This document shows positions 1 to 64,000 of a stretch of DNA of 64,000 nt, piece by piece. Origin of the DNA: Desulfitobacterium dichloroeliminans LMG P-21439 (GTDB taxonomy: Bacteria; Bacillota; Desulfitobacteriia; Desulfitobacteriales; Desulfitobacteriaceae); contig NC_019903.1 of assembly GCF_000243135.2 (NCBI RefSeq), positions 100,001-164,000 on the forward strand. Direction: 5' to 3'. A model generated the notes under the pieces. The model did not search any database and was not told the DNA's origin. It was given only the letters and a program-made list of their open reading frames with translations. The first letter of the stretch is position 1, and each line of letters opens with the position of its first letter. A program made the translations under genes and the position numbers.

Positions 1-1957
<1,957 letters not shown>

Positions 1958-2097
1958 AACAAGACGCCATGGAAGGTGACTCACTGAAGGGCTCAATATC
2001 TGCAGTGAGGAAGATGGAATCTAAAGTTTACAGTTATATAAGATCTGTGTAGTTTTGAGGGAACAGGGTCCCGAGAGGGACGCTATAACTTCAACGA

Positions 2098-2213
2098 TCT
2101 GGTGATTATTCCGGAGGGGTTCCACCCGTTTCCATCTCGAACACGGAAGTTAAGACCTCCAGGGCTGATGATACTTGGACCGCAGGGTCCTGGGAAAGTA
2201 AGTCGTTGCCAGA
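2098..2213 (+). rRNA. rrf: 5S ribosomal RNA
   Basis: Complete 5S gene of about 116 nt. The 5' tctggtgat pairs with the 3' end gtcgttgccaga, and the internal block ccgaacacggaagttaag is present as tcgaacacggaagttaag. It follows the 23S gene by about 140 nt. The spacer contains small hairpins such as gtcccgagagggac, probably processing sites. It is the intact reference for the broken copy downstream. Confidence 0.95.
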
Positions 2214-2221
2214 TAATGCAG

Positions 2222-2250
2222 GAGACCATCGTTTAGATGGTCTCTTTGCT
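2222..2250 (+). terminator. Rho-independent terminator of rRNA operon
   Basis: A 9-bp stem (gagaccatc / gatggtctc, loop gttta) is followed by tttgctttt, nine bases after the end of the 5S gene. Confidence 0.8.
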
Positions 2251-2357
2251 TTTCACTAAAGTGAAAACGAAGATGACGAAGTGCATGATGTTTTGGGGTC
2301 AGTTCCACCCGTTTGGCCGGCGCCACGTAGCTGGATTATGTGGCCGTGTGGCTTGGC

Positions 2358-2557
2358 CGAAATGATCCACTGGATCATTTCGTATCCCGAACACGGAAGT
2401 TAAGACCTCCAGGGCTGATACGAAACCATCCAGTGAATGGTTTCGCGGCGTGCGGGCTGTGGGAAGAAAATACTGAACCCGCCGCCTTACTTGGACCGCA
2501 GACGTAACAGTCCGGTAGACTGTTACGCGGCACGATAGTCTCCAGTGGAGAGTATCG
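2358..2557 (+). repeat. Four 25-nt covarying hairpin repeats (9-7-9)
   Basis: Units at 2358-2382, 2421-2445, 2503-2527 and 2533-2557 each have a 9-nt arm starting CG, a 7-nt loop and a 9-nt arm ending CG. The left arms are CGAAATGAT, CGAAACCAT, CGTAACAGT and CGATAGTCT. Each right arm is the exact complement, except for one G-G mismatch in the last. The loops are CCACTGG, CCAGTGA, CCGGTAG and CCAGTGG. Arm sequence changes while pairing and loop are kept, which points to selection on structure. A fifth, weaker hairpin of the same 8-7-8 geometry but with a different loop lies at 2322-2344. Confidence 0.75.
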
Positions 2558-2634
2558 CCGAAGCCGCATTCTATTAAGAATTGCTAACCGGCTGAGGATT
2601 CGCGCTGTGGGAAAATGATACTGAACGCGCCGCC
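2452..2634 (+). repeat. Two copies of a ctgtggga...tactgaa hairpin repeat
   Basis: The 21-nt cores at 2457-2477 and 2605-2625 both begin ctgtggga and end tactgaa, differing at only a few central positions. Each core is closed by a GC stem of different sequence: GCGGG/CCCGC in the first, CGCG/CGCG in the second. Both are followed by ccgcc, which can extend the stem with upstream GGC. Each copy forms the 3' end of an insert in the broken 5S gene. Confidence 0.65.
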
Positions 2635-2714
2635 TACCTGGGAAAGTAATATCCACACTGCAGGAGTATGCGTCACGGGACGCAGTATGGCGACGATCAT
2701 AACTTCTCCTACTC

Positions 2715-2756
2715 ATAAACTGGCACCTTTTTCTCTTATCTCGGTGTCCAGTTTAT
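2715..2756 (+). terminator. Terminator-like hairpin after broken 5S copy
   Basis: ataaactgg at 2715-2723 pairs with ccagtttat at 2748-2756, and a flanking cacc/ggtg extends the stem. There is no strong T run after it, so it could equally be another structural repeat. Confidence 0.4.
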
Positions 2757-2768
2757 CATGCCATTCCC

Positions 2769-2809
2769 ACCGCCCCTTGTTTTTTAGTATCTAAAGAACA
2801 GGGGGCGGT
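2769..2809 (-). terminator. Bidirectional terminator below LysM gene
   Basis: The 13-bp stem accgccccttgtt / aacagggggcggt has one wobble pair. A run of T flanks its left arm, so it fits termination of the leftward LysM gene that ends at 2840 and of any rightward transcript. Confidence 0.6.
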
Positions 2810-2839
2810 TCATTTATGGCCTCTTATTTCTGTGCGAGC

Positions 2840-3376
2840 TTATGCATTTGGAGGAATATTGATAGCCTGACCTACCCGTAGAAAATTTGGGTCGGTGATG
2901 AGAGGATTTATCCTTAATAGGCTTTCGACTGTAACATTGTATCGAATGGCGATGATGAATAACGTATCGCTGGGCCGGATGACATATGTGACGACTTCGG
3001 AGCGTGGTTGACACGCAGCACCTAAAGCGGACCAAGTTTCCGGATCAGCTACACCGGTGCGCTCTAGTTCCTTTTGGCTAAACTGGAAGGCATTAAGAGC
3101 ACTTTGAGTTCTAGGCCCAAAAATCCCGTCGATGGGACCGGGATTAAAGCCGGCAAAGCTTAAAAGCTGCTGCAGTCTTGTTACACCTGGGCCGCGATCT
3201 CCTTGGTGTAACAAGGGGCAAAAAGATGCTGGGCCTGGAATGTTAATAAGTTGCCCTGGAAAAATCAAATTGGGATTAGTGATTTGTGAATTTAGAGCGA
3301 CAATGGCATCCACAGTGGTATTAAATTGTTGAGCAATAAGATACAGAGTATCACCGGGTTGAACAATATATGTCAT
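2840..3376 (-). CDS. LysM / peptidoglycan-binding domain protein
   Basis: Predicted to bind peptidoglycan or a spore or cortex polymer. Three domains fill the 178 residues. A LysM at about 2-47 (YIVQPGDTLYLIAQQF) is followed by a PG_binding_1 domain at about 57-105 (GVTRLQQLLSFAGF, GPIDGIFGPRTQSALNAFQ). A second LysM lies at about 128-177 (YVIRPSDTLFIIAIRYNV, ending VGQAINIPP). No signal peptide or catalytic domain is visible. The start at 3376 is preferred over an upstream ATG at 3427 because caggagggctg lies six bases before it and the LysM motif begins at once. Small proteins of this build are common in spore-forming Clostridia. Substrate and location are inferred. Confidence 0.85.
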   Translation of the reverse strand: MTYIVQPGDTLYLIAQQFNTTVDAIVALNSQITNPNLIFPGQLINIPGPASFCPLLHQGDRGPGVTRLQQLLSFAGFNPGPIDGIFGPRTQSALNAFQFSQKELERTGVADPETWSALGAACQPRSEVVTYVIRPSDTLFIIAIRYNVTVESLLRINPLITDPNFLRVGQAINIPPNA

Positions 3377-3520
3377 GAACAGCCCTCCTGAAAAGCTATT
3401 TTGGTCATTATATTCATAAGTATTCATTGGAGATACATCGCGCGCAAACTAGAAAAATGATCTGTGGCAGGGTTTCTCATGTTATACTCTATTAAATAAG
3501 AGTGGGGGAACACATTTATT

Positions 3521-4437
3521 ATGGTAATTAGGACAGTATCTATTATAGGATTAGGCGCCTTAGGGATTCTTTTTGCGAGTCAGTTAGCGAAAAGTTTGCC
3601 GCAGAGTGATTTAAGAATTTTGGCCGATCAAGTTAGAATCGATAACTATAAAAAGAATGGCCTGTACAGTAATGGGGAACTGTGTGAGTTTCATTACATG
3701 GCACCTGAAGAAAAAAGCCCAACTGCAGACCTCCTAATATTCGCGGTTAAATACAGTGGACTCGAAGATGCAATAAAAGCAGTAAAGAACCAGGTCGGGG
3801 AAAACACGATTATACTGTCTGCTTTGAATGGGATTACAAGCGAGGCAATGATTGGACAGGCTTATGGCCAAGATAAAGTATTATACTGTGTTGCCCAGGG
3901 AATGGACGCAGTCAAAGAGGGCAATAGATTAACATATGCGAATAGGGGGTTGCTTTGTTTTGGAGGACGTGAAACTGGAGTCATTTCGCCTAAGGTTAAA
4001 AGGGTGGCGGATTTTTTTGATAAAATGAACCTTCCGTATATAGTTGATGCCGACATGCTTAAACGTCAGTGGGGAAAATTGATGCTTAACGTGGGAGTCA
4101 ATCAAGCCGTAGCTGTTATGGAATTAACTATGGTGTGATTCAAAGAGAAGGACAGGCCAGAGACACCATGATTGCGGCGATGAGAGAGGTTATGCTCCTA
4201 TCTGAGGAAGAGGGAATTAACTTATCTGAAGATGATTTGAATTATTGGTTAGAGGTCTTGGGCCAATTAAGTCCGGAAGGAAAACCTTCAATGCGTCAGG
4301 ATATAGAAGCTCGGCGCTATAGCGAAGTTGATCTTTTTGCAGGGACAGTCTTGGAGCTGGGGAAAAGGCATGGTATTGCTACGCCAGTTAATCAAGAACT
4401 TTATGCCCAAATAAAAGCTATGGAAGCCAACTTTTAA
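3521..4437 (+). pseudogene. 2-dehydropantoate 2-reductase (PanE/ApbA family), frameshifted
   Basis: The family reduces ketopantoate to pantoate with NADPH for CoA synthesis. The first 205 codons carry the Rossmann start (IIGLGALGILFASQLA) and the central region KRQWGKLMLNVGVNQAVAVM. They then hit a stop at 4136-4138. The rest of the C-terminal domain continues in another frame from about 4123 (INYGVIQREGQARDTM) to 4437. Reading ...VMEL then NYGVIQREG restores the family pattern, so one base has probably been lost near 4124-4127. No slippery heptamer for programmed frameshifting is seen. An intact paralogue lies at 46905-47834. A sequencing error remains possible. Confidence 0.75.
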
Positions 4438-4539
4438 ATGTTCGCTGAATACTTAGGGTTTTTATAATTAAACTTTCATAAGCTATAAGAAAGAGGATGG
4501 AAAGGTCACGCGACAATTATAGTAATAAGGAGTATGCTC

Positions 4540-5772
4540 GTGGTTATAGAAGTGAATATGATACAGACCGTTGCTTTGGGCGTAATTATGTTCCTCATAG
4601 GGGAAATGATTGTGTGCAGAATACAGTGGTTACAGAAATACTGCATACCGGCTCCTGTAGTTGGTGGGTTAATTTTTGCAATAGTTCATGCCTTGGGGGT
4701 ACAAAGCGGAGTATTTGCTTTTGATTTTAACCAGACCCTTAAGGACTTTTTTATGATTGGTTTTTTCTCAACTATTGGATTTATGGCCAGCTTGAGGATT
4801 GTCAAGCAAGGCGGAATTGCCATAATCATTATGCTATTTGTTTCCATTGTCATGCTCATCATACAAAATATCTGGGGAGTGAGTATGGCAAGGTCTTTTG
4901 ATTTGAGTCCTTTGATTGGGTTGTCGGCGGGGTCAATATCCCTGATGGGCGGGATTGGAACAGCAGCGGCTTTAGCTCCGATTATGGAAGCAAATGGCGC
5001 CGAGGGAGCATTGACTATCGCTGTGGCCTCGGCTACTTTTGGACTTGTTATGGGTGGCTTAGTTTCTGGTCCCATTGCCCGCTATCTCATCGACAAAAAT
5101 GACCTCCATAGGAAGGCGATAGCAGGAGATTCAAGGAGGAGAAACTACCAAAAATGCTATGCAAACTTGGTAATAGAGGATGATGATCCGGAAACGATTC
5201 AGACTAAGGATTTAAGCAAAGGGTTCTTTCTTATCATGATTGCTATGGGTGTGGGTTCAATTATTTCACTATTAATTAGTAAGACCGGAATTGTTTTTCC
5301 GGCTTATGTCGGAGCTATTTTAGCGGCAGCCTTCATTCGGAATTTTGCTGATAGTTATCGCTTGACTTTACCACAAAGGGAGATTAGTGCTATTGGGAAT
5401 GTCTTTTTAAGTATATTTCTTGTCATGACTATTATGTCCCTCGAAATCTGGAAGATAGGCGGGATGGCCATACCCTTGTTGGTAATCTTGCTAGGTCAGG
5501 TTATTCTACTTACCCTCTATACAATCGTTGTCGTCTATAACGTAACAGGCCGTGATTATGATAGTGCGGTCATGAGTGCTGGGTTCTATGGATATGCTAT
5601 GGGAGCGACCCCAAATGCAATGGCCAGTATGTCGGCTGTTGTTGCGAAGTATCGTCGGCCTTCTCCGAAAGCGTATTTTACCATTCCTATTGTGGGAGGA
5701 TTCGCAATTGATCTGACGATGAGCATTATTGTGCTGGGGCATATGAACTTGCTTATAGCGGGGATCTTATAG
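4540..5772 (+). CDS. Sodium/glutamate symporter-like transporter (GltS family)
   Basis: Polytopic membrane protein of about 410 residues with some ten hydrophobic segments. The family pattern includes a glycine-rich re-entrant stretch (PLIGLSAGSISLMGGIGTA) and its C-terminal counterpart (GFYGYAMGATPNAMASMSAV). GltS carriers import glutamate with Na+; other carboxylates are possible here. Start choice: aaggag at 4527-4532 sits only one base from an ATG at 4534 but seven from GTG at 4540. An ATG at 4558 is also possible. It follows the broken reductase by about 100 nt and precedes a LysR gene on the same strand, which may control it. Confidence 0.8.
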   Translation: MVIEVNMIQTVALGVIMFLIGEMIVCRIQWLQKYCIPAPVVGGLIFAIVHALGVQSGVFAFDFNQTLKDFFMIGFFSTIGFMASLRIVKQGGIAIIIMLFVSIVMLIIQNIWGVSMARSFDLSPLIGLSAGSISLMGGIGTAAALAPIMEANGAEGALTIAVASATFGLVMGGLVSGPIARYLIDKNDLHRKAIAGDSRRRNYQKCYANLVIEDDDPETIQTKDLSKGFFLIMIAMGVGSIISLLISKTGIVFPAYVGAILAAAFIRNFADSYRLTLPQREISAIGNVFLSIFLVMTIMSLEIWKIGGMAIPLLVILLGQVILLTLYTIVVVYNVTGRDYDSAVMSAGFYGYAMGATPNAMASMSAVVAKYRRPSPKAYFTIPIVGGFAIDLTMSIIVLGHMNLLIAGIL

Positions 5773-5819
5773 ATGGCAAATAGAGATAGCCGGTTGGAGG
5801 AGTACCCCATATTTTCATT

Positions 5820-5870
5820 GAACCTTAGCCGACTTACAGTTACAATATAGTAACTAGGCTAAGGAGGTTC
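5820..5870 (+). promoter_or_regulatory. Hairpin overlapping the LysR ribosome binding site
   Basis: gaacc-ttagcc (5820-5830) pairs with ggctaa-gga-ggttc (5857-5870), an 11-bp stem with a 3-nt bulge. Inside it agttac (5838-5843) pairs with gtaact (5850-5855). The 3' arm contains the aaggagg Shine-Dalgarno of the LysR gene starting at 5875. In RNA this would hide the ribosome binding site. In DNA the inner gttac-N6-gtaac dyad resembles a LysR T-N11-A operator, so autorepression is the alternative. Confidence 0.5.
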
Positions 5871-5874
5871 TTAT

Positions 5875-6810
5875 ATGCGTATTTATGACTTAAAGTTATT
5901 GATCGAACTATCTCATTCGAACTCCATTAGTTTGACTTCGGAGAGAATGCATATTACCCAACAAGGCCTTAGTCAATTGATTGCGCGTGTGGAGCAAGAA
6001 CTCAATGTAAAGCTATTTGACCGAAGCCGACATGGAATTAAACTAACGGAGGCTGGTCAGAAGACAGTCCAAAAAGCCAAAGAGATTCTTGAAAAATATG
6101 AAGAGTTAACCAGTGAGTTAGAGATTCTTAATCAACAGCAAACCTTCCCAGTAGAAGGTGATTTAATTCTATCTCATTCCCATGTGTCAGGAACAACAGT
6201 ATTGCCCAAGGCATTGAAGTTATATAAATCGCGCTATCCGGAGGTAAACTTAACGATTTATGAGAATTCTCCGTATGAAACGATTGCATTAATTAAGAAG
6301 GATCCTAGAGTAGTGGGGATTATCAATTTTCCAGAGACGTATTATCAGGATGATGAAAAGAGAGAGTGGCTTTTCTGCCCTGATCTGGAGTATAAAGAAT
6401 TTTTGCGTAACGAATTGATATTGTGCGTACCGAAATCTTGGGCCTTAAGTAAGCAGCAAATGACTTCTGTCGATGAGATAATTGAACTGCCGATGGTTTA
6501 CTATGAAACGAGCCAATACGGCGAAATTATTACCCAAATGTTTCGCCAAGTAGATAAGAAACCAAATATTTTTTTGAAAACACTCAATAATGAATTATTC
6601 CGTCAAACAATACTTGACGGATTAGCGATGGGTGTTTTCTCCACTCATGAGCTCAATGATAACCGACTTCTTAGAGAACGTACGCAACAAACCTCCCTGA
6701 GAATCACGCTGATTTATACTTGGGCAAGTTCTGGAAAGATGCCTATGCCCTATCAGGCGCAGAAGTTTTTACGATGTCTGGAAAACACGACAAAGATGAT
6801 AATTGAGTAA
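5875..6810 (+). CDS. LysR-family transcriptional regulator
   Basis: 311 residues, normal for the family. An N-terminal winged helix-turn-helix occupies about residues 1-60 (SERMHITQQGLSQLIARVEQ, KLFDRSRHGIKLTEAG). A periplasmic-binding-protein-like effector domain covers about 90-300. It starts at ATG with aaggagg six to eight bases upstream, inside the hairpin at 5820-5870. It lies 100 nt downstream of the GltS-like transporter in the same direction, so control of that gene or of itself is plausible. The effector is unknown. Confidence 0.88.
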   Translation: MRIYDLKLLIELSHSNSISLTSERMHITQQGLSQLIARVEQELNVKLFDRSRHGIKLTEAGQKTVQKAKEILEKYEELTSELEILNQQQTFPVEGDLILSHSHVSGTTVLPKALKLYKSRYPEVNLTIYENSPYETIALIKKDPRVVGIINFPETYYQDDEKREWLFCPDLEYKEFLRNELILCVPKSWALSKQQMTSVDEIIELPMVYYETSQYGEIITQMFRQVDKKPNIFLKTLNNELFRQTILDGLAMGVFSTHELNDNRLLRERTQQTSLRITLIYTWASSGKMPMPYQAQKFLRCLENTTKMIIE

Positions 6811-6816
6811 ATAAAA

Positions 6817-6851
6817 TAAAATCCTCCCGCCAAAAGAGTGGGAGGATTTTA
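6817..6851 (+). terminator. Terminator after LysR gene
   Basis: A 12-bp stem (taaaatcctccc / gggaggatttta) starts a few bases after the stop codon and ends in a T-rich arm. Confidence 0.85.
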
Positions 6852-7026
6852 TTATTTGCTAGAAGAGGTCTTGGAGGGTATCCTACGGGCAGAGATGGTT
6901 TTCCTAAGAATCACGAGTGATAACACATAAAATGGGTAACCTAAATGAGTGAAAAGTGAGTCACACGACTGAGCACAGAGAACAGTAATTATAGAGCTTT
7001 AGGAAGACTATAAGGAGAGTGAGTCC

Positions 7027-8571
7027 ATGAAGGTCGACTATGCCCAAGGTAAGTATTATTTGAATAAGAAGCACGAAACGCCCCTATCCTATTGGATTGA
7101 TTCAACACCAAAAACAAACTATCCCTCTTTGAGGGAGGATATAGCTGTGGATGTGGCAGTCATCGGCGGAGGAATGGCAGGAATCAGCTCAGCATATCTT
7201 CTCGCGCAGGAAGGGCTTAAAGTAGCAGTACTCGAAGCAAATCAGATCCTCCAAGGGACTACAGGGCATACCACAGCAAAGCTCTCGTCCCAACATGGAT
7301 TGATTTATGATCAAATCATCCGGCAGAGAGGAGATGAGATAGCTAGACTCTACGCTGAAGCGAATGAATTCGCTATCAGTTTCGTAGCTAACCTAGTAGA
7401 ACAGGAAGGAATCGATTGTGATTTTACTCGGCAATCTGCTTATATCTACACCCAACAGGAGATGAACATCGAAAAGCTTGAGAAGGAATTGAAAGCCGCC
7501 CAACAGTGTGGGATTGATGCTCATTATGAAACAAAGCTAGCTCTTCCTCTGGCTATTAAGGGAGCGCTGCGATTTGACCAGCAAGCTCAATTCCATCCCC
7601 GCAAATATCTGCTTGCCCTCGCCCAAAGAATTACCGAAAAGGGTGGACTAATATTTGAAAACTCGAAGGTGATAGATGTTCGAGGAGATTATCCGGCTAC
7701 CCTTATGACCCATCAAGGGTGTAAGGTAACAGCGAAATATGTCATTATGGCCTCTCACTACCCCTTCCATATCCTGCCCGGGTTCTATGTGGCTAGAATC
7801 TATCAAGAAAGAGAATATGCCGTGGTCATCAAAGCGTCGGAGGCTTTTCCCGGTGGTATGTACATTAATGCGGAAGATCCAGCCCGTTCCTTGCGGGGCT
7901 TGCCGACAACTGAAGGGGAGAGAATCCTTATTGTCGGAGAGAAGCATCGGACGGGACATGGGGAAAATCTAGTGGATCACTATAAAAACCTCATGGAGTT
8001 TGCCCAGGGGCTATTTACTGTAGAAGAATTTCCCTACTATTGGTCCACCCAGGATTGTAGCACTTTAGATGATATTCCTTACATAGGGCAGATAAGTAAA
8101 GATAAGCACAACATCTTTATGGCGACGGGTTTTCGAAAGTGGGGGATGACCCATAGTACGGTTGCAGCTCACGTCATTCGTGATATAATTGTCAAAGGGG
8201 ATTCGCCATGGGGAGCTGTCTATGCACCCTCCCGTAAAATAACCTTGAATTCCGTTACAGGTTTTGTTGCCAATAGTTCGGTGTTGGTCTTCAACTTCAT
8301 TTCGGGCAAGCTCATGCGTGGGGAGGAAGCTTATGCGTTGAGTCCTGGGGAAGCGGTCATTGCCAATAGTGAGGGGCGACGGGTAGGGATCTATATGGAC
8401 GCGGAAAGTAATATCCATAAGGTAGACACTACATGCCCACATCTGGGCTGCGAAGTACAGTGGAATGATGCGGAGTTGTCTTGGGATTGTCCTTGTCATG
8501 GATCGCGCTATGACGTGGATGGTATTCCACTTGAAGGACCGACGTTGGAGCCTTTAAAGAGAATAGACTAA
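7027..8571 (+). CDS. FAD-dependent oxidoreductase with C-terminal Rieske domain
   Basis: 514 residues in two parts. The first is a DAO-type FAD domain with the dinucleotide motif VAVIGGGMAGISSAYLLAQE at about residues 45-64 and the substrate-side motif FMATGFRKWGMTHSTVAAH near 365-383. The second is a Rieske [2Fe-2S] domain at about 410-514 with both ligand pairs, CPHLGC and CPCHG. The fusion is a known type annotated as FAD-dependent oxidoreductase/Rieske protein; its substrate is usually unknown. No twin-arginine or other signal sequence is seen, so it is probably cytoplasmic. It has its own ribosome binding site (aaggagagtgag) and no operon partner. Confidence 0.88.
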   Translation: MKVDYAQGKYYLNKKHETPLSYWIDSTPKTNYPSLREDIAVDVAVIGGGMAGISSAYLLAQEGLKVAVLEANQILQGTTGHTTAKLSSQHGLIYDQIIRQRGDEIARLYAEANEFAISFVANLVEQEGIDCDFTRQSAYIYTQQEMNIEKLEKELKAAQQCGIDAHYETKLALPLAIKGALRFDQQAQFHPRKYLLALAQRITEKGGLIFENSKVIDVRGDYPATLMTHQGCKVTAKYVIMASHYPFHILPGFYVARIYQEREYAVVIKASEAFPGGMYINAEDPARSLRGLPTTEGERILIVGEKHRTGHGENLVDHYKNLMEFAQGLFTVEEFPYYWSTQDCSTLDDIPYIGQISKDKHNIFMATGFRKWGMTHSTVAAHVIRDIIVKGDSPWGAVYAPSRKITLNSVTGFVANSSVLVFNFISGKLMRGEEAYALSPGEAVIANSEGRRVGIYMDAESNIHKVDTTCPHLGCEVQWNDAELSWDCPCHGSRYDVDGIPLEGPTLEPLKRID

Positions 8572-8712
8572 GTAAGTCCCTTTAGATACCATTTTTACTC
8601 ACCGGAATGCCACTTGTGGATTTAATTTAACATTCCCTTAATGGATTTACCCAATATACTCATGTATAATACGCGTGGTAGGGTTAACATGAGAAAGGTC
8701 GGGTTATTTTTA

Positions 8713-10392
8713 ATGGATATACAAAGTATCTTATTTCATTTCCTCGGTGGCTTAGGTCTTTTCTTATTCGGAATTAAGTCCATGTCCGAGGGGCTGCAAG
8801 CAGTCGCAGGGGACAGGCTTAGAGTCATATTGGAAAAAGGAACAAAAACCCCGCTTCGGGGTGTTCTTACTGGGTTAATTGTAACAGGACTTATCCAAAG
8901 CAGCAGTGGAACCACGGTTCTTACCGTTGGTCTGGTCAATGCTGGTCTATTAACCTTGCGTCAAGCAATCGGGATTATCATGGGTGCCAATATTGGTACT
9001 ACTGTTACAGCTTACCTCATTGGTTTTAAATTAGAAGATTACGCTCTCCCTATTATTGCTTTGGGTGTATTCATTCTTTTCTTTATTAAAAATAAGAAGT
9101 TATCTTATGTTGGACAAGTCCTGTTAGGTTTTGGTTTGCTTTTTTATGGTATGAGTATCATGGGAGATGGACTAGCACCGTTGAAGGATTCGGAGTACTT
9201 TATTAGTTTGATGAGTAGTGTAGATGACAATCCTCTCCTCGGTGTGCTCATCGGTACAGTATTTACAATTGTCGTCCAAAGCAGCTCTGCTACGATAGGG
9301 GTGCTTCAGGAGTTAGCTAATCAAGGTGTTGTGACTTACCAACAAGCGGTGCCCATCCTCTTTGGTGATAATATCGGAACCACCATCACTGCGATCTTAG
9401 CGGGAATCGGAGCATCTGTAGCTGCTCGTCGAGCGGCTGGCACACACTTTTTATTCAATATAATTGGAACGTGCATTTTTTTACCCCTCACTATGTTCGG
9501 TATCTTCCCATTAATGGTTGAGAATGTTACGAACTTCATTGCTTTCCTGATTCCTGGTGCTGGGGGGGGCGTATGGGAAACATTAGGGATAAAGATGCAA
9601 ATTGCCCAAACTCATGGCATATTTAACTTGACGAATACCTTAATTCAGCTTCCTTTTGTAGGAGCACTCGCAGCTATTGTGACCAAGTTTATTCCTGGTG
9701 ACGAAGAAATTGTTGTCGATAGCGCCCCTAAGTACCTAGATCGGCGCTTTTTTAGCAATCCTTCTATCGCCCTGGCCAATGCCAGTCGAGAAGTGATGCA
9801 CATGGGTAAAGTGGCTGGACAAGCTGTAGACAACGCCAAAGACTATTATTTTAATCGTCAGAGCCATAATAAACAATTGGTTGTTCAAATGGAAAGTGCC
9901 ACTGACCATTTAGAGAACCAGATTACTGACTATGTTTTAAAGGCCACATCCGGAAAAAATCTAACCAATCAACAATCCGATCAGCGGTATCGCGTGTTGC
10001 AAGTCATCGGCGACATGGAACGGGTGGGGGACCATTCTATTAACCTTACCGAACTCACTGATTACGCCTTAGAGAGCAAAGTGAAGTTCTCGGAAGATGC
10101 CCAAAAGGATCTTCTGGAAATGTTTGAGATGGTCCAACATATTTATCAGTCTTCCTTAGATGCTCTCAAAAATGATGATGTAGCACTGGCTAAAGAAGTA
10201 CTAGAGTATGATGACCTCATCGATGATTTGGAAGCCAAGCTTCGGGATGGACATATCAATCGTCTAAATGAGGGGACATGCGACGGAAATTATGGGGCAG
10301 TATTTTTGAACGTCATCAGTAACTTAGAGCGGATAGGAGACCACTCGGTCAATATTGCTAAATATGCTATGTCAGAGCCTAAGCATAAATAG
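8713..10392 (+). CDS. Na+/phosphate cotransporter (NptA/PhoU fusion type)
   Basis: About 559 residues. The N-terminal half is a Na/Pi-cotransporter II membrane domain with the two characteristic QSSS repeats: IQSSSGTTVLTVGLVNAG near residue 63 and VVQSSSATIGVLQ near 190. The paired GANIGTT and GDNIGTT motifs are also present. The C-terminal 200 residues are a PhoU-like helical domain (DMERVGDHSINL and NLERIGDHSVNIAKYA). It should import phosphate with sodium. The start at 8713 fits the family. Upstream in-frame ATGs at 8641 and 8689 would add 24 or 8 residues, and none has a strong ribosome binding site. Confidence 0.85.
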   Translation: MDIQSILFHFLGGLGLFLFGIKSMSEGLQAVAGDRLRVILEKGTKTPLRGVLTGLIVTGLIQSSSGTTVLTVGLVNAGLLTLRQAIGIIMGANIGTTVTAYLIGFKLEDYALPIIALGVFILFFIKNKKLSYVGQVLLGFGLLFYGMSIMGDGLAPLKDSEYFISLMSSVDDNPLLGVLIGTVFTIVVQSSSATIGVLQELANQGVVTYQQAVPILFGDNIGTTITAILAGIGASVAARRAAGTHFLFNIIGTCIFLPLTMFGIFPLMVENVTNFIAFLIPGAGGGVWETLGIKMQIAQTHGIFNLTNTLIQLPFVGALAAIVTKFIPGDEEIVVDSAPKYLDRRFFSNPSIALANASREVMHMGKVAGQAVDNAKDYYFNRQSHNKQLVVQMESATDHLENQITDYVLKATSGKNLTNQQSDQRYRVLQVIGDMERVGDHSINLTELTDYALESKVKFSEDAQKDLLEMFEMVQHIYQSSLDALKNDDVALAKEVLEYDDLIDDLEAKLRDGHINRLNEGTCDGNYGAVFLNVISNLERIGDHSVNIAKYAMSEPKHK

Positions 10393-10419
10393 GGTGCCTT
10401 TTCTAGGGTGAAAACGCAT

Positions 10420-10474
10420 CAAACAAAAGAAGTCACCCATTACTTGTTGCACTATGGGCGACTTCTTTTGTTTG
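10420..10474 (+). terminator. Bidirectional terminator between Na/Pi and small zinc protein genes
   Basis: A perfect 15-bp stem (caaacaaaagaagtc / gacttcttttgtttg) has an inner cccat/atggg stem. It serves the convergent genes ending at 10392 (+) and 10500 (-). Confidence 0.85.
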
Positions 10475-10499
10475 TAAATTTAGCTTGCATTTATGTCGG

Positions 10500-10619
10500 T
10501 TAGATTTTGTTAACAGGGTGCTTTTCTTTTTCATGGGAAGTAGCATCAAACTCAAAGCGGAACTTTTGGTTACAGAAAGTGCAATAGACGAATTTACCGT
10601 CCTCTGAAAATCTGGGCAA
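10500..10619 (-). CDS. Small putative zinc-binding protein, 39 residues
   Basis: A leftward frame starts at TTG (10619) nine bases after a strong ggagg and encodes 39 residues. The product reads LPRFSEDGKFVYCTFCNQKF and then RFEFDATSHEKEKHPVNKI. The C-x2-C followed by H-x4-H spacing looks like a minimal zinc finger. A stop at 10500 is followed by a terminator at 10420-10474, which supports a real transcript. Function is unknown. The TTG start is the main uncertainty, since there is no ATG in frame nearby. Confidence 0.6.
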   Translation of the reverse strand: MPRFSEDGKFVYCTFCNQKFRFEFDATSHEKEKHPVNKI

Positions 10620-10733
10620 AGGAATCCACCTCCTTAGAAATATACTATCCAAAAAATGGCATTATCATACGGAATAGGTCAAATTCTCTAATGTGCTACC
10701 ATGACATATTCTGTTAGCAAGGGGTGAATGATA

Positions 10734-11051
10734 ATGCTGAATCGATTGCTTCGTGAATTAAGAATCGAACTTTACTGGATAAAGAAAGTAATGATCCGAC
10801 GTTGGCGGTTGGATACTCCTATAGGGGTAGTTGGCATCATCGCCCTGCTCTCGGGCTTGGGGCTCTTTCTTCTCATTGGACAAGGAATTGCTAAGGTATT
10901 CAGAGCAGCCATCCCTTGGGTTGCAGGAACTTCAGTGGGGACGATTTATTGGTCCTCGATTGGATTTGCTCTCAAAGCAAGCAGCTTGTTTCTTCTTTTT
11001 TCTGCATCCCTAGTGGTCTTGCTCTGGTTGAAGACTCGTTATCGAAGCTAG
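10734..11051 (+). CDS. Small membrane protein of unknown function
   Basis: About 105 residues. A basic N-terminal helix is followed by two hydrophobic segments, around residues 32-53 (VVGIIALLSGLGLFLLIGQG) and 79-99 (SSLFLLFSASLVVLLWL). It ends KTRYRS. The start at 10734 is preferred over 10728 because aaggggtga gives it better spacing. No family is recognised, and the gene stands alone with its own ribosome binding site. Confidence 0.6.
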   Translation: MLNRLLRELRIELYWIKKVMIRRWRLDTPIGVVGIIALLSGLGLFLLIGQGIAKVFRAAIPWVAGTSVGTIYWSSIGFALKASSLFLLFSASLVVLLWLKTRYRS

Positions 11052-11255
11052 AGAAGGTTTCGGTCGTAGCGACTCTTAATAATAAGAGTATGGTAATATA
11101 AGGTATAAGAAAACTAAAGACAAGTATAAAGTAGAAACTCTTTACATATATATGTTTAGGACAAGCTAAATGGATTCCTTAAAATTTGACAGCTTTCTCC
11201 TTGCGCCAAAAATTATGCTATGATATCATTGTTAGGTTAAAAGGAGGTTGGGAAC

Positions 11256-12530
11256 GTGGATTTCATGTCTGGTGTTACCGGTTCTCACTTATTCAATACG
11301 ATTATGATTCCTGTACAGGTTATTATCGTTTTCATGACATTTTATTACTTTATACTCTCTATGTTCGGTTTATTTCGGAGAACTGAGCAGAAGATCCTCA
11401 CCCCTGAGAAAAGCTTTGCCTTGGTAGTGGCCGCCCATAATGAGGAGGCGGTCATCGGTCCTTTGATAGATAATCTTTTGAATCTTGAATATCCAAAAGA
11501 GCTTTATGACGTCTTCGTCGTAGCCGATAATTGCACAGATAAAACAGCCTTAATCTCTAAAAATGCCGGGGCCCTTGTCCATCAGCGTTTCAATAATGAA
11601 AAGCGGGGGAAAGGCTATGCCTTGGAGTGGATGTTCTATCGCTTGTTTAAGCTCGATCGCCAATACGATGCTGTCATTATTTTCGACGCAGATAATCTGG
11701 TCAATGGGACCTTCCTTGTTGAAATGAACAGTAAGCTCTGCCAAGGGCATCAAATTGTTCAGTGCTACTTAGATTCGAAGAATCCTTATGATACTTGGGT
11801 AACCAATACATTCTCTATTACCTTCTGGCTATCTAACCGTCTTCTCCAGCTCGCCCGTTATAATACGGGTATCCTTAATAATGTGTTGGGTGGAACGGGT
11901 ATGTGTATCTCCACCAAAGTATTAAAAGACTTAGGTTGGGGTGCAACCTCCCTGACCGAAGACTTAGAGTTTACTATGAAGGCCCTGATTTGCGGAATCA
12001 AGACAACCTGGGCTCATGATGCCATCGTCTATGATGAGAAGCCGTTGACCTTTATGCAAGCCTGGAACCAGCGGAAGCGTTGGGCACAAGGGCAAGTGGA
12101 TGTAGCTGGACGGTACTTTTTCCCACTCATATACAAAGCTTTCAAAGAACGCAAGCTTATGTATTTTGACGCAGCGGTTCATCTGTTCCAACCTGCCTTG
12201 GTTATGATTGCGACCTTCTTTATGTTTGCTAACTTAATTTCCGGAATGCAGCCTTACACCCAAGTCTTTGCTACTGTGATGCCGTGGTCCGGGTGGCAGA
12301 TTCTTTCGGCGATTCAGCTGGTTTACCCTATAACGGCTTTAGCCCTCGAACGTCTGCCTTGGCGAGCTTATGCGGGCCTAATTCTTTATCCGATTTTTAT
12401 CTATAGCTGGATTCCTATCGTTTTCTTAGGATTTATCAATCGTAAGGATAAATCTTGGTCCCATACCAAGCATACTCGCTCAATTAAGTATGATGATGTG
12501 GTTAGGGAGAAGAAGGTTTCCTCTAACTAG
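11256..12530 (+). CDS. Family 2 glycosyltransferase, membrane-bound
   Basis: 424 residues. Membrane segments flank a cytoplasmic GT-A domain: one near 14-34 and three to four after residue 300. The catalytic motifs of processive GT2 enzymes are present: LVVAAHNEEAVIGPLIDNLL, the DxD motif in FDADNLV, TEDLEF and the QRKRWAQGQ acceptor motif. Such enzymes make or extend exopolysaccharide or glycolipid chains from nucleotide sugars. The product here cannot be told. The GTG start has aaaggagg seven to nine bases upstream. A terminator follows, so it is monocistronic. Confidence 0.88.
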   Translation: MDFMSGVTGSHLFNTIMIPVQVIIVFMTFYYFILSMFGLFRRTEQKILTPEKSFALVVAAHNEEAVIGPLIDNLLNLEYPKELYDVFVVADNCTDKTALISKNAGALVHQRFNNEKRGKGYALEWMFYRLFKLDRQYDAVIIFDADNLVNGTFLVEMNSKLCQGHQIVQCYLDSKNPYDTWVTNTFSITFWLSNRLLQLARYNTGILNNVLGGTGMCISTKVLKDLGWGATSLTEDLEFTMKALICGIKTTWAHDAIVYDEKPLTFMQAWNQRKRWAQGQVDVAGRYFFPLIYKAFKERKLMYFDAAVHLFQPALVMIATFFMFANLISGMQPYTQVFATVMPWSGWQILSAIQLVYPITALALERLPWRAYAGLILYPIFIYSWIPIVFLGFINRKDKSWSHTKHTRSIKYDDVVREKKVSSN

Positions 12531-12542
12531 GCATTTTAAGCT

Positions 12543-12570
12543 GGAGATCTCCCTGTTGAGAGATCTCTTT
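12543..12570 (+). terminator. Terminator after glycosyltransferase gene
   Basis: gagatctc / gagatctc stem (12544-12551 and 12560-12567) followed by tttctc. Confidence 0.65.
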
Positions 12571-12653
12571 CTCATAGGGAAAAGCTTTTCTTAACACGAA
12601 ATAAAGCACGTCTTGATACACGTATTGAACTCACGAAGAAAGTGGTGAAACAC

Positions 12654-13529
12654 ATGGTGATGGAAAAAATCGCGATGATGACGGAAAAACCGGGCATCTT
12701 TATGGGGGGAGATACTCCTTATGAAGAAGCAGATGCGGTGATTCTAGGCATTCCCATGGATTACACAGTGAGCTTTCGCCCGGGAACTCGATTAGGTCCT
12801 TTGACGATACGCAATGTCTCCATGGGTATCGAAGAATATAGTGTCTATTTAGATCGGGATCTCACAGATTATGCTTACTGCGACTGTGGTGATCTAAGCT
12901 TACCCTTTGGAAATGTAGAGAAATCTCTGCAGCTGATTGAAGAAGCCTCTCGCCAAGTCATAGAAGATGGGAAATTTCCGATCTTCTTGGGTGGCGAACA
13001 TCTTGTAACTTATCCTTTAATTAAGCCTTTCATGGAGAGGTATCCTGAGTTGCGAGTGGTTCATTTTGATGCTCATGCCGATTTAAGGACGGATTACTAC
13101 GGTGAACCTAATTCTCACGCCACAGTCATGCGTAAGGTATCGGAAGCCTTGGGACCCAAACGCGTGTACCAGTTTGGTATTCGTTCCGGCACAAGGGATG
13201 AATTCCTCTTCGCCAAGCAGCATAACCATCTAGTGGTAGAAGAGGTTCTAGAGCCTCTAAGAGAAGTGCTCCCAGAGCTCCAGGGTAAGCCTGTCTATGT
13301 GACCTTAGATATCGATGTAGTGGATCCTGCCTTCGCACCGGGGACAGGAACACAAGAACCTGGAGGTTGTACTTCTCGAGAAATCATTAAAGCGATTCAT
13401 GCCCTAGGGGAACTGAATGTGGTCGGCTTTGATCTAGTGGAAATCTCACCACTAACGGATTCGAGTGAGCGTACCGCATTATTAGGAGCCAAGATTGTGC
13501 GAGAAGTAATTTTAAGCTTTGTTAAATAA
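12654..13529 (+). CDS. speB: Agmatinase (ureohydrolase family)
   Basis: About 291 residues. It cleaves agmatine to putrescine and urea in a Mn-dependent reaction. The arginase-fold metal motifs are complete: GGEH near residue 115, FDAHADLR near 140 and the second-metal motif TLDIDVVDPAFAPGTGTQEP near 218-235. A downstream E in DLVEISP is also seen. The exact start is uncertain: GTG 12642, ATG 12654 or ATG 12660, with only a weak ribosome binding site. Its pathway partners, arginine decarboxylase and spermidine synthase, lie 35 kb away at 47988-50296 rather than beside it. Confidence 0.9.
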   Translation: MVMEKIAMMTEKPGIFMGGDTPYEEADAVILGIPMDYTVSFRPGTRLGPLTIRNVSMGIEEYSVYLDRDLTDYAYCDCGDLSLPFGNVEKSLQLIEEASRQVIEDGKFPIFLGGEHLVTYPLIKPFMERYPELRVVHFDAHADLRTDYYGEPNSHATVMRKVSEALGPKRVYQFGIRSGTRDEFLFAKQHNHLVVEEVLEPLREVLPELQGKPVYVTLDIDVVDPAFAPGTGTQEPGGCTSREIIKAIHALGELNVVGFDLVEISPLTDSSERTALLGAKIVREVILSFVK

Positions 13530-13556
13530 GTTGAGCTAGGAATAATCGAAAAACCT

Positions 13557-13585
13557 TTGACATCAAGGCGTTTATTGTGTATACT
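13557..13585 (+). promoter_or_regulatory. Sigma-A promoter of tRNA cluster
   Basis: TTGACA at 13557-13562, a 17-bp spacer, and TATACT at 13580-13585, 20 bp before the first tRNA gene. Confidence 0.85.
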
Positions 13586-13604
13586 AAAATTCGTCAGTTA
13601 ACGC

Positions 13605-13680
<76 letters not shown>

Positions 13681-13695
13681 AATTTAACACAGTTC

Positions 13696-13771
13696 GGCCC
13701 CGTGGTGTAGTGGTTAACATGCCTGCCTGTCACGCAGGAGATCGTCGGTTCAAGTCCGATCGGGGTCGCCA
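13696..13771 (+). tRNA. tRNA-Asp (GTC)
   Basis: 76 nt including CCA. Acceptor ggccccg / cggggtc; anticodon loop ctgtcac; T arm ggttcaagtcc. Confidence 0.95.
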
Positions 13772-13776
13772 TTCTT

Positions 13777-13852
<76 letters not shown>

Positions 13853-13857
13853 TTCAT

Positions 13858-13932
13858 GCGGGTGTAACTCAGTGGTAGAGTGTCACCTTGCCAAGGTGAA
13901 AGTCGCGAGTTCGAATCTCGTCACCCGCTCCA
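13858..13932 (+). tRNA. tRNA-Gly (GCC)
   Basis: 75 nt including CCA. Acceptor gcgggtg / cacccgc; anticodon loop ttgccaa within tcacc/ggtga. Confidence 0.95.
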
Positions 13933-13940
13933 TAATTTTT

Positions 13941-14014
<74 letters not shown>

Positions 14015-14029
14015 AAAAACGTTATTTTT

Positions 14030-14118
14030 GCCGATGTGGCGGAACTGGCAGACGCACGGGACTTAAAATCCCGCGGTCCTTAAAGACCGTACCGGTTCGA
14101 TTCCGGTCATCGGCACCA
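14030..14118 (+). tRNA. tRNA-Leu (TAA)
   Basis: 89 nt with the long variable arm typical of tRNA-Leu. Acceptor gccgatg / catcggc; anticodon loop cttaaaa. Confidence 0.95.
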
Positions 14119-14127
14119 TTTATTTGT

Positions 14128-14204
14128 GGGTTTGTAGCTCAGCTGGTTAGAGTACCGCGTTGACATCGCGGGGGTCGGAGGTTCGAGTCCTCTCAAACCC
14201 ACCA
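14128..14204 (+). tRNA. tRNA-Val (GAC), integration target
   Basis: 77 nt including CCA. Acceptor gggtttg / caaaccc; anticodon loop ttgacat. Its last 26 bases belong to a 28-bp sequence repeated at 35328-35355, so the element inserted here and left the gene intact. Confidence 0.96.
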
Positions 14205-14206
14205 TA
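14179..14206 (+). repeat. attL, 28-bp direct repeat
   Basis: Begins aggttcgagtcc and ends cccaccata. It is identical base for base to 35328-35355. It covers the T arm and acceptor end of tRNA-Val. Confidence 0.93.
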
Positions 14207-14327
14207 AGTAAAAAATTCCAAAAGTCGCAAAGGGTTGATATAAGCGAGTTTCACTAATATTAAAATATCAGGGGCATGGATAATTTACTAAATAAGTACC
14301 CGTAAATCACCTGAAGTATCCCTAAGG

Positions 14328-14348
14328 ATTCCGTCAGAATTCCGTCAG
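14328..14348 (+). promoter_or_regulatory. Integrase arm-type repeat pair, left end
   Basis: Two copies of attccgtcag (14328-14337 and 14339-14348) spaced 11 bp, about one helical turn. The same pair with the same spacing recurs at 35260-35280 near the other end. Tn916-type integrases bind such repeats through their N-terminal arm-binding domain. Confidence 0.7.
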
Positions 14349-14359
14349 AGATAAAAAAC

Positions 14360-14404
14360 AACGACCGTTATAGAACGAATTATTCGTTCTATAACGGTCG
14401 TTTT
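14360..14404 (+). terminator. Bidirectional terminator, 21-bp palindrome
   Basis: An almost perfect palindrome has arms 14360-14380 and 14382-14402, starting aacgaccgtt, around a single central T. It is flanked by an A run on the left and TTTT on the right. It shields the element cargo from tRNA read-through. Confidence 0.7.
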
Positions 14405-14446
14405 GGTTTATTACTAAAAAGTATTTCGTTCAGGAGTTAGCTGATA

Positions 14447-15020
14447 ATCCAAGTGCCTTATATCTGCAATGGCTGCGAACAGATGGGCAAATGTTCGTTG
14501 CTGAAAAGAATCTATGATGCGAAGCATGCTCATGTCAGAGCTCATAAAACCATATCGGAATCCAGAAGTGCCCTGTGTGTTTGCGAAGAAGAGAGGACTC
14601 TGCCATTGATGACTTTAATTATTTTGACCAAAAGCTGGTTCCTGTCATCCTGACGGATAACGGAAGTGAGGTTTCAAATTCCAAGTCCATCGAGTATGAC
14701 CATTGGGTGAACAACAATAGCCGTGCACACGGATTTATTATCGCGATGCTGGCTGCCCTCATCAGAAAGGTGCAATTGAAGTTAATCACGCTCTGATACG
14801 CAGTGTGATTCCTAAAGGAACAAGCCTCAATCACTTGACTCAGGAAGAGATTACCCTGATGATGAACCACACCAATTCCTACAAAAGAAAAGGCTGAACA
14901 ACCGTAGTCCCTACGAAACGTTCAGCTTTTCCATGGAGAAGATGTTTTACAGAAACTTAAGCTTTCACCGGTAGCCGACAGTGAAATACTGTTAAAACCC
15001 GCTATTCTCAAAAGATAAAC
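14447..15020 (+). pseudogene. IS30-family transposase relic
   Basis: Translated fragments match an IS30-type transposase but are split by frameshifts and a large internal deletion. The order is a zinc-finger-like start (YICNGCEQMGKCSLLKRIYD) and the DDE segment VPVILTDNGSEVSNS. Then come HQKG-x-x-EVNHALIRSVIPKG, SLNHLTQEEITLMMNHTNSY and LNNRSPYETFSF in other frames. The N-terminal helix-turn-helix is absent and no terminal inverted repeats are obvious. Not functional. Confidence 0.7.
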
Positions 15021-15382
15021 TACAAAACATTGCCACAAAAATAAGGGGCAGATTCTCCGATTATAAAAAACGAGAGGGAGTCGATCTCCGTTTGGCGTGC
15101 CTTTTTCATCATAATACGTCAAACAATACGAATAAATCAAATTGCATTTGGGTTACAAAAGCTGCGGTTCGTTTTCAGAGCATGACTTCAAATACAAAAA
15201 CTGTATTTAGACTTACAAACTTGCATCTCACGTTTCTATTAAGTGTTTTTTATTATAAAAATACTTCTTACTATATTAATATTACGATTTCGCAAACTTA
15301 TCATTGCAATGTCAAAGTGGTTTGGTTATAATTAACATATGTATGAATTTATGATATCAATCCTAATAGAGGTGAAGGGCCA
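15021..15382 (+). other. Non-coding stretch ahead of XRE regulator
   Basis: AT-rich and without a supported gene. Its only clear signal is the promoter at 15304-15332. Frames such as the one at 15092-15331 have no ribosome binding site or recognisable product. Confidence 0.5.
15304..15332 (+). promoter_or_regulatory. Promoter of XRE regulator
   Basis: TTGCAA (15304-15309), 17-bp spacer, TATAAT (15327-15332), about 50 bp before the gene. No convincing second promoter is visible before the DUF499 gene, so this may drive the whole operon. Confidence 0.65.
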
Positions 15383-15634
15383 ATGATTATTAGCTATAAA
15401 AAACTATGGAAGCTCCTAATCGACCGAGACTTGAAGAAAAAAGACCTTAGAGAGATGGCAGGCATTAGCCCTTCAACAATTGCGAAACTTGGGCGAAATG
15501 AGAATATCAACACTGAGGTCATCATTAAAATCTGTAAAGCTTTAAAATGCGATATTTGCGACATGATGGAGATTATTGATAGTAAATCATCAGATGAAGA
15601 TTCCAACGGAGATGAATATAAGTCTTCATCTTAA
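15383..15634 (+). CDS. XRE/Cro-type regulator
   Basis: 83 residues, almost all one lambda-repressor-like helix-turn-helix of the YozG kind. It shows LREMAGISPSTIAKLGRNEN as the HTH and then EVIIKICKALKCDICDMMEI. The tail is acidic and serine-rich. Ribosome binding site aggtgaagg precedes ATG at 15383. It is the first gene of the defence cluster, 111 bp before the DUF499 gene and on the same strand, so it probably sets expression of the defence operon. Many defence islands carry such a small regulator at this place. Confidence 0.85.
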   Translation: MIISYKKLWKLLIDRDLKKKDLREMAGISPSTIAKLGRNENINTEVIIKICKALKCDICDMMEIIDSKSSDEDSNGDEYKSSS

Positions 15635-15745
15635 ACAAATAAATTGGTTATTACGAAAGAGCCAAGATGTCTTGATAAGTACTCATGAATCTATTTGGCA
15701 AAAGTGCTTCAACTAATATCGATTAATTTTGAGAGGATGAAAATT

Positions 15746-18700
15746 ATGCGTACAATCAATGAAATGCTTAAACCAAGAGAAAATGTATTCTCTGATACTG
15801 CTAGAGAGGATGTGCTGAACCTCACCGATCTTGCAGAAAACAGAATAGATGCAAATAAATTCTTCGGAGAAAACTTCCAAACGCAAGGAATGACAGTATT
15901 ATTTGATACTGCATTTGCTCGCTTTAAAGGCGAATCTGACACCGGCGTCATTAAGCTTACACAGGCTATGGGTGGCGGTAAAACACATAGTATGTTAGCT
16001 TTGGCTTTGCTAGCTCAGAATGCTGAGTTGAGAGAGAAGCTTCTCGGTCCTACATATGCGGGAATTGGTGAAATCAGAGTAGTTTCATTCTCCGGCAGAG
16101 AGAATGCTGACTTTGGTATTTGGGGTAGCATAGCTGAACAACTCGGCAAGAAAGAGTTCTTCAAGGACTATTATTCCCCTCTTAAGGCACCGGGTGAAAA
16201 ATCATGGGTTGAGCTGCTCAAGGGTCAAAAAACTCTCATCTTGCTGGATGAGCTTCCCCCGTATTTGGAAAATGCAAAGTCGATTATGGTAGGAAATTCG
16301 GACCTTAGCAAGGTCACAATGACTGCATTATCAAATCTTTTCACTGCACTAGGTAAAGAACAACTCGCGAATGTATGTCTGGTCTTCTCTGATCTAAAGG
16401 CGGCCTATGAGTCAGGCAGCGAATTATTGCAGTCGAGTTTCCGTGAACTTGAAGCTGAAGCGAACCGAATAGCAATCGAAGTAACGCCTGTTGCACTCAA
16501 CAGCGATGAGATCTACCACATTTTACAAAAACGTCTATTTGAAGATGTCAGTGGTTTTGAATACTCATTGAATATCAATGATGTTGCCATTGCGTATAAA
16601 ACAAGCGTCGAAAAAAGCAAGAAACTCGGCTTCACAAACTACACTCCAGAAGCTGTTTTTAAAGGCATCAAGGACTCCTACCCATTCCATCCATCCATTA
16701 AAGATCTATATGCCCGTTTCAAGGAAAACCAAAATTTCCAACAAACACGCGGCCTGATTAAATTGATGCGTCAGATTGTCCGCCAATTCTATGAAAGTGA
16801 CATGGCAAAAGAAAACTATTTGATTAACGTTTTTGACTTCGATCTTAACGAGCAAAAAATGCTGAGTCATATTCGCCAGATCAAGCCCTCTCTAGAAGAA
16901 GCAATCAACCATGATATTGCACAGGATGGCAAGTCCATTGCAGAAGTGATCGATATAGAAAAGGCTGAGAACAAAGGTGTTACACAGGATATTGCAAAGC
17001 TCCTCCTCGTGTCTTCCTTATCCACTGCGAATCATGGACTACTTGGACTCACCGAATCGGAAATATTCGGTTATTTGAGTGCGCCCAATACAGATATTAA
17101 CGAGATCAAGTCCAGTCTGGAAGAATTGAAGACTCTTTGCTGGTATATGAAACAAGACAATCGTGGCAGGCTGTATTTCCAAAATACAAAGAATATGGTT
17201 GCCGAGATGAATACCCTTGTTGACAGTTACACAAATGAGAACGCTAAAAAGGAACTTAAGCGAATACTGGAACAGAACTTCAGTCCCAAGCTGAAAGTCT
17301 GCTATGAAATGCTGTATGTGCTCCCTGCAATCGATGAAATTGATCTTGATCAGAATAAGATTTCTCTGGTCATATATGAGCCATATCCCGGTAGTGAGCT
17401 GCATCCTGAGCTGAAGAAGTTCCATGACAACATTTCGCTCAAGAACAGAGTTATGTTCCTTTCCGGACAGCGAAATATGATGGAAAAACTCTATGGGAAT
17501 TCAAAAAAGCTTAAGGCGATTCAGCAAATCGTTGACAACATGGCAAACGAAGGCGTTCCCGCATCGGATCAACAATACAAAGAAGCTGAAGCTCAGCTTG
17601 ATAAGGCTATTCAAGCTTTATTCTCAACTATCAGGGAGACGTTTGTTGCGCTGTATTATCCAACCAAAAACGGAATAGAGCTTGCAGAATTCAAACTTGA
17701 ATTCAAAGAAAATAAGTTTAACGGTGAAGAACAGATTATAAGCTGCTTGACAGATAGTTCTAAATACGAGGCATTCTCAAAAGATGACCAGTTCTTGGAG
17801 AACCTCCGCAAGAAATGCGAAGCGCGTCTGTTTACCATAAAAGAACTGCCCTTCTCTCAAATAAAAGAGAGAGCTGCAACGACAGTAGCATGGCAATGGT
17901 ATCATCCGGATCAGCTTGAAAGCCTGAGACTGGATTGTATCAAAAAAGATAAGTGGAGAGAAATTAATGGTTATCTGGTAAAGGGGCCGTTTGAGAAGGA
18001 CCCGACTTCTGTTGTTGTAGAGCAGACATCATATGATGAGACGACCCAAGAATTCACCTTGAAAATCCGGGGCATCGGCGGTAGGGTCTATTACGACATC
18101 GGCAGTGATCCTACTTCCGCATCCAAAGAAGTAATGGACCAGGTTTTGGTGACCGCAGAACCAGCTATTCGTTTCGTCTGTATTGATCCAACAGGAGAAA
18201 GAAAAACCGGTGATGTCGTTGAGTTCACTGGTAGTGTTCCAATCAAATACGGGCAAAGAAATACACCGAATGGTGATGTAATGACGCTGGTCACCAATCC
18301 AAAGTATGTAGTCAAATATACAACTGACGGTAGCGAACCTAAAGAGAATGGCGGCATCTATAATGAGGAATTTGTGCTTCCACAAGACAGCAAATACGTG
18401 AGAGTAGCGGTTTATTACAAGGATAGATTGCTTGAGGAAAAGAGTATCTACGTCACAAAAGGCGGCGGTGCTAAACCAGCTAAAACGATTGATAAGAGCA
18501 AGGCTCTTGCCTACCGCTATCACAATAAAAAACAAATGGGAGATACCGAAGCGAGTTATAAGGAACTGGCTCTTCTCTCGAAACTTGATGGAGTCCTTAT
18601 CAAAGGGGCTACAGCAGAGATTTATAATAAAACAAATACAGATAACTATATCGAGTTCAATGCAAGTGTTCCATATTGGGCAGGAGATCTTCAATCGCTG

Positions 18701-18862
18701 ATAGATCTTGTTCGAGATACCAGCTTTAAGGAAACCGAGGTTATTGTTGACTTTGGTTATAAAGAGTTGATGTTCTTGACTGGCGAGTTATTCACGCAAT
18801 GGCTTGATATGAACAAATTTGATTTGAACAATCTTATAAAGAGTGGGGAAATCATACAATGA
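15746..18862 (+). CDS. DUF499-family AAA-type ATPase of defence operon
   Basis: About 1038 residues. Walker A TQAMGGGKTHSM is at about 72-83 and Walker B LILLDELPP at about 164-172, the layout of DUF499 (COG1483) proteins. The long C-terminal part has no recognised enzyme domain. DUF499 ATPases travel with DUF1156 methylases, and the BREX ATPase BrxC/PglY is, as I recall, placed in the same broad group. The start at 15746 has gagagg eight bases upstream; a frame extending to 15695 lacks a ribosome binding site. The stop overlaps the next start by four bases (ATGA), indicating translational coupling. The role in phage restriction is inferred from the operon. Confidence 0.85.
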   Translation: MRTINEMLKPRENVFSDTAREDVLNLTDLAENRIDANKFFGENFQTQGMTVLFDTAFARFKGESDTGVIKLTQAMGGGKTHSMLALALLAQNAELREKLLGPTYAGIGEIRVVSFSGRENADFGIWGSIAEQLGKKEFFKDYYSPLKAPGEKSWVELLKGQKTLILLDELPPYLENAKSIMVGNSDLSKVTMTALSNLFTALGKEQLANVCLVFSDLKAAYESGSELLQSSFRELEAEANRIAIEVTPVALNSDEIYHILQKRLFEDVSGFEYSLNINDVAIAYKTSVEKSKKLGFTNYTPEAVFKGIKDSYPFHPSIKDLYARFKENQNFQQTRGLIKLMRQIVRQFYESDMAKENYLINVFDFDLNEQKMLSHIRQIKPSLEEAINHDIAQDGKSIAEVIDIEKAENKGVTQDIAKLLLVSSLSTANHGLLGLTESEIFGYLSAPNTDINEIKSSLEELKTLCWYMKQDNRGRLYFQNTKNMVAEMNTLVDSYTNENAKKELKRILEQNFSPKLKVCYEMLYVLPAIDEIDLDQNKISLVIYEPYPGSELHPELKKFHDNISLKNRVMFLSGQRNMMEKLYGNSKKLKAIQQIVDNMANEGVPASDQQYKEAEAQLDKAIQALFSTIRETFVALYYPTKNGIELAEFKLEFKENKFNGEEQIISCLTDSSKYEAFSKDDQFLENLRKKCEARLFTIKELPFSQIKERAATTVAWQWYHPDQLESLRLDCIKKDKWREINGYLVKGPFEKDPTSVVVEQTSYDETTQEFTLKIRGIGGRVYYDIGSDPTSASKEVMDQVLVTAEPAIRFVCIDPTGERKTGDVVEFTGSVPIKYGQRNTPNGDVMTLVTNPKYVVKYTTDGSEPKENGGIYNEEFVLPQDSKYVRVAVYYKDRLLEEKSIYVTKGGGAKPAKTIDKSKALAYRYHNKKQMGDTEASYKELALLSKLDGVLIKGATAEIYNKTNTDNYIEFNASVPYWAGDLQSLIDLVRDTSFKETEVIVDFGYKELMFLTGELFTQWLDMNKFDLNNLIKSGEIIQ

Positions 18863-19401
18863 GCAACACTTATTATGGATTTGGCTATGATCCAAAGGAA
18901 AGCGAAAATCACTTCTATGTGGTTGTTCCCAAAGAGGCAACTGCAGAAGTTGAGATTTACGAGCGTTTTCATTGGGACGTAGACGAACAAAAAATTACAA
19001 GTAAGGACATCCTGAAACTCAGGATGTCACGATACAAATGGTCAAAGCTTTCAAATGACGTTGCAGCTGAGTTCAACGCAAGGTTGAAATCGGACAAAAA
19101 GCCAACTAGCAGATTTATTGTTGGAGAAACACCTGTCGAAAAGTTGTTTGGGAAAGAATTAATGGTCTTGCTTTGGGGTGTTGAAAACAACGATCCAGCT
19201 GGAATCCCAACTGCCATTCGCAATTGGAAGGGACTTCAGCCGGAAGAACGCTGGTGGCTATACACCATGACAAATGCAAGTACTGGAAAGATTAATGATA
19301 AACGCGGGTGGCGCATGGCGTTGAGATATGCGCTATGCGAAAATCCAGTAGATGAATCAAATCAGATCTCATTATTTACTGATTTGATGGGAGGAGAATA
19401 A
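18859..19401 (+). CDS. DUF3780-family protein of defence operon
   Basis: 180 residues, starting MSNTYYGFGYDPKESENHFY, the style of DUF3780. It has no catalytic motif or membrane segment that I can see. The family is known to me chiefly as the small partner between a DUF499 ATPase and a DUF1156 methylase. It overlaps the DUF499 stop by four bases and ends two bases before the methylase start, so the three are probably co-translated and may form a complex. Confidence 0.8.
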   Translation: MSNTYYGFGYDPKESENHFYVVVPKEATAEVEIYERFHWDVDEQKITSKDILKLRMSRYKWSKLSNDVAAEFNARLKSDKKPTSRFIVGETPVEKLFGKELMVLLWGVENNDPAGIPTAIRNWKGLQPEERWWLYTMTNASTGKINDKRGWRMALRYALCENPVDESNQISLFTDLMGGE

Positions 19402-19403
19402 CA

Positions 19404-22283
19404 TTGGACAATCAGATGTCTTTTATAGAAAAGCAGTTTCCTGTAAGCAAAATTAGTAAAGAGAGCTATAAAGAAAGAAAGTCATCTCAAGGTCAAACAA
19501 TCACAGGGCTTGGTAAATGGTGGGGTCGGAAACCACTAATTCTAGTTCGTGCCGCTATTTTGGGATGTCTTATGCCTTCCAGTGATAATCCAAAGGCAGA
19601 TATGGATATTTTCTTGAAAATATTGTCTATGGATAATGAAGGACTTCTTGATAGAAAACAAAAAACGTTATCTGCTAAAGCTCTCTTTGAAATAGCTCAG
19701 AATAATAAGCATTTCAGACAGTATTTGAACGACTGGTTTGAATTGGATGGGGCTCGTGTGAAAATCCGAGATGGACAAGATAAGAACGACATTGAGACTC
19801 GTTTATTTAAAACACTAGGCTATGATGAAAAGATAAAACATTGTATAAGACCAGAACAACATGTTGCTCTACGAAAAGATAGTTGGAATGCAATAAACCA
19901 TTATCTTGGGACTAACGCAAAATCATTGAATGAACTTATTGAGCAGCTCTCAATAAAGCGGTATGGAAGAAGGATTGCTGTAGGTGATTGCTTTTGTGGA
20001 GGAGGCTCAATTCCATTTGAGGCTGCACGTATGGGCTTTGATACTTATGCATCCGACTTAAATCCAATTGCCGGACTTCTTACCTGGGCAAGCATTAATA
20101 TCTCCGGTGCAGATAAAAAAGAATTGAAGGAAATTGAGGACTTCCAGAATAGAGTTTATAAGATCGTCAATGAAGAGATTTGTGAACTTGGCATTGAGCA
20201 TAATGAGAGAGGAGATAGAGCGCTTTCATATCTTTATTGCGTAGAAACAACTTGTCCAGAGTGCGGAATAGTAGTCCCTTTATTGCCTTCATTAGTAGTT
20301 GGAATCCGCGCTGGAAAAGTTGTTGCTAAGCTTGTTCCTGATGGAAACCGGTACAACATCACAATACACCCGGATGCAAATGCAATGGAAATGAAAGAAG
20401 CATCAAATGGTACAGTCACTCCAAAGGGATTAGTATGTCCAAACTGTGAGAAGATGACACCAATTTCTGTTCTTCGTAAAGACCGAAATGACGAGAATGG
20501 GAATTCAATTTATGGACTACGACAGTGGGGAAAAAATGAATTCGAGCCACGAAATACAGATGTTTACCGTGAACGACTGTATGCAATCCGTTATGAAACT
20601 ACAGACGGAAATAGATATTATCGTGCACCAAATGAGCGAGATTTAGACAATGAGGAAAAGGTAAGAAAAATTGTTGCAGGTAATATGATTTTCTGGCAGG
20701 AAAAGGGCTTGGTGCCGAGTATGGCTATCGAAAGTGGTATGGAAACGGAACGACTATTTAAGGAACGGGGCTGGACTCATTGGAATCATTTGTTTAGTGC
20801 AAGACAACTTCTGTTACTCAGCTTATTTGAAAGACAAGTGATGAATGAGACATCTGTTTTACTTAAAGCCGTCGGAATACTAGGTATAAATAAAATTGCT
20901 GATTTTGGCTCAAAATTATGTCGGTGGAATCCTAATTGCGATAAAACTGAACAAACCTTTTATAATCAGGCATTTAATACAATGATGAATTATGGTGTTC
21001 GCAGCTTAAGTATGTTGAGCACATTATGGTTTAGGATTTCTGAACAGTACCCTATTAATAAACAGGGAACAGTAACCCTAAATGATGCTCGATCTGTCAC
21101 TTCAACATGTCATCTTTGGATAACAGATCCGCCATATGCTGATGCAGTAAATTACCATGAATTATCGGAATTTTTTCTTGCTTGGGATAAAAAATTATTA
21201 ATAGAGGCCTTCCCTGAGTGGTATACGGATTCTAAGCGAATTCTTGCTGTACGAGGTGATGATCATTTCTCCCATACAATGATAGAAATATATTCAAATT
21301 TGGCTGACCACATGCCCGACGATGGCATGCAGGTGGTCATGTTCACACATAGTGATCCTGCTGTGTGGGCTCAACTTGCTTTGATAATGTGGAAGTCAGG
21401 GCTCAGGGTTACTGCGGCTTGGAATATTGCAACTGAAACTGATGCCTCAGGTCTCAAAGACGGCAATTATGTTAAAGGAACTGTGCTGCTTGTATTGCGT
21501 AAGCAAACCGGAGATGACATGGCCTTCTTAGATGAAATCAACTCTGACATCCGAGCTGAAGTGAGAAACCAAATCTCAAGCATGTTGGAACTTGAAAACA
21601 AAGAAGAACCTAATTTCTCAGACCCTGACTTTGTACTTGCAGCTTACGCGGCCTCTTTAAAGGTGTTGACATCATATAAAACAATTGAAGATCTTGATTT
21701 GGATTACGAATTGAATATGGCGATTAATAATCCCACCCAGAGTAGCATTGTAAAAATAATTGAAGCCGCTAAAAAAATTGCCTATGACTGTGTCATTCCT
21801 TTGGATTTCGAAAGTTATCTGTGGAAAGACCTATCAAATGCTGAGAAATTTTATATTAAAGGACTTGAAAGTGAAAAACACGGAAATTACCAAAACAGCA
21901 CTTATGAGGAATTTGCACGAGGCTTCAATACTGTTGGTTATAGCCAAATGATGGCTAGCCAAAAGGCTAATATGGCGCGTCTTAAGACTCCCGTTGAAAT
22001 GGCTGGTAGGACAATTAGTGATGTACCAGATTTTGAAAACTCTCTACTCCGCACAGTATTTATGGGGATCTACACAGGGATCAAAGAAGACGAAAATCCG
22101 TCAAGAGCACTCGGCTATATAAAAAATGAATTACCGGATTATTGGGATAAACGCGACATGATCAAACAGCTGCTTAGCTTCATCAAAGATGGCAAGGACA
22201 TTGATAATATGTCTCCGCACTGGGAACAAAGCGCAACAATGGCTGATTTGTTGCATTCACTTGTTACCAACGACAGCATTTAA
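19404..22283 (+). CDS. DUF1156 adenine-specific DNA methylase with zinc ribbon
   Basis: 959 residues. The N-terminal DUF1156 block is typical (FPVSKISKESYKERKSSQGQ, then LGKWWGRKPLILVRAA). S-adenosylmethionine motif I is VGDCFCGGGSIPFEAARMG near residue 193. Two cysteine pairs, CPEC near 284 and CPNC near 344, form the zinc ribbon typical of COG1743. The catalytic motif DPPY lies near 575 (TDPPYADAVNYHELSEFFLA). It should modify adenine to mark self DNA. The start is TTG with ggaggag upstream. The long zinc-ribbon insert between motif I and DPPY may hold target recognition. Confidence 0.88.
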   Translation: MDNQMSFIEKQFPVSKISKESYKERKSSQGQTITGLGKWWGRKPLILVRAAILGCLMPSSDNPKADMDIFLKILSMDNEGLLDRKQKTLSAKALFEIAQNNKHFRQYLNDWFELDGARVKIRDGQDKNDIETRLFKTLGYDEKIKHCIRPEQHVALRKDSWNAINHYLGTNAKSLNELIEQLSIKRYGRRIAVGDCFCGGGSIPFEAARMGFDTYASDLNPIAGLLTWASINISGADKKELKEIEDFQNRVYKIVNEEICELGIEHNERGDRALSYLYCVETTCPECGIVVPLLPSLVVGIRAGKVVAKLVPDGNRYNITIHPDANAMEMKEASNGTVTPKGLVCPNCEKMTPISVLRKDRNDENGNSIYGLRQWGKNEFEPRNTDVYRERLYAIRYETTDGNRYYRAPNERDLDNEEKVRKIVAGNMIFWQEKGLVPSMAIESGMETERLFKERGWTHWNHLFSARQLLLLSLFERQVMNETSVLLKAVGILGINKIADFGSKLCRWNPNCDKTEQTFYNQAFNTMMNYGVRSLSMLSTLWFRISEQYPINKQGTVTLNDARSVTSTCHLWITDPPYADAVNYHELSEFFLAWDKKLLIEAFPEWYTDSKRILAVRGDDHFSHTMIEIYSNLADHMPDDGMQVVMFTHSDPAVWAQLALIMWKSGLRVTAAWNIATETDASGLKDGNYVKGTVLLVLRKQTGDDMAFLDEINSDIRAEVRNQISSMLELENKEEPNFSDPDFVLAAYAASLKVLTSYKTIEDLDLDYELNMAINNPTQSSIVKIIEAAKKIAYDCVIPLDFESYLWKDLSNAEKFYIKGLESEKHGNYQNSTYEEFARGFNTVGYSQMMASQKANMARLKTPVEMAGRTISDVPDFENSLLRTVFMGIYTGIKEDENPSRALGYIKNELPDYWDKRDMIKQLLSFIKDGKDIDNMSPHWEQSATMADLLHSLVTNDSI

Positions 22284-22297
22284 AGGGGGAATAGTCT

Positions 22298-25051
22298 ATG
22301 AATCGCTATTCTTCAAGGAGACATAAATTAGATCAGCAATTTTTGAAAGAAAAACTGAAAAATGCAGTATCTTACGACAGAATTGCCGGATATTTTTGCT
22401 CCTCCATTCTTGAAGTTGCTGGAGAAAGCATTGAAAACGTAGAAGGCAAAGTCCGGGTTATTTGTAATTCCGGACTTCTGCCCGAAGATATTGCAGTTGC
22501 TAATTATGCTCAAAAAATGAAACAGGAATGGTGTGAATTTTCTCCAGAAGAGAAATACACATCTCCTGAAAGCAGCAGTCGTCTTTCTACTCTTTACCAC
22601 CTACTAAGCAACGGGAAGCTTGAAATTCGAGTGATTCCTGATCAAGTATTTGGCCTCATGCACGGAAAGGCCGGGGTGATCACGTATAAAGATGGCTCTA
22701 AAACCTCCTTTCTCGGGAGCATCAATGAAACAAAAAGTGCCTACACATTAAATTATGAGATGCTGTGGGAAGATGATTCAGAGGAATCCGTCCGATGGGT
22801 TCAAGATGAATTTGATTTTTTCTGGAATAGTCAATACGCTGTGAACCTAGCGGATTTTATCGTTAATGATCTCAACAGAATTTCAAAGCGTATCGTCATC
22901 GGTCTTAAAGACTGGAGAGATAATTCCGATGAAGTGGTCCCCTCAGCTGCAGTTGAAGAACCGGTATATCGAAAAGAATTCGGTCTTTGGGAACACCAAA
23001 AGTATTTTGTCGAGCTTGCTTTCAGAGAACACAAAAAGGATGGCGGCGCTCGTTACCTTCTAGCAGACCAAGTCGGGCTGGGAAAGACTCTGCAGCTTGC
23101 CATGTCAGCAAAATTAATGGCTCTCTATGGTGATAAGCCAGTTTTGATAATTGTTCCTAAAACACTTGTATGGCAGTGGCAAGACGAAATGAAGACGCTC
23201 TTGGATATGCCCAGTGCTGTTTGGACCGGTTCAGGCTGGCAAGATGAAAACGGCTATTTCTATCAAGCTGACAGTGTGAGATCCATTCTAAAATGCCCGA
23301 GACGAGTAGGTATTATCTCGCAAGGACTTGTGTCAAGAAGAACAGAGGCCGCAGATTTGCTTGCTCAGAAAGATTTTGAATGTGTCATTCTTGACGAGGC
23401 ACACAGAGCTCGCCGTCGAAATCCAACCAAAGATCCTAACAAGCATAAGTCAGATCCAAACTACTTATTGCAATTTCTTAATACGATTACTTTTAAAACC
23501 AAGAGTTTGCTCTTAGCGACTGCTACTCCAGTGCAAATCAATCCAATTGAAGCCTTTGATCTTATAAATGCTTTAAGTCTCCCGACATTCAAGGTTATGG
23601 GTGATATGTATAGCGAATGGCACAAGAAACCTCAGTTGATGCTTGATATGGTTTGCGGGAAAGAGCCTTATCCGGAGAGCGAAATTACAATGTGGGATAT
23701 CATTCGAAATCCCCTACCCACAAAAACTTCATCAGCTCAAGATAGAGTAAATCGCATTCGAGACAGGCTTGATATTTCCGATAAAACCTATGTCTTGCCT
23801 GCTGATTATTTCGCTTCACTTTCGGGCTCAAAAAAAGATAGCATCCGGACTTTATATACCACAGACGAATTTATAGCAAATTACAATCCATATATTCGCC
23901 ATATCGTGAGACGAACAAGGGATTTTCTTGAGAACACAATCAATCCTGCCAGCGGAGAGACTTATCTTAAAAAAATATTGGTCGAACTATATGGCGAGGG
24001 CGACGATGGTGCAATCCCCCTAGAAGGATATTTGAGGCAAGCCTACTCAAAGGCACAGGAATTTTGCTCCTTACTTTCATCCCGCGTTAAGGCGGGTGGT
24101 TTTATGTCGACACTGATATTGAAACGTATTGGAAGCACGATTATCGCCGGTGATAATACAGCGAAGAAAATGCTCGCATGGACAGAAGCTGGGAAAGAAA
24201 TATTGCAAGATGAATTTGATGTAATTTTTGAGGAAGACGATGATTTTGAAGAAAGTGTTAGCGAGGTAAAGAATCTTACGGATGCGGAAACCGAATGTCT
24301 TCGCGAACTCGTAAAAATGCTGTCTCTTAACCATGATAATGATCCTAAGTATATCAAAGTCCTCGATATTTTAAGCAATGGCATTGATGAAACTGATAAG
24401 CCTTGGAAGGATAGCGGCTGCATCATATTCTCGCAATACTATGATAGCGCTTACTTTGTAGCTGAAAAGCTATCAAAAGATTTATCCGATGACGTGATAG
24501 GTCTTTATGCCGGCGGAGATAAATCTGGCTATTTTTTAAACGGTACTTTTCACAAAGACTCAAAGGATAGCATCAAGGCCAAGGTAAAAAACCATGAAAT
24601 AAAGATCCTCGTCGGGACTGATGCAGCGAGCGAAGGACTTAACCTTCAGACACTCAGTACACTGATTAACCTTGACTTACCTTGGAATCCGACAAGGCTA
24701 GAGCAAAGAAAAGGCCGAATCCAACGTATTGGCCAAGTTGCTCCCAAAGTAAAAATTTTCAACATGAGATATAAAGATTCTGTTGAGGATAAGGTCCACA
24801 CTGTATTATCGGCCAGACTAAAAAGCATCAAGGATATGTTCGGGCAAATCCCAGACACCTTAGAAGATGTGTGGATCGACGTTGCTTTGAATAACATCGA
24901 AGAGGCAAAAGAGCGCATCGATAGAGTTCCGGACCAAAATCCATTTACTATTAAGTACGAGACCAAAATACCTGCAACGGAAGATTGGGAAGCAAGTACA
25001 TTTGTCCTGGATCACGATGAAAAGTTGAAGCAGTTGTTGATTGGATGGTAG
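22298..25051 (+). CDS. SNF2-type helicase with N-terminal PLD nuclease domain
   Basis: 917 residues. An N-terminal phospholipase-D-like domain carries one HKD-type motif (HGKAGVITYKDG at about 121-132, then FLGSINET at about 137). A full SF2/SNF2 helicase follows: motif I DQVGLGKTLQLA near 255, motif II LDEAHRARR near 364, motif III ATATPVQ near 405, motif V GTDAASEGLNLQ near 775 and motif VI EQRKGRIQRIGQ near 805. The domains suggest ATP-driven movement on DNA plus cleavage, the likely effector of the system. The combination resembles a DISARM DrmC nuclease joined to a DrmD helicase. It starts 14 bp after the methylase stop with aaaggggga upstream. Confidence 0.88.
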   Translation: MNRYSSRRHKLDQQFLKEKLKNAVSYDRIAGYFCSSILEVAGESIENVEGKVRVICNSGLLPEDIAVANYAQKMKQEWCEFSPEEKYTSPESSSRLSTLYHLLSNGKLEIRVIPDQVFGLMHGKAGVITYKDGSKTSFLGSINETKSAYTLNYEMLWEDDSEESVRWVQDEFDFFWNSQYAVNLADFIVNDLNRISKRIVIGLKDWRDNSDEVVPSAAVEEPVYRKEFGLWEHQKYFVELAFREHKKDGGARYLLADQVGLGKTLQLAMSAKLMALYGDKPVLIIVPKTLVWQWQDEMKTLLDMPSAVWTGSGWQDENGYFYQADSVRSILKCPRRVGIISQGLVSRRTEAADLLAQKDFECVILDEAHRARRRNPTKDPNKHKSDPNYLLQFLNTITFKTKSLLLATATPVQINPIEAFDLINALSLPTFKVMGDMYSEWHKKPQLMLDMVCGKEPYPESEITMWDIIRNPLPTKTSSAQDRVNRIRDRLDISDKTYVLPADYFASLSGSKKDSIRTLYTTDEFIANYNPYIRHIVRRTRDFLENTINPASGETYLKKILVELYGEGDDGAIPLEGYLRQAYSKAQEFCSLLSSRVKAGGFMSTLILKRIGSTIIAGDNTAKKMLAWTEAGKEILQDEFDVIFEEDDDFEESVSEVKNLTDAETECLRELVKMLSLNHDNDPKYIKVLDILSNGIDETDKPWKDSGCIIFSQYYDSAYFVAEKLSKDLSDDVIGLYAGGDKSGYFLNGTFHKDSKDSIKAKVKNHEIKILVGTDAASEGLNLQTLSTLINLDLPWNPTRLEQRKGRIQRIGQVAPKVKIFNMRYKDSVEDKVHTVLSARLKSIKDMFGQIPDTLEDVWIDVALNNIEEAKERIDRVPDQNPFTIKYETKIPATEDWEASTFVLDHDEKLKQLLIGW

Positions 25052-25102
25052 GAAATATAAGAATTTCCATCGCGATTACAATTGAGAAAGTGGGAGGCTG
25101 AA

Positions 25103-25489
25103 ATGAAGCGAGATATGGACCTTGTTCGCCTGATATTGCTGGAGATTGAAAATAAATATCGATCAACAGCCATCTACGATTTGGTTATTGAGGGATATGA
25201 TACTGAGACGGTTGCTTATCACTGCAAAATATTATACGAAGCAGGATTGATTTCAAATTATAAAGCCCAATATGCTGACAACGAAATCTATGGATTTGGT
25301 GTCGGTTCCCTAACTTGGGATGGAAATGACTTCCTAGAAAAAATTCGGGACGATTCTCAGTGGAAGAAAGTCAAGGATACAATTACCCAAAAAGGGTTGC
25401 CAATGGTCATAGAAACGATTAAATCGGTTGCAAATGCCTTTATTTCTGCAGCTGTTGAAGGGATAACAAATTCTATACTAAAGGGGTAA
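25103..25489 (+). CDS. DUF2513-family protein
   Basis: 128 residues, beginning MKRDMDLVRLILLEIENKY, the standard DUF2513 opening. An apparent winged-helix segment follows (YDTETVAYHCKILYEAGLIS) and then LTWDGNDFLEKIRDD. The C-terminal 40 residues are hydrophobic and alanine-rich (FISAAVEGITNSILKG). Ribosome binding site gggagg precedes the ATG at 25103. The family is often found in defence islands and phages without an assigned role. Here it lies between the methylase/helicase operon and the Gabija pair in the same direction. Confidence 0.75.
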   Translation: MKRDMDLVRLILLEIENKYRSTAIYDLVIEGYDTETVAYHCKILYEAGLISNYKAQYADNEIYGFGVGSLTWDGNDFLEKIRDDSQWKKVKDTITQKGLPMVIETIKSVANAFISAAVEGITNSILKG

Positions 25490-25573
25490 TCCGATTGTCT
25501 AACATGCAAATCATTCTCATATATGAATTGCAGCCAGAGGATAGTCAGGGAGAACTTTTCAAGAGGTGAATTA

Positions 25574-27610
25574 ATGAATAATCAACCATACATCTGCAAG
25601 GTCCATATCGAAAATTTCAGAAATTTTCGCCGTGCTGAATTCTGGCTCAACGAAAAACAAGTTGTCATTGGTGAAAATGCGGTTGGAAAAAGCAACCTGT
25701 TATATGCGTTGCAGTTAATACTTGACCCGACGCTCTCTGACAAAGACCGTATGCTTGAGGAATCCGATTTTTGGGAAGGTTTGGATGACCCAATGACAAA
25801 TGGGGAGCAGATTCTTATTGAGCTTTGGTTCGCAAACTTTGAAGGAAACAAGAATGTGCTTGCACAATTGACCGATGCAACCGTAATGCTTGATGAGAAA
25901 GAAGCACTAAAGCTTACATACAAATTCTATCCCTATCGAAAAGTTGGCGAAACAAACGAGTATAGCTTTATTATTTTTAAAGGTGATGACGAAAACCGCC
26001 GATTCTCCTATGACGATAGGAAATTCCTGAACATTCGTGTTATCAAGGCAATTCGTGATGTTGAATCCGAGATGCGTAATTCGAAAACATCACCGTTGAC
26101 GCAGATCATCAAGCAGAAATATACAATAAGCAAGGACGTGCTTGCCGAAATTTCTCACGCACTTGAAGAAAAAGGTGCAGATACTCTTAAAATAGGTCAA
26201 GTTGAAGATCTTGAATCGCGAATTCAGAAGTTGCTCAATCAAATGGTGTCGTTTAGCCAAGATCAATTTGGTGTTTCTTTAAAAACGATAAATATTGACG
26301 CGACTAAGCTTCTTTATGCTTTGCGCCCATTGATTGATAACCGGGAATCAGGAAACACCAGTCTTGGAATAAACAATCTACTCTATATAGCTCTTATTCT
26401 TCTGTTGATTGAGGATGAAACGATAAAGACATATCTACCAAAAGAGCTTTATGAAGAATTAATTGAAAAGGACGAAAGCGATCTTATCGAGAGTTGTTAT
26501 TCTGAGGTGGAAGAAATCAATGGGTACGCTTTGAATGATAACGTATTGACTAATTGTGAGAAAAGGGACGAGCTCTACGATTTCATGTCTGAAACTATTC
26601 CGACAGCAAATGGCGTAACCATTCTTGCGGTTGAAGAACCAGAGGCGCATCTACACCCAATATATCAACGATTGCTTTATCGTCATGTGATGAATAGGTC
26701 AAGCGCCTCCGTCATTATTACAACGCATTCAACACATATTTCATCCGTCGCGCCGATCACCTCAATAGTTCATTTGATCTCTAAAAGAAATAGTACTAGC
26801 GTAAAGACAACAGCTCGGCTCGAGCTTGATGATTCTGATTTTTCTGATTTAGAAAGATATATAGACGTTAAGCGTGGAGAAATATATTTGGCCAAAGGCG
26901 TCATTTTTGTCGAAGGTGTTTCAGAGGAATATCTGATTCCCAGTTTTGCAAAGGCTATGGGTTATGAGATAGACCGTTTGGGCATTGTGGTTTGTAATGT
27001 CAATTCAACAAATTTTGAACCATATCGTCAATTTGCTGAATCATTAGGCGTGCCATATATTATCGTGACGGATGGAGATTATTACCACCGGGTTGAAGGG
27101 AAAATTAAGTACGGGGATTTGGCCTCGGAAGATGATGTCGGATACGGGTATGCCGGTATTGATCGCTCAACAAAATTCTCGGGCATTGCCGACATAATAG
27201 AGGCTTATGTGGCTTCGGAATACGAAGAAGGAATAACCTTTGATGATTTGGAAATTGAAGATCAGATTGAGTTCTTTCAAATCAGAGGAATCTTCATCGG
27301 AATGCATACTTTTGAAGTTGATATTTTCTGCCAATGCGGATCTGCAACCACAACAGAGGGACAGATTATATGTCGTGTTTTTGATGAATTAACAGCAGGA
27401 GGACTGCAGCAGAAGCAGAATTTCAAGGATAGGATGTCCAATGGCGAATATAATAAATGCTTGGCACAAATTGAATCTTCTCATAGTCAAATCGGTAAAG
27501 GACGATTTTCGCAGCGTCTTTCTTCGTATGCGACGCGCTCTATGGTACCTGACTACATAGAGGCAGCTATCAATAAGATAATCGAACTTGTGAGGAGCAG
27601 GACAAATTGA
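25574..27610 (+). CDS. gajA: Gabija GajA-like OLD-family nuclease (ATPase + TOPRIM)
   Basis: 678 residues. An ABC-type ATPase has Walker A GENAVGKSNLLYAL near 33-46, Walker B ILAVEEPEAHLHP near 350 and an H-loop TTHSTHISS near 385. A C-terminal TOPRIM domain shows the glutamate motif FVEGVSEEYLIP near 445 and the acidic DGD motif VTDGDYY near 497. OLD nucleases with this order pair with UvrD-like helicases in the Gabija anti-phage system. It is about 100 residues longer than the best-known GajA, from memory. The start at 25574 has aagaggtga just upstream. Its stop overlaps the helicase start, which confirms the pair. Confidence 0.85.
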   Translation: MNNQPYICKVHIENFRNFRRAEFWLNEKQVVIGENAVGKSNLLYALQLILDPTLSDKDRMLEESDFWEGLDDPMTNGEQILIELWFANFEGNKNVLAQLTDATVMLDEKEALKLTYKFYPYRKVGETNEYSFIIFKGDDENRRFSYDDRKFLNIRVIKAIRDVESEMRNSKTSPLTQIIKQKYTISKDVLAEISHALEEKGADTLKIGQVEDLESRIQKLLNQMVSFSQDQFGVSLKTINIDATKLLYALRPLIDNRESGNTSLGINNLLYIALILLLIEDETIKTYLPKELYEELIEKDESDLIESCYSEVEEINGYALNDNVLTNCEKRDELYDFMSETIPTANGVTILAVEEPEAHLHPIYQRLLYRHVMNRSSASVIITTHSTHISSVAPITSIVHLISKRNSTSVKTTARLELDDSDFSDLERYIDVKRGEIYLAKGVIFVEGVSEEYLIPSFAKAMGYEIDRLGIVVCNVNSTNFEPYRQFAESLGVPYIIVTDGDYYHRVEGKIKYGDLASEDDVGYGYAGIDRSTKFSGIADIIEAYVASEYEEGITFDDLEIEDQIEFFQIRGIFIGMHTFEVDIFCQCGSATTTEGQIICRVFDELTAGGLQQKQNFKDRMSNGEYNKCLAQIESSHSQIGKGRFSQRLSSYATRSMVPDYIEAAINKIIELVRSRTN

Positions 27611-29412
27611 ACGATTATTTCAAGCAAAAATTGACGGAGGTCACCAACGACTCAGAACAGCTTCGTGCATACACTTCGACTGACAGCACGGTTGTAATCG
27701 CTGGCCCTGGGAGTGGAAAGACAACAGTGTTGACGTTAAAAGTCATACGTCTCTTAGATGATATAATTGCTGAACCAAGAGGTTTGGCTTGTTTGACATA
27801 CAGCACTGAGTCAGCCCGAGAATTCAAAACAAGGCTTTCAAAATTGGGACTAAGGGGACGCAAGAATGTTTTTTTGGGTACAGTCCACAGTTTTTGCTTG
27901 GCGGAAATTCTAACGCCTTTTGCTAAACTTTATCCAAAGTACGAAATCCCAAATCCAATAAGGATTATTTCGGAAGCAGAAAAAAAGAAGTTATTTGACT
28001 CTGTTAACCCACCTGGTGGTACTTCAATAACGGAGATGGATAAGGAGCGAACTCGCAATATACGAGGTATAAGCCGAGTTGCTCTTGAAAGTTATGAAGT
28101 TGCCCTTCAAACAGCTATTTCGTTCGAAGAAGCATTACAAAAAAGCGGATTCATTGATTTTATCAGCATGGTTAAATTTTCTGTCGAACTTATACAAAAC
28201 GAATCTTTCGTGCGAAAAGCTATTGAGGCAAAATTCCCGTGGTTTGTCATTGATGAATATCAGGATTTAGGCAGACCATTGCACGAAATAGTTTTGTCTT
28301 TGCTAGATAAGTCGAATATTAAGATATTTGCTGTAGGTGATGCCGACCAATCGATATATGATTTTCAAGGCGCAGCTCCAGATTACCTTGATGAGCTCTC
28401 ACAAAGAGATGGTATCAAATGTATTCGCTTGTTAAACAACTATCGAAGCGCACAGACTATCGTAAATGCGTCGGAATATGTATTGAACAGCCGACGTGGG
28501 TATGTGGCATCAGGCGCATTGAGAGAGTATCCTGCCACAATGGATTTTATTGAGTGTGATGCCGGTATGGATGAACAGTATCAACAAACAGTTGAACTGG
28601 TTCGACGATTTCATTCAGAAGAAATTCCTTACCACGAAATCGCAATACTTGTTGGTAAGAACGATGAAGTGAAAGCATTGAAAGACCAGTTTGAAAAACA
28701 AGGAATCCCTGTATATTTAGCACGGCAGGACTTCAGGAATACCGAATCTATATTTTGGCTTCAAAGCTGTGCATCGTGGTTAGAGGACAAAGCTACGGCT
28801 TCATTTGACGAAATTAGTCAGAAGTGGATAGGTTTTTTATCGCACAAACAGGCAGTCGCAAATTCTGATGATTATGATTTACTTTTGCGTCGGACACTTT
28901 TGAAAGTATTGGAAACAAGTAAGCAGTATAAAGACAATCTCTTTGAATGGCTCATGTATTTATTGAATGAACTCGATTTTCAAAATGTATTTGATGGTTC
29001 AGAACGTTACCCTGATGAAATCAAAAATCTCAAGAGTTTGATTCGAGTTGCAAAACAGACTGAACCAGTATTGACAATTGGGTTCATAGCACGACTTGGA
29101 GTACCCGACAATCAAGTGGTTTTATCGACGAGACATAGTGCAAAGGGACTAGAATTTGATGTGGTAATGATGCTTGGCATGGAGAAGGACAGTTTTCCAA
29201 ATTACTACGATACAACTCAACGGCGGATTGATGAAGCTCGAAGACTTTGTTTTGTGGCTGTAAGCAGGGCTAGAAAAGCGTGTATCTTGCTCAGGTCAAA
29301 ACAATTGCCAAACAAATATGGCAAATGGTATTCAAAAGATCCATCACCGTTTTGGATAACACTTAAAGAATTTCATGATGCTAACGGATTGAGTACGTAT
29401 GATGCCGATTGA
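27607..29412 (+). CDS. gajB: Gabija GajB-like UvrD/Rep-family helicase
   Basis: 601 residues with a complete SF1A helicase set: motif I VIAGPGSGKTTVLTLKV near 30, motif II FVIDEYQDLG near 213, motif III VGDADQSIYDFQGA near 242, motif IV NNYRSAQTIVNA near 279, motif V STRHSAKGLEFDVV near 507 and motif VI FVAVSRARKA near 549. GajB proteins act with GajA to sense and destroy phage DNA when nucleotide pools fall. The start is TTG, overlapping the GajA stop (TTGA), with gaggag nine bases upstream. No other gene follows on this strand for about 1.1 kb. Confidence 0.87.
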   Translation: MNDYFKQKLTEVTNDSEQLRAYTSTDSTVVIAGPGSGKTTVLTLKVIRLLDDIIAEPRGLACLTYSTESAREFKTRLSKLGLRGRKNVFLGTVHSFCLAEILTPFAKLYPKYEIPNPIRIISEAEKKKLFDSVNPPGGTSITEMDKERTRNIRGISRVALESYEVALQTAISFEEALQKSGFIDFISMVKFSVELIQNESFVRKAIEAKFPWFVIDEYQDLGRPLHEIVLSLLDKSNIKIFAVGDADQSIYDFQGAAPDYLDELSQRDGIKCIRLLNNYRSAQTIVNASEYVLNSRRGYVASGALREYPATMDFIECDAGMDEQYQQTVELVRRFHSEEIPYHEIAILVGKNDEVKALKDQFEKQGIPVYLARQDFRNTESIFWLQSCASWLEDKATASFDEISQKWIGFLSHKQAVANSDDYDLLLRRTLLKVLETSKQYKDNLFEWLMYLLNELDFQNVFDGSERYPDEIKNLKSLIRVAKQTEPVLTIGFIARLGVPDNQVVLSTRHSAKGLEFDVVMMLGMEKDSFPNYYDTTQRRIDEARRLCFVAVSRARKACILLRSKQLPNKYGKWYSKDPSPFWITLKEFHDANGLSTYDAD

Positions 29413-29734
29413 ATCGAGTGAAACGTAATTGGCAAGCAATGCAAGTGTTTATACACTTGGAGAATGTAGGGAACTTTGCATAAATGGTCAACTCCTTTAT
29501 GGTGATTCTAACCATTTTGCACAAAGTTTCTTAAATCCTCAAGGACTATAACCAAATTTGTTATTTGAGGACGTAGACATAGTTGAGCGCCTTTCATTAC
29601 ATCCGATGGCCATCTGGAAAACCAGATAATTGCTTATCAAAGCACCATAGATTATGAGTTTTATCAGAGTTTTGATTCTTTCCGTAGACTATTTATGTAA
29701 ATGAGGGTTTCCCCTCATTTTTTGCTTCTCAACT
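29413..29734 (+). other. Non-coding stretch after Gabija pair
   Basis: About 320 bases with no supported gene, between the rightward gajB end and the leftward SpoVS-like end. A weak aaatggt / accattt dyad without T run is the only structure seen. A run of T at 29709-29723 may be part of a leftward terminator. Confidence 0.4.
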
Positions 29735-30034
29735 TTACCTCAAATCTAATATCCATCTTATACCCGTTTTAACCGGAGAGTCAGTGGGGTTATCCACCAT
29801 GACCTCGTGAAAAATTGGATATGCTTCTAAATTTTTGCCTACTGTCGATAGGTGTCCTCTTAACAGTATTATTGCCTTTGTCGCAATATAGTTTGGTGCA
29901 ACTCCAATGCAATCCAGTAAGACCGTATTGCCACCATAGGAGAGATGTCCGGCAATCGCGGCTTTTAGAGCAATAGGATTTGTATTGCCTCCGACCTTTA
30001 ATGTTACTTTTCTTCCGATAGAATTATTCTCCAT
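29735..30034 (-). CDS. SpoVS-like (Alba-fold) protein
   Basis: 99 residues. The sequence VTLKVGGNTNPIALKAAIAG, then ATKAIILLRGHL and a final IRWILDLR, follows the stage V sporulation protein S pattern. Chromosomal SpoVS is about 86 residues, and this copy has a longer N-terminus and a divergent middle. SpoVS proteins have an Alba-like fold and may bind nucleic acid. The ATG at 30034 has aaggagg eight bases upstream; a longer frame to 30055 does not. It faces leftward, divergent from the second recombinase. Its promoter shares a box with two other element promoters. Role on the element is unknown. Confidence 0.65.
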   Translation of the reverse strand: MENNSIGRKVTLKVGGNTNPIALKAAIAGHLSYGGNTVLLDCIGVAPNYIATKAIILLRGHLSTVGKNLEAYPIFHEVMVDNPTDSPVKTGIRWILDLR

Positions 30035-30101
30035 CGTATTGGCCTCCTTCATCATCTTTTAATAATTTGGGTATGGTTAAAGTCTATTAAAAGATTTTTT
30101 A

Positions 30102-30112
30102 GAAAATCAAGT
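30102..30112 (-). promoter_or_regulatory. ACTTGATTTTC box before SpoVS-like gene
   Basis: Read leftward: acttgattttc, with TTGATT serving as a -35 and TAGACT 18 bp further as a possible -10. The same 11-mer occurs at 30155-30165 and 33317-33327 on the plus strand. Confidence 0.5.
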
Positions 30113-30154
30113 TATTTTTTAAAAAAACTTCTTAAAAAATAAAAATTAATCTTG

Positions 30155-30184
30155 ACTTGATTTTCTGTGAAATCATTTTATACA
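30155..30184 (+). promoter_or_regulatory. ACTTGATTTTC promoter, rightward
   Basis: The box at 30155-30165 contains TTGATT (30157-30162), followed after 16 bp by TATACA (30179-30184). It could drive the recombinase at 30515. Two strong ribosome-binding-like sequences follow (30218-30226 and 30246-30252). The first leads only into a three-codon frame, ATG GAA ATT TAA. Confidence 0.5.
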
Positions 30185-30442
30185 GTAAAAATGTGGTTAA
30201 CACTTTTTAAAGATGATGAAGGAGGTATGGAAATTTAAAGATAACGAAGGAGATTTATTCTACTTGTACTGTATAAATTACAGTATTCTTTTTGGGCTAA
30301 GCTATTAGCCTAGAACACAATATCGTTTCTATATCTAGGGCGAAGAAGCGTGCGTGTATTTTTGTACTGCGATGTCATCGTAGTATTCTATCTGAACAAA
30401 TTTAGCCCTATATTTTTATATTCTTTTTACATTGTTTTGTCT

Positions 30443-30486
30443 GGTGTCCGTATTAACGGGGCGACAGCCCCGTTAATACGGACACC
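30443..30486 (+). promoter_or_regulatory. Perfect 20-bp hairpin before tyrosine recombinase
   Basis: Left arm ggtgtccgtattaacggggc (30443-30462), loop gaca, exact complement at 30467-30486. It ends about 13 bases before the aaggaggtgat ribosome binding site of the recombinase and has no T run. It may be a recombinase binding or crossover site, an mRNA-stabilising hairpin, or a small repeat. Confidence 0.7.
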
Positions 30487-30514
30487 CCATTATGCCAAAA
30501 AAGGAGGTGATAAT

Positions 30515-31435
30515 ATGGCCAGACACAATTTGGGATACCAGTTTCAAACGGCCATCGATTCGGCATTTAGGCCGGGTCTAGATAAACATGCAGCAAAGCA
30601 TACTGGTGATTCTATAGATAAAGTTTGCAGTTTTAGTGAAAAAAAGAACCTGCAAGAAGTATCTTATCAAATTGCGAGGTATATGAAAGATCATTACCCA
30701 GATATCAAAATGATAAAGGATATCAACCCAGATCATGTTCAGAGCTATTTAAATCAAAAAAGTACAACATGCAGCACAGCAACTCTGGGAAACTTTGTTT
30801 CACGCATTAATAAACTCGAAAAACTATGTCAGAGTAAATTTAAAATATCAACAAATTGGGAAAAGAACATTCTCACTCCTCAAAGTCAAAAAACCGTGAG
30901 GAACGAGAAATTGAGAATTCAAACGATGGAGAAGAAAGATTTGGACAAGATATTAGATTATGGATATCGATATAGCAAATCTAAGGCAATCGTAGCCATT
31001 GATCTTGCCTATAGATATGGGCTGAGAGACGCCGAAATCGCAGATCTTAAAGTGAAAAACGTGAATTGGGAAAAGAACACTCTCGAAGTTATAGGAAAAG
31101 GTGGAAGGCGAAGAGAGTTAACAATAAAACCCGAAGACATGGAATTTATGAAAACACTATGTCGAAATAAAAAATCCGATGAAAGATTAATCGGAATCCG
31201 TAAGGATTCAATTAATAAACAGCTGAATCGAATCATGGAAAAACTGAACCTGAAGAAGAAATATCCCGTAACTGGGATACATGCCATCCGTAAACTTAAA
31301 GCACAGGAGCTATGGGATATGAAAAGAGCTCAAGGCTCTTCCAAGAAAGAAGCCATGGATTATGTAAGCAACTACTTGGGACACGGCAGGGGCCGATATG
31401 ATGTGCTAAACACGTATGTGCAAACACAGAATTAG
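30515..31435 (+). CDS. Tyrosine recombinase / integrase-domain protein
   Basis: 306 residues, opening MARHNLGYQFQTAIDSAFRP. An N-terminal core-binding region (about 50-115) precedes the catalytic domain. Catalytic residues appear as R in YRYGLRDAEI near 170, K in VIGKGGRRRE near 197, HxxR in GIHAIRKLKA near 255, H in LGHGRGRYDVL near 290 and the final Y in NTYVQTQN. Ribosome binding site aaggaggtgat, six bases before ATG. It is distinct from the element integrase at 34169 and does not sit at an element end. It may act on a local site or belong to an older nested element. A terminator follows. Confidence 0.82.
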   Translation: MARHNLGYQFQTAIDSAFRPGLDKHAAKHTGDSIDKVCSFSEKKNLQEVSYQIARYMKDHYPDIKMIKDINPDHVQSYLNQKSTTCSTATLGNFVSRINKLEKLCQSKFKISTNWEKNILTPQSQKTVRNEKLRIQTMEKKDLDKILDYGYRYSKSKAIVAIDLAYRYGLRDAEIADLKVKNVNWEKNTLEVIGKGGRRRELTIKPEDMEFMKTLCRNKKSDERLIGIRKDSINKQLNRIMEKLNLKKKYPVTGIHAIRKLKAQELWDMKRAQGSSKKEAMDYVSNYLGHGRGRYDVLNTYVQTQN

Positions 31436-31508
31436 GGGCTGTAAGCATTTGGGCTTATGGTATGTCATAAACAAGTGATTATTTAAGTGATAGTCATTCC
31501 CGGGCTAA

Positions 31509-31554
31509 AGGGCAGAAGGTATCCAAATAATTTTGGATACCTTCTGCCCTTTTC
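31509..31554 (+). terminator. Terminator after second recombinase
   Basis: A perfect 19-bp stem with arms 31509-31527 and 31532-31550 starts agggcagaagg, has loop taat, and is followed by tttcg. It can serve both directions. Confidence 0.85.
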
Positions 31555-31667
31555 GTCATTCCATTTTTAGAAGTACCGCCAGTGTCGTTGTTCTTCTATA
31601 CACCGACTTACCTGACCCATACATATAAGCAAAAGAACAGCCGCCAAGCAGTTCCTTAAACATTTCT

Positions 31668-32099
31668 TTAAACGATTACTTTATAGTTCGCTTTAATAAA
31701 AATGTTTTTAATCTTGCTCTCTACTTCATTACGTCCAGCCAGAATGAGTAATATGTCTGGTTTATTTTTTACAAAGTCATACATAAATTTTAATAACTCT
31801 TCATCGTACGCTTGACAGTCATCAACTAGAAACACAAGTTGCCAATCTTTGGCATTTAGATCATTAGGTGCTGGGTTCCTACCCATTCCTTGGGCTCTCT
31901 CTAGAAGAGTATTTGTCCAGAGTATATTTTCGAGTTCTTTATAGGAATTAGATACTCTACTTTCCTTAATAAAAACTGCGCAATTACCAAGGGACTCTTG
32001 CCTCTTTTGCTCGGCTAAAAGCTCGCGCGTTTTCCCTATTCCCTCAGGACCTAATATAACAGTAACTCTTTTTTCAATATCATTGTCGTAATTTAACAT
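31668..32099 (-). CDS. Small P-loop ATPase-like protein
   Basis: 143 residues. Walker A LGPEGIGKTREL lies at about 16-27, and a Walker B-like LVFLVDDCQAYDEELLKFMY near 88-107. The C-terminus continues DILLILAGRNEVESKIK. The order resembles a stripped-down AAA or Zot-like core with nothing else attached. aaaggag lies about ten bases before ATG at 32099. It lies on the opposite strand to the recombinase, downstream of the RNase H-like gene and in the same direction, so the two may form an operon. Function unknown. Confidence 0.65.
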   Translation of the reverse strand: MLNYDNDIEKRVTVILGPEGIGKTRELLAEQKRQESLGNCAVFIKESRVSNSYKELENILWTNTLLERAQGMGRNPAPNDLNAKDWQLVFLVDDCQAYDEELLKFMYDFVKNKPDILLILAGRNEVESKIKNIFIKANYKVIV

Positions 32100-32278
32100 A
32101 GTATTACTACTCCTTTATATTTATTTTTATCAGCGTAAGCGCTTGAGATTCTCTCAAGAATTATTTCATTTATTTTAAGACACCCCCCATTTATTAAAAA
32201 GTTGTGCGGCTAAAAATATCGACTATTGCTACTAGCCCGATTGAAGTTTCAACCGCGAAAGATTAGATTTTTGTAGTT

Positions 32279-32788
32279 TCAACAACTACTTCCACCACCT
32301 CCTTTCCTTTTCTGCAAAGAACAAAAATATTGATCACCCACAGGCAGCTTTTTTTGGGCAAATTTTGCACCTTTGTCTACCTTACGAAGATGATTGTCCC
32401 CTTTGCTAACTTTTCTAGCACTTACCTTACAAGGTAGTGTTTTAATATGATTTTGCAACTCAATAAACTCAGCAGATTGGGTAAAAGCATTTTCCTCTTG
32501 CAAATCGCGTGTTAGAGCATTAATTGATTGTACTAGGGTTAATAAATCTGACCTTATCTCAATGGCTATGATTTCTTGCCACAATTGATTACCGGAATCC
32601 GGTAAGTATAATAATGCATTACTACAAGCTATCACCTCAGCTTTAATACTACTCTCGGTTACTCCACTTCCATATCCATATTCGGGAAGAGAGTTATCGC
32701 AATTTAGAAACCGCTTAAAACACCAACCAAATTTCTTTTCTTTGAAAGCCCCGTCGCAATAAACAATCAATTTTGTACCCACTTTCAT
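32279..32788 (-). CDS. RNase H-like protein
   Basis: 169 residues. Acidic residues fall as in RNase HI: D in IVYCDGAF near 11, E in SIKAEVIACSNALLYL near 50, D in IEIRSDLLTLVQSINAL near 79, and the final D in DNHLRKVDKGAKFAQ near 138. RNase HI removes RNA from RNA-DNA hybrids. The C-terminus is odd, ending KRKGGGGSSC. aggagggataac precedes ATG at 32788. It is leftward, 179 bp upstream of the small P-loop gene. Role on the element could be in replication, excision or defence; this is a guess. Confidence 0.65.
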   Translation of the reverse strand: MKVGTKLIVYCDGAFKEKKFGWCFKRFLNCDNSLPEYGYGSGVTESSIKAEVIACSNALLYLPDSGNQLWQEIIAIEIRSDLLTLVQSINALTRDLQEENAFTQSAEFIELQNHIKTLPCKVSARKVSKGDNHLRKVDKGAKFAQKKLPVGDQYFCSLQKRKGGGGSSC

Positions 32789-33387
32789 GTTATCCCTCCT
32801 GTCTATTTTAAGTTTTTGTTATGTCTTAATCTTCTATAAGAGACATTCGAAGATAATGTATAAATAAACTAACTATAAGAGACGGATTTTCCACCTTATT
32901 AATGATTAAAGCAACTCCCAGAACTAAAGTTCCAAAAGTTGCTTCAAAGGTTTTATTTGTTTATTCAATTTATTTACTAAGGGCATTTTAATCAACCCCA
33001 ATCAATAGATTATTCTTTGGCTAAATTGACTTTTCTGTCTAATATATCTATTAAATTTCAGTTTAATTTATCAGTTAATCCATATATTATCAGATATTAT
33101 TTATTTAGTCCAACGAATTTCTATATTTTCTCATTTTGATTTTTTCGATTTAATTAAAAAGCTAGATTAGGGCATGCGGGTTAATGCTAAAGTACCTATA
33201 CCACTTTCCGCTATATTGCTCGCCTCTAAGATCATAATTTAGAAATATTCTAAAATTTGATTTCCGCAGAATTTTTCAGTAATCTTAAACTTAATAAAGG
33301 ATTTATTAAAATTAATACTTGATTTTCATGAAAATCATCTTCTAGTATACCTATAAACCAGACTACGAATAAGGAGATGATGACACA
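32789..33387 (+). other. Non-coding AT-rich stretch, about 600 bases
   Basis: No supported gene. Holds the divergent promoters of the RNase H-like gene (leftward) and the orphan gene at 33388 (rightward). A hairpin gcaact / agttgc encloses gaact / agttc at 32911-32942. The palindrome gattttca-tgaaaatc lies at 33321-33336. The length and AT content would also suit a replication or regulatory region, but no iterons were found. Confidence 0.4.
33317..33348 (+). promoter_or_regulatory. Promoter with 16-bp palindromic operator
   Basis: acttgattttc at 33317-33327 includes TTGATT (33319-33324). TAGTAT at 33343-33348 is 18 bp on. The perfect palindrome gattttca/tgaaaatc (33321-33336) overlaps the -35 and spacer, a normal repressor position. 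Confidence 0.5.
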
Positions 33388-33807
33388 ATGAAAAGAAAAA
33401 TTCCCATTGATGGCTTAAATACTTTTGGGCCGAAAGAAAAGGAAGAAATAAAAAAACCTAAACCCAAAAAACCACCACAACTCCAAAAGAAAATTCACTA
33501 CCGAAAATGGGGAGACGCGGGAGTGGGAATCGAAATATCGAACTATTGGGTTTTTCGATTGGTGATTAACGGGATCACTATTGATGAAAAGGATTTCGAA
33601 AAGCTGTTCCCCACGATTTATAAACAATTCAATGTCCGGACAGAGCTTAAAACTAATCCCAAAACTGGTGATTTCCAAAATACCATTTATCTCTATTTCC
33701 CACGGCAGATGCTAGAAGATATGGAAATCAGAATAATCTATCGTGACCTTAAGAAAAAGATGCTTCAACATATTTATGACTTAACAGTAGATAAAGAAGA
33801 CGTCTAA
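33388..33807 (+). CDS. Orphan basic protein of the element
   Basis: 139 residues. The first 36 are rich in lysine and proline (IKKPKPKKPPQLQKK). The rest looks like a compact alpha/beta domain (WGDAGVGIEISNYWVFRLVI, then TIYLYFPRQMLEDM). Ribosome binding site aaggagatgatg. A hairpin ggttggcgg / ccgccaacc (33831-33861) follows the stop. I recognise no family. The basic tail and its place just before the excisionase suggest a nucleic-acid-binding accessory protein; this is inference. Confidence 0.6.
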   Translation: MKRKIPIDGLNTFGPKEKEEIKKPKPKKPPQLQKKIHYRKWGDAGVGIEISNYWVFRLVINGITIDEKDFEKLFPTIYKQFNVRTELKTNPKTGDFQNTIYLYFPRQMLEDMEIRIIYRDLKKKMLQHIYDLTVDKEDV

Positions 33808-33926
33808 ACGGTTCCAGTTCATATTTTTGTGGTTGGCGGTTTGGAATATAAGCCGCCAACCTACCAAGTCCTTATCTAATACATAGCAGAGTGCACCTGC
33901 TTTTTTTAATGATAAGGAGTGATTCT

Positions 33927-34163
33927 ATGAATAACATAAACTATAAAATGGTTCATTGCTATACAGTGCCTCAGGTGGCTATATTACTAAAGGTCAAAAA
34001 GACCTACGTCTATGATCTAATTAACTCTAATCAACTGCCTGCAATAAGATTGTCCGAAAGAAGATATAGAATTTCCGAGCAGGCATTAATGGAATTTTTA
34101 AAGGGAAAATCAGAGTGGATGGAGAATACTGACAATGTTATCCATGCCCCTGTGAGGGGGTAA
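33927..34163 (+). CDS. xis: Excisionase-family DNA-binding protein
   Basis: 78 residues of MerR-like winged-helix excisionase type (HTH_17): YTVPQVAILLKVKKTYVYDL followed by NQLPAIRLSERRYRISEQAL. aaggagtga precedes ATG at 33927; an upstream in-frame ATG lacks a ribosome binding site. It ends five bases before the integrase start, the usual xis-int order in Tn916-like and related elements. Confidence 0.85.
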   Translation: MNNINYKMVHCYTVPQVAILLKVKKTYVYDLINSNQLPAIRLSERRYRISEQALMEFLKGKSEWMENTDNVIHAPVRG

Positions 34164-34168
34164 AATAA

Positions 34169-35242
34169 ATGCCAACGATTCGACAACGTGGTAAGAACAA
34201 GTACCAAATTGAATTTTTCTTGACAGTTCGAAAGGATGGTGGAAATAAAAAGGTTCGCCATTATGAGACTTTTCACGGTACGGAAGCCAAAGCAAGAGAG
34301 TATTCCTATAAACGACAGGCAGAACTTAAAAGCAAAAACCTGCCTAACTCTTGTGGCATGACTATGGGAGAACTTTTTCAGAGGTTTCTGCAATACAAAA
34401 AAACAAGAATTGAGCGGAGCACCTACGAGAAATATGAAAGCCATATAAGAAAACTTACCGAGCTTTTGGGTCACCTTTTTATAGCATCATTGGATTCATT
34501 GCAAATTGAAGAAAAGCTTCTTCTTTTGGATCAAGGCAACCTATCTGCACGAACTATCAAAAACTATTACACTACTCTGCGCACCATTACAAAATGGGGC
34601 CTTAAGAAAAAGTATCTAGCAGAGGATGTCATGGATGGACTTGAACCACCAATGGTTAGGCACAAAAAAAGGGACATACTAAACCCAGAAGAGTTGAAAC
34701 TTTTTATCGAAACAGCAAAAAATTATAAGCTTTATCTTCCTCTTAAAATACTTGCGATCACTGGAATGCGTGTGGGTGAAGTGATGGGACTAAAGTGGAA
34801 GTCTGTATCCTTCGAAGACAGTCAGATAAAAATTGTGGAGGCAGTCAGTTCAAATTCAGGATATCTTAAGGATACCAAGACTCAAGGAAGTAAAAGGGAA
34901 CTTCGCTTGGACACTGAAACTATGGCCGAGTTAAAAGAGCATAAATTGGCAATGGCAAAGTGTAACAGAGCAAAAGATGATGATTTTGTTTTCCAAAGAG
35001 AAACCTCAAATGATTTCCTTGGCTACCAAAATATTTTCCGAACAAAAAACAGAATCCTGAAGAGGGCTGGCCTCAGGAATATTCGTATCCACGATTTAAG
35101 ACACGGAGTTGGTTCGATCTTACTGGATAAAGGTGCTTCAATTACAACAGTGGCCGAACAATTAGGACAGGTCCCCGCTACAACGGCTGGTAACTATAGC
35201 CACTCCCTCAAAAAGGGCCAGAGTATTTTGGATGTCTTGTGA
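34169..35242 (+). CDS. int: Site-specific tyrosine integrase of the element
   Basis: 357 residues. An N-terminal arm-binding domain covers 1-60 (MPTIRQRGKNKYQIEFFLTV) and a SAM-like core-binding domain about 60-150. The catalytic domain has R in ITGMRVGEVMGLKWK near 195, K near 230, HDLRHG near 308, a histidine-equivalent Q in LGQVPATTAGNYSHSL near 333, and tyrosine Y in NYSHS. It lies 85 bp from the right boundary and points at it, so it is the integrase that used the tRNA-Val site. The paired attccgtcag repeats are its likely arm sites. Confidence 0.9.
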   Translation: MPTIRQRGKNKYQIEFFLTVRKDGGNKKVRHYETFHGTEAKAREYSYKRQAELKSKNLPNSCGMTMGELFQRFLQYKKTRIERSTYEKYESHIRKLTELLGHLFIASLDSLQIEEKLLLLDQGNLSARTIKNYYTTLRTITKWGLKKKYLAEDVMDGLEPPMVRHKKRDILNPEELKLFIETAKNYKLYLPLKILAITGMRVGEVMGLKWKSVSFEDSQIKIVEAVSSNSGYLKDTKTQGSKRELRLDTETMAELKEHKLAMAKCNRAKDDDFVFQRETSNDFLGYQNIFRTKNRILKRAGLRNIRIHDLRHGVGSILLDKGASITTVAEQLGQVPATTAGNYSHSLKKGQSILDVL

Positions 35243-35259
35243 TTTTTGTAGCGGAAAAA

Positions 35260-35280
35260 ATTCCGTCAGGATTCCGTCAG
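35260..35280 (+). promoter_or_regulatory. Integrase arm-type repeat pair, right end
   Basis: Two copies of attccgtcag (35260-35269, 35271-35280), same orientation and 11-bp spacing as the left pair at 14328-14348, 47 bp before the right attachment repeat. Confidence 0.7.
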
Positions 35281-35327
35281 AAGCCTGCAAATCCAGATAT
35301 ACCAAGGGTTTAGAAGGTAGAGAAAAT

Positions 35328-35355
35328 AGGTTCGAGTCCTCTCAAACCCACCATA
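35328..35355 (+). repeat. attR, 28-bp direct repeat
   Basis: Identical to 14179-14206, with no tRNA body before it. It marks the right end of the element. Confidence 0.93.
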
Positions 35356-35366
35356 TGTAGAACATA

Positions 35367-35410
35367 AGAACCATGTAATCCCTTGACGGATTACATGGTT
35401 CTTTTTTATC
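35367..35410 (+). terminator. Terminator, probably of the original tRNA operon
   Basis: The stem agaaccatgtaatc / gattacatggttct with loop ccttgacg is followed by tttttat. It lies just past the right attachment repeat, where the tRNA transcript would end before the element inserted. Confidence 0.85.
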
Positions 35411-35573
35411 GGGTGAAGTTTACACAGAGATAGTGCAGTGCAGGGAATCCGGATCAATTTCAAAAGGCCTTCATTCCATAATGCTAGTTTAATATGGTTA
35501 AGATATAATAGAGGTATGTTCTTCCAGTGCGATAAAAGAATATGTGAATAGAACTAAAATTTGCGGAGGTTTT

Positions 35574-36812
35574 ATGAAACTCACCAAAGAGGAAAAATCT
35601 TGGATTTTATATGACTGTGGCAATTCGGCCTATAGTATGGCAGTGACCACCGCTCTGTTACCTGTGGTCTTCGGCATGTTTAATAACGTGAATAGTAGCA
35701 TGAATCTCGGTTATTTTAATTCCATAGCCAGTATACTGGTGGCGGTACTTAGCCCTATTTTAGGGACTATTGCTGATTATAAGGACAAGAAGAAGCGTTT
35801 TTTCATCTTTTTTGCCCTTCTGGGTATGCTTTTTACCGCCACTTTAGCCTTTGTGCCCCCGGCAAGCGGGCTGTGGCAGTTGCTTGCGGTTTTCTATATC
35901 CTTTCCGCCATCGGGTTTGCCGGAGCGAATATTTTTTATGACTCATTTTTAGTAGATGTCACCACCGATGAGCGCATGGATAAGGTTTCGACGCGTGGAT
36001 TCGCGTTCGGTTATATTTCCAGTGTTATTCCTTTCGGCATCAGTCTAGCTTTAATTTTCTTCATGGGAATGGACAAAGCTCTAGGCTATCAGGTGGGATT
36101 TATCATTACAGCCATTTGGTGGGGGTTGTTAACACTCCCGTTAATTCGCAATGTAAGGCAAATCCATTTTATTGAGCCTGAACCTCAGCCGGTCATCAAC
36201 AGCTTTAAAAGGCTAGGGGAGACATTCAGAAATATTAGGCAGCATAAGATTGTTTTTGTTTTCTTGCTGGCGTATTTTCTCTACATCGATGGTGTGGATA
36301 CGATTATAAAAATGGTTGTACCTTATGCCCTAGGAGTATTAGGTAACAATGCCCTCGATACCTTTACCTTGCTCGGCATATTATTGGTCATCCAGATTAT
36401 CGCCTTTCCCTGTGCCATACTTTATGGGAATCTGGCGCAAAGATTTTCCGCACGGACTATGATTATCGTCGGTATCACAACCTATATTATCGCATGTTTT
36501 GCTGCATTCTTCATTTCCTCGGTAGGGCATATCTTCATCCTCGGCGCCCTGATTGGTTCTGCCCAAGGCGGTATCCAAGCCCTGAGTCGCTCCTATTACG
36601 CCAAGATTATTCCTAAACAGAATTCCAATGAGTTTTTTGGCTTCTATAATATCTTCGGTAAGTTTGCCGCTATCATTGGACCGTTTATGATGGCCTTGAC
36701 CACAACCCTGACGGGAAATCCCCGCTACAGCATTTTTGCAGTGGTTCCCCTCTTTGTCGCCGGACTTTTGGTGTTTCTGACTCTGCCTAAAGACCTAGTG
36801 GAGGTGCCGTAA
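35574..36812 (+). CDS. MFS transporter, UMF1/Atg22-like
   Basis: 412 residues with about 12 membrane segments. The opening WILYDCGNSAYSMAVTTALL is typical of the UMF1 branch, and the loop GTIADYKDKKKRFFIFF follows as the MFS signature. Substrates of bacterial UMF1 proteins are poorly known; lipid or amino-acid flipping or efflux has been proposed for parts of the family. The ATG at 35574 has cggagg five bases upstream. Its last base is the first base of the next gene's ATG, so the two are co-translated. Confidence 0.85.
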   Translation: MKLTKEEKSWILYDCGNSAYSMAVTTALLPVVFGMFNNVNSSMNLGYFNSIASILVAVLSPILGTIADYKDKKKRFFIFFALLGMLFTATLAFVPPASGLWQLLAVFYILSAIGFAGANIFYDSFLVDVTTDERMDKVSTRGFAFGYISSVIPFGISLALIFFMGMDKALGYQVGFIITAIWWGLLTLPLIRNVRQIHFIEPEPQPVINSFKRLGETFRNIRQHKIVFVFLLAYFLYIDGVDTIIKMVVPYALGVLGNNALDTFTLLGILLVIQIIAFPCAILYGNLAQRFSARTMIIVGITTYIIACFAAFFISSVGHIFILGALIGSAQGGIQALSRSYYAKIIPKQNSNEFFGFYNIFGKFAAIIGPFMMALTTTLTGNPRYSIFAVVPLFVAGLLVFLTLPKDLVEVP

Positions 36813-38089
36813 TGGATGCCAAACATGTGATCGTCATATCTTATGATGCCTTTTCCGAAGAGAATTGGGAAAGGGCTAAAACCTTGCCTAATATGGCCAA
36901 GCTGATTAAAGCTGGGGCCTACAGCACGAAACTAAGGAGTGTTTACCCAACCCTTACCTATACAGTTCATACCACCATAGTGACCGGTGTTTATCCGGAT
37001 AAGCATGGCATTTTTCATAATAATCCTCTCCAGCCCTTTATTAGGGAAAAGGAGCAGGAATGGTTCTGGTATCGCGAGGCTATCAAAGTTCCGACCATTT
37101 ATGATGCGGTTCAGCAAAAGAAGATGAGTACCGCAGGACTCCTGTGGCCTGTTTCGGGTAAATCGGCTATCAAATACAACCTGCCGGAAGTGCATGCCCT
37201 CCCGAAGGAAAACCTAGGCTTGAAGGTCTTGAAAAGCGGTAACCCTATTTTCGGTATTGGCCTCGAGCTAAAATATGGACGTTATCGAAAGGGTATTCGG
37301 CAACCCTTCTTAGATGACTTTACCACCTTATGTGCGGTGGATACCATTAAAAGAAAGAAACCCAATCTCCTCCTGCTCCATCTAATTGAACTAGACGATA
37401 CCAAGCACAGATTGGGTACGGACAGTAGGGAAATCGAGACGACCCTCATACGAATGGACCAAAGGTTGGGCAAAATCAGGAGAGCCATTGAAGAAGCGGG
37501 GATGCAAGAGGATACGGTGGTCCTGATTGTTGGGGATCATGGTCAATTCAATGTGAACTATAAAGTTCATTTAAATAATATGCTGCAAGAGCAGGGACTA
37601 ATTACTACAGAAAAGGGCGAAATGAAGTGGCGAGCCTATCTCCAAAGTACAGGGGGAGCGGCTTATCTCCATGTGAAGGAAGGCGATAAGGAAGCGGAAA
37701 AAATCGCCATAAACACTTTGCAAGCAGCCATGGAGAAGGAGCAATACGGGATCGAACGCATATTTTCCAGACAGGAGTTGGATAGCCTCCACGTCGAGCG
37801 TTCCATCAACACGATGATTGAAGCTAAGGTGGGATATAGCTTTGAGGACACCCTGGAAGAGCGTATCCTCCTTGATTTACGAGCAGATAACATTAAATAC
37901 GCAACCCATGGCTATTCACCCGATAAGGAAAACTACCGATGTGTCTTTATTGCCTCCGGTCCTTGCATTAAAAACGATTACCCCTTGGGGGATATGGAAA
38001 TGGTCGACATAGCCCCTACCATCGGAAGAGTCTTAGGGGTGGAGATGAAAAACTGTGACGGGAGAGTTTTAGAGGAAATCTTCGTTTAG
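36812..38089 (+). CDS. Type I phosphodiesterase / nucleotide pyrophosphatase-family protein
   Basis: 425 residues of the alkaline phosphatase superfamily. The first metal aspartate is in VIVISYDAF near 8. The nucleophile threonine lies in SVYPTLTYTVHTTIVTGVYP near 45-64. D/H metal ligands appear in IELDDTKHRLG near 195, GDHGQFN near 245 and the C-terminal YATHGYSPD near 365. No signal peptide is visible, so it is probably cytoplasmic. Coupling with an UMF1 transporter hints at a shared phospho- or lipid-linked substrate, which is inference. Confidence 0.82.
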   Translation: MDAKHVIVISYDAFSEENWERAKTLPNMAKLIKAGAYSTKLRSVYPTLTYTVHTTIVTGVYPDKHGIFHNNPLQPFIREKEQEWFWYREAIKVPTIYDAVQQKKMSTAGLLWPVSGKSAIKYNLPEVHALPKENLGLKVLKSGNPIFGIGLELKYGRYRKGIRQPFLDDFTTLCAVDTIKRKKPNLLLLHLIELDDTKHRLGTDSREIETTLIRMDQRLGKIRRAIEEAGMQEDTVVLIVGDHGQFNVNYKVHLNNMLQEQGLITTEKGEMKWRAYLQSTGGAAYLHVKEGDKEAEKIAINTLQAAMEKEQYGIERIFSRQELDSLHVERSINTMIEAKVGYSFEDTLEERILLDLRADNIKYATHGYSPDKENYRCVFIASGPCIKNDYPLGDMEMVDIAPTIGRVLGVEMKNCDGRVLEEIFV

Positions 38090-38179
38090 ATAGATCTCCG
38101 TTTAGATAGATCCCCGGCTAGATAACCCTTCGCACAAACATACCTTTTAAACATACCCCTTAGACCTACCCCTTAGACC
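38084..38179 (+). repeat. Two tandem duplications in the gap between convergent genes
   Basis: gtttagatagatctcc at 38084-38099 is repeated at 38100-38115 with one change. taccccttagacc at 38154-38166 is repeated exactly at 38167-38179. The first straddles the stop codon of the phosphodiesterase gene. Confidence 0.7.
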
Positions 38180-39688
38180 TTATTTTCCCCCGCGCAGAAT
38201 AGAACCGAGAATGCCCCGAACCAATTCTCTGCCGACTTGGCGCCCTAGAGTATCTGCAGCAGATTTGGCCATTTTTTCAATCATGGAAGCGGGCTTGCGT
38301 CCGGAGGTAGAACGTCTCCCGGAGTTAGTTCGGGACGAGGTACTTCGGGCTCTTTTTGCCTCTTGTCTGACCTCTTCTTGCTCTAGAGCCTCTGCTCGTT
38401 TAGCCTCCTGTTCTGCTCTTTTTTGCAAATGCTCGTAAGCGGAATCCCGATCGATGGTTTCTTCATATTGATCCTTAAGGGGGGACTTGGCATACTCTTT
38501 CTGACGTCTCTGTTGGGAAACCGGGCCAATCAGACTATGAGGTGGCAAGATAAAGGCTCTCTCGACAACAGAAGGGCGGCCCTTTCCATCTAAGAAAGAG
38601 ACCAAAGCTTCTCCGACTCCTAGCTCGGTAATGACCTGTTCTACGGAGTAGTTAGGGTTTTGCCGGAAGGTTTCGGCGGCGGCTCGGATGGCTTTTTGGT
38701 CTTTGGGGGTGTAACCACGCAGAGCGTGCTGGACTCGGTTCCCTAATTGTCCGAGGACGCTATCGGGAATATCGATAGGATTTTGTGAGATGAAATAAAC
38801 ACCAACCCCTTTGGAACGGATGAGACGGACGACCTGCTCGATCTTATCCAGAAGTATTTTTGGTGCATCGTCAAATAAGAGATGGGCTTCATCAAAGAAA
38901 AAGACCATCTTGGGCTTCTCCATATCACCGACCTCGGGAAGCTCTTCAAAAAGCTCGGAAAGAAGCCAGAGCAAAAAGGTAGAATAGAGGGCCGGGGCCG
39001 AAAATAGTTTATCACTGGCAAGGATATTGATCGTTCCCAAACCATGGGGGTCGGTTTTGATTAAATCCTTGATGCCCATGGCGGGTTCACCAAAAAAGAT
39101 ATCTCCGCCCTGTTCTTCAATGACCAGCAAAGAACGTTGGATGGCACCGATCGATTGCCTAGAGACTGTACCATATTCCACCGTATACTCTTTGGCGTTC
39201 TCTGCTACATAAGCGAGCATGGATTTTAGATCTTTGATATCCAGAAGCAGTAAACCCATATCATCGGCGATGCGGAACACCAAATTCAAGACACCGCTTT
39301 GGACTTCATTTAGATGAAGTAATCTGGCGAGGAGAAGAGGTCCCATCTCGGAAATCGTCGTCCGAACTGGGAGGCCTTGTTCCCCAAAGACATCCCAGAA
39401 CTGGACGGGGTAGCCTTGAAAGGAAAAGTTCTCTAAACCAAGCATCTGGATTCTTTCCTGCATTTTGGGCTTATCCTCGCCTGCTTCACAGATTCCTGAC
39501 AGATCCCCTTTGATATCGGAAAGGAATACCGGTACACCGATGGAGCTGAAGGATTCGGCGATAACCTGGAGGGTGACTGTTTTCCCTGTACCGGTGGCGC
39601 CGGTAATCAAACCATGGCGGTTAGCCATAGCGGGTAGGAGATATTGTTCGCTAGATCCTTTAGCAATGAGCAATCCATTATCTGACAT
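38180..39688 (-). CDS. HerA/FtsK-like ATPase, DUF853 family
   Basis: 502 residues. Walker A LITGATGTGKTVTLQ lies at about 28-42, with FLSDIKGDLSGIC near 55. Walker B is MVFFFDEAHLLFDD near 255-268, with RSKGVGVYFISQNPIDIPDS beyond. The C-terminal 80 residues are charged and coiled (EQEAKRAEALEQEEVRQEAK), then RSTSSRTNSGRRSTSGRKPA. DUF853 proteins are chromosomal HerA-like ATPases of unsettled function. ATG at 39688 has aaaggagtg upstream. It lies outside the element, so it is not counted as part of the defence system. Confidence 0.87.
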   Translation of the reverse strand: MSDNGLLIAKGSSEQYLLPAMANRHGLITGATGTGKTVTLQVIAESFSSIGVPVFLSDIKGDLSGICEAGEDKPKMQERIQMLGLENFSFQGYPVQFWDVFGEQGLPVRTTISEMGPLLLARLLHLNEVQSGVLNLVFRIADDMGLLLLDIKDLKSMLAYVAENAKEYTVEYGTVSRQSIGAIQRSLLVIEEQGGDIFFGEPAMGIKDLIKTDPHGLGTINILASDKLFSAPALYSTFLLWLLSELFEELPEVGDMEKPKMVFFFDEAHLLFDDAPKILLDKIEQVVRLIRSKGVGVYFISQNPIDIPDSVLGQLGNRVQHALRGYTPKDQKAIRAAAETFRQNPNYSVEQVITELGVGEALVSFLDGKGRPSVVERAFILPPHSLIGPVSQQRRQKEYAKSPLKDQYEETIDRDSAYEHLQKRAEQEAKRAEALEQEEVRQEAKRARSTSSRTNSGRRSTSGRKPASMIEKMAKSAADTLGRQVGRELVRGILGSILRGGK

Positions 39689-40150
39689 GTTGACACTCCT
39701 TTACTCATAAGTCCATTTAAGATCTTATCAGATCTTTCTATTCACTTTTAAGGTCTCTTTTAAGTCGGCTTTTATCCTTAGCTTGATTAATTAACTTCGA
39801 CAGTTAAGGATAAAGTCCTACACGTTAGGATAGATTATCGTTTCCCGCTTGAGGATTTCTTAGGAACTGCTTTGGAGGGTTTAGAGTTTTGAGATTAGAC
39901 TTTACGGATAATTTAAGGTATAGTAAATATATATTCTTTATAGGGATTTTTATAAGGTGCTGAGTTCTTTAAGAAGCGGGGGAACCACTTTTTGGGGTGA
40001 ATCTAATCGATATAGTAGGGGCAGCTACTCCTAACCCGACAGCTAACCTCGTAAGCATAAAGCCACAAAACGTCGTGTTGGTAGCACGGCAGTTTTGTGG
40101 CTTTCAATTCATCTATATCTTTTATTCGTTCAATCCTTAGCTTATTCGTT
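39689..40150 (+). other. Non-coding stretch with terminator
   Basis: About 460 bases between two leftward genes. It contains the upstream region of the DUF853 gene and the terminator at 40059-40104. Nothing else is convincing. Confidence 0.5.
40059..40104 (-). terminator. Bidirectional terminator downstream of Usp-like gene
   Basis: A 13-bp stem (aaagccacaaaac / gttttgtggcttt) contains an inner cgtg/cacg stem. It lies 47 bases past the stop of the leftward gene at 40151. Confidence 0.8.
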
Positions 40151-40849
40151 TTATTCCTTATCCCAGATCTCTGACTCGGAGCCGGGTCCGGTGATGGTAA
40201 CATTTTGCATCGAGTGGGCATAATCGTCGGTGACATGAACCTGGATGGTTCCTTGTTCATTAATAAAGCGGAAAACGCCGTTGTTGAAGTCGGTGCCTGT
40301 TTCTTTGAAGAAGATTCCTTCGTAGGTAATGTCCTTAGAGTAGTCGAAGCTGAGGCGATATTTTTCGCCTTCCTGAATGAGATAGGCTCGGACACCCTTT
40401 TGGAAATAACCTTCTTGATCTACGATGGCCCGCGCTTCAGAGATGATGTGCAGGTCGATAAAGGGAATTTCACGGAGGAGAACGTTGATAATGGAGCCTT
40501 TGGTAATCTCTTGCCAACGGTTCTGAGCTGTCTGACCAAGGATGATTTGGGTGATGTTGCTTTCCCTAGCTACCTCAGCGATGACCTTAGTGACGGGTCG
40601 CTTTTCATTATCTCTAATAATGTATTCTTCAGCATTATACTCTTTTGCTAGTTGCTTCCAACGATTAATATAGTCGGATCTTTCTGCATCGAATTCCTCA
40701 AAGGGTAAAGGGTCCACTGTGAGGATGTAGAGAGGGCAATCCAGCATACTTGCGATTTTACATCCGCGGCGAATTAAACGTTCACCATTGGGGCCATAAT
40801 ACACGCAGACGAGGATACCTTCATCCATACGTGTTCTTGTGGTTTTCAT
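40151..40849 (-). CDS. Universal stress (KdpD-Usp-like) protein
   Basis: 232 residues. The first 140 look like the Usp domain found in KdpD (EGILVCVYYGPNGERLIRRG, LTVDPLPFEEFD, then ITQIILGQTAQNRWQEI). The rest is a separate beta-rich domain (YRLSFDYSKDITYEGIFFKE, GVFRFINEQGTIQVHVTDD). No kinase domain is present. cggaggaac precedes ATG at 40849. It is divergent from the Mrp antiporter operon across 155 bp, which suggests a link to cation homeostasis. Confidence 0.7.
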   Translation of the reverse strand: MKTTRTRMDEGILVCVYYGPNGERLIRRGCKIASMLDCPLYILTVDPLPFEEFDAERSDYINRWKQLAKEYNAEEYIIRDNEKRPVTKVIAEVARESNITQIILGQTAQNRWQEITKGSIINVLLREIPFIDLHIISEARAIVDQEGYFQKGVRAYLIQEGEKYRLSFDYSKDITYEGIFFKETGTDFNNGVFRFINEQGTIQVHVTDDYAHSMQNVTITGPGSESEIWDKE

Positions 40850-41004
40850 TTCAAACTGTTCCTCCGATTTTCATACCGTGATTTTTTGTTCTAATTATAT
40901 AGTATCTAATATATATTATTATTTTATTATTTCAAGTGGAGAATTTTGTTTGTCCCGTAATTCTAAGGCTAAATCCCCAAATAATCAAGGAAGGGGGCTG
41001 ATTT

Positions 41005-43407
41005 GTGTCCTGGTTACATCTACTTATTCTTACACCATTTTTATACACGATACTCGTTCCTTTCCTTTATAAAGGCCTCCGGCGTATTCATACGGGTTGG
41101 TTTGTGCTGCCTGTACCGGCGCTTTTGTTTGTCAGCTTGGCCAGGCAGATTCCTCAGGTAGCCGAGGGGGGAACCTTAAGTTATGAGCTTCCTTGGATTC
41201 CTTCCCTGGGTATAAACTTTACGGCGTACTTGGATGGGCTTTCCTTGATGTTCGGTTTGATCATCACGGGGGTAGGAGCTTTGGTTATTCTCTATTCGAT
41301 TTATTATCTATCGAAGGAGCGGGAAGCTCTGCATAATTTTTATGTCTACTTGCTGCTCTTCATGGGTGCGATGTTAGGGGTAGTCTTTGCTGAGAATGTG
41401 CTTGTGCTCTATTTATTCTGGGAGATGACAAGTATTTCCTCTTTCTTATTGATTGCTTATTGGTATCAAAGAAAAAGTTCTACCTATGGTGCACAGAAGG
41501 CTTTTATGATTACTATTGCGGGCGGCTTGGCGATGCTAACAGGGGTACTTTTGCTGGGGAATATTACGGGGACCTTCAGTATTCGGGAGATGATTGCCCA
41601 GTTCGCGGTGATACAGGGCCATTCAACCTTTATCCCAGCGATGGTCTTAATTTTGTTAGGGGCTTTCACGAAGTCTGCTCAGTTTCCGTTCCATATCTGG
41701 CTCCCCGATGCCATGGAGGCTCCGACACCGATTAGTGCTTATCTCCATTCAGCGACGATGGTCAAGGCCGGGATCTATCTGATTGCTCGTTTAACACCGA
41801 TTTTTGGCGGGAATATGGTCTGGTTCTGGCTGGTTGCTGGAGTGGGGCTGATCACTTTATTTTGGGGCTCTTTTGTGGCGGTCAAGCAGACAGATTTAAA
41901 GGCGATGTTGGCCTATTCGACGATTGGGCAATTGGGGATTATCGTGAGCTTACTGGGGATCGGTTCGGCGGCCCTTTACTCTGGGGTGGCTGAAGCGGGG
42001 GCGCTGTATACGACAGCAATTTTGGGAGCAGTGTTTCACCTGGTGAATCATTCAACCTTTAAGGGATGCTTGTTCATGGTGGTGGGGATCATCGACCATG
42101 AGGCGGGGACTCGTGATATCCGCAGGTTGGGCGGATTGATGAATCTGATGCCGGTCACCTTTAGTTTAGCGGTCATTGGTAGTTTCTCGATGGCTGGACT
42201 GCCACCTTTTAACGGCTTCTTAAGTAAGGAACTCTTTTTCACCGGGATGCTCAACGCGTCGCAATTCGGTATTTTTCATCTGGAGACCTGGGGGAGACTC
42301 CTTCCCTTCGTGGCCTGGGTGGGCAGTGTTTTTACTTTTGTCTATTGCATGATTTTCGTTCTGCGTCCCTTTATGGGGAAATATCAGCCGCAAAAGTTGG
42401 AGAAAAAGACTCATGAGGCGCCTTGGGGTATGTTGTTCCCGCCGATGATTTTGGCGGGGCTGGTTATCTTGTTCTTTTTCTTCCCCAATGTATTGGCCAA
42501 GTATCTGCTCTATCCGGCGATGGCTGCAATCTTACCGGGATTTGTGGCGGCCGACTCTGGCTTAGGAACTATCGCGGCTTGGCATGGTTGGACGCCGGAG
42601 TTGCTGATGACGTTGGGAGTCGTAGGGATAGGAACGATAGTCTTCCTGGCCTTCCGCAAATGGCGGGGGATTATTGTACGTGTACCTGCCCGTTTTACTT
42701 GGAGTGCCCTCTATGATAACTTCTTAGCCAAGACCGAGGGTTTTGCAGCACGGTTCACCGATTTTTATATGACGGGTCGTCTTCGTGATTATCTACTCTA
42801 TATTTTTGCTATTTTTATCACCGTAAGTGGTGGAAGTATGCTGATCAATGGAGGTTTTGCCTTTGACCCGACGGGCGCTAGTCCTATCGCGCTCTTTGAG
42901 TTGGTTTTGGTTCTCGTGCTTGTGGGCGCGGCCTTGATGGTTCTGTGGAGCCGTACCAGGTTGACCGCGATTATCGGCTTGGGTATCGCAGGCTATTTGG
43001 TGGCTGCGTTCTTTGTCATCTTTCGAGCGCCGGACTTGGCGCTGACCCAATTAGTTGTAGAAACCGTGACCACGGTGCTGTTTTTGCTGTGCTTTTATTT
43101 TCTGTCGAGTTGGCAGGGAAAGAATGAGAAGGTGGGCTGGCGGGTGCCGGAGTTGGTGATCGCTGTCGGAGTGGGTCTCGTGGTGACGATTATGGCTTTA
43201 TCCGCGCAAGGAAATCGCGTATTCGAGCCGATTTCCCGGTTTTACGAGAGTGCTTATGAGTTAGCCGGCGCTAAGAATATCGTCAATGCCATTTTGGTCG
43301 ATTTCCGGGGTTTTGATACTCTGTTTGAAATCTTGGTGTTCTGTATGGCGGGCATAGGGGTTCATACCCTGATTAAATTGCGGGGAGAGGGGAAGAATCC
43401 AAAATGA
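41005..43407 (+). CDS. mrpA: Na+/H+ antiporter subunit A
   Basis: 800 residues, the full length of a Mrp/Mnh A subunit. The N-terminal two thirds are a NuoL-like proton channel (MEAPTPISAYLHSATMVKAG; FHLVNHSTFKGCLFMVVGII). The C-terminal third carries the MbhD/DUF4040-like region (FVIFRAPDLALTQLVVETVT) and the final VDFRGFDTLFEILVFCMAGI. In the membrane it works with subunits B-G to exchange Na+ for H+. GTG start with aaggaaggggg upstream. It is first in a seven-gene operon with every junction overlapping or abutting. Confidence 0.93.
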   Translation: MSWLHLLILTPFLYTILVPFLYKGLRRIHTGWFVLPVPALLFVSLARQIPQVAEGGTLSYELPWIPSLGINFTAYLDGLSLMFGLIITGVGALVILYSIYYLSKEREALHNFYVYLLLFMGAMLGVVFAENVLVLYLFWEMTSISSFLLIAYWYQRKSSTYGAQKAFMITIAGGLAMLTGVLLLGNITGTFSIREMIAQFAVIQGHSTFIPAMVLILLGAFTKSAQFPFHIWLPDAMEAPTPISAYLHSATMVKAGIYLIARLTPIFGGNMVWFWLVAGVGLITLFWGSFVAVKQTDLKAMLAYSTIGQLGIIVSLLGIGSAALYSGVAEAGALYTTAILGAVFHLVNHSTFKGCLFMVVGIIDHEAGTRDIRRLGGLMNLMPVTFSLAVIGSFSMAGLPPFNGFLSKELFFTGMLNASQFGIFHLETWGRLLPFVAWVGSVFTFVYCMIFVLRPFMGKYQPQKLEKKTHEAPWGMLFPPMILAGLVILFFFFPNVLAKYLLYPAMAAILPGFVAADSGLGTIAAWHGWTPELLMTLGVVGIGTIVFLAFRKWRGIIVRVPARFTWSALYDNFLAKTEGFAARFTDFYMTGRLRDYLLYIFAIFITVSGGSMLINGGFAFDPTGASPIALFELVLVLVLVGAALMVLWSRTRLTAIIGLGIAGYLVAAFFVIFRAPDLALTQLVVETVTTVLFLLCFYFLSSWQGKNEKVGWRVPELVIAVGVGLVVTIMALSAQGNRVFEPISRFYESAYELAGAKNIVNAILVDFRGFDTLFEILVFCMAGIGVHTLIKLRGEGKNPK

Positions 43408-43841
43408 GAAACAATGATGTGATCCTGCAGACTGTGACCCGAGTGATGACCTTTATTATCTTGACCTTTGCGGTCTTTCTGTTCATGGCTGGTCATCACA
43501 ATCCGGGTGGTGGCTTTATTGGGGGCTTGGTCTTTGCAGCGGGAATCTCGCTGTTGTTCATAGCCTTTGATCTCAAGACGGTACGGGCAGGCTTTCCTTT
43601 GGATTTTCAGATGTTGGCCTTCAGCGGGGTTCTGATTGCCCTGTTGACAGCTATGGGCTCCTTTCTATTTGATCAGCCCTTTTTGAGCCACACCTTTGGT
43701 TATTTTGTGCTGCCCATCTTCGGGAAGACAGAGCTGGCGACGGCGGTGTTGTTTGATGTGGGTGTGGGTATGGCTGTTTTAGGAACCGCCTTGACCATTA
43801 TTTATGACATTAGAGAGGATATCAGCATATGGAAACATTGA
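43404..43841 (+). CDS. mrpB: Na+/H+ antiporter subunit B
   Basis: 145 residues, four membrane segments, with the MrpB motif [20 protein letters not shown] near 30-49 and ILFD-type C-terminal segment [19 protein letters not shown]. Start overlaps the mrpA stop by four bases. Confidence 0.93.
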
Positions 43842-44167
43842 TGTCAGTGGTCATAGGAATCTTGTTTGCTATCGGAGTGTATCTCTTGCTTTCTCGAAAA
43901 TTGCTGAGGATTATTCTGGGCTCATCCCTGATCGCTCATGGTGCGAATCTGCTGATTTTGACTATGGGGGGCTTGAAAAAAGGGGGGGTACCCTTATTGG
44001 AGAGAGAGGCGCCTTCCTATACTGACCCGATTCCCCAAGCTTTGATTTTGACGGCTATTGTTATTAATTTTGCACTTACGGCTTTTTTGCTGGTTTTGGC
44101 CTATCGTACCTACGTCAGTGTCGGGACGGATGATATGGAGCAGATGAGGGGTTTAGAGGATGAATAA
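43829..44167 (+). CDS. mrpC: Na+/H+ antiporter subunit C
   Basis: 112 residues, NuoK-like, three membrane segments. Family features are [20 protein letters not shown] and [20 protein letters not shown], the latter near residue 67 with the conserved DPLPQALVLTAIVI-type block. Overlaps mrpB by 13 bases. Confidence 0.93.
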
Positions 44168-45659
44168 TGTGGTGGTTTTACCCCTAGTGATCCCTATGTT
44201 GGCGGGCTTGTTGATGGCGATGATGCGCAGGAATATAGGAGTACAGAGGGTGCTGAGCGTTATTTCCATAGCTTTGGTCTTCGGGGTTGCCCTCAAGCTG
44301 GTGCAACAAGTGAGGTATGAAGGCATTCAGACCTTGGCCGTCGGTGGTTGGCAAGCTCCCTATGGGATTGTGTTGGTGGCGGATATGTTTTCGGTGCTGT
44401 TAGTGCTGACTGCGTCCCTGGTGGCCATGGCTTGTATCTTGTTTGCGTTCCAATCGATTGGGAAGGAGCGGGAACAGTATTATTTTTATTCCCTCTTCCA
44501 GTTTTTGTTGGTGGGGGTCAATGGTTCGTTCCTCACCGGGGATTTATTCAATCTTTTTGTTTTCTTTGAGGTGATGCTCTTTTCTTCCTATGTGTTGCTT
44601 TCCTTGGGGGGAACGAAGCGGCAGCTGAAGGGGACCATCAAGTATGTGGTGATCAATAGTCTGTCTTCGACGATTTTTCTCTTGGGGATTGCCTATCTCT
44701 ACGCAGTGGTGGGGACTTTGAATATGGCACACCTCTCAGTACGGATTGCGGAGATAGGTCAGGGCGGCTACTTGACGGCGGTAGCTTTGGTTTTTATGGT
44801 TGTGTTTAGCTTAAAGGCAGCACTTTTTCTCTTCTTTTGGTTGCCTGAGGCATACAGCGCACCCCCCACGGTGGTGGGAGCGGTCTTTGCGGCTCTGTTG
44901 ACTAAGGTGGGGATCTATGCTTTGTTTAGAATGTTTACTCTGGTGTTTTATCATCAGCCGGAGGTCACCCATACCCTGTTGGCAATAATGGCCGGACTAA
45001 CCCTGCTTCTGGGTAGTTTGGGAGCTGTCGCGTATCGGGATATCCACCGCATCCTGGGCTATAACGTAATTATCGGGGTCGGATTCATTGTCGCCGGGTT
45101 GGCTATCTTCACCCAGGAGGCGTTGATGGGTGCCCTCTACTATCTGCTCCATGATATTGTAACGAAGGCGCTTTTGTTTTTGCTGGGGGGTATCATCATT
45201 CTGGTGGCGGGTTCTGATCAATTAAAGAAAATGGGTGGCATGATTCGTGGCTATCCCTTTTTAGGGTGGCTGTTCTTGCTGACGACCTTGGCTTTGGGTG
45301 GAATTCCGCCCCTAAGTGGCTTTTTGGGTAAGGTACTGATTGTGCAGGAGGGCTTGGCTCGAGGGGTGGGTGAGATGGGGTTCTATGGGTTGACCGCTCT
45401 TGCTTTGCTATCCAGCCTATTGGTGCTTTTCTCCCTGATTAAGATTTTCATCCTGACCTTTTGGGGGGAGGCACGGGTGAACCGTGGTGGGGAAAAGAAA
45501 GAGATCAGGGGCTTGCTGATACCCTGTGCTGGCTTGCTGGTTGTGAGCATCGGCTTAGGGGTGGGGGCGGAAATGCTTTATCCTTATATAGAGCAAGCTG
45601 GGTATGGACTCATGAATCCAGAGGTCTATATTAAAGCCGTGCTGAGCGAGGTGATCTAA
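44160..45659 (+). CDS. mrpD: Na+/H+ antiporter subunit D
   Basis: 499 residues, NuoN/NuoM-like with about 14 membrane segments. Conserved parts are [20 protein letters not shown] near 124, the proton-channel segment [20 protein letters not shown] near 225, and [20 protein letters not shown] near 378. Overlaps mrpC by eight bases. Confidence 0.93.
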
Positions 45660-46141
45660 TGGCAATCCAGCTTTTGTTAAATATCTTTACGGCGTTTCTA
45701 TGGATGTTCTTCCGAGATGCATGGAGCGGTGCTGATTTTTTTCTGGGCTACTTGGTAGGGTTGTCTTTGATCTTTATCATGAAACGCTTTTTCCGGACGC
45801 CCTTTTATCTTATTAAGCTCTGGGCGATGGCTAAATTTTTGTATGTGGCGATTTGGGAGATTTTTTCGTCAAGTATCTTTGTGCTGAAGCTGGTGCTCAA
45901 GCCCCGTATGAATTTCAGGCCGGGAATCTTTGCACTGCATACGCAGCTGGAGGGAGCCGGGGAGGTCACGCTGTTGTCCCTGCTGATTACCCTGACCCCG
46001 GGCTCAGTGGTGCTGGAAGTTTCACCTGATGGAAAAATACTTTATATCCATGCCATGGATTTGGCAAATGTAAAAGATACGGTCTTAAAATCGATTCATG
46101 CCTTAGAAAAGGCGATCATGGAGGTGACACGGGATGTTTGA
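45659..46141 (+). CDS. mrpE: Na+/H+ antiporter subunit E
   Basis: 160 residues. Two N-terminal membrane segments are followed by a soluble domain with the family block LSLLITLTPGSVVLEVSPDG and YIHAMDL. Its ATG shares one base with the mrpD stop (TAATG). Confidence 0.92.
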   Translation: MAIQLLLNIFTAFLWMFFRDAWSGADFFLGYLVGLSLIFIMKRFFRTPFYLIKLWAMAKFLYVAIWEIFSSSIFVLKLVLKPRMNFRPGIFALHTQLEGAGEVTLLSLLITLTPGSVVLEVSPDGKILYIHAMDLANVKDTVLKSIHALEKAIMEVTRDV

Positions 46142-46418
46142 GATGGTGTTACAGTTGGCTTTATTTTTATTTTCCTTTGCTACCTTGTTGTTATTGTACC
46201 GAGCAATCAAGGGACCAACCGTGCCGGATCGCATTATTGCTATGGATACGATCGGGATCAACCTAATTTCCATTATGGCGATTTTATCCGTATTATTGAG
46301 GACCCATGCCTTTTTCGAAGGGATTTTGTTGCTCGGAATGCTCTCTTTTATTGGGACGGTTGCTTTTTCGAAATTCATCGAGAGGGGCATTGTATTTGAT
46401 TATGATGAGAATGGGTGA
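46134..46418 (+). CDS. mrpF: Na+/H+ antiporter subunit F
   Basis: 94 residues, three membrane segments. MrpF signature RAIKGPTVPDRIIAMDTIGI near 26-45. Overlaps mrpE by eight bases. Confidence 0.92.
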   Translation: MFEMVLQLALFLFSFATLLLLYRAIKGPTVPDRIIAMDTIGINLISIMAILSVLLRTHAFFEGILLLGMLSFIGTVAFSKFIERGIVFDYDENG

Positions 46419-46788
46419 AGTTTTAGTATCAGTCATGATTATCTTGGGCGGTCTGGTGGCCTTAATCAGTGCGATTGGTGCGCTCCGCTTCCCCGATGTC
46501 TACACCAGATCCCATGCGGCCTCGAAAAGCTCGGCGCTGGGAGTCCTTCTGGTACTGATCGGGGTGTTTCTTTATTTCGCTTTTGTAGATGGATATATTA
46601 GTATTCGATTGCTGTTAGGGATTTTCTTCGTGTTCTTAACGGCTCCGGTGGGGGCCCATGTTATCTGCCGGGCGGCTTACCGCTCAGGGGTGAAAATGGC
46701 TGGAGACAATCCTCATGATGAACTCAAGGAGGTCTTGACGGCGAACCGCCATGATGCCAAGGAACCCCCGCTCTCCACAGAGAGCTAA
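46402..46788 (+). CDS. mrpG: Na+/H+ antiporter subunit G
   Basis: About 128 residues, three membrane segments. The family block IGALRFPDVYTRSHAASKSS lies near 27-46, and TAPVGAHVICRAAYRSG follows. The start is one of three close ATGs (46402, 46405, 46411). A longer frame to 46306 lies wholly inside mrpF and is not accepted. It is last in the mrp operon. Confidence 0.9.
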   Translation: MMRMGEVLVSVMIILGGLVALISAIGALRFPDVYTRSHAASKSSALGVLLVLIGVFLYFAFVDGYISIRLLLGIFFVFLTAPVGAHVICRAAYRSGVKMAGDNPHDELKEVLTANRHDAKEPPLSTES

Positions 46789-46904
46789 CGAGGGTAGATC
46801 ATATTAACATTCAGTCTTCCCTTCAGACATTTTTGTTGTAAAATAGGGAATAGATAGAGGAAACATACTATGAAAGAAGCATGATGATGAAAGGACAGTG
46901 AAAT

Positions 46905-47834
46905 ATGAACATAACTGTACTAGGAGCAGGGGCTACCGGAGGATACTTCGGGGCGAGATTAGCGGAAAGCGGAGCCAATGTTACCTTCTTAGTTCGACAA
47001 AACAGAGCGGCGCAACTCAAAGCAAAGGGTTTAGTCGTTAAGAGTGTCATAGGGGATATTAGCATTGCCGAACCGCAGACTGCGGTAAATAGTGAGGATA
47101 TACCGGCATGTGATCTGGTGATCGTGGGACTTAAAAATTACCACTTAGCTGCCAGTCTCCCACAGCTCAAGGTGTTAGTGGAGCGCGGCGCTAAACTATT
47201 GCCCTTCCTCAACGGGGTGGAGCATTATGAGATCCTGCAGAAGGAGTTCGGTCGCGAGAACGTTATAGGTGGTGTCTGCAAGATTATCGCCACTCTCGAT
47301 TCCGAAGGAACGGTGATTCATACGGGTAAACTTGCTCAGGTTATCTTCGGTGAATTAGAACCCTCGAGTAAAGAGTTTTGCCAGCAATTAGAACAAGTCC
47401 TAGCCAAGGCGAATTTCAAAACAATTTATAACGATAAAGTTTGGAATGAGATTTGGGCAAAATATGCCTTTATTAGCGTATTTTCAGGGGTAACGACGGC
47501 CGGCGATCTTACTACAGATCTGATTGATGCTCATGACGCATCACGAAACGTCTATCGTCGCGCTTTAGAGGAAATGAAAAGTTTAGCTACAGCGACCGGT
47601 GCTGTCTTAATAGAAGAGTTTGTCGATCAAAATGTGGTGGGTTTAAGTAAATATCAAAAGGGGTCGACCTCTTCTATGCATCAGGATAAGCGTAAAGGAT
47701 TGTTTTTGGAAGTCGAGAGCCTCCAAGGCGGTGCGATTCGTCTGGCTCATCGCCATAATCTCCAAGTCCCAACGATTGAGACCCTTTATGGTCTCATAAA
47801 ACCCTATGAACAGGGAAATGCTTTACAGAAATAG
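46905..47834 (+). CDS. panE: 2-dehydropantoate 2-reductase (ketopantoate reductase)
   Basis: 309 residues, full length. NADP-binding start ITVLGAGATGGYFGARLAES at 3-22, family block LLPFLNGVEHYE near 100, catalytic lysine region NDKVWNEIWAKYAFISVFSG near 176, and the C-terminal KGSTSSMHQDKRKG near 250. It makes pantoate for CoA. Other ApbA-family members reduce different keto acids. It is single, with aaaggacag before the ATG, and a terminator follows. It is the intact counterpart of the frameshifted gene at 3521. Confidence 0.88.
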   Translation: MNITVLGAGATGGYFGARLAESGANVTFLVRQNRAAQLKAKGLVVKSVIGDISIAEPQTAVNSEDIPACDLVIVGLKNYHLAASLPQLKVLVERGAKLLPFLNGVEHYEILQKEFGRENVIGGVCKIIATLDSEGTVIHTGKLAQVIFGELEPSSKEFCQQLEQVLAKANFKTIYNDKVWNEIWAKYAFISVFSGVTTAGDLTTDLIDAHDASRNVYRRALEEMKSLATATGAVLIEEFVDQNVVGLSKYQKGSTSSMHQDKRKGLFLEVESLQGGAIRLAHRHNLQVPTIETLYGLIKPYEQGNALQK

Positions 47835-47873
47835 AGTCAAATCGTTAAATTTGTGAGGTTCACCTTATGCTTT

Positions 47874-47915
47874 AACTGGATGAGTTCTTAGCAGGGAATC
47901 ATCCAGTTTTATTTT
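47874..47915 (+). terminator. Terminator after panE
   Basis: aactggatga (47874-47883) pairs with tcatccagtt (47899-47908) and is followed by ttatttt. Confidence 0.8.
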
Positions 47916-47987
47916 GCAACGAGTTTAGGTCGACTTTTTTCTCTAAATTTTGTATTATTATATTTTATAAATAAAGGGGGTGGTGTC

Positions 47988-49439
47988 ATGCATTCACCAC
48001 GGCAAAGCAAGGCTCCCATATATGAGGCGTTGCTAAAGTACAAGTCCATGCGGGTGGTGCCTTTTGATGTTCCCGGGCACAAGCAGGGGAAGGGGAACCC
48101 TGAATTAACGGAGTTTTTGGGAGAGAGATGCCTTTCCGTGGATGTTAACTCCATGAAACCACTAGACAACCTAGGACATCCTGTATCTGTGATCAAAGAA
48201 GCAGAAGAGTTGGCGGCAGAGGCCTTTGGGGCCCATCATGCTTTTTTTATGGTGAATGGAACCACTTCGGCTGTCCAGGCGATGGTTATGAGTGCCTGCA
48301 AGCAGGGCGAGAAGATTATTATGCCGCGGAATGTTCACCGCAGTGCGATTAATGCCTTAATTATCAGTGGAGCGATTCCGGTGTACGTGAATCCGGGGGT
48401 CAATCGAGAGCTCGGGATTCCATTGGGAATGTCTGTAGCAGATGTTGAAGCGGCTATTGCTGAAAACCCGGAGGCGAAGGCCATCCTAATCAATAATCCA
48501 ACCTATTATGGTATTTGTTCTGATCTGAAGAGGATCACTGAGCTTGCCCATGAACATGGTATGTTGGCCTTGGTGGATGAGGCACACGGTACCCATTTTT
48601 ATTTTGGAGAGGATATGCCCATCAGTGCCATGGCAGCAGGAGCAGATATGGCTGCTGTCAGTATGCATAAAACGGGAGGAAGCCTCACCCAAAGTTCTAT
48701 GTTATTAATCGGTGAGCGCTTGAATGTTGGACGAGTTCGACATATGATTAATCTAACGCAAACTACGAGCGCTTCCTATCTCCTCTTATCTTCCTTAGAT
48801 ATTTCCCGGCGCAACCTAGCCTTACATGGCAAGCGGATTTTTGATAAAGCTTTATATCTAGCCAATTATGGTCGGGATGAAGTGAATAAACTTGGCGGCT
48901 ATTATGCTTTCGGTAAAGAATTAAACAATGGAGACTCGGTCTATGATTTTGATTGTACTAAGCTTTCGATCCACACTCGGCAAATTGGGCTAGCGGGCAT
49001 CGAAGTTTATGATATTCTCCGGGATGATTATGATATCCAGATTGAGTTTGGGGATATCGGCAATATTCTCGCGATTATCTCGGTGGGGGATCGGGCCTTA
49101 GCTTTGGAACGCCTAGTTTCAGCTTTGTCGGAGATCAAGCGGCGCTATCAGCGGGATAAAGCGGGGATGTTTGAGCACGAATATATTAATCCTGTCGTGG
49201 TCATGGGTCCGCAACGCGCTTTTTATGCGGAGAACTATTCCGTTCCTATCAAGGAGAGCGAGGGCAAGATAAGTGGGGAATTTGTGATGGCTTATCCGCC
49301 GGGGATTCCGATTCTGGCACCGGGCGAAAGAATTACTAAGGATATTATCGAGTATATCGATTACTCTAAGATCAAAGGCTGTTTCCTAACAGGCACAGAG
49401 GATATGGCCGTTGAAAATATCAAAGTCGTGGAGGAATAG
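47988..49439 (+). CDS. speA: Arginine/lysine/ornithine decarboxylase, PLP-dependent
   Basis: 483 residues, the short Gram-positive form of the fold-type I decarboxylases. Seen are VPFDVPGHKQGKGNPEL near 24, FMVNGTTSAVQAMVMSACKQ near 85, the PLP-aspartate segment LALVDEAHGTHFYFGED near 195, and the PLP lysine in SMHKTGGSLTQSSM near 226. Arginine is the favoured substrate because spermidine synthase follows two bases later and agmatinase is elsewhere in the window. Lysine or ornithine cannot be excluded. Ribosome binding site aaagggggtgg. Confidence 0.87.
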   Translation: MHSPRQSKAPIYEALLKYKSMRVVPFDVPGHKQGKGNPELTEFLGERCLSVDVNSMKPLDNLGHPVSVIKEAEELAAEAFGAHHAFFMVNGTTSAVQAMVMSACKQGEKIIMPRNVHRSAINALIISGAIPVYVNPGVNRELGIPLGMSVADVEAAIAENPEAKAILINNPTYYGICSDLKRITELAHEHGMLALVDEAHGTHFYFGEDMPISAMAAGADMAAVSMHKTGGSLTQSSMLLIGERLNVGRVRHMINLTQTTSASYLLLSSLDISRRNLALHGKRIFDKALYLANYGRDEVNKLGGYYAFGKELNNGDSVYDFDCTKLSIHTRQIGLAGIEVYDILRDDYDIQIEFGDIGNILAIISVGDRALALERLVSALSEIKRRYQRDKAGMFEHEYINPVVVMGPQRAFYAENYSVPIKESEGKISGEFVMAYPPGIPILAPGERITKDIIEYIDYSKIKGCFLTGTEDMAVENIKVVEE

Positions 49440-49441
49440 CA

Positions 49442-50296
49442 ATGGAATTATGGTATACAGAAGAGCATACGGAAAATGTCCGCTTTTCGATTAAAGTAGA
49501 CCGGCAACTCTATTCGAACCAGAGCGAATTTCAACGGATTGATGTGTTTGAATCCAGAGAGTTTGGTACGTTTTTTACTCTGGATGGGTTGATGATGGTG
49601 ACAGAAAAGGACGAGTTTATCTATCATGATATGATTGTCCATGTGGCTATGGCTACGAACCCTAAGATTAAAAATGTCCTGGTCATAGGTGCCGGGGATG
49701 GAGGAACAGTCCGAGAGTTGACCCGGTATGATTCCATCGAGAATATCGACATGGTGGAGATAGATAAACTTGTAGTGGAAGTCTGCAAGGAGTATCTTCC
49801 CCAGACCGCCTGCAAGCTGGAGGATCCGCGAGTCAATCTGTTCTTTGAGGATGGGTTGAAGTTTGTACGGACTAAGGAGAATGCCTATGATCTCGTGATT
49901 GTCGATTCCACGGACCCCTTTGGACCGGGGGAGGGACTTTTCACTAAGGAATTCTATGGTAACTGCTATAAGGCCCTTAAGGACGATGGTATTCTCGTCA
50001 ACCAGCATGAAAGTCCTTACTATGAAGATTATGCTCAGAACATGGGTCGGGCCCATAAGCGGATTAAGGAATTCTTCCCGGTGTGCCGTGTGTATCAGGC
50101 TCATATTCCCACCTACCCCTCAGGGCACTGGCTTTTTGGCTTTGCTTCGAAAAAGTACGATCCTTTAGTGGATCTCAATGAACAAGCCTGGAACGACTTA
50201 GGCCTTAAGACCCAATACTATAATACGGAGATTCATAAGGGCTGTTTTGCTCTACCCACTTATGTCAAAGAACTCTTGGCGAGTGCAACGGACTAA
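49442..50296 (+). CDS. speE: Spermidine synthase
   Basis: 284 residues. It transfers an aminopropyl group from decarboxylated S-adenosylmethionine to putrescine. The N-terminal beta domain begins MELWYTEEHTENVRFSIKVD. The SAM motif VLVIGAGDGGTVRELTRYDS lies near 79-98. The catalytic aspartates are in VIVDSTDPFGPGEGLFTKEF near 152. It starts two bases after the speA stop with gtggagg inside the end of speA, so it is co-transcribed. Confidence 0.93.
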   Translation: MELWYTEEHTENVRFSIKVDRQLYSNQSEFQRIDVFESREFGTFFTLDGLMMVTEKDEFIYHDMIVHVAMATNPKIKNVLVIGAGDGGTVRELTRYDSIENIDMVEIDKLVVEVCKEYLPQTACKLEDPRVNLFFEDGLKFVRTKENAYDLVIVDSTDPFGPGEGLFTKEFYGNCYKALKDDGILVNQHESPYYEDYAQNMGRAHKRIKEFFPVCRVYQAHIPTYPSGHWLFGFASKKYDPLVDLNEQAWNDLGLKTQYYNTEIHKGCFALPTYVKELLASATD

Positions 50297-50517
50297 GGCT
50301 CAAGGTCCTTGTGGTCACTAGGGTGAAGCGAATTTTGTTTACCCTCTGCTCGTGGACCTAATATTGAGGTGCTAGAGTCGAGGGTATTTGCTTACTGAGC
50401 ATAGAGTGATGTAGAATAGTGGTTATAGACAAGTTGATACTTAATGCATAATTCCACAAGGGCTAACACATTTTCCATACATAATTCGTTCATTAAATAC
50501 TATGAAGAGGTGATGCT

Positions 50518-50925
50518 ATGTTAAAGTGGAAAGAGGAGTATTCGATTGGGGTAGCGGTGATTGATGAACAACATATGCGTTTGTTTGAAATCGGGAATCA
50601 AATCTATGACTTATTAGAAAACTACCTGCTACCGGATAAGTATGACAAGATCGTGACAATTATCCTAGAGCTTAAGGACTATACCATTTACCATTTTAAA
50701 ACTGAAGAAGACTATATGTTAAAAATTAAGTACCCTGGGTACTTCAAACAAAAAGTTGCTCATGACGACTTTATAAAAGAAATCGAATCCATTGATTTGG
50801 ACGCCATTGACCAAGACCAAGATGGACATACCCGCAAGCTTTTGAATTTTATCTTCGACTGGGTACTCGATCATATTCTGAAGAGTGATTTTGGAATTAA
50901 AGAATTTATTCGCATTACAAGATAA
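50518..50925 (+). CDS. Bacteriohemerythrin
   Basis: 135 residues, a four-helix di-iron O2-binding protein. The ligands are present as H in VIDEQHMRLFEIGNQIYDLL near 21, HFKTEEDYM near 60, YFKQKVAHDDF near 81, and the C-terminal DWVLDHILKSDFGIKEFI near 118. In anaerobes it is thought to carry or sense oxygen. ATG with aagaggtgatg upstream. Followed by a strong terminator. Confidence 0.92.
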   Translation: MLKWKEEYSIGVAVIDEQHMRLFEIGNQIYDLLENYLLPDKYDKIVTIILELKDYTIYHFKTEEDYMLKIKYPGYFKQKVAHDDFIKEIESIDLDAIDQDQDGHTRKLLNFIFDWVLDHILKSDFGIKEFIRITR

Positions 50926-50934
50926 GAACGTTAA

Positions 50935-50985
50935 GGCCTGTCTGCAAATCGGTACGAGCTTACCGATTGCAGACAGGCCCTTTTT
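50935..50985 (+). terminator. Terminator after bacteriohemerythrin gene
   Basis: Arms 50935-50954 and 50961-50979 form a 19-bp stem (ggcctgtctgca ... tgcagacaggcc) with one bulged A, followed by ctttttat. Confidence 0.9.
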
Positions 50986-51170
50986 ATACTGGCAGAGAGT
51001 ATAACTTCGATGGATACTTTCCTCCAGCATAATCCGATGAGGGAATAATGAGGTCACAACCTGGCAATAGTAGGGAATATATGGTTTTACGAAATAGCTA
51101 GAGTATTTCGTTTGAAGCCGAAATATGAGCAGACCTTGCTCATATACTCTACTATGGAGGGGATGCTAGG

Positions 51171-52052
51171 TTGGAACAACACTCCGTTCAGGTTGGGACT
51201 CAATATTATCGAGAAAGCATCTACGAGCGCCTTCGTCAGCTCCAAGAGGAAGAGAACTTGCCGGTTGTGCTTCACGAGTATCAGCAAGGGAAGCGCTGGT
51301 TAATTGATTGCGAGTTCCAAATAGAAGCTATAGAGGATATAGAGGATCGAGAAACCACCAAGAAAATTCATAGCTATTATCTAGCGAATGCCATCGCTGA
51401 AACAATCCTACTCCACTGGGAAAAGGATCATATACGCTGGTTGTTGAGAAGAAAGTTTAAAATGAAACGGGAAGAGGTTGTTCAGGTTTTTGAAAAGGCT
51501 CTCCATTACCTTAATGAAGAATCCCGGGAGTGGAAAGGCTATCGGATCCATCGTAAAGCGTCCTTGGTAAATCAAATCGTCAAATGTTTGGAATCACAGC
51601 CACTCTTCGATATGGAAGGTTTTTTGCGGTTCCGGGCTAAAGGTTATAAAGAAGAAATCAATAAAGCGGTCAGTTATGTGGTTAATGAGCATGTCATCGC
51701 CACCGAGTATGTGGAGTTTATCCAATTGCTCAAACACTTTGTCGATTCGCAGGAGTCTCGTGTTCATACCCTGCATGTAGGAATTACGAAGCAAGGGAAA
51801 TTCAACCTTTATAATGAAGATGGCAAAAAGATGACCAAGAAAACCATGGATGATCTGTTTTTCATGGATTCTTCGCAAGAATTGACCTATGAAGATATGC
51901 TCGTCAGTGCCTTAATCGCTGTGGCTCCGCGGGAGATTGTACTGCATATTCGTTATGAAGGGTATCAGGATACTTTGCAAACCATCTGCAAAGTCTTTGA
52001 AGGGCGTGTCAGCTATTGTCCCGGTGGCTGTCCTATCTGTGAGAAGATTTGA
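51171..52052 (+). CDS. ytxC: YtxC-like sporulation protein
   Basis: 293 residues. The sequence has the YtxC pattern: KIHSYYLANAIAETILLHWE near 64, then FLRFRAKGYKEEINKAVSYV near 145, and a cysteine-rich C-terminus YCPGGCPICEKI. YtxC-family proteins lie upstream of thrS in Bacillus and many Clostridia, as here. Function is not settled. TTG start with atggagggg upstream. It is followed directly by the T-box leader of thrS. Confidence 0.8.
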   Translation: MEQHSVQVGTQYYRESIYERLRQLQEEENLPVVLHEYQQGKRWLIDCEFQIEAIEDIEDRETTKKIHSYYLANAIAETILLHWEKDHIRWLLRRKFKMKREEVVQVFEKALHYLNEESREWKGYRIHRKASLVNQIVKCLESQPLFDMEGFLRFRAKGYKEEINKAVSYVVNEHVIATEYVEFIQLLKHFVDSQESRVHTLHVGITKQGKFNLYNEDGKKMTKKTMDDLFFMDSSQELTYEDMLVSALIAVAPREIVLHIRYEGYQDTLQTICKVFEGRVSYCPGGCPICEKI

Positions 52053-52087
52053 CAAAGCTTTTACGGGCAGATATAATTATTAAAAAT

Positions 52088-52352
52088 GATGATGGGGAAA
52101 GTATCTTGCTTTACTTGATGCAAGAGAGGGGATGCCGTGGCTGAAAGCATCTCTCATGAAGAAGCAGAGGAAAACCACCCCAGAGTGCTGAGTTGAATCT
52201 GAGTAGGCTCGGACGTCTGCCCGCGTTAAGGGAGCAAAGAGAAAGTATCAGGCCGTGAATGTCACTTTGGGGATTCGCTGGTTTTGAGGCTTTAACTTGG
52301 GTGGAACCACGGGAATAATGCTCTCGTCCCATATGGGATGAGGGTTTTTTGT
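52088..52352 (+). promoter_or_regulatory. T-box riboswitch (threonine) upstream of thrS
   Basis: The antiterminator T-box sequence is ttgggtggaaccacggg (52297-52313). The terminator is ctctcgtccc / gggatgaggg followed by tttttt (52321-52350). Stem I appears to close gggg (52094-52097) with cccc (52178-52181). The codon just before the closing strand, in the specifier-loop position, is ACC (52174-52176), a threonine codon. Uncharged tRNA-Thr would relieve termination and raise thrS expression. Confidence 0.9.
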
Positions 52353-52446
52353 ATTAATTCCAAGAGGGTAGGACGGTGGGATAGATACTTTACTGAAGAA
52401 TCTTAAAATGGATAGGTTAGAAAGTTGAAAAAAGGAGTTAATGAAG

Positions 52447-54363
52447 ATGGTAAAGATTACTTTAAAAGATGGCTTGATTCGCGAGATCGAAGCCGGAAAG
52501 AGTCTCATGGAATTAGCGGCCTCTATCTCCAGAGGATTAGCGAAGGCTGCTGTAGCAGGTAAAGTGGACGGTGTGCTAAAGGATTTATCCTTCCCCTTGC
52601 ACCAGGATGCTGGGGTGGAGATTATTACTGCTGATAGTGAAGAAGGCCTCGAGGTTCTGCGCCACTCGACCTCTCATATCATGGCTCAAGCCGTGCAGAA
52701 CCTTTTCCCCGATACGATATTTGGTATTGGGCCAGCTATTGCGAACGGGTTTTACTATGATTTAGATTCTGAGCATGTATTTACCCCGGATGACTTGGAG
52801 AAGATCGAAGCCGAAATGCGTCGTTTAATCAAGGAAAACAATGCCTACGCGCGCAAGGAAGTTTCGCGTAGCGAGGCTCTTGATTACTTCGGTGCCAAAG
52901 GAGAAAAATATAAAGTCGAACTAATCGAAGGTCTTCCGGAGGATGCAGTTATTTCTCTGTATACTCAAGGTAGCTTTACAGATCTCTGTGCCGGTCCTCA
53001 TATCCCAGGCACAGGGGCGGTGAAGGCTTTCAAACTCATGAATTTAGCGGGTGCTTATTGGCGGGGCAGTGAGAAAAACAAAATGCTGCAACGGATTTAT
53101 GGAACGGTCTGGGCTAAAAAAGAGGATCTAGATGATTACCTCTACAAGCTTGAAGAAGCAAAACGCCGTGATCACCGCAAGCTGGGTGTGGAGTTGGATC
53201 TATTCAGTCTGCACGACGAAGGACCGGGTTTCCCCTTCTTCCATCCTAAGGGGATGGTTCTGCGCAATCAATTGGAAGATTTCTGGCGTCAAGAGCATCG
53301 GCGTCGGGGCTATCAGGAGATTAAGACTCCCATTATCCTCAGCCGCAATCTATGGGAAAATTCGGGACACTGGGATCACTATAAAGACAATATGTATACC
53401 ACTAAAATCGATGAGGAAGACTATGCTGTCAAGCCCATGAACTGCCCCGGTGGGATGATCATGTATAAGCAAAGACTCCGAAGCTATCGGGATCTCCCCA
53501 TAAGAATGGGCGAGCTGGGTTTAGTTCATCGTCATGAGCTATCAGGTGCTTTAAATGGACTCTTGCGGGTGCGCAACTTCACCCAAGATGATGCCCATAT
53601 CTTTATGCTTTCTTCCCAGATTAAGGAAGAGATTATTGGCGTCATTGATCTCGTGGATCATTTCTATAAGGTTTTTGGTTTCGAGTACCATGTGGAGCTC
53701 TCCACTCGCCCTGAAGACTCCATGGGAGCGGATGAGACTTGGGAAATGGCCACCAACGCGCTGCAGGAAGCGCTGGATGCTAAGAAGATTAATTATAAAA
53801 TAAACCCAGGAGACGGAGCTTTCTACGGACCAAAAATCGACTTCCATCTCCGGGATAGCTTAGGCCGGACCTGGCAGTGTGGAACGATTCAGTTGGACTT
53901 CCAAATGCCGGAGAAATTTGATCTCACCTACGTCGGCGAAGACGGACAAAAGCATCGTCCGGTCATGATTCACCGGGTAGTTTATGGAAGTATTGAACGC
54001 TTTATTGCTCTACTCACCGAGCACCATGCAGGGGCCTTCCCCACCTGGCTGGCTCCAGTCCAAGTCCGTATCCTGCCCATTAGCGATCGTCATGAGGAAT
54101 ACGCCCAAGACATGCTCCGTCGCTTAAATGATCTCGACATTCGTGCTGAAGTGGATGATCGTCGTGAGAAAATCAGTTACAAGATTCGCGAAGCCCAAAC
54201 CCATAAAGTCCCCTTTGCTCTTGTCGTCGGTGACCAGGAAGCCGAAACGGACACTGTGGCCGTCCGCCGTTATGGTCAATCGAACGCTGGAGAAAAGCTC
54301 TCTATGGCAGAATTTATAGCTATGGTTCAAGAGGAAATAAAGAATAAGACTAAATTGGGGTAA
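52447..54363 (+). CDS. thrS: Threonyl-tRNA synthetase
   Basis: 638 residues with the standard domain order. TGS domain 1-60 (VKITLKDGLIREIEAGKSLM). Editing domain about 65-235, with zinc-like HSTSHIMAQAVQNLFPD and SFTDLCAGPHIPGTG. Class II catalytic core about 240-530: motif 2 GLVHRHELSGALNGLLRVRN, CPGGMIMYK and H-H zinc ligands. Anticodon-binding domain from about 535 (VRILPISDRHEEYAQDMLRR). The start at 52447 has aaaggag nine bases upstream; ATG 52441 is too close. Controlled by the T-box just upstream. Confidence 0.95.
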   Translation: MVKITLKDGLIREIEAGKSLMELAASISRGLAKAAVAGKVDGVLKDLSFPLHQDAGVEIITADSEEGLEVLRHSTSHIMAQAVQNLFPDTIFGIGPAIANGFYYDLDSEHVFTPDDLEKIEAEMRRLIKENNAYARKEVSRSEALDYFGAKGEKYKVELIEGLPEDAVISLYTQGSFTDLCAGPHIPGTGAVKAFKLMNLAGAYWRGSEKNKMLQRIYGTVWAKKEDLDDYLYKLEEAKRRDHRKLGVELDLFSLHDEGPGFPFFHPKGMVLRNQLEDFWRQEHRRRGYQEIKTPIILSRNLWENSGHWDHYKDNMYTTKIDEEDYAVKPMNCPGGMIMYKQRLRSYRDLPIRMGELGLVHRHELSGALNGLLRVRNFTQDDAHIFMLSSQIKEEIIGVIDLVDHFYKVFGFEYHVELSTRPEDSMGADETWEMATNALQEALDAKKINYKINPGDGAFYGPKIDFHLRDSLGRTWQCGTIQLDFQMPEKFDLTYVGEDGQKHRPVMIHRVVYGSIERFIALLTEHHAGAFPTWLAPVQVRILPISDRHEEYAQDMLRRLNDLDIRAEVDDRREKISYKIREAQTHKVPFALVVGDQEAETDTVAVRRYGQSNAGEKLSMAEFIAMVQEEIKNKTKLG

Positions 54364-54381
54364 ATAATTTTTCGATAAGTG

Positions 54382-54443
54382 AGGACTCAGCCAGGGTTGC
54401 AATGGCTGAGTCCTTTAGATTAATTTCTTTTAAATTAATCTAA
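54382..54443 (+). terminator. Terminator region after thrS, two hairpins
   Basis: aggactcagcca / tggctgagtcct (54382-54414) is followed at once by a second perfect stem ttagattaattt / aaattaatctaa (54415-54443). Confidence 0.75.
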
Positions 54444-54583
54444 GGAAATGAATATTTCGACAAATACTTCATTTATTTCATTTACGAAAAGGAAAGGTGG
54501 AGGTATACTTGTACTAGTTAATTAATTCACAGGGAATCCTTGGAGGGAATGCTGCTAATAATTTGCTGAGGGGGATTGAAGAG

Positions 54584-56596
54584 ATGTTCAAAAAGATGAA
54601 AATTGCATCTAAATCTATGTTAGGGGTTGGAATTTGTACAATTGGAGCACTGCTTGTTTTTTCCCTAATCGTTAATTTCTATGTGACCAAAATCATTGAC
54701 TCATCCGAGCAAAATTACAATCAACTGCTTAGAGCGGCTGTCGATTCCCAGATGGAGGCCCAACTGGACAGCTCGAGGATGTCCGTCCAAACCATAGCTA
54801 ACAACAGCAGGATACAGGAGCTGTTTGCCCAGCGTGACCGTGAGCAGCTGACGGTGGAACTGCAAGGGGTCTTTGAGGCATTAAAAGGAGAAGTATCGCA
54901 AATTCAGTTTCATCTCCCAGACTCTACGGCCTTTTTGAGATTGCATATGCCTGAGAAATTCGGAGATAGTTTAAAAGAATTTCGCTTTACCGTCAATGAA
55001 GCCAATGCAAAACTCCAGGTTGTAGAGGGGTTAGAAGAAGGGGTTGGCGGTTACGGTTTTCGTGTGGTTGCCCCGATGTACTTCAATGGGGTACATACCG
55101 GGTCTGTTGAATATGGAAGTGCTTTTGGAGATGCTTTTCTGACTAGCCTTAAGGATCGATTTGCTGGTGAATATTTTATCTATACCCTATCAGAAGCAGC
55201 CCTTGCTCAGAACGAAAAAGGAGAAGCGGAGCAAGGCTACCTTGCAGCTACTCTGGAGACGGATGAGTGGAAGATGGAAGCGCCCTATATTGAACAAATA
55301 AGCTCAGGAGAAATGATCAACTTGATTTCCGAGGATAAGACTAAGGGTGTCTTATTGATGCCTGTTAAGGATTATTCGGGGCAAGTTAAAGGTTACATAA
55401 AAGCAGTAGTTGATCGGAGTGTTATCTTAGGCTATAGTGATCAGTTCCATAGGGTTATCGTTGTACTTTCAGTTATAATCGCGATCATTTTGTCACTCTT
55501 TATTTTTATATTCCTGCGCCGAACGGTTCTTAAACCCATTCAGAGTCTGAATGCTACGATTAAAAAGGTTGAGGGCGGTGATTTCACGGTAATCTGCAAG
55601 AATGCCAGTGAAGATGAGCTTGGACAACTTTCTGACTCCTTAAATAAAATGGTGGCGGCTTTCCGGACGATCTTAACGGATTTAAAAGATACCGCCAATG
55701 ATTTATTCTTATCGTCCCAAGAACTAGCAGAAACTTCTCGTCAAAATACTCAAGCCTCTGAGGAAGTGGCGAAGGCAATTGAAGAGATTGCTGTTGGAGC
55801 AATGGAACAAACCGAAAAAATAGAGAGTGGCTCTCATAATGCTACAATCTTGGGAGGAAAAATCGACGAAAATATCCAATTGATGGAGCAGCTAAGTCAT
55901 TCGGCGGTTGAAGTGGTAGGTAACATTCAAAGTGGAATGGATGTAGTCAGAGCCTTGGATGCAATCTATCATGAAACTGACCTAGCTATGAAAGAGGTTG
56001 AAAAGGGAATTCTGCATACCGCTCAAAGCACTGCGAAGATTGGAGAATCGAGCAAAATAATTGCTTCCATCTCAGGGCAAACTAACCTATTGGCACTCAA
56101 TGCAGCGATTGAGGCTGCTCGCGCAGGTGAAGCAGGAAGAGGATTTGCTGTGGTTGCCGATGAAATACGCAAATTGGCCGAGGAATCAAATTCTTCAACG
56201 AAAACCATCGACGACTTGATTGAGGAGCTAAGTGAGAGCTCAGATAAGACGGTGGAGACCATCGAAAATAGTATCGGCAAGCTCCAAGATCTCCAGAAGG
56301 CTGTGGAGAAGATTCGGATGGCCTATCAGGAGATTCAGGAAGAGACCGAGGACAATCAAAGAAATACTCAAAACCTGAATCTATCAATGAATGAAATGGA
56401 CAAGATGAAGGGAGCTATTCTCCTGGCCTTGCAGACCCTGTCTACTATCGCCGAAAATAATTCAGCTTCAACTCAGGAAGTATCGGCTTCAGTAGAAGAA
56501 CAGACAGCCTCCATGTCCGAAATAGCTCGCGCAAGCGATAATTTAAAGGAGCGGGCAGAAAAGCTGGGAAGCCTAGTCAATAAATTTAAAGTTTAA
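54584..56596 (+). CDS. Methyl-accepting chemotaxis protein
   Basis: About 670 residues. A membrane segment near 12-34 leads to an extracytoplasmic Cache-type sensor (about 40-290; [20 protein letters not shown]). A second membrane segment lies near 296-318. HAMP follows at about 320-372, and a long signalling coiled coil contains the conserved hairpin tip [20 protein letters not shown] with [20 protein letters not shown]. It signals to CheA/CheW; the ligand is unknown. Start at 54584 after gagggggattgaagag; an upstream TTG at 54563 is less likely. Ends in a hairpin terminator. Confidence 0.9.
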
Positions 56597-56639
56597 TTTT
56601 AGTTAAGCCTTAGTTTTACACTAGAAGTAATTAAAAAAA

Positions 56640-56678
56640 TCCCGCTAGTTCTGTGTTGTCAAGGGCTAGCGGGTTTTG
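56640..56678 (+). terminator. Terminator after chemotaxis receptor gene
   Basis: cccgctag (56641-56648) pairs with ctagcggg (56666-56673), followed by ttttgcttttt. Confidence 0.85.
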
Positions 56679-56752
56679 CTTTTTATCATTTAGTTGTAGT
56701 GGATTGGCGCTTATTTTAGGTTATAATCCACCTTAGATGCCTTTGTTTTTCT

Positions 56753-56812
56753 GTGGCCGAGTTTATTGCTATGATTCAAGAAGAGATCACAGGCAAGAGA
56801 CAATTGGTGTAA
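56753..56812 (+). pseudogene. Relic of the 3' end of a second thrS
   Basis: Twenty codons ending in TAA read VAEFIAMIQEEITGKRQLV. The last 19 residues of the intact ThrS are MAEFIAMVQEEIKNKTKLG, identical at most positions and followed by the same stop codon. No upstream homology remains and there is no start signal. It lies 2.4 kb past thrS, with the chemotaxis receptor between them. Confidence 0.65.
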
Positions 56813-56857
56813 TAAGGTTACGCTTCGTGAGGCCTGAGCTAGAGCTCTGGTGAATCA

Positions 56858-57847
56858 TCAAATAATTGATTTTCTAAGCTCTTCAGCCGATTTGCTTGAA
56901 AGATAAGCTGGGGCAATATCCACTACTGTTTTGGCACCGGCTACTCCTTCTTGATTTAACCGGTGTGCTGCCCTTGCAAAGGCAACGAGGACATTTGCTG
57001 TGAAGTCGGGGTTGGAATCCAAAGCTAATTGATATTCGATGACATGATTGTGCTCTTCATGAAGACCTGTTCGTCCATGACGAATAATTAAGCCGCCATG
57101 AGGAAGACCCGGGTGATTTTTTTCCAGTTCTTCTTCTGTAATAAAATGTATCTCTGTGTCATAGTCCGCGAAATAATTGGGCATTGTTTTTATCTCGTGT
57201 TCAATCTGCTCCTTATCGGTTCCTTCCTCAGCAACCACAAAGCACACCCGGTGATGTTTTTCCCGCGTCGAAAGCTCCGGCCTATCCCCTCTTCTAACCG
57301 CTTCGATGGCATTTTCTATCGGAATGGTGTACTGTTTTCCTTTCATGACTCCCTTAATTCTTCTGATGGCATCGGAATGTCCCTGACTGACTCCTTTTCC
57401 CCAGAAGGTATAAGTATTGCCCTCCGGCAGGATAGCCTCGGCATATAAGCGATTAATCGAGAACATTCCGGGATCCCAGCCGCCGGCGATGATGCAGATC
57501 TTTTGAGCTTCTAAAGCATTTTCATTCATGGCAGAAAAATAGTCTGGAATCTGAGCGTGATTATCATAGCCATCAACGGTATTGAAAAGACTTGCAAATT
57601 CAGGCCCCTGAAACGGCAGATCCGACATGCTTCCGCCACAAAGCACCATAACATCAATCTGTTCCGTCATTTTTTTAGCCTCGTCCATTGTGTAGACGGC
57701 GACTGCCCTGGTGACGGTTTCGATTGTTGAAGGATTCCGCCGTGTAAAAATACCCACCAGCTCCATGTCTTCATTTTGACGAATTCCTAACTCCACGCTT
57801 TTTCCAAGGTTTCCATAACCGACAATACCAATTCTAATCTTATTCAT
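56858..57847 (-). CDS. ddh: meso-Diaminopimelate D-dehydrogenase
   Basis: 329 residues. It makes meso-diaminopimelate from tetrahydrodipicolinate in one NADPH-dependent step for lysine and peptidoglycan. The NADP-binding start IRIGIVGYGNLGKSVELGIR lies at 4-23. Typical family parts follow: VLCGGSMSDLPFQGPEFASL near 89, IIAGGWDPGMFSINRLYAEA near 119, and the substrate region WGKGVSQGHSDAIRRIKGV near 148. aagggggaatcg precedes ATG. It is divergent from the corrinoid operon. Confidence 0.93.
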   Translation of the reverse strand: MNKIRIGIVGYGNLGKSVELGIRQNEDMELVGIFTRRNPSTIETVTRAVAVYTMDEAKKMTEQIDVMVLCGGSMSDLPFQGPEFASLFNTVDGYDNHAQIPDYFSAMNENALEAQKICIIAGGWDPGMFSINRLYAEAILPEGNTYTFWGKGVSQGHSDAIRRIKGVMKGKQYTIPIENAIEAVRRGDRPELSTREKHHRVCFVVAEEGTDKEQIEHEIKTMPNYFADYDTEIHFITEEELEKNHPGLPHGGLIIRHGRTGLHEEHNHVIEYQLALDSNPDFTANVLVAFARAAHRLNQEGVAGAKTVVDIAPAYLSSKSAEELRKSII

Positions 57848-57900
57848 TGACGATTCCCCCTTGTATCTATTCTAACTCGTGTTATTGCATACGTAAAAGT

Positions 57901-57937
57901 AAAAATACTGTTGATAAAGTGGGTCAACAGTATTTTT
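57901..57937 (-). terminator. Terminator-like hairpin in ddh leader
   Basis: aaaaatactgttga (57901-57914) and its exact complement (57924-57937) have T runs on both sides. It lies between two divergent genes, where no transcript should end, so it may act as an attenuator in the ddh leader or as an operator. Confidence 0.5.
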
Positions 57938-58066
57938 TTCTATACTGCTTGGTATTTACTAAAATAGAGGTGTATAGTCGTTTTTGAGAGAATAGAGAGA
58001 ATAAGAATACCCCAGAGCGGGCCAAATTTTGATCGGAAGCTGTGCATTTTACAAGGAGGTGAGGGT

Positions 58067-58723
58067 TTGCACAATGTAGCTGATTTAGTCGAAAACGTCA
58101 TACAAGGGAATGCTAAGGAATCCGTTATTATCGCAAGAGGTTTATTAGCCGGTGGGCATAGCATACCTCGAATAGTCGAAGGATTAACCAGGGCCTTAGA
58201 TTCCTTAGATGCCAAATGCCATCTGAATCAATTTAATCTATTGGAAATATTGTTAGCGGCAAGAGCTATGAAAGAAGTCGTGGATGAGGTGGTCTGTCAG
58301 GAGATCGAGAAATCCCCAACAGAGTTTGGTTCAATGGGGAAAAAGGGCGTATTTGTGATCGGCACTATTCAAGGAGATATTCATGATCTGGGAAAAAACA
58401 TCGTCGTGACCCTCTTAAGAACGGTAGGTTATAAGGTCATCGATTTGGGTAAAGATATTCCGCCTGCCCAATTTGTCGTGACAGCTAAAGAAGAGAAGGC
58501 GAATTTTATCGGGGTGAGCAGTTTGATTTTTTCTTCAGCGGCGAGCATTCGCGAGATTAAAAGGCTGCTGCTGGAAGAAAATATGACGAATACTATGGTG
58601 ATAGCCGGAGGTGCTGCTGTTAAGCAAGTAGAAAAGGAAGATTTAAATGTCGATATGATTGCGGAAGATGCTTTTGAACTGATTAGATTCCTCCAGGTTT
58701 TAGAAGGGAATGTGGCAGAGTGA
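58067..58723 (+). CDS. Corrinoid (B12-binding) methyltransferase protein, MtaC/MtbC-like
   Basis: 218 residues. A helical cap domain (1-90) and a B12-binding Rossmann domain carry the cobalt ligand motif GDIHDLGKNIV near 109-119, then GVSSLIFSSA and VIAGGAAV. It holds the methyl-cobamide between a substrate methyltransferase and an acceptor methyltransferase. TTG start with aaggaggtgag upstream. It overlaps the methyltransferase gene by four bases. No substrate-specific methyltransferase (MtaB, MtvB or similar) and no reductive activator are nearby, so the methyl donor is unknown. Confidence 0.88.
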   Translation: MHNVADLVENVIQGNAKESVIIARGLLAGGHSIPRIVEGLTRALDSLDAKCHLNQFNLLEILLAARAMKEVVDEVVCQEIEKSPTEFGSMGKKGVFVIGTIQGDIHDLGKNIVVTLLRTVGYKVIDLGKDIPPAQFVVTAKEEKANFIGVSSLIFSSAASIREIKRLLLEENMTNTMVIAGGAAVKQVEKEDLNVDMIAEDAFELIRFLQVLEGNVAE

Positions 58724-59730
58724 ATCGATTGCAAAGATTTATGGCTGTTTTGAAAGGTAATTCTTTTCAGGATACTCTCTGCATGCCATTGGTATTTGGT
58801 GGTGCAGCATTTTTAACAGATGTTAAGTTAAGGCAATACCTGCAAAACGGAGAGGTCCTAGGGCAATGTCAGCTAAACTCACAACAGCGATTCGATTATG
58901 ACGCCGTTTTCGTATACGGAGATAATTGTGTCGAAGCGGAAGCCTTAGGGGCAAAGGTGTATTTTCCGGAAAATGCTTATCCTTATCTAAAAGAGTATAT
59001 ACTGGAGGACCCCGGCCAGCTAAGGGAATTGCCGGTTATTGATCCGCGCCAAGACGGCAGGATGCCGGAATTATTGCGGGCAGCTGAATACTTAAGGACT
59101 GAGCTCGGAGACCATCTGCCTATTGTTGGAGTTGTCTTAGGGCCTATGAGCATCGCGAGCCAATTGATGGGATTGGAAAGGCTCCTTTATCTATTGCTTG
59201 ATTCGCCTTGTGAATTTGAAAACGTGATAAAATACACTTCCGAGATCTCCCAGAAATTTGGCATGTCTTTACTTGCCCATGGTGTTCATATGACAGCAGT
59301 TATCGATCCCAGTGCTTCAGAAAGCATTATTCCCGGCGAGGTTTTTGTTCGCTATCTCTTGCCTCACCTGCGCGAGACTTTCGCTCACTTCAGGGAGGCC
59401 GGTGCATTGGCCTGTTGGTTGATGATTACTGGAAATACTCAAGGTTTTTTACCGTATTATGGACAATGTGGAATAGAAATTGCAAGTATAGATTATGAAG
59501 TTCCCCTCACGGAAGCATTGAAATGGGGAGAAAATCTGACAATTGCCGGTAATATTAAACCATATAGCTTTATTAATAAATCCTCCAAGGATATATTTTG
59601 CCGGAGCCAAGAATTGATTCATCAGGCAATGGGCAGAAAGCGGTTTATTTTAAGCTCCGGATGTGAAATACCGCTGGATTCAAAACCGGAGAATCTTGCT
59701 GCCTTCGTCCGAGGGGCTAAAGGTAGGTGA
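58720..59730 (+). CDS. UroD-family methyltransferase (MtaA/CmuA-like)
   Basis: 336 residues of uroporphyrinogen decarboxylase fold. Family features include the block PIVGVVLGPMSIASQLMGLE near 133, a central LACWLMITGNTQGFLPYYGQ near 227, and the zinc-region C-terminus FILSSGCEIPLDSKPENLAA near 306. In corrinoid systems these enzymes move the methyl group from the corrinoid protein to a thiol or tetrahydrofolate. True UroD is excluded by the partner gene and the divergent start. GTG start overlaps the corrinoid gene stop. The next gene overlaps its end. Confidence 0.8.
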   Translation: MNRLQRFMAVLKGNSFQDTLCMPLVFGGAAFLTDVKLRQYLQNGEVLGQCQLNSQQRFDYDAVFVYGDNCVEAEALGAKVYFPENAYPYLKEYILEDPGQLRELPVIDPRQDGRMPELLRAAEYLRTELGDHLPIVGVVLGPMSIASQLMGLERLLYLLLDSPCEFENVIKYTSEISQKFGMSLLAHGVHMTAVIDPSASESIIPGEVFVRYLLPHLRETFAHFREAGALACWLMITGNTQGFLPYYGQCGIEIASIDYEVPLTEALKWGENLTIAGNIKPYSFINKSSKDIFCRSQELIHQAMGRKRFILSSGCEIPLDSKPENLAAFVRGAKGR

Positions 59731-59735
59731 TTAAT

Positions 59736-61034
59736 ATGGGTCAGCATCATAACACGGCTTTATCTACTGAAGAACAACTGAAGAAACAGATTGTTGCTCT
59801 CCATAAGATCAACAATATAACCGGTTTTCTACCATTAAATATTGCTGAAATGCTGCCGGTGATTAAAAAAGAGATGGAAGACATTTTTGCGGATTTTGAA
59901 TGTAATATCAATGTGTTTGCCGGAAAATCCAATTGCTGTACCTTAGAGGAAGGTAGCTGCAAAGCTTTAAGGGATCAATTACCCATGCTTGCAGAGCAAG
60001 ATCAAAGCTGCCCTTGCTATACAGGGAAGGTCTGCCAGAAAACTTACCTGGCCCATATTTGTGTGCCGCTAACTGCCGGTACGGAAGTATTGGGAGTGAT
60101 TACCCTTAAAAGCATGAGGAGGCAAGGACTAAGCCGAGATTTGCTTGAATTGCTCCTGGCCATTGCCAATCAGGTAGCGGCGACCATCCAGAGATCCCAA
60201 TTACTTAATCATCTTGCTCAAGAAAAGAGAAATCTCGAAAATGCTAACAATGAAATTACCCAGCTGAATACAGAATTGATGAGCACTATTAAAGAATTGA
60301 AAAGGACACAGATGCAGCTGATCTACTCGGAACGCCTGGCTGCCGCCGGCAGATTAGCGGCTAATCTTACTCATGAGATCAACAATCCGATCGGGATAAT
60401 CCTGTCAAGATTAGAATGGTTGCTCCTAGAGGCTCCGGAAAGTGAATTACCGGAGGAGGTCGTGAGAGATTTGCAGGTTATCAAAAAGCATACGGACCGG
60501 ATTGCCCATATTACCCGGGGGTTGCTATCCTTTTCCAGGAGAACGAAAAATGAAACGAGTTTAGTAAATTTAGAGAAACTGATCAAGGAAACAGTGGCTT
60601 GGCTGGAAAGGCAATTTTCTAGGAAGGATATTATGCTTGCTTTAAACCTGAATCCGCTGCCGCAAGTCATGGGTAATAGGGATCAACTGGAACAGGTTCT
60701 GGTCAATATCTTAACCAATGCTAAGGATGCACTACCAAAAGGAGGACAAATTACGATTGCAGCTAAGCATGATTCCGAGCAGAAGCTTATTCAGATCGAT
60801 GTTGCCGATACTGGTACGGGAATACCGGAGGAAATAATGAATACAATCTTCGATCCTTTTTTTAGTACAAAGGACAAAGAATTGGGCACGGGGCTGGGAC
60901 TGCCCATCAGCTTAACGATTATGAAAGAGCATGAGGGTTTTTTGAGGATGGCGAGCACTCCCGGTGAAGGCAGCTGTTTTAGCATGATATTACCCTGTGC
61001 CCCTATGCATGAGGAAGGTGAGCGGAATGGGTAA
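59736..61034 (+). CDS. Sensor histidine kinase with cysteine-rich GAF domain
   Basis: About 432 residues, with no membrane segment. A GAF-like sensor (about 25-160) holds eight cysteines at about 56, 67, 68, 75, 92, 94, 100 and 109. A coiled coil (about 165-205) precedes the H box LAANLTHEINNPIGIILSRL near 207-226. The ATPase boxes are VLVNILTNAKDAL near 325, VADTGTGIPEE near 352 and GTGLGLPIS near 385. It should phosphorylate the regulator that follows. The start at 59736 has aggtaggtg upstream. It is cotranscribed with the methyltransferase genes, so it may sense their substrate or the redox state of the corrinoid or an iron-sulfur centre. Confidence 0.85.
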   Translation: MGQHHNTALSTEEQLKKQIVALHKINNITGFLPLNIAEMLPVIKKEMEDIFADFECNINVFAGKSNCCTLEEGSCKALRDQLPMLAEQDQSCPCYTGKVCQKTYLAHICVPLTAGTEVLGVITLKSMRRQGLSRDLLELLLAIANQVAATIQRSQLLNHLAQEKRNLENANNEITQLNTELMSTIKELKRTQMQLIYSERLAAAGRLAANLTHEINNPIGIILSRLEWLLLEAPESELPEEVVRDLQVIKKHTDRIAHITRGLLSFSRRTKNETSLVNLEKLIKETVAWLERQFSRKDIMLALNLNPLPQVMGNRDQLEQVLVNILTNAKDALPKGGQITIAAKHDSEQKLIQIDVADTGTGIPEEIMNTIFDPFFSTKDKELGTGLGLPISLTIMKEHEGFLRMASTPGEGSCFSMILPCAPMHEEGERNG

Positions 61035-62415
61035 GGTGCGCCATATTGTCGTCATTGATGATGAGTCAGATATGCTAGAAACATGTGCTAGGGTTATCCA
61101 CCGCATGGGCTACGACTGTACAACCTTTGACGATGGTTGTGAAGCTATAGAGGAAATCTGTAAAATTCAGCCGGACTTGATTATAACCGATATCAAAATG
61201 CCCGGATGTGATGGTTTTGAAGTGTTAGAGAAGGCTAAGGCCTGTGTCCCCCAGGCGAGAGTAGTTGTCATCACGGGATATGCTACGGTGGATTCCGCCG
61301 TACAAGCCATGAAGGAAGGGGCTTATGATTACCTTTCCAAGCCATTCCCTATCGAACAGTTACAGATGACAATCAATAAAGCCCTTCAACACATCGCCTT
61401 AACGGAGGAAAACCAATTGCTCCGCGCCCAGCTACAGGAGGGCCTTAACACCGATAATATTATCGGTGCCCGGGGCGGGCTGCAAGGAATCTTTGCAACA
61501 ATCGGCAAGATTTCCAACAGCGATGCTTCCATTCTTATTTTGGGTGAAAGCGGTACCGGCAAAGAAGTAATCGCCCGAGCTATTCACAAAAACAGCAGGC
61601 GTTCCACCGGTCCTTTCATTCCGGTGGATTGTGCTTCCTTGCCGGAAAATCTTTTGGAAAGTGAGCTCTTTGGCCATGAAAGGGGATCCTTTACCGGAGC
61701 TAATACTACCAAGCAGGGATTATTGGAAATGGCTCATGGGGGAACACTTTTCCTAGATGAATTGGGGGAGCTGACTCTCGCCATGCAGGCGAAGTTGTTA
61801 AGAACCTTAGAAGAGCGAGCGATCAGACGAGTCGGCGGTAATCGTCTGATTAATGTGGATATTCGAATTGTCGCGGCTACTAACCGTGATTTAGAGGAAG
61901 CAGTTCTTCGCAAGGAGTTTAGAGAAGATCTCTATTATCGAATCAATGTCATTACTTTGAAGCTACCGCTCCTGCGTGAGCGCCAGCAGGATATCCCCTT
62001 ACTTGTTAATCATTTTTGTAGGAAATTTGCCCAGGATATGAACAAGAAAGTGGCCGGATTCACACCTGAGGCCCTAAAGATAATGAGGGAATATCCCTGG
62101 CCGGGCAATATCCGCGAGCTGCGAAATGTCGTGGAAAGGGCTATTTCCTTAGCAGACTCGGAGCTGGTCGAGGTCCGTGATCTACCCCAGAAGATCATCG
62201 ATGGACAAGAAGAAATCCTCACTGAACAGGAGGATTTGGGTTCGCTTTCTTTTCACGCGGCCAAAGATATTTGGTTGAGGAGGTTTGAAATAAAGTACCT
62301 TGAGGAGCTCTTAAATAAGCATAATGGTAATATTACGCAGGCGGCAAAATCAGCCGGTATCGACCGGAAAACAATCCATCGGCTGATCAATAAGTATGAT
62401 TTGCCGATGAGTTAA
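61027..62415 (+). CDS. Sigma-54-dependent response regulator (NtrC family)
   Basis: 462 residues. Receiver domain 1-120 with phosphorylatable aspartate in LIITDIKMPGCDGFEVL near 54. AAA+ sigma-54 activator domain about 140-375 with Walker A LGESGTGKEVIARAIH, the sigma-54 contact loop ERGSFTGANTTKQG and Walker B GGTLFLDELGEL. C-terminal Fis-type helix-turn-helix near 425-460 (GNITQAAKSAGIDRKTIHRL). The start at 61027 follows ggaaggtgag and overlaps the kinase by eight bases. The pair probably controls sigma-54 promoters of corrinoid-dependent methyl metabolism; no such promoter was found here. Confidence 0.9.
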   Translation: MGKVRHIVVIDDESDMLETCARVIHRMGYDCTTFDDGCEAIEEICKIQPDLIITDIKMPGCDGFEVLEKAKACVPQARVVVITGYATVDSAVQAMKEGAYDYLSKPFPIEQLQMTINKALQHIALTEENQLLRAQLQEGLNTDNIIGARGGLQGIFATIGKISNSDASILILGESGTGKEVIARAIHKNSRRSTGPFIPVDCASLPENLLESELFGHERGSFTGANTTKQGLLEMAHGGTLFLDELGELTLAMQAKLLRTLEERAIRRVGGNRLINVDIRIVAATNRDLEEAVLRKEFREDLYYRINVITLKLPLLRERQQDIPLLVNHFCRKFAQDMNKKVAGFTPEALKIMREYPWPGNIRELRNVVERAISLADSELVEVRDLPQKIIDGQEEILTEQEDLGSLSFHAAKDIWLRRFEIKYLEELLNKHNGNITQAAKSAGIDRKTIHRLINKYDLPMS

Positions 62416-62972
62416 GATTTTAACTCGTCTAAAGAAATCGTGAATTCTTTTGTACCGGGTGCCCCCTCCTCATTAATCTTATAAGGGATCTTTAAGCTCA
62501 ATTCTTTAACAGTGGTGATCTCCTTTTCGTTAACGGGGAATGTGATAAAACCCTGTTGAACCCGTGCAGGCGGATAAGTACCACCGAGACTTGAGGTAAG
62601 TGTGAGATCAGGTTTGGTAATCTCCCCACTGTCGATGGTCATTTCCCAATCCTCAGGGTAAAGTATTTGGTCTATTTCAGAGGTATTGCCAATTTCAATA
62701 CCGAGGGCAATTTTGCCAAGTGGCGCATCTTCCGAAGGATCGGTATTCCTGACCAGGCTAACATTGATGATCCTAAGCTTCATGGTTTCCATATCAACTA
62801 TTTCGTTTAGATCAAGGGTTTGGCTATAAACCTCAACTTCCCTTCCCTCTAAAGATGGATTGGGAGATAAAGCAGAGTCTTGGCCCGTTTTCGTGCTCCC
62901 GGTGCAGCCACCGGCTAGTAAAGCAATGCTTGCTACAATGCTGAGTATTACCTTAGTGGGAAATCCTTTCAT
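62412..62972 (-). CDS. Lipoprotein of unknown function
   Basis: 186 residues. A lipoprotein signal peptide ends in a lipobox LAGGC (Cys at about 23), followed by a linker and a beta-rich domain from about 45. The domain shows KLRIINVSLVRNTDPSEDAP, then IALGIEIGNTSEIDQILYPE, and resembles the DUF4352/DUF5067 immunoglobulin-like group. Predicted to sit on the outer face of the membrane. aagggagtag precedes ATG. It overlaps the regulator gene by four bases, tail to tail. Confidence 0.7.
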   Translation of the reverse strand: MKGFPTKVILSIVASIALLAGGCTGSTKTGQDSALSPNPSLEGREVEVYSQTLDLNEIVDMETMKLRIINVSLVRNTDPSEDAPLGKIALGIEIGNTSEIDQILYPEDWEMTIDSGEITKPDLTLTSSLGGTYPPARVQQGFITFPVNEKEITTVKELSLKIPYKINEEGAPGTKEFTISLDELKS

Positions 62973-63393
62973 GATTAACTACTCCCTTCATATTACAATC
63001 ATACCAGGTCTCAAAAATGCTCTTGCTCCTAGGCAAGGGCTTTTTTAATGTCCCAAGACCTATTTCTACCTATTGTAAATGCAAAAAGCATACCAACCAG
63101 ATTCTAGGGAAACACTGGTTTCCTCGGGTTTGCTATTGTGAGAATAGGGACATTTGAGGGACGCGAGTGGGACATTTATGCCCCGATTTCTAAGCGCCCG
63201 GAGGCAAGAGTATATTCGCAATATCCTCTCAATCACAGTTTAATCATACTTTTATCACATTTTAACCACAGGTTGGCAGCCTACAGTTTTCCATGGCATG
63301 GTATTTGCAAATTGAACTAGTAATAACCTTCTCAATATCTCAGGTAAGAGGGCGGCCATGATTTGCAAATATGGAACAGTTGGAGGTGATTAA
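62973..63393 (+). other. Intergenic region with hairpin and paired palindromes
   Basis: About 420 bases between divergent genes. It holds a terminator-like hairpin gctcttgc / gcaagggc followed by six T (about 63019-63046), a direct repeat gggacattt (63148-63156 and 63170-63178) and two copies of the palindrome atttgcaaat (63303-63312 and 63361-63370) near the start of the permease gene. Confidence 0.5.
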
Positions 63394-64000
63394 ATGTTTG
63401 GGAAGCTAATTTTGCGCAATATCAGAAGACGACCCTGGCAGCAAGGACTGACGCTATTTGTGGTCGCCGCTTGTACAGCTGCCCTGGTAACCGGAATACT
63501 TTTGGTCTGGGGCATTGAAAGGGCGGGTCAAGGTGCCGTCGATAATCTGGGTGCGGATGTTATGGCAATACCGGCGGATGCTCACTTTGAACCCGGTCAG
63601 ATCCTCTTTACAGGAGCCCCCGCCAATATTTACATGGATGCCAAGGTGCTGGAGGAGATTGAGAAGATTCCCGGTATTGAAGGAATTACCGCGCAGTTTT
63701 TCAGTCAGACACTGAATCAAAGCTGTTGCAGCCTTCCCGAAGAATACCGGTTAGTAGGCTATGACCCTCAAACGGATTTTCTAGTCCGGAATTTATTAGC
63801 GAAAGGGGTGGGTCGAGATTTAAAAGAAACGGAGGTTATCGTCGGGGGTAATGTGCCTGCTTTTCTGGGTGACAGGGTTGTGATTCTAGCGGAGGCTTTT
63901 GATGTAGCCGGTTATCTGAAACCGCTGGGAGGAAGCATTGACGATACGATCTTTGTGCCCATCACGACAGCCCGGAGACTGGCCGGGGCAAGTCCGTACT
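63394..64000 (+). CDS. FtsX-like ABC transporter permease, N-terminal part (runs off window)
   Basis: 202 codons are open to the window end. An N-terminal basic stretch (MFGKLILRNIRRRPWQQG) and one membrane segment (LFVVAACTAALVTGILLVWG) are followed by an extracytoplasmic domain of the MacB-PCD type (NLGADVMAIPADAHF, IPGIEGITAQFFSQTLNQSC). Such permeases pair with a MacB-like ATPase, which would be expected just outside the window. A CC pair (SCCSLPEEY) also occurs in related permease operons, but I cannot assign a substrate. The ATG at 63394 has tggaggtgat upstream. Confidence 0.8.
   Translation, partial: MFGKLILRNIRRRPWQQGLTLFVVAACTAALVTGILLVWGIERAGQGAVDNLGADVMAIPADAHFEPGQILFTGAPANIYMDAKVLEEIEKIPGIEGITAQFFSQTLNQSCCSLPEEYRLVGYDPQTDFLVRNLLAKGVGRDLKETEVIVGGNVPAFLGDRVVILAEAFDVAGYLKPLGGSIDDTIFVPITTARRLAGASPY

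Follow-up and report, generated by a model that had tools for sequence, protein, structure and literature searches.

The window analyzed here, a stretch of 64,000 nucleotides (bases 100001-164000 of the single 3,624,449-base contig of the Desulfitobacterium dichloroeliminans genome), contains the tail of an rRNA operon in which an intact 5S rRNA gene is followed by a terminator-like hairpin and then by a second, split 5S copy at 2302-2649, whose four blocks are collinear with the intact gene at 2098-2214. The features, in window coordinates, are as follows.

2098-2214, + strand: intact 5S rRNA gene of the operon to which the split copy belongs (Rfam RF00001, 93.1 bits)
2220-2246, + strand: terminator-like hairpin between the intact 5S gene and the split copy (terminator scan)
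2302-2314, + strand: 5S block 1, 13/13 exact against the intact 5S
2315-2383, + strand: insert 1 (69 nt), an E1 element at 5S loop C (match of model R1 at 2313-2383, E 8e-17; included in the R1 seed)
2384-2419, + strand: 5S block 2, 35/36 against the intact 5S, with 32 nt exact at 2388-2419
2420-2487, - strand: insert 2 (68 nt), an E2 element reversed relative to the 5S (alignment of E2 copies)
2488-2501, + strand: 5S block 3, 14/14 exact against the intact 5S
2502-2636, - strand: insert 3 (135 nt), a second E2 broken by a nested E1 (E2 pieces at 2502-2531 and 2601-2636)
2532-2601, - strand: the E1 nested within insert 3 (model R1, E 5.1e-13; included in the R1 seed)
2637-2649, + strand: 5S block 4, 13/13 exact against the intact 5S
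2650-2693, + strand: truncated E3 element (95% identity over 44 nt)

The exact matches of the blocks form a chain of 72 nt, compared with 4.3 nt on average and at most 33 nt when 2256-2700 was dinucleotide-shuffled 2000 times, and the earlier note, which had recognized four near-perfect, ordered 5S blocks, is borne out on this point. Its description of 2-3 nt of 5S lost at each junction also holds, the missing bases being CC (2132-2133, 2 nt) at the first, GA (2170-2171, 2 nt) at the second, and GGT (2186-2188, 3 nt) at the third junction. The split copy is without about 21 nt of the 5' end of 5S (2098-2118) and its last 13 nt (2202-2214), and it scores below the Rfam cut-off for 5S. The feature is longer than first noted, because block 4 is followed by the truncated fourth element at 2650-2693. 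The terminator scan yielded 2 sites in 900 nt against a shuffle mean of 1.1 and is weak evidence alone; by reading of the loci, hairpins related to that at 2220-2246 precede other split copies too. A search of the + strand from 2000 to 2858 revealed no sigma-70-like promoter. Because the terminator-like hairpin comes after the working 5S gene, the split copy is probably little transcribed. Elsewhere in the window, the 23S gene is interrupted at about 107-245 by an insert of some 150 nt, which lies between GAACGGAATTATTAAG and TTTAATAATTCCGTTCC, is present in four of the six operons and absent in two, and is free of the hairpin typical of the E elements.

The inserts belong to three related families of non-coding, double-hairpin mini-elements of about 64-70 nt, designated E1, E2, and E3. 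Each element consists of a family-specific body and a 3' palindromic hairpin, CGAAA-N3-loop-N3-TTTCG, followed by T, and thus ends in CGT. A 25-nt pattern of this hairpin, allowing up to 2 mismatches, occurs at 24 places in the genome, a few of which may be chance, against 1 for the reversed control pattern, and a 22-nt form (up to 1 mismatch) occurs at 17 places against 0 for the control. The stems covary: 94.2% of the positions are paired in 33 distinct hairpins (25-mers), whereas in 2000 shuffles of the 3' arms the paired share averaged 79.7% and never exceeded 84.8%. In the 16S and 23S genes of the six operons the hairpin pattern is absent, its sole location within the operons being the rrnF 5S. 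The 16S genes of two operons (L199, 1812-1818 kb, and L201, 2241-2248 kb) are 69 nt longer than those of the three other measured operons. Rfam, at gathering scores, matches no family besides 5S in the 5S region, and a search of 2200-2800 returned nothing beyond two matches at chance level (E 4.6 and 4.9); elsewhere in the window only 5S, tRNA, 23S, and riboswitch-type families were found. Self-splicing introns and other curated RNA families were accordingly rejected as the identity of the inserts, at which Rfam gives no match.

The junction of an element with 5S is exact on the side of the CGT hairpin, while 2-3 nt of 5S are replaced on the opposite side; in the orientation of the element, the replaced bases fall, by eye, in TCC, ACC, ATC, GTC, and ACC. 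Inspection of the 5S sites by eye revealed no flanking direct repeat that would represent a target-site duplication, the 2-3 nt being lost instead. Among 63 E1 copies examined by eye, which are the best-scoring loci and not a random sample, no conserved GTAG was seen, the CGT end is present in nearly all, and a C after it in only part, as regards a GTAG/CGTC tag. Five 5S sites are used overall, and for every one of them there are intact or other split copies in which it is unoccupied. Targeting of loops within 5S was considered and is unsupported, because four of the five sites touch an unpaired position, which is no significant bias when the expectation from all positions is 74%; loop targeting is visible in the nested copies.

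The D. dichloroeliminans genome contains eight split copies at five operon tails and one expanded 5S. The split copies carrying an insert at loop C are located at 102303, 202346, 233193, 233511, 233829, 234146, 1818336, and 2589369 (the last on the minus strand), those from 233193 to 234146 forming a tandem array of four, and all eight have an intact 5S gene beside them, of which there are five in all. The 233 kb copies hold E1 and E2, and those at 1818 kb and 2589 kb hold E1, E2, and E3. The 202 kb copy contains E1, E2, one E3 at an additional site (GTTAAG/ACC/TCCAGG), and another E3 interrupted by E1; the two junctions of its E2 sit at two different 5S sites, the pattern expected if two E2 copies had recombined. 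Peculiar to the window copy are its nested E1 and the presence of E2 in two separate copies, while its loop C E1 and its second E2 site are common to other split copies of the genome and would therefore have arrived here by duplication. Shorter remnants, consisting of block 4 and E3, lie at 2589118 and 2241399. The sixth operon (about 2241 kb) is without a normal 5S match and has only the expanded 5S, which ends at 2241816 on the minus strand and contains its E2 and E3 inserts within 2241575-2241728; an expanded 5S has been published for D. dichloroeliminans LMG P-21439 at 2241573-2241816 (complement) of NC_019903.1 (PMC7812874). Five further loci of the genome analysis (L052, L060, L062, L064, and L067) are longer structured repeats with ends like CCCAAGGATTTTG/CAAAATCCTTGGG that contain E1 and the 22-nt hairpin, and the latter is missing at the matching place of L058.

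The spread of the elements was followed with R1, a covariance model of E1 whose seed consists of 18 D. dichloroeliminans copies, which match by construction, and independent support for the model is given by its matches in other genomes. At E<1e-8, R1 detects 20 E1 matches in D. dichloroeliminans, and 10 of these lie outside the rRNA operon tails. At E<=1e-4, E1 is present in 40 of 45 family genomes, D. dichloroeliminans included, and in 2 of 37 other genomes of the class, both of one genus; high copy counts within a genome are lower bounds in this screen and in that for E3. G038 alone has 99 matches, and in 18 loci inspected there the E1 copies are near-identical, mostly arranged as head-to-head pairs within a longer repeat, and surrounded by unrelated outer flanks, which means that the longer carrier repeat has spread recently; movement of E1 on its own is not implied by this. 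The hairpin ends of the E1-pair repeat in G038 (L253-L273) resemble ends of the IS200/IS605 type, and the genome has many near-identical copies of this repeat. E3 was found by BLAST in 28 of the 45 genomes, with identity of up to 92% between genera, while E2 is limited to four (D. dichloroeliminans, G002, and two with weak, hairpin-only matches); an E2-like remnant was recognized by eye in G001.

Comparison of the 5S loci of relatives revealed comparable split copies with insert combinations of their own. In G002, a member of the same genus, two split copies carry E1 at the loop C site, and one of them has E2 at the first E2 site of the window with an E1 nested inside that E2, at a point different from that of the nested E1 in the window. 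In genus g4, presumably Desulfosporosinus, E3 is found at the sites in loops A, B, and C and often has E1 in its hairpin loop. More generally in the relatives, E1 is located within the hairpin loops of E3 as well as other elements, and E1 nested in E3 is seen inside split 5S copies of other genera. Among 51 distinct E3 copies, again best-scoring loci and not a random sample, 32 end exactly at a 5S site (13 at loop A, 10 at loop C, and 9 at loop B); among the remaining 19, roughly 10 are flanked on the left, by eye, by 5S sequence, and the rest are in tandem or degenerate contexts. The E3 cores of different genomes are 85.2% alike when they occupy the same 5S site (65 pairs) and 85.2% alike at different sites (145 pairs), a comparison over 40 nt with low resolution.

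Why the 5S blocks look unmutated was addressed by comparing them with the intact 5S of their hosts in the five genomes where both kinds of copy are readable (G000, G002, G017, G035, and G007); an automated classifier found no intact 5S in 8 of 14 genomes and scored the expanded 5S at 2241 kb as intact. With exceptions, the blocks match the host's own intact 5S, and the variants of the host 5S recur in the split copies of four of the five genomes (all except G007). In G017, 64 of 64 positions are identical to the host 5S in two loci, while divergence at the 3' end is seen in two others. In G035 there are 2 differences in 64. The short split block seen in G007 differs from the intact 5S of its host, as does one base of a split copy in G001. 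The host-specific variants favor gene conversion by the intact gene; this, or the insertion of elements into copies that had just been duplicated, would account for most of the fresh-looking blocks. The earlier note had attributed it either to recent insertion or to maintenance by gene conversion or function; gene conversion is thus the favored part of that proposal, while arrangements of this class are not recent, because related genera use the same 5S positions.

Taken together, the split copy is likely a relic 5S gene holding copies of mobile hairpin mini-elements, which has been multiplied and kept fresh by spreading and gene conversion. On this reading, a relic 5S gene lying last in an rRNA operon, after a terminator-like hairpin, would have repeatedly received E1, E2, and E3 elements that moved within these genomes, either through a trans-acting enzyme or through a step mediated by RNA or hairpin DNA. 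The split copies would have multiplied through duplication and homologous recombination between operon tails, and their blocks would be kept free of mutations by gene conversion with the intact 5S as donor. Repeated precise insertion rather than random decay, as the earlier note had put it, agrees with the interspersed families, with the 5S sites found both occupied and empty, and with the elements lying within elements. The equal likeness of E3 cores at the same and at different 5S sites also speaks for this reading, and the lack of a target-site duplication at the 5S sites and of a Y1 transposase match in the genome speaks against it.

The movement of the elements as such is the step that we infer from such comparisons, and they might instead be unable to transpose, having originated within 5S copies and propagated solely through recombination and gene conversion. 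That E2 is almost confined to 5S copies of this genus, that 32 of the 51 E3 copies in the non-random set end exactly at one of three 5S sites, and that no transposase is tied to the elements would all agree with such an origin. However, the 10 E1 copies away from rRNA tails in D. dichloroeliminans and the nesting of E1 at different points of other elements make homology alone insufficient, and we regard this alternative as unlikely.

It is also conceivable that the split copies are working genes, which encode expanded 5S rRNAs or a 5S-derived non-coding RNA and whose hairpins serve as expansion segments or excised intervening sequences. In the window copy, however, both 5S ends are absent and a terminator-like hairpin, but no sigma-70-like promoter, was found ahead of it; the insert content varies between copies, and an intact 5S adjoins all eight. 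The little-mutated blocks, the covarying first hairpins of the inserts, the conservation of E3 between genera, and the operon at 2241 kb, where the expanded 5S is the sole 5S match, agree with such a function. Stepanov and Fox, in the text of PMC7812874, leave the function of the expanded 5S open and judge copies of the split kind likely untranscribed. Function as working genes seems improbable to us for the split copies. Although rRNA repeats are generally hard to assemble, an assembly or sequencing artefact between rRNA copies, which the earlier note had named as a way to refute its reading, is very unlikely because eight individually differing split copies at five tails and an expanded 5S at the coordinates published for the strain are present in a one-contig genome, and comparable copies with combinations of their own exist in the relatives.

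If the split copy is a relic that received mobile elements, the question arises of how hairpin elements of 65 nt spread in a genome without a recognizable Y1 transposase. The Y1 domain (PF01797) has 0 matches in the D. dichloroeliminans genome and is found in 38 of the 45 family genomes. Four of the five family genomes without E1 possess it, and G017, with at least 28 E1 matches, does not. Mobilization by a RAYT/IS200 system was rejected, since PF01797 is absent here and in G017, yet present in four of the five E1-free genomes. As a tentative and rather doubtful extension, the Desulfitobacteriaceae may hold undescribed mini-mobile double hairpins with a common CGAAA...TTTCGT end that prefer hairpin loops of structured sequences, E3 having settled in 5S and others having nested inside E3, with insertion at the level of RNA or extruded hairpins and without a dedicated transposase. 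In the multi-copy 5S genes, empty and filled sites come built in, and rules of insertion can be derived from them.

Short palindromes of similar behavior are known in other systems. The palindromic GC clusters of yeast mitochondria, as described in PMC4478555, are likewise short and non-coding, mobile by inference, and prone to merging and shuffling together, while they are mitochondrial and produce target-site duplications (AG, ACT), in contrast to the bacterial E elements, which replace 2-3 nt instead. REP/REPIN sequences and GTAG/CGTC-tagged repeats, as treated in PMC3733652, are also short, dispersed bacterial palindromes with complementary stem changes, some of them paired, but REP/REPINs use RAYT transposases, whereas D. 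dichloroeliminans has no Y1 match, and the E elements differ from them in the two-hairpin unit of about 64-70 nt and in the nesting in hairpin loops; the terms Desulf-, Clostridi-, and Firmicutes are absent from the main text of that paper. Closest of all is the report of Stepanov and Fox (2021), which in the text of PMC7812874 describes, behind normal 5S genes of species including D. dichloroeliminans, insertion-bearing 5S remnants that are likely untranscribed pseudogenes, and notes that some of the inserts are almost the same as expansion segments found in the genome that carries them. The window copy resembles these pseudogenes in its 5S-like core with large insertions, in the missing 5S termini, in its location where the operon ends, downstream of a normal 5S and of a putative terminator (for which the scan alone is weak), and in inserts common to the expanded 5S of the genome. 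The class of object, an insertion-bearing 5S pseudogene, is therefore already known for this species. The main text of PMC7812874 ties no inserts to dispersed repeats, the terms transpos-, palindrom-, and repeat being absent there, and no account of E1, E2, or E3 was found in the literature covered, mostly main texts of papers readable without subscription. The identity, spread, and nesting of the inserts thus appear new, and the published 5S pseudogenes and an expanded 5S gain, in the interspersed families of hairpin elements, a source for their inserts.
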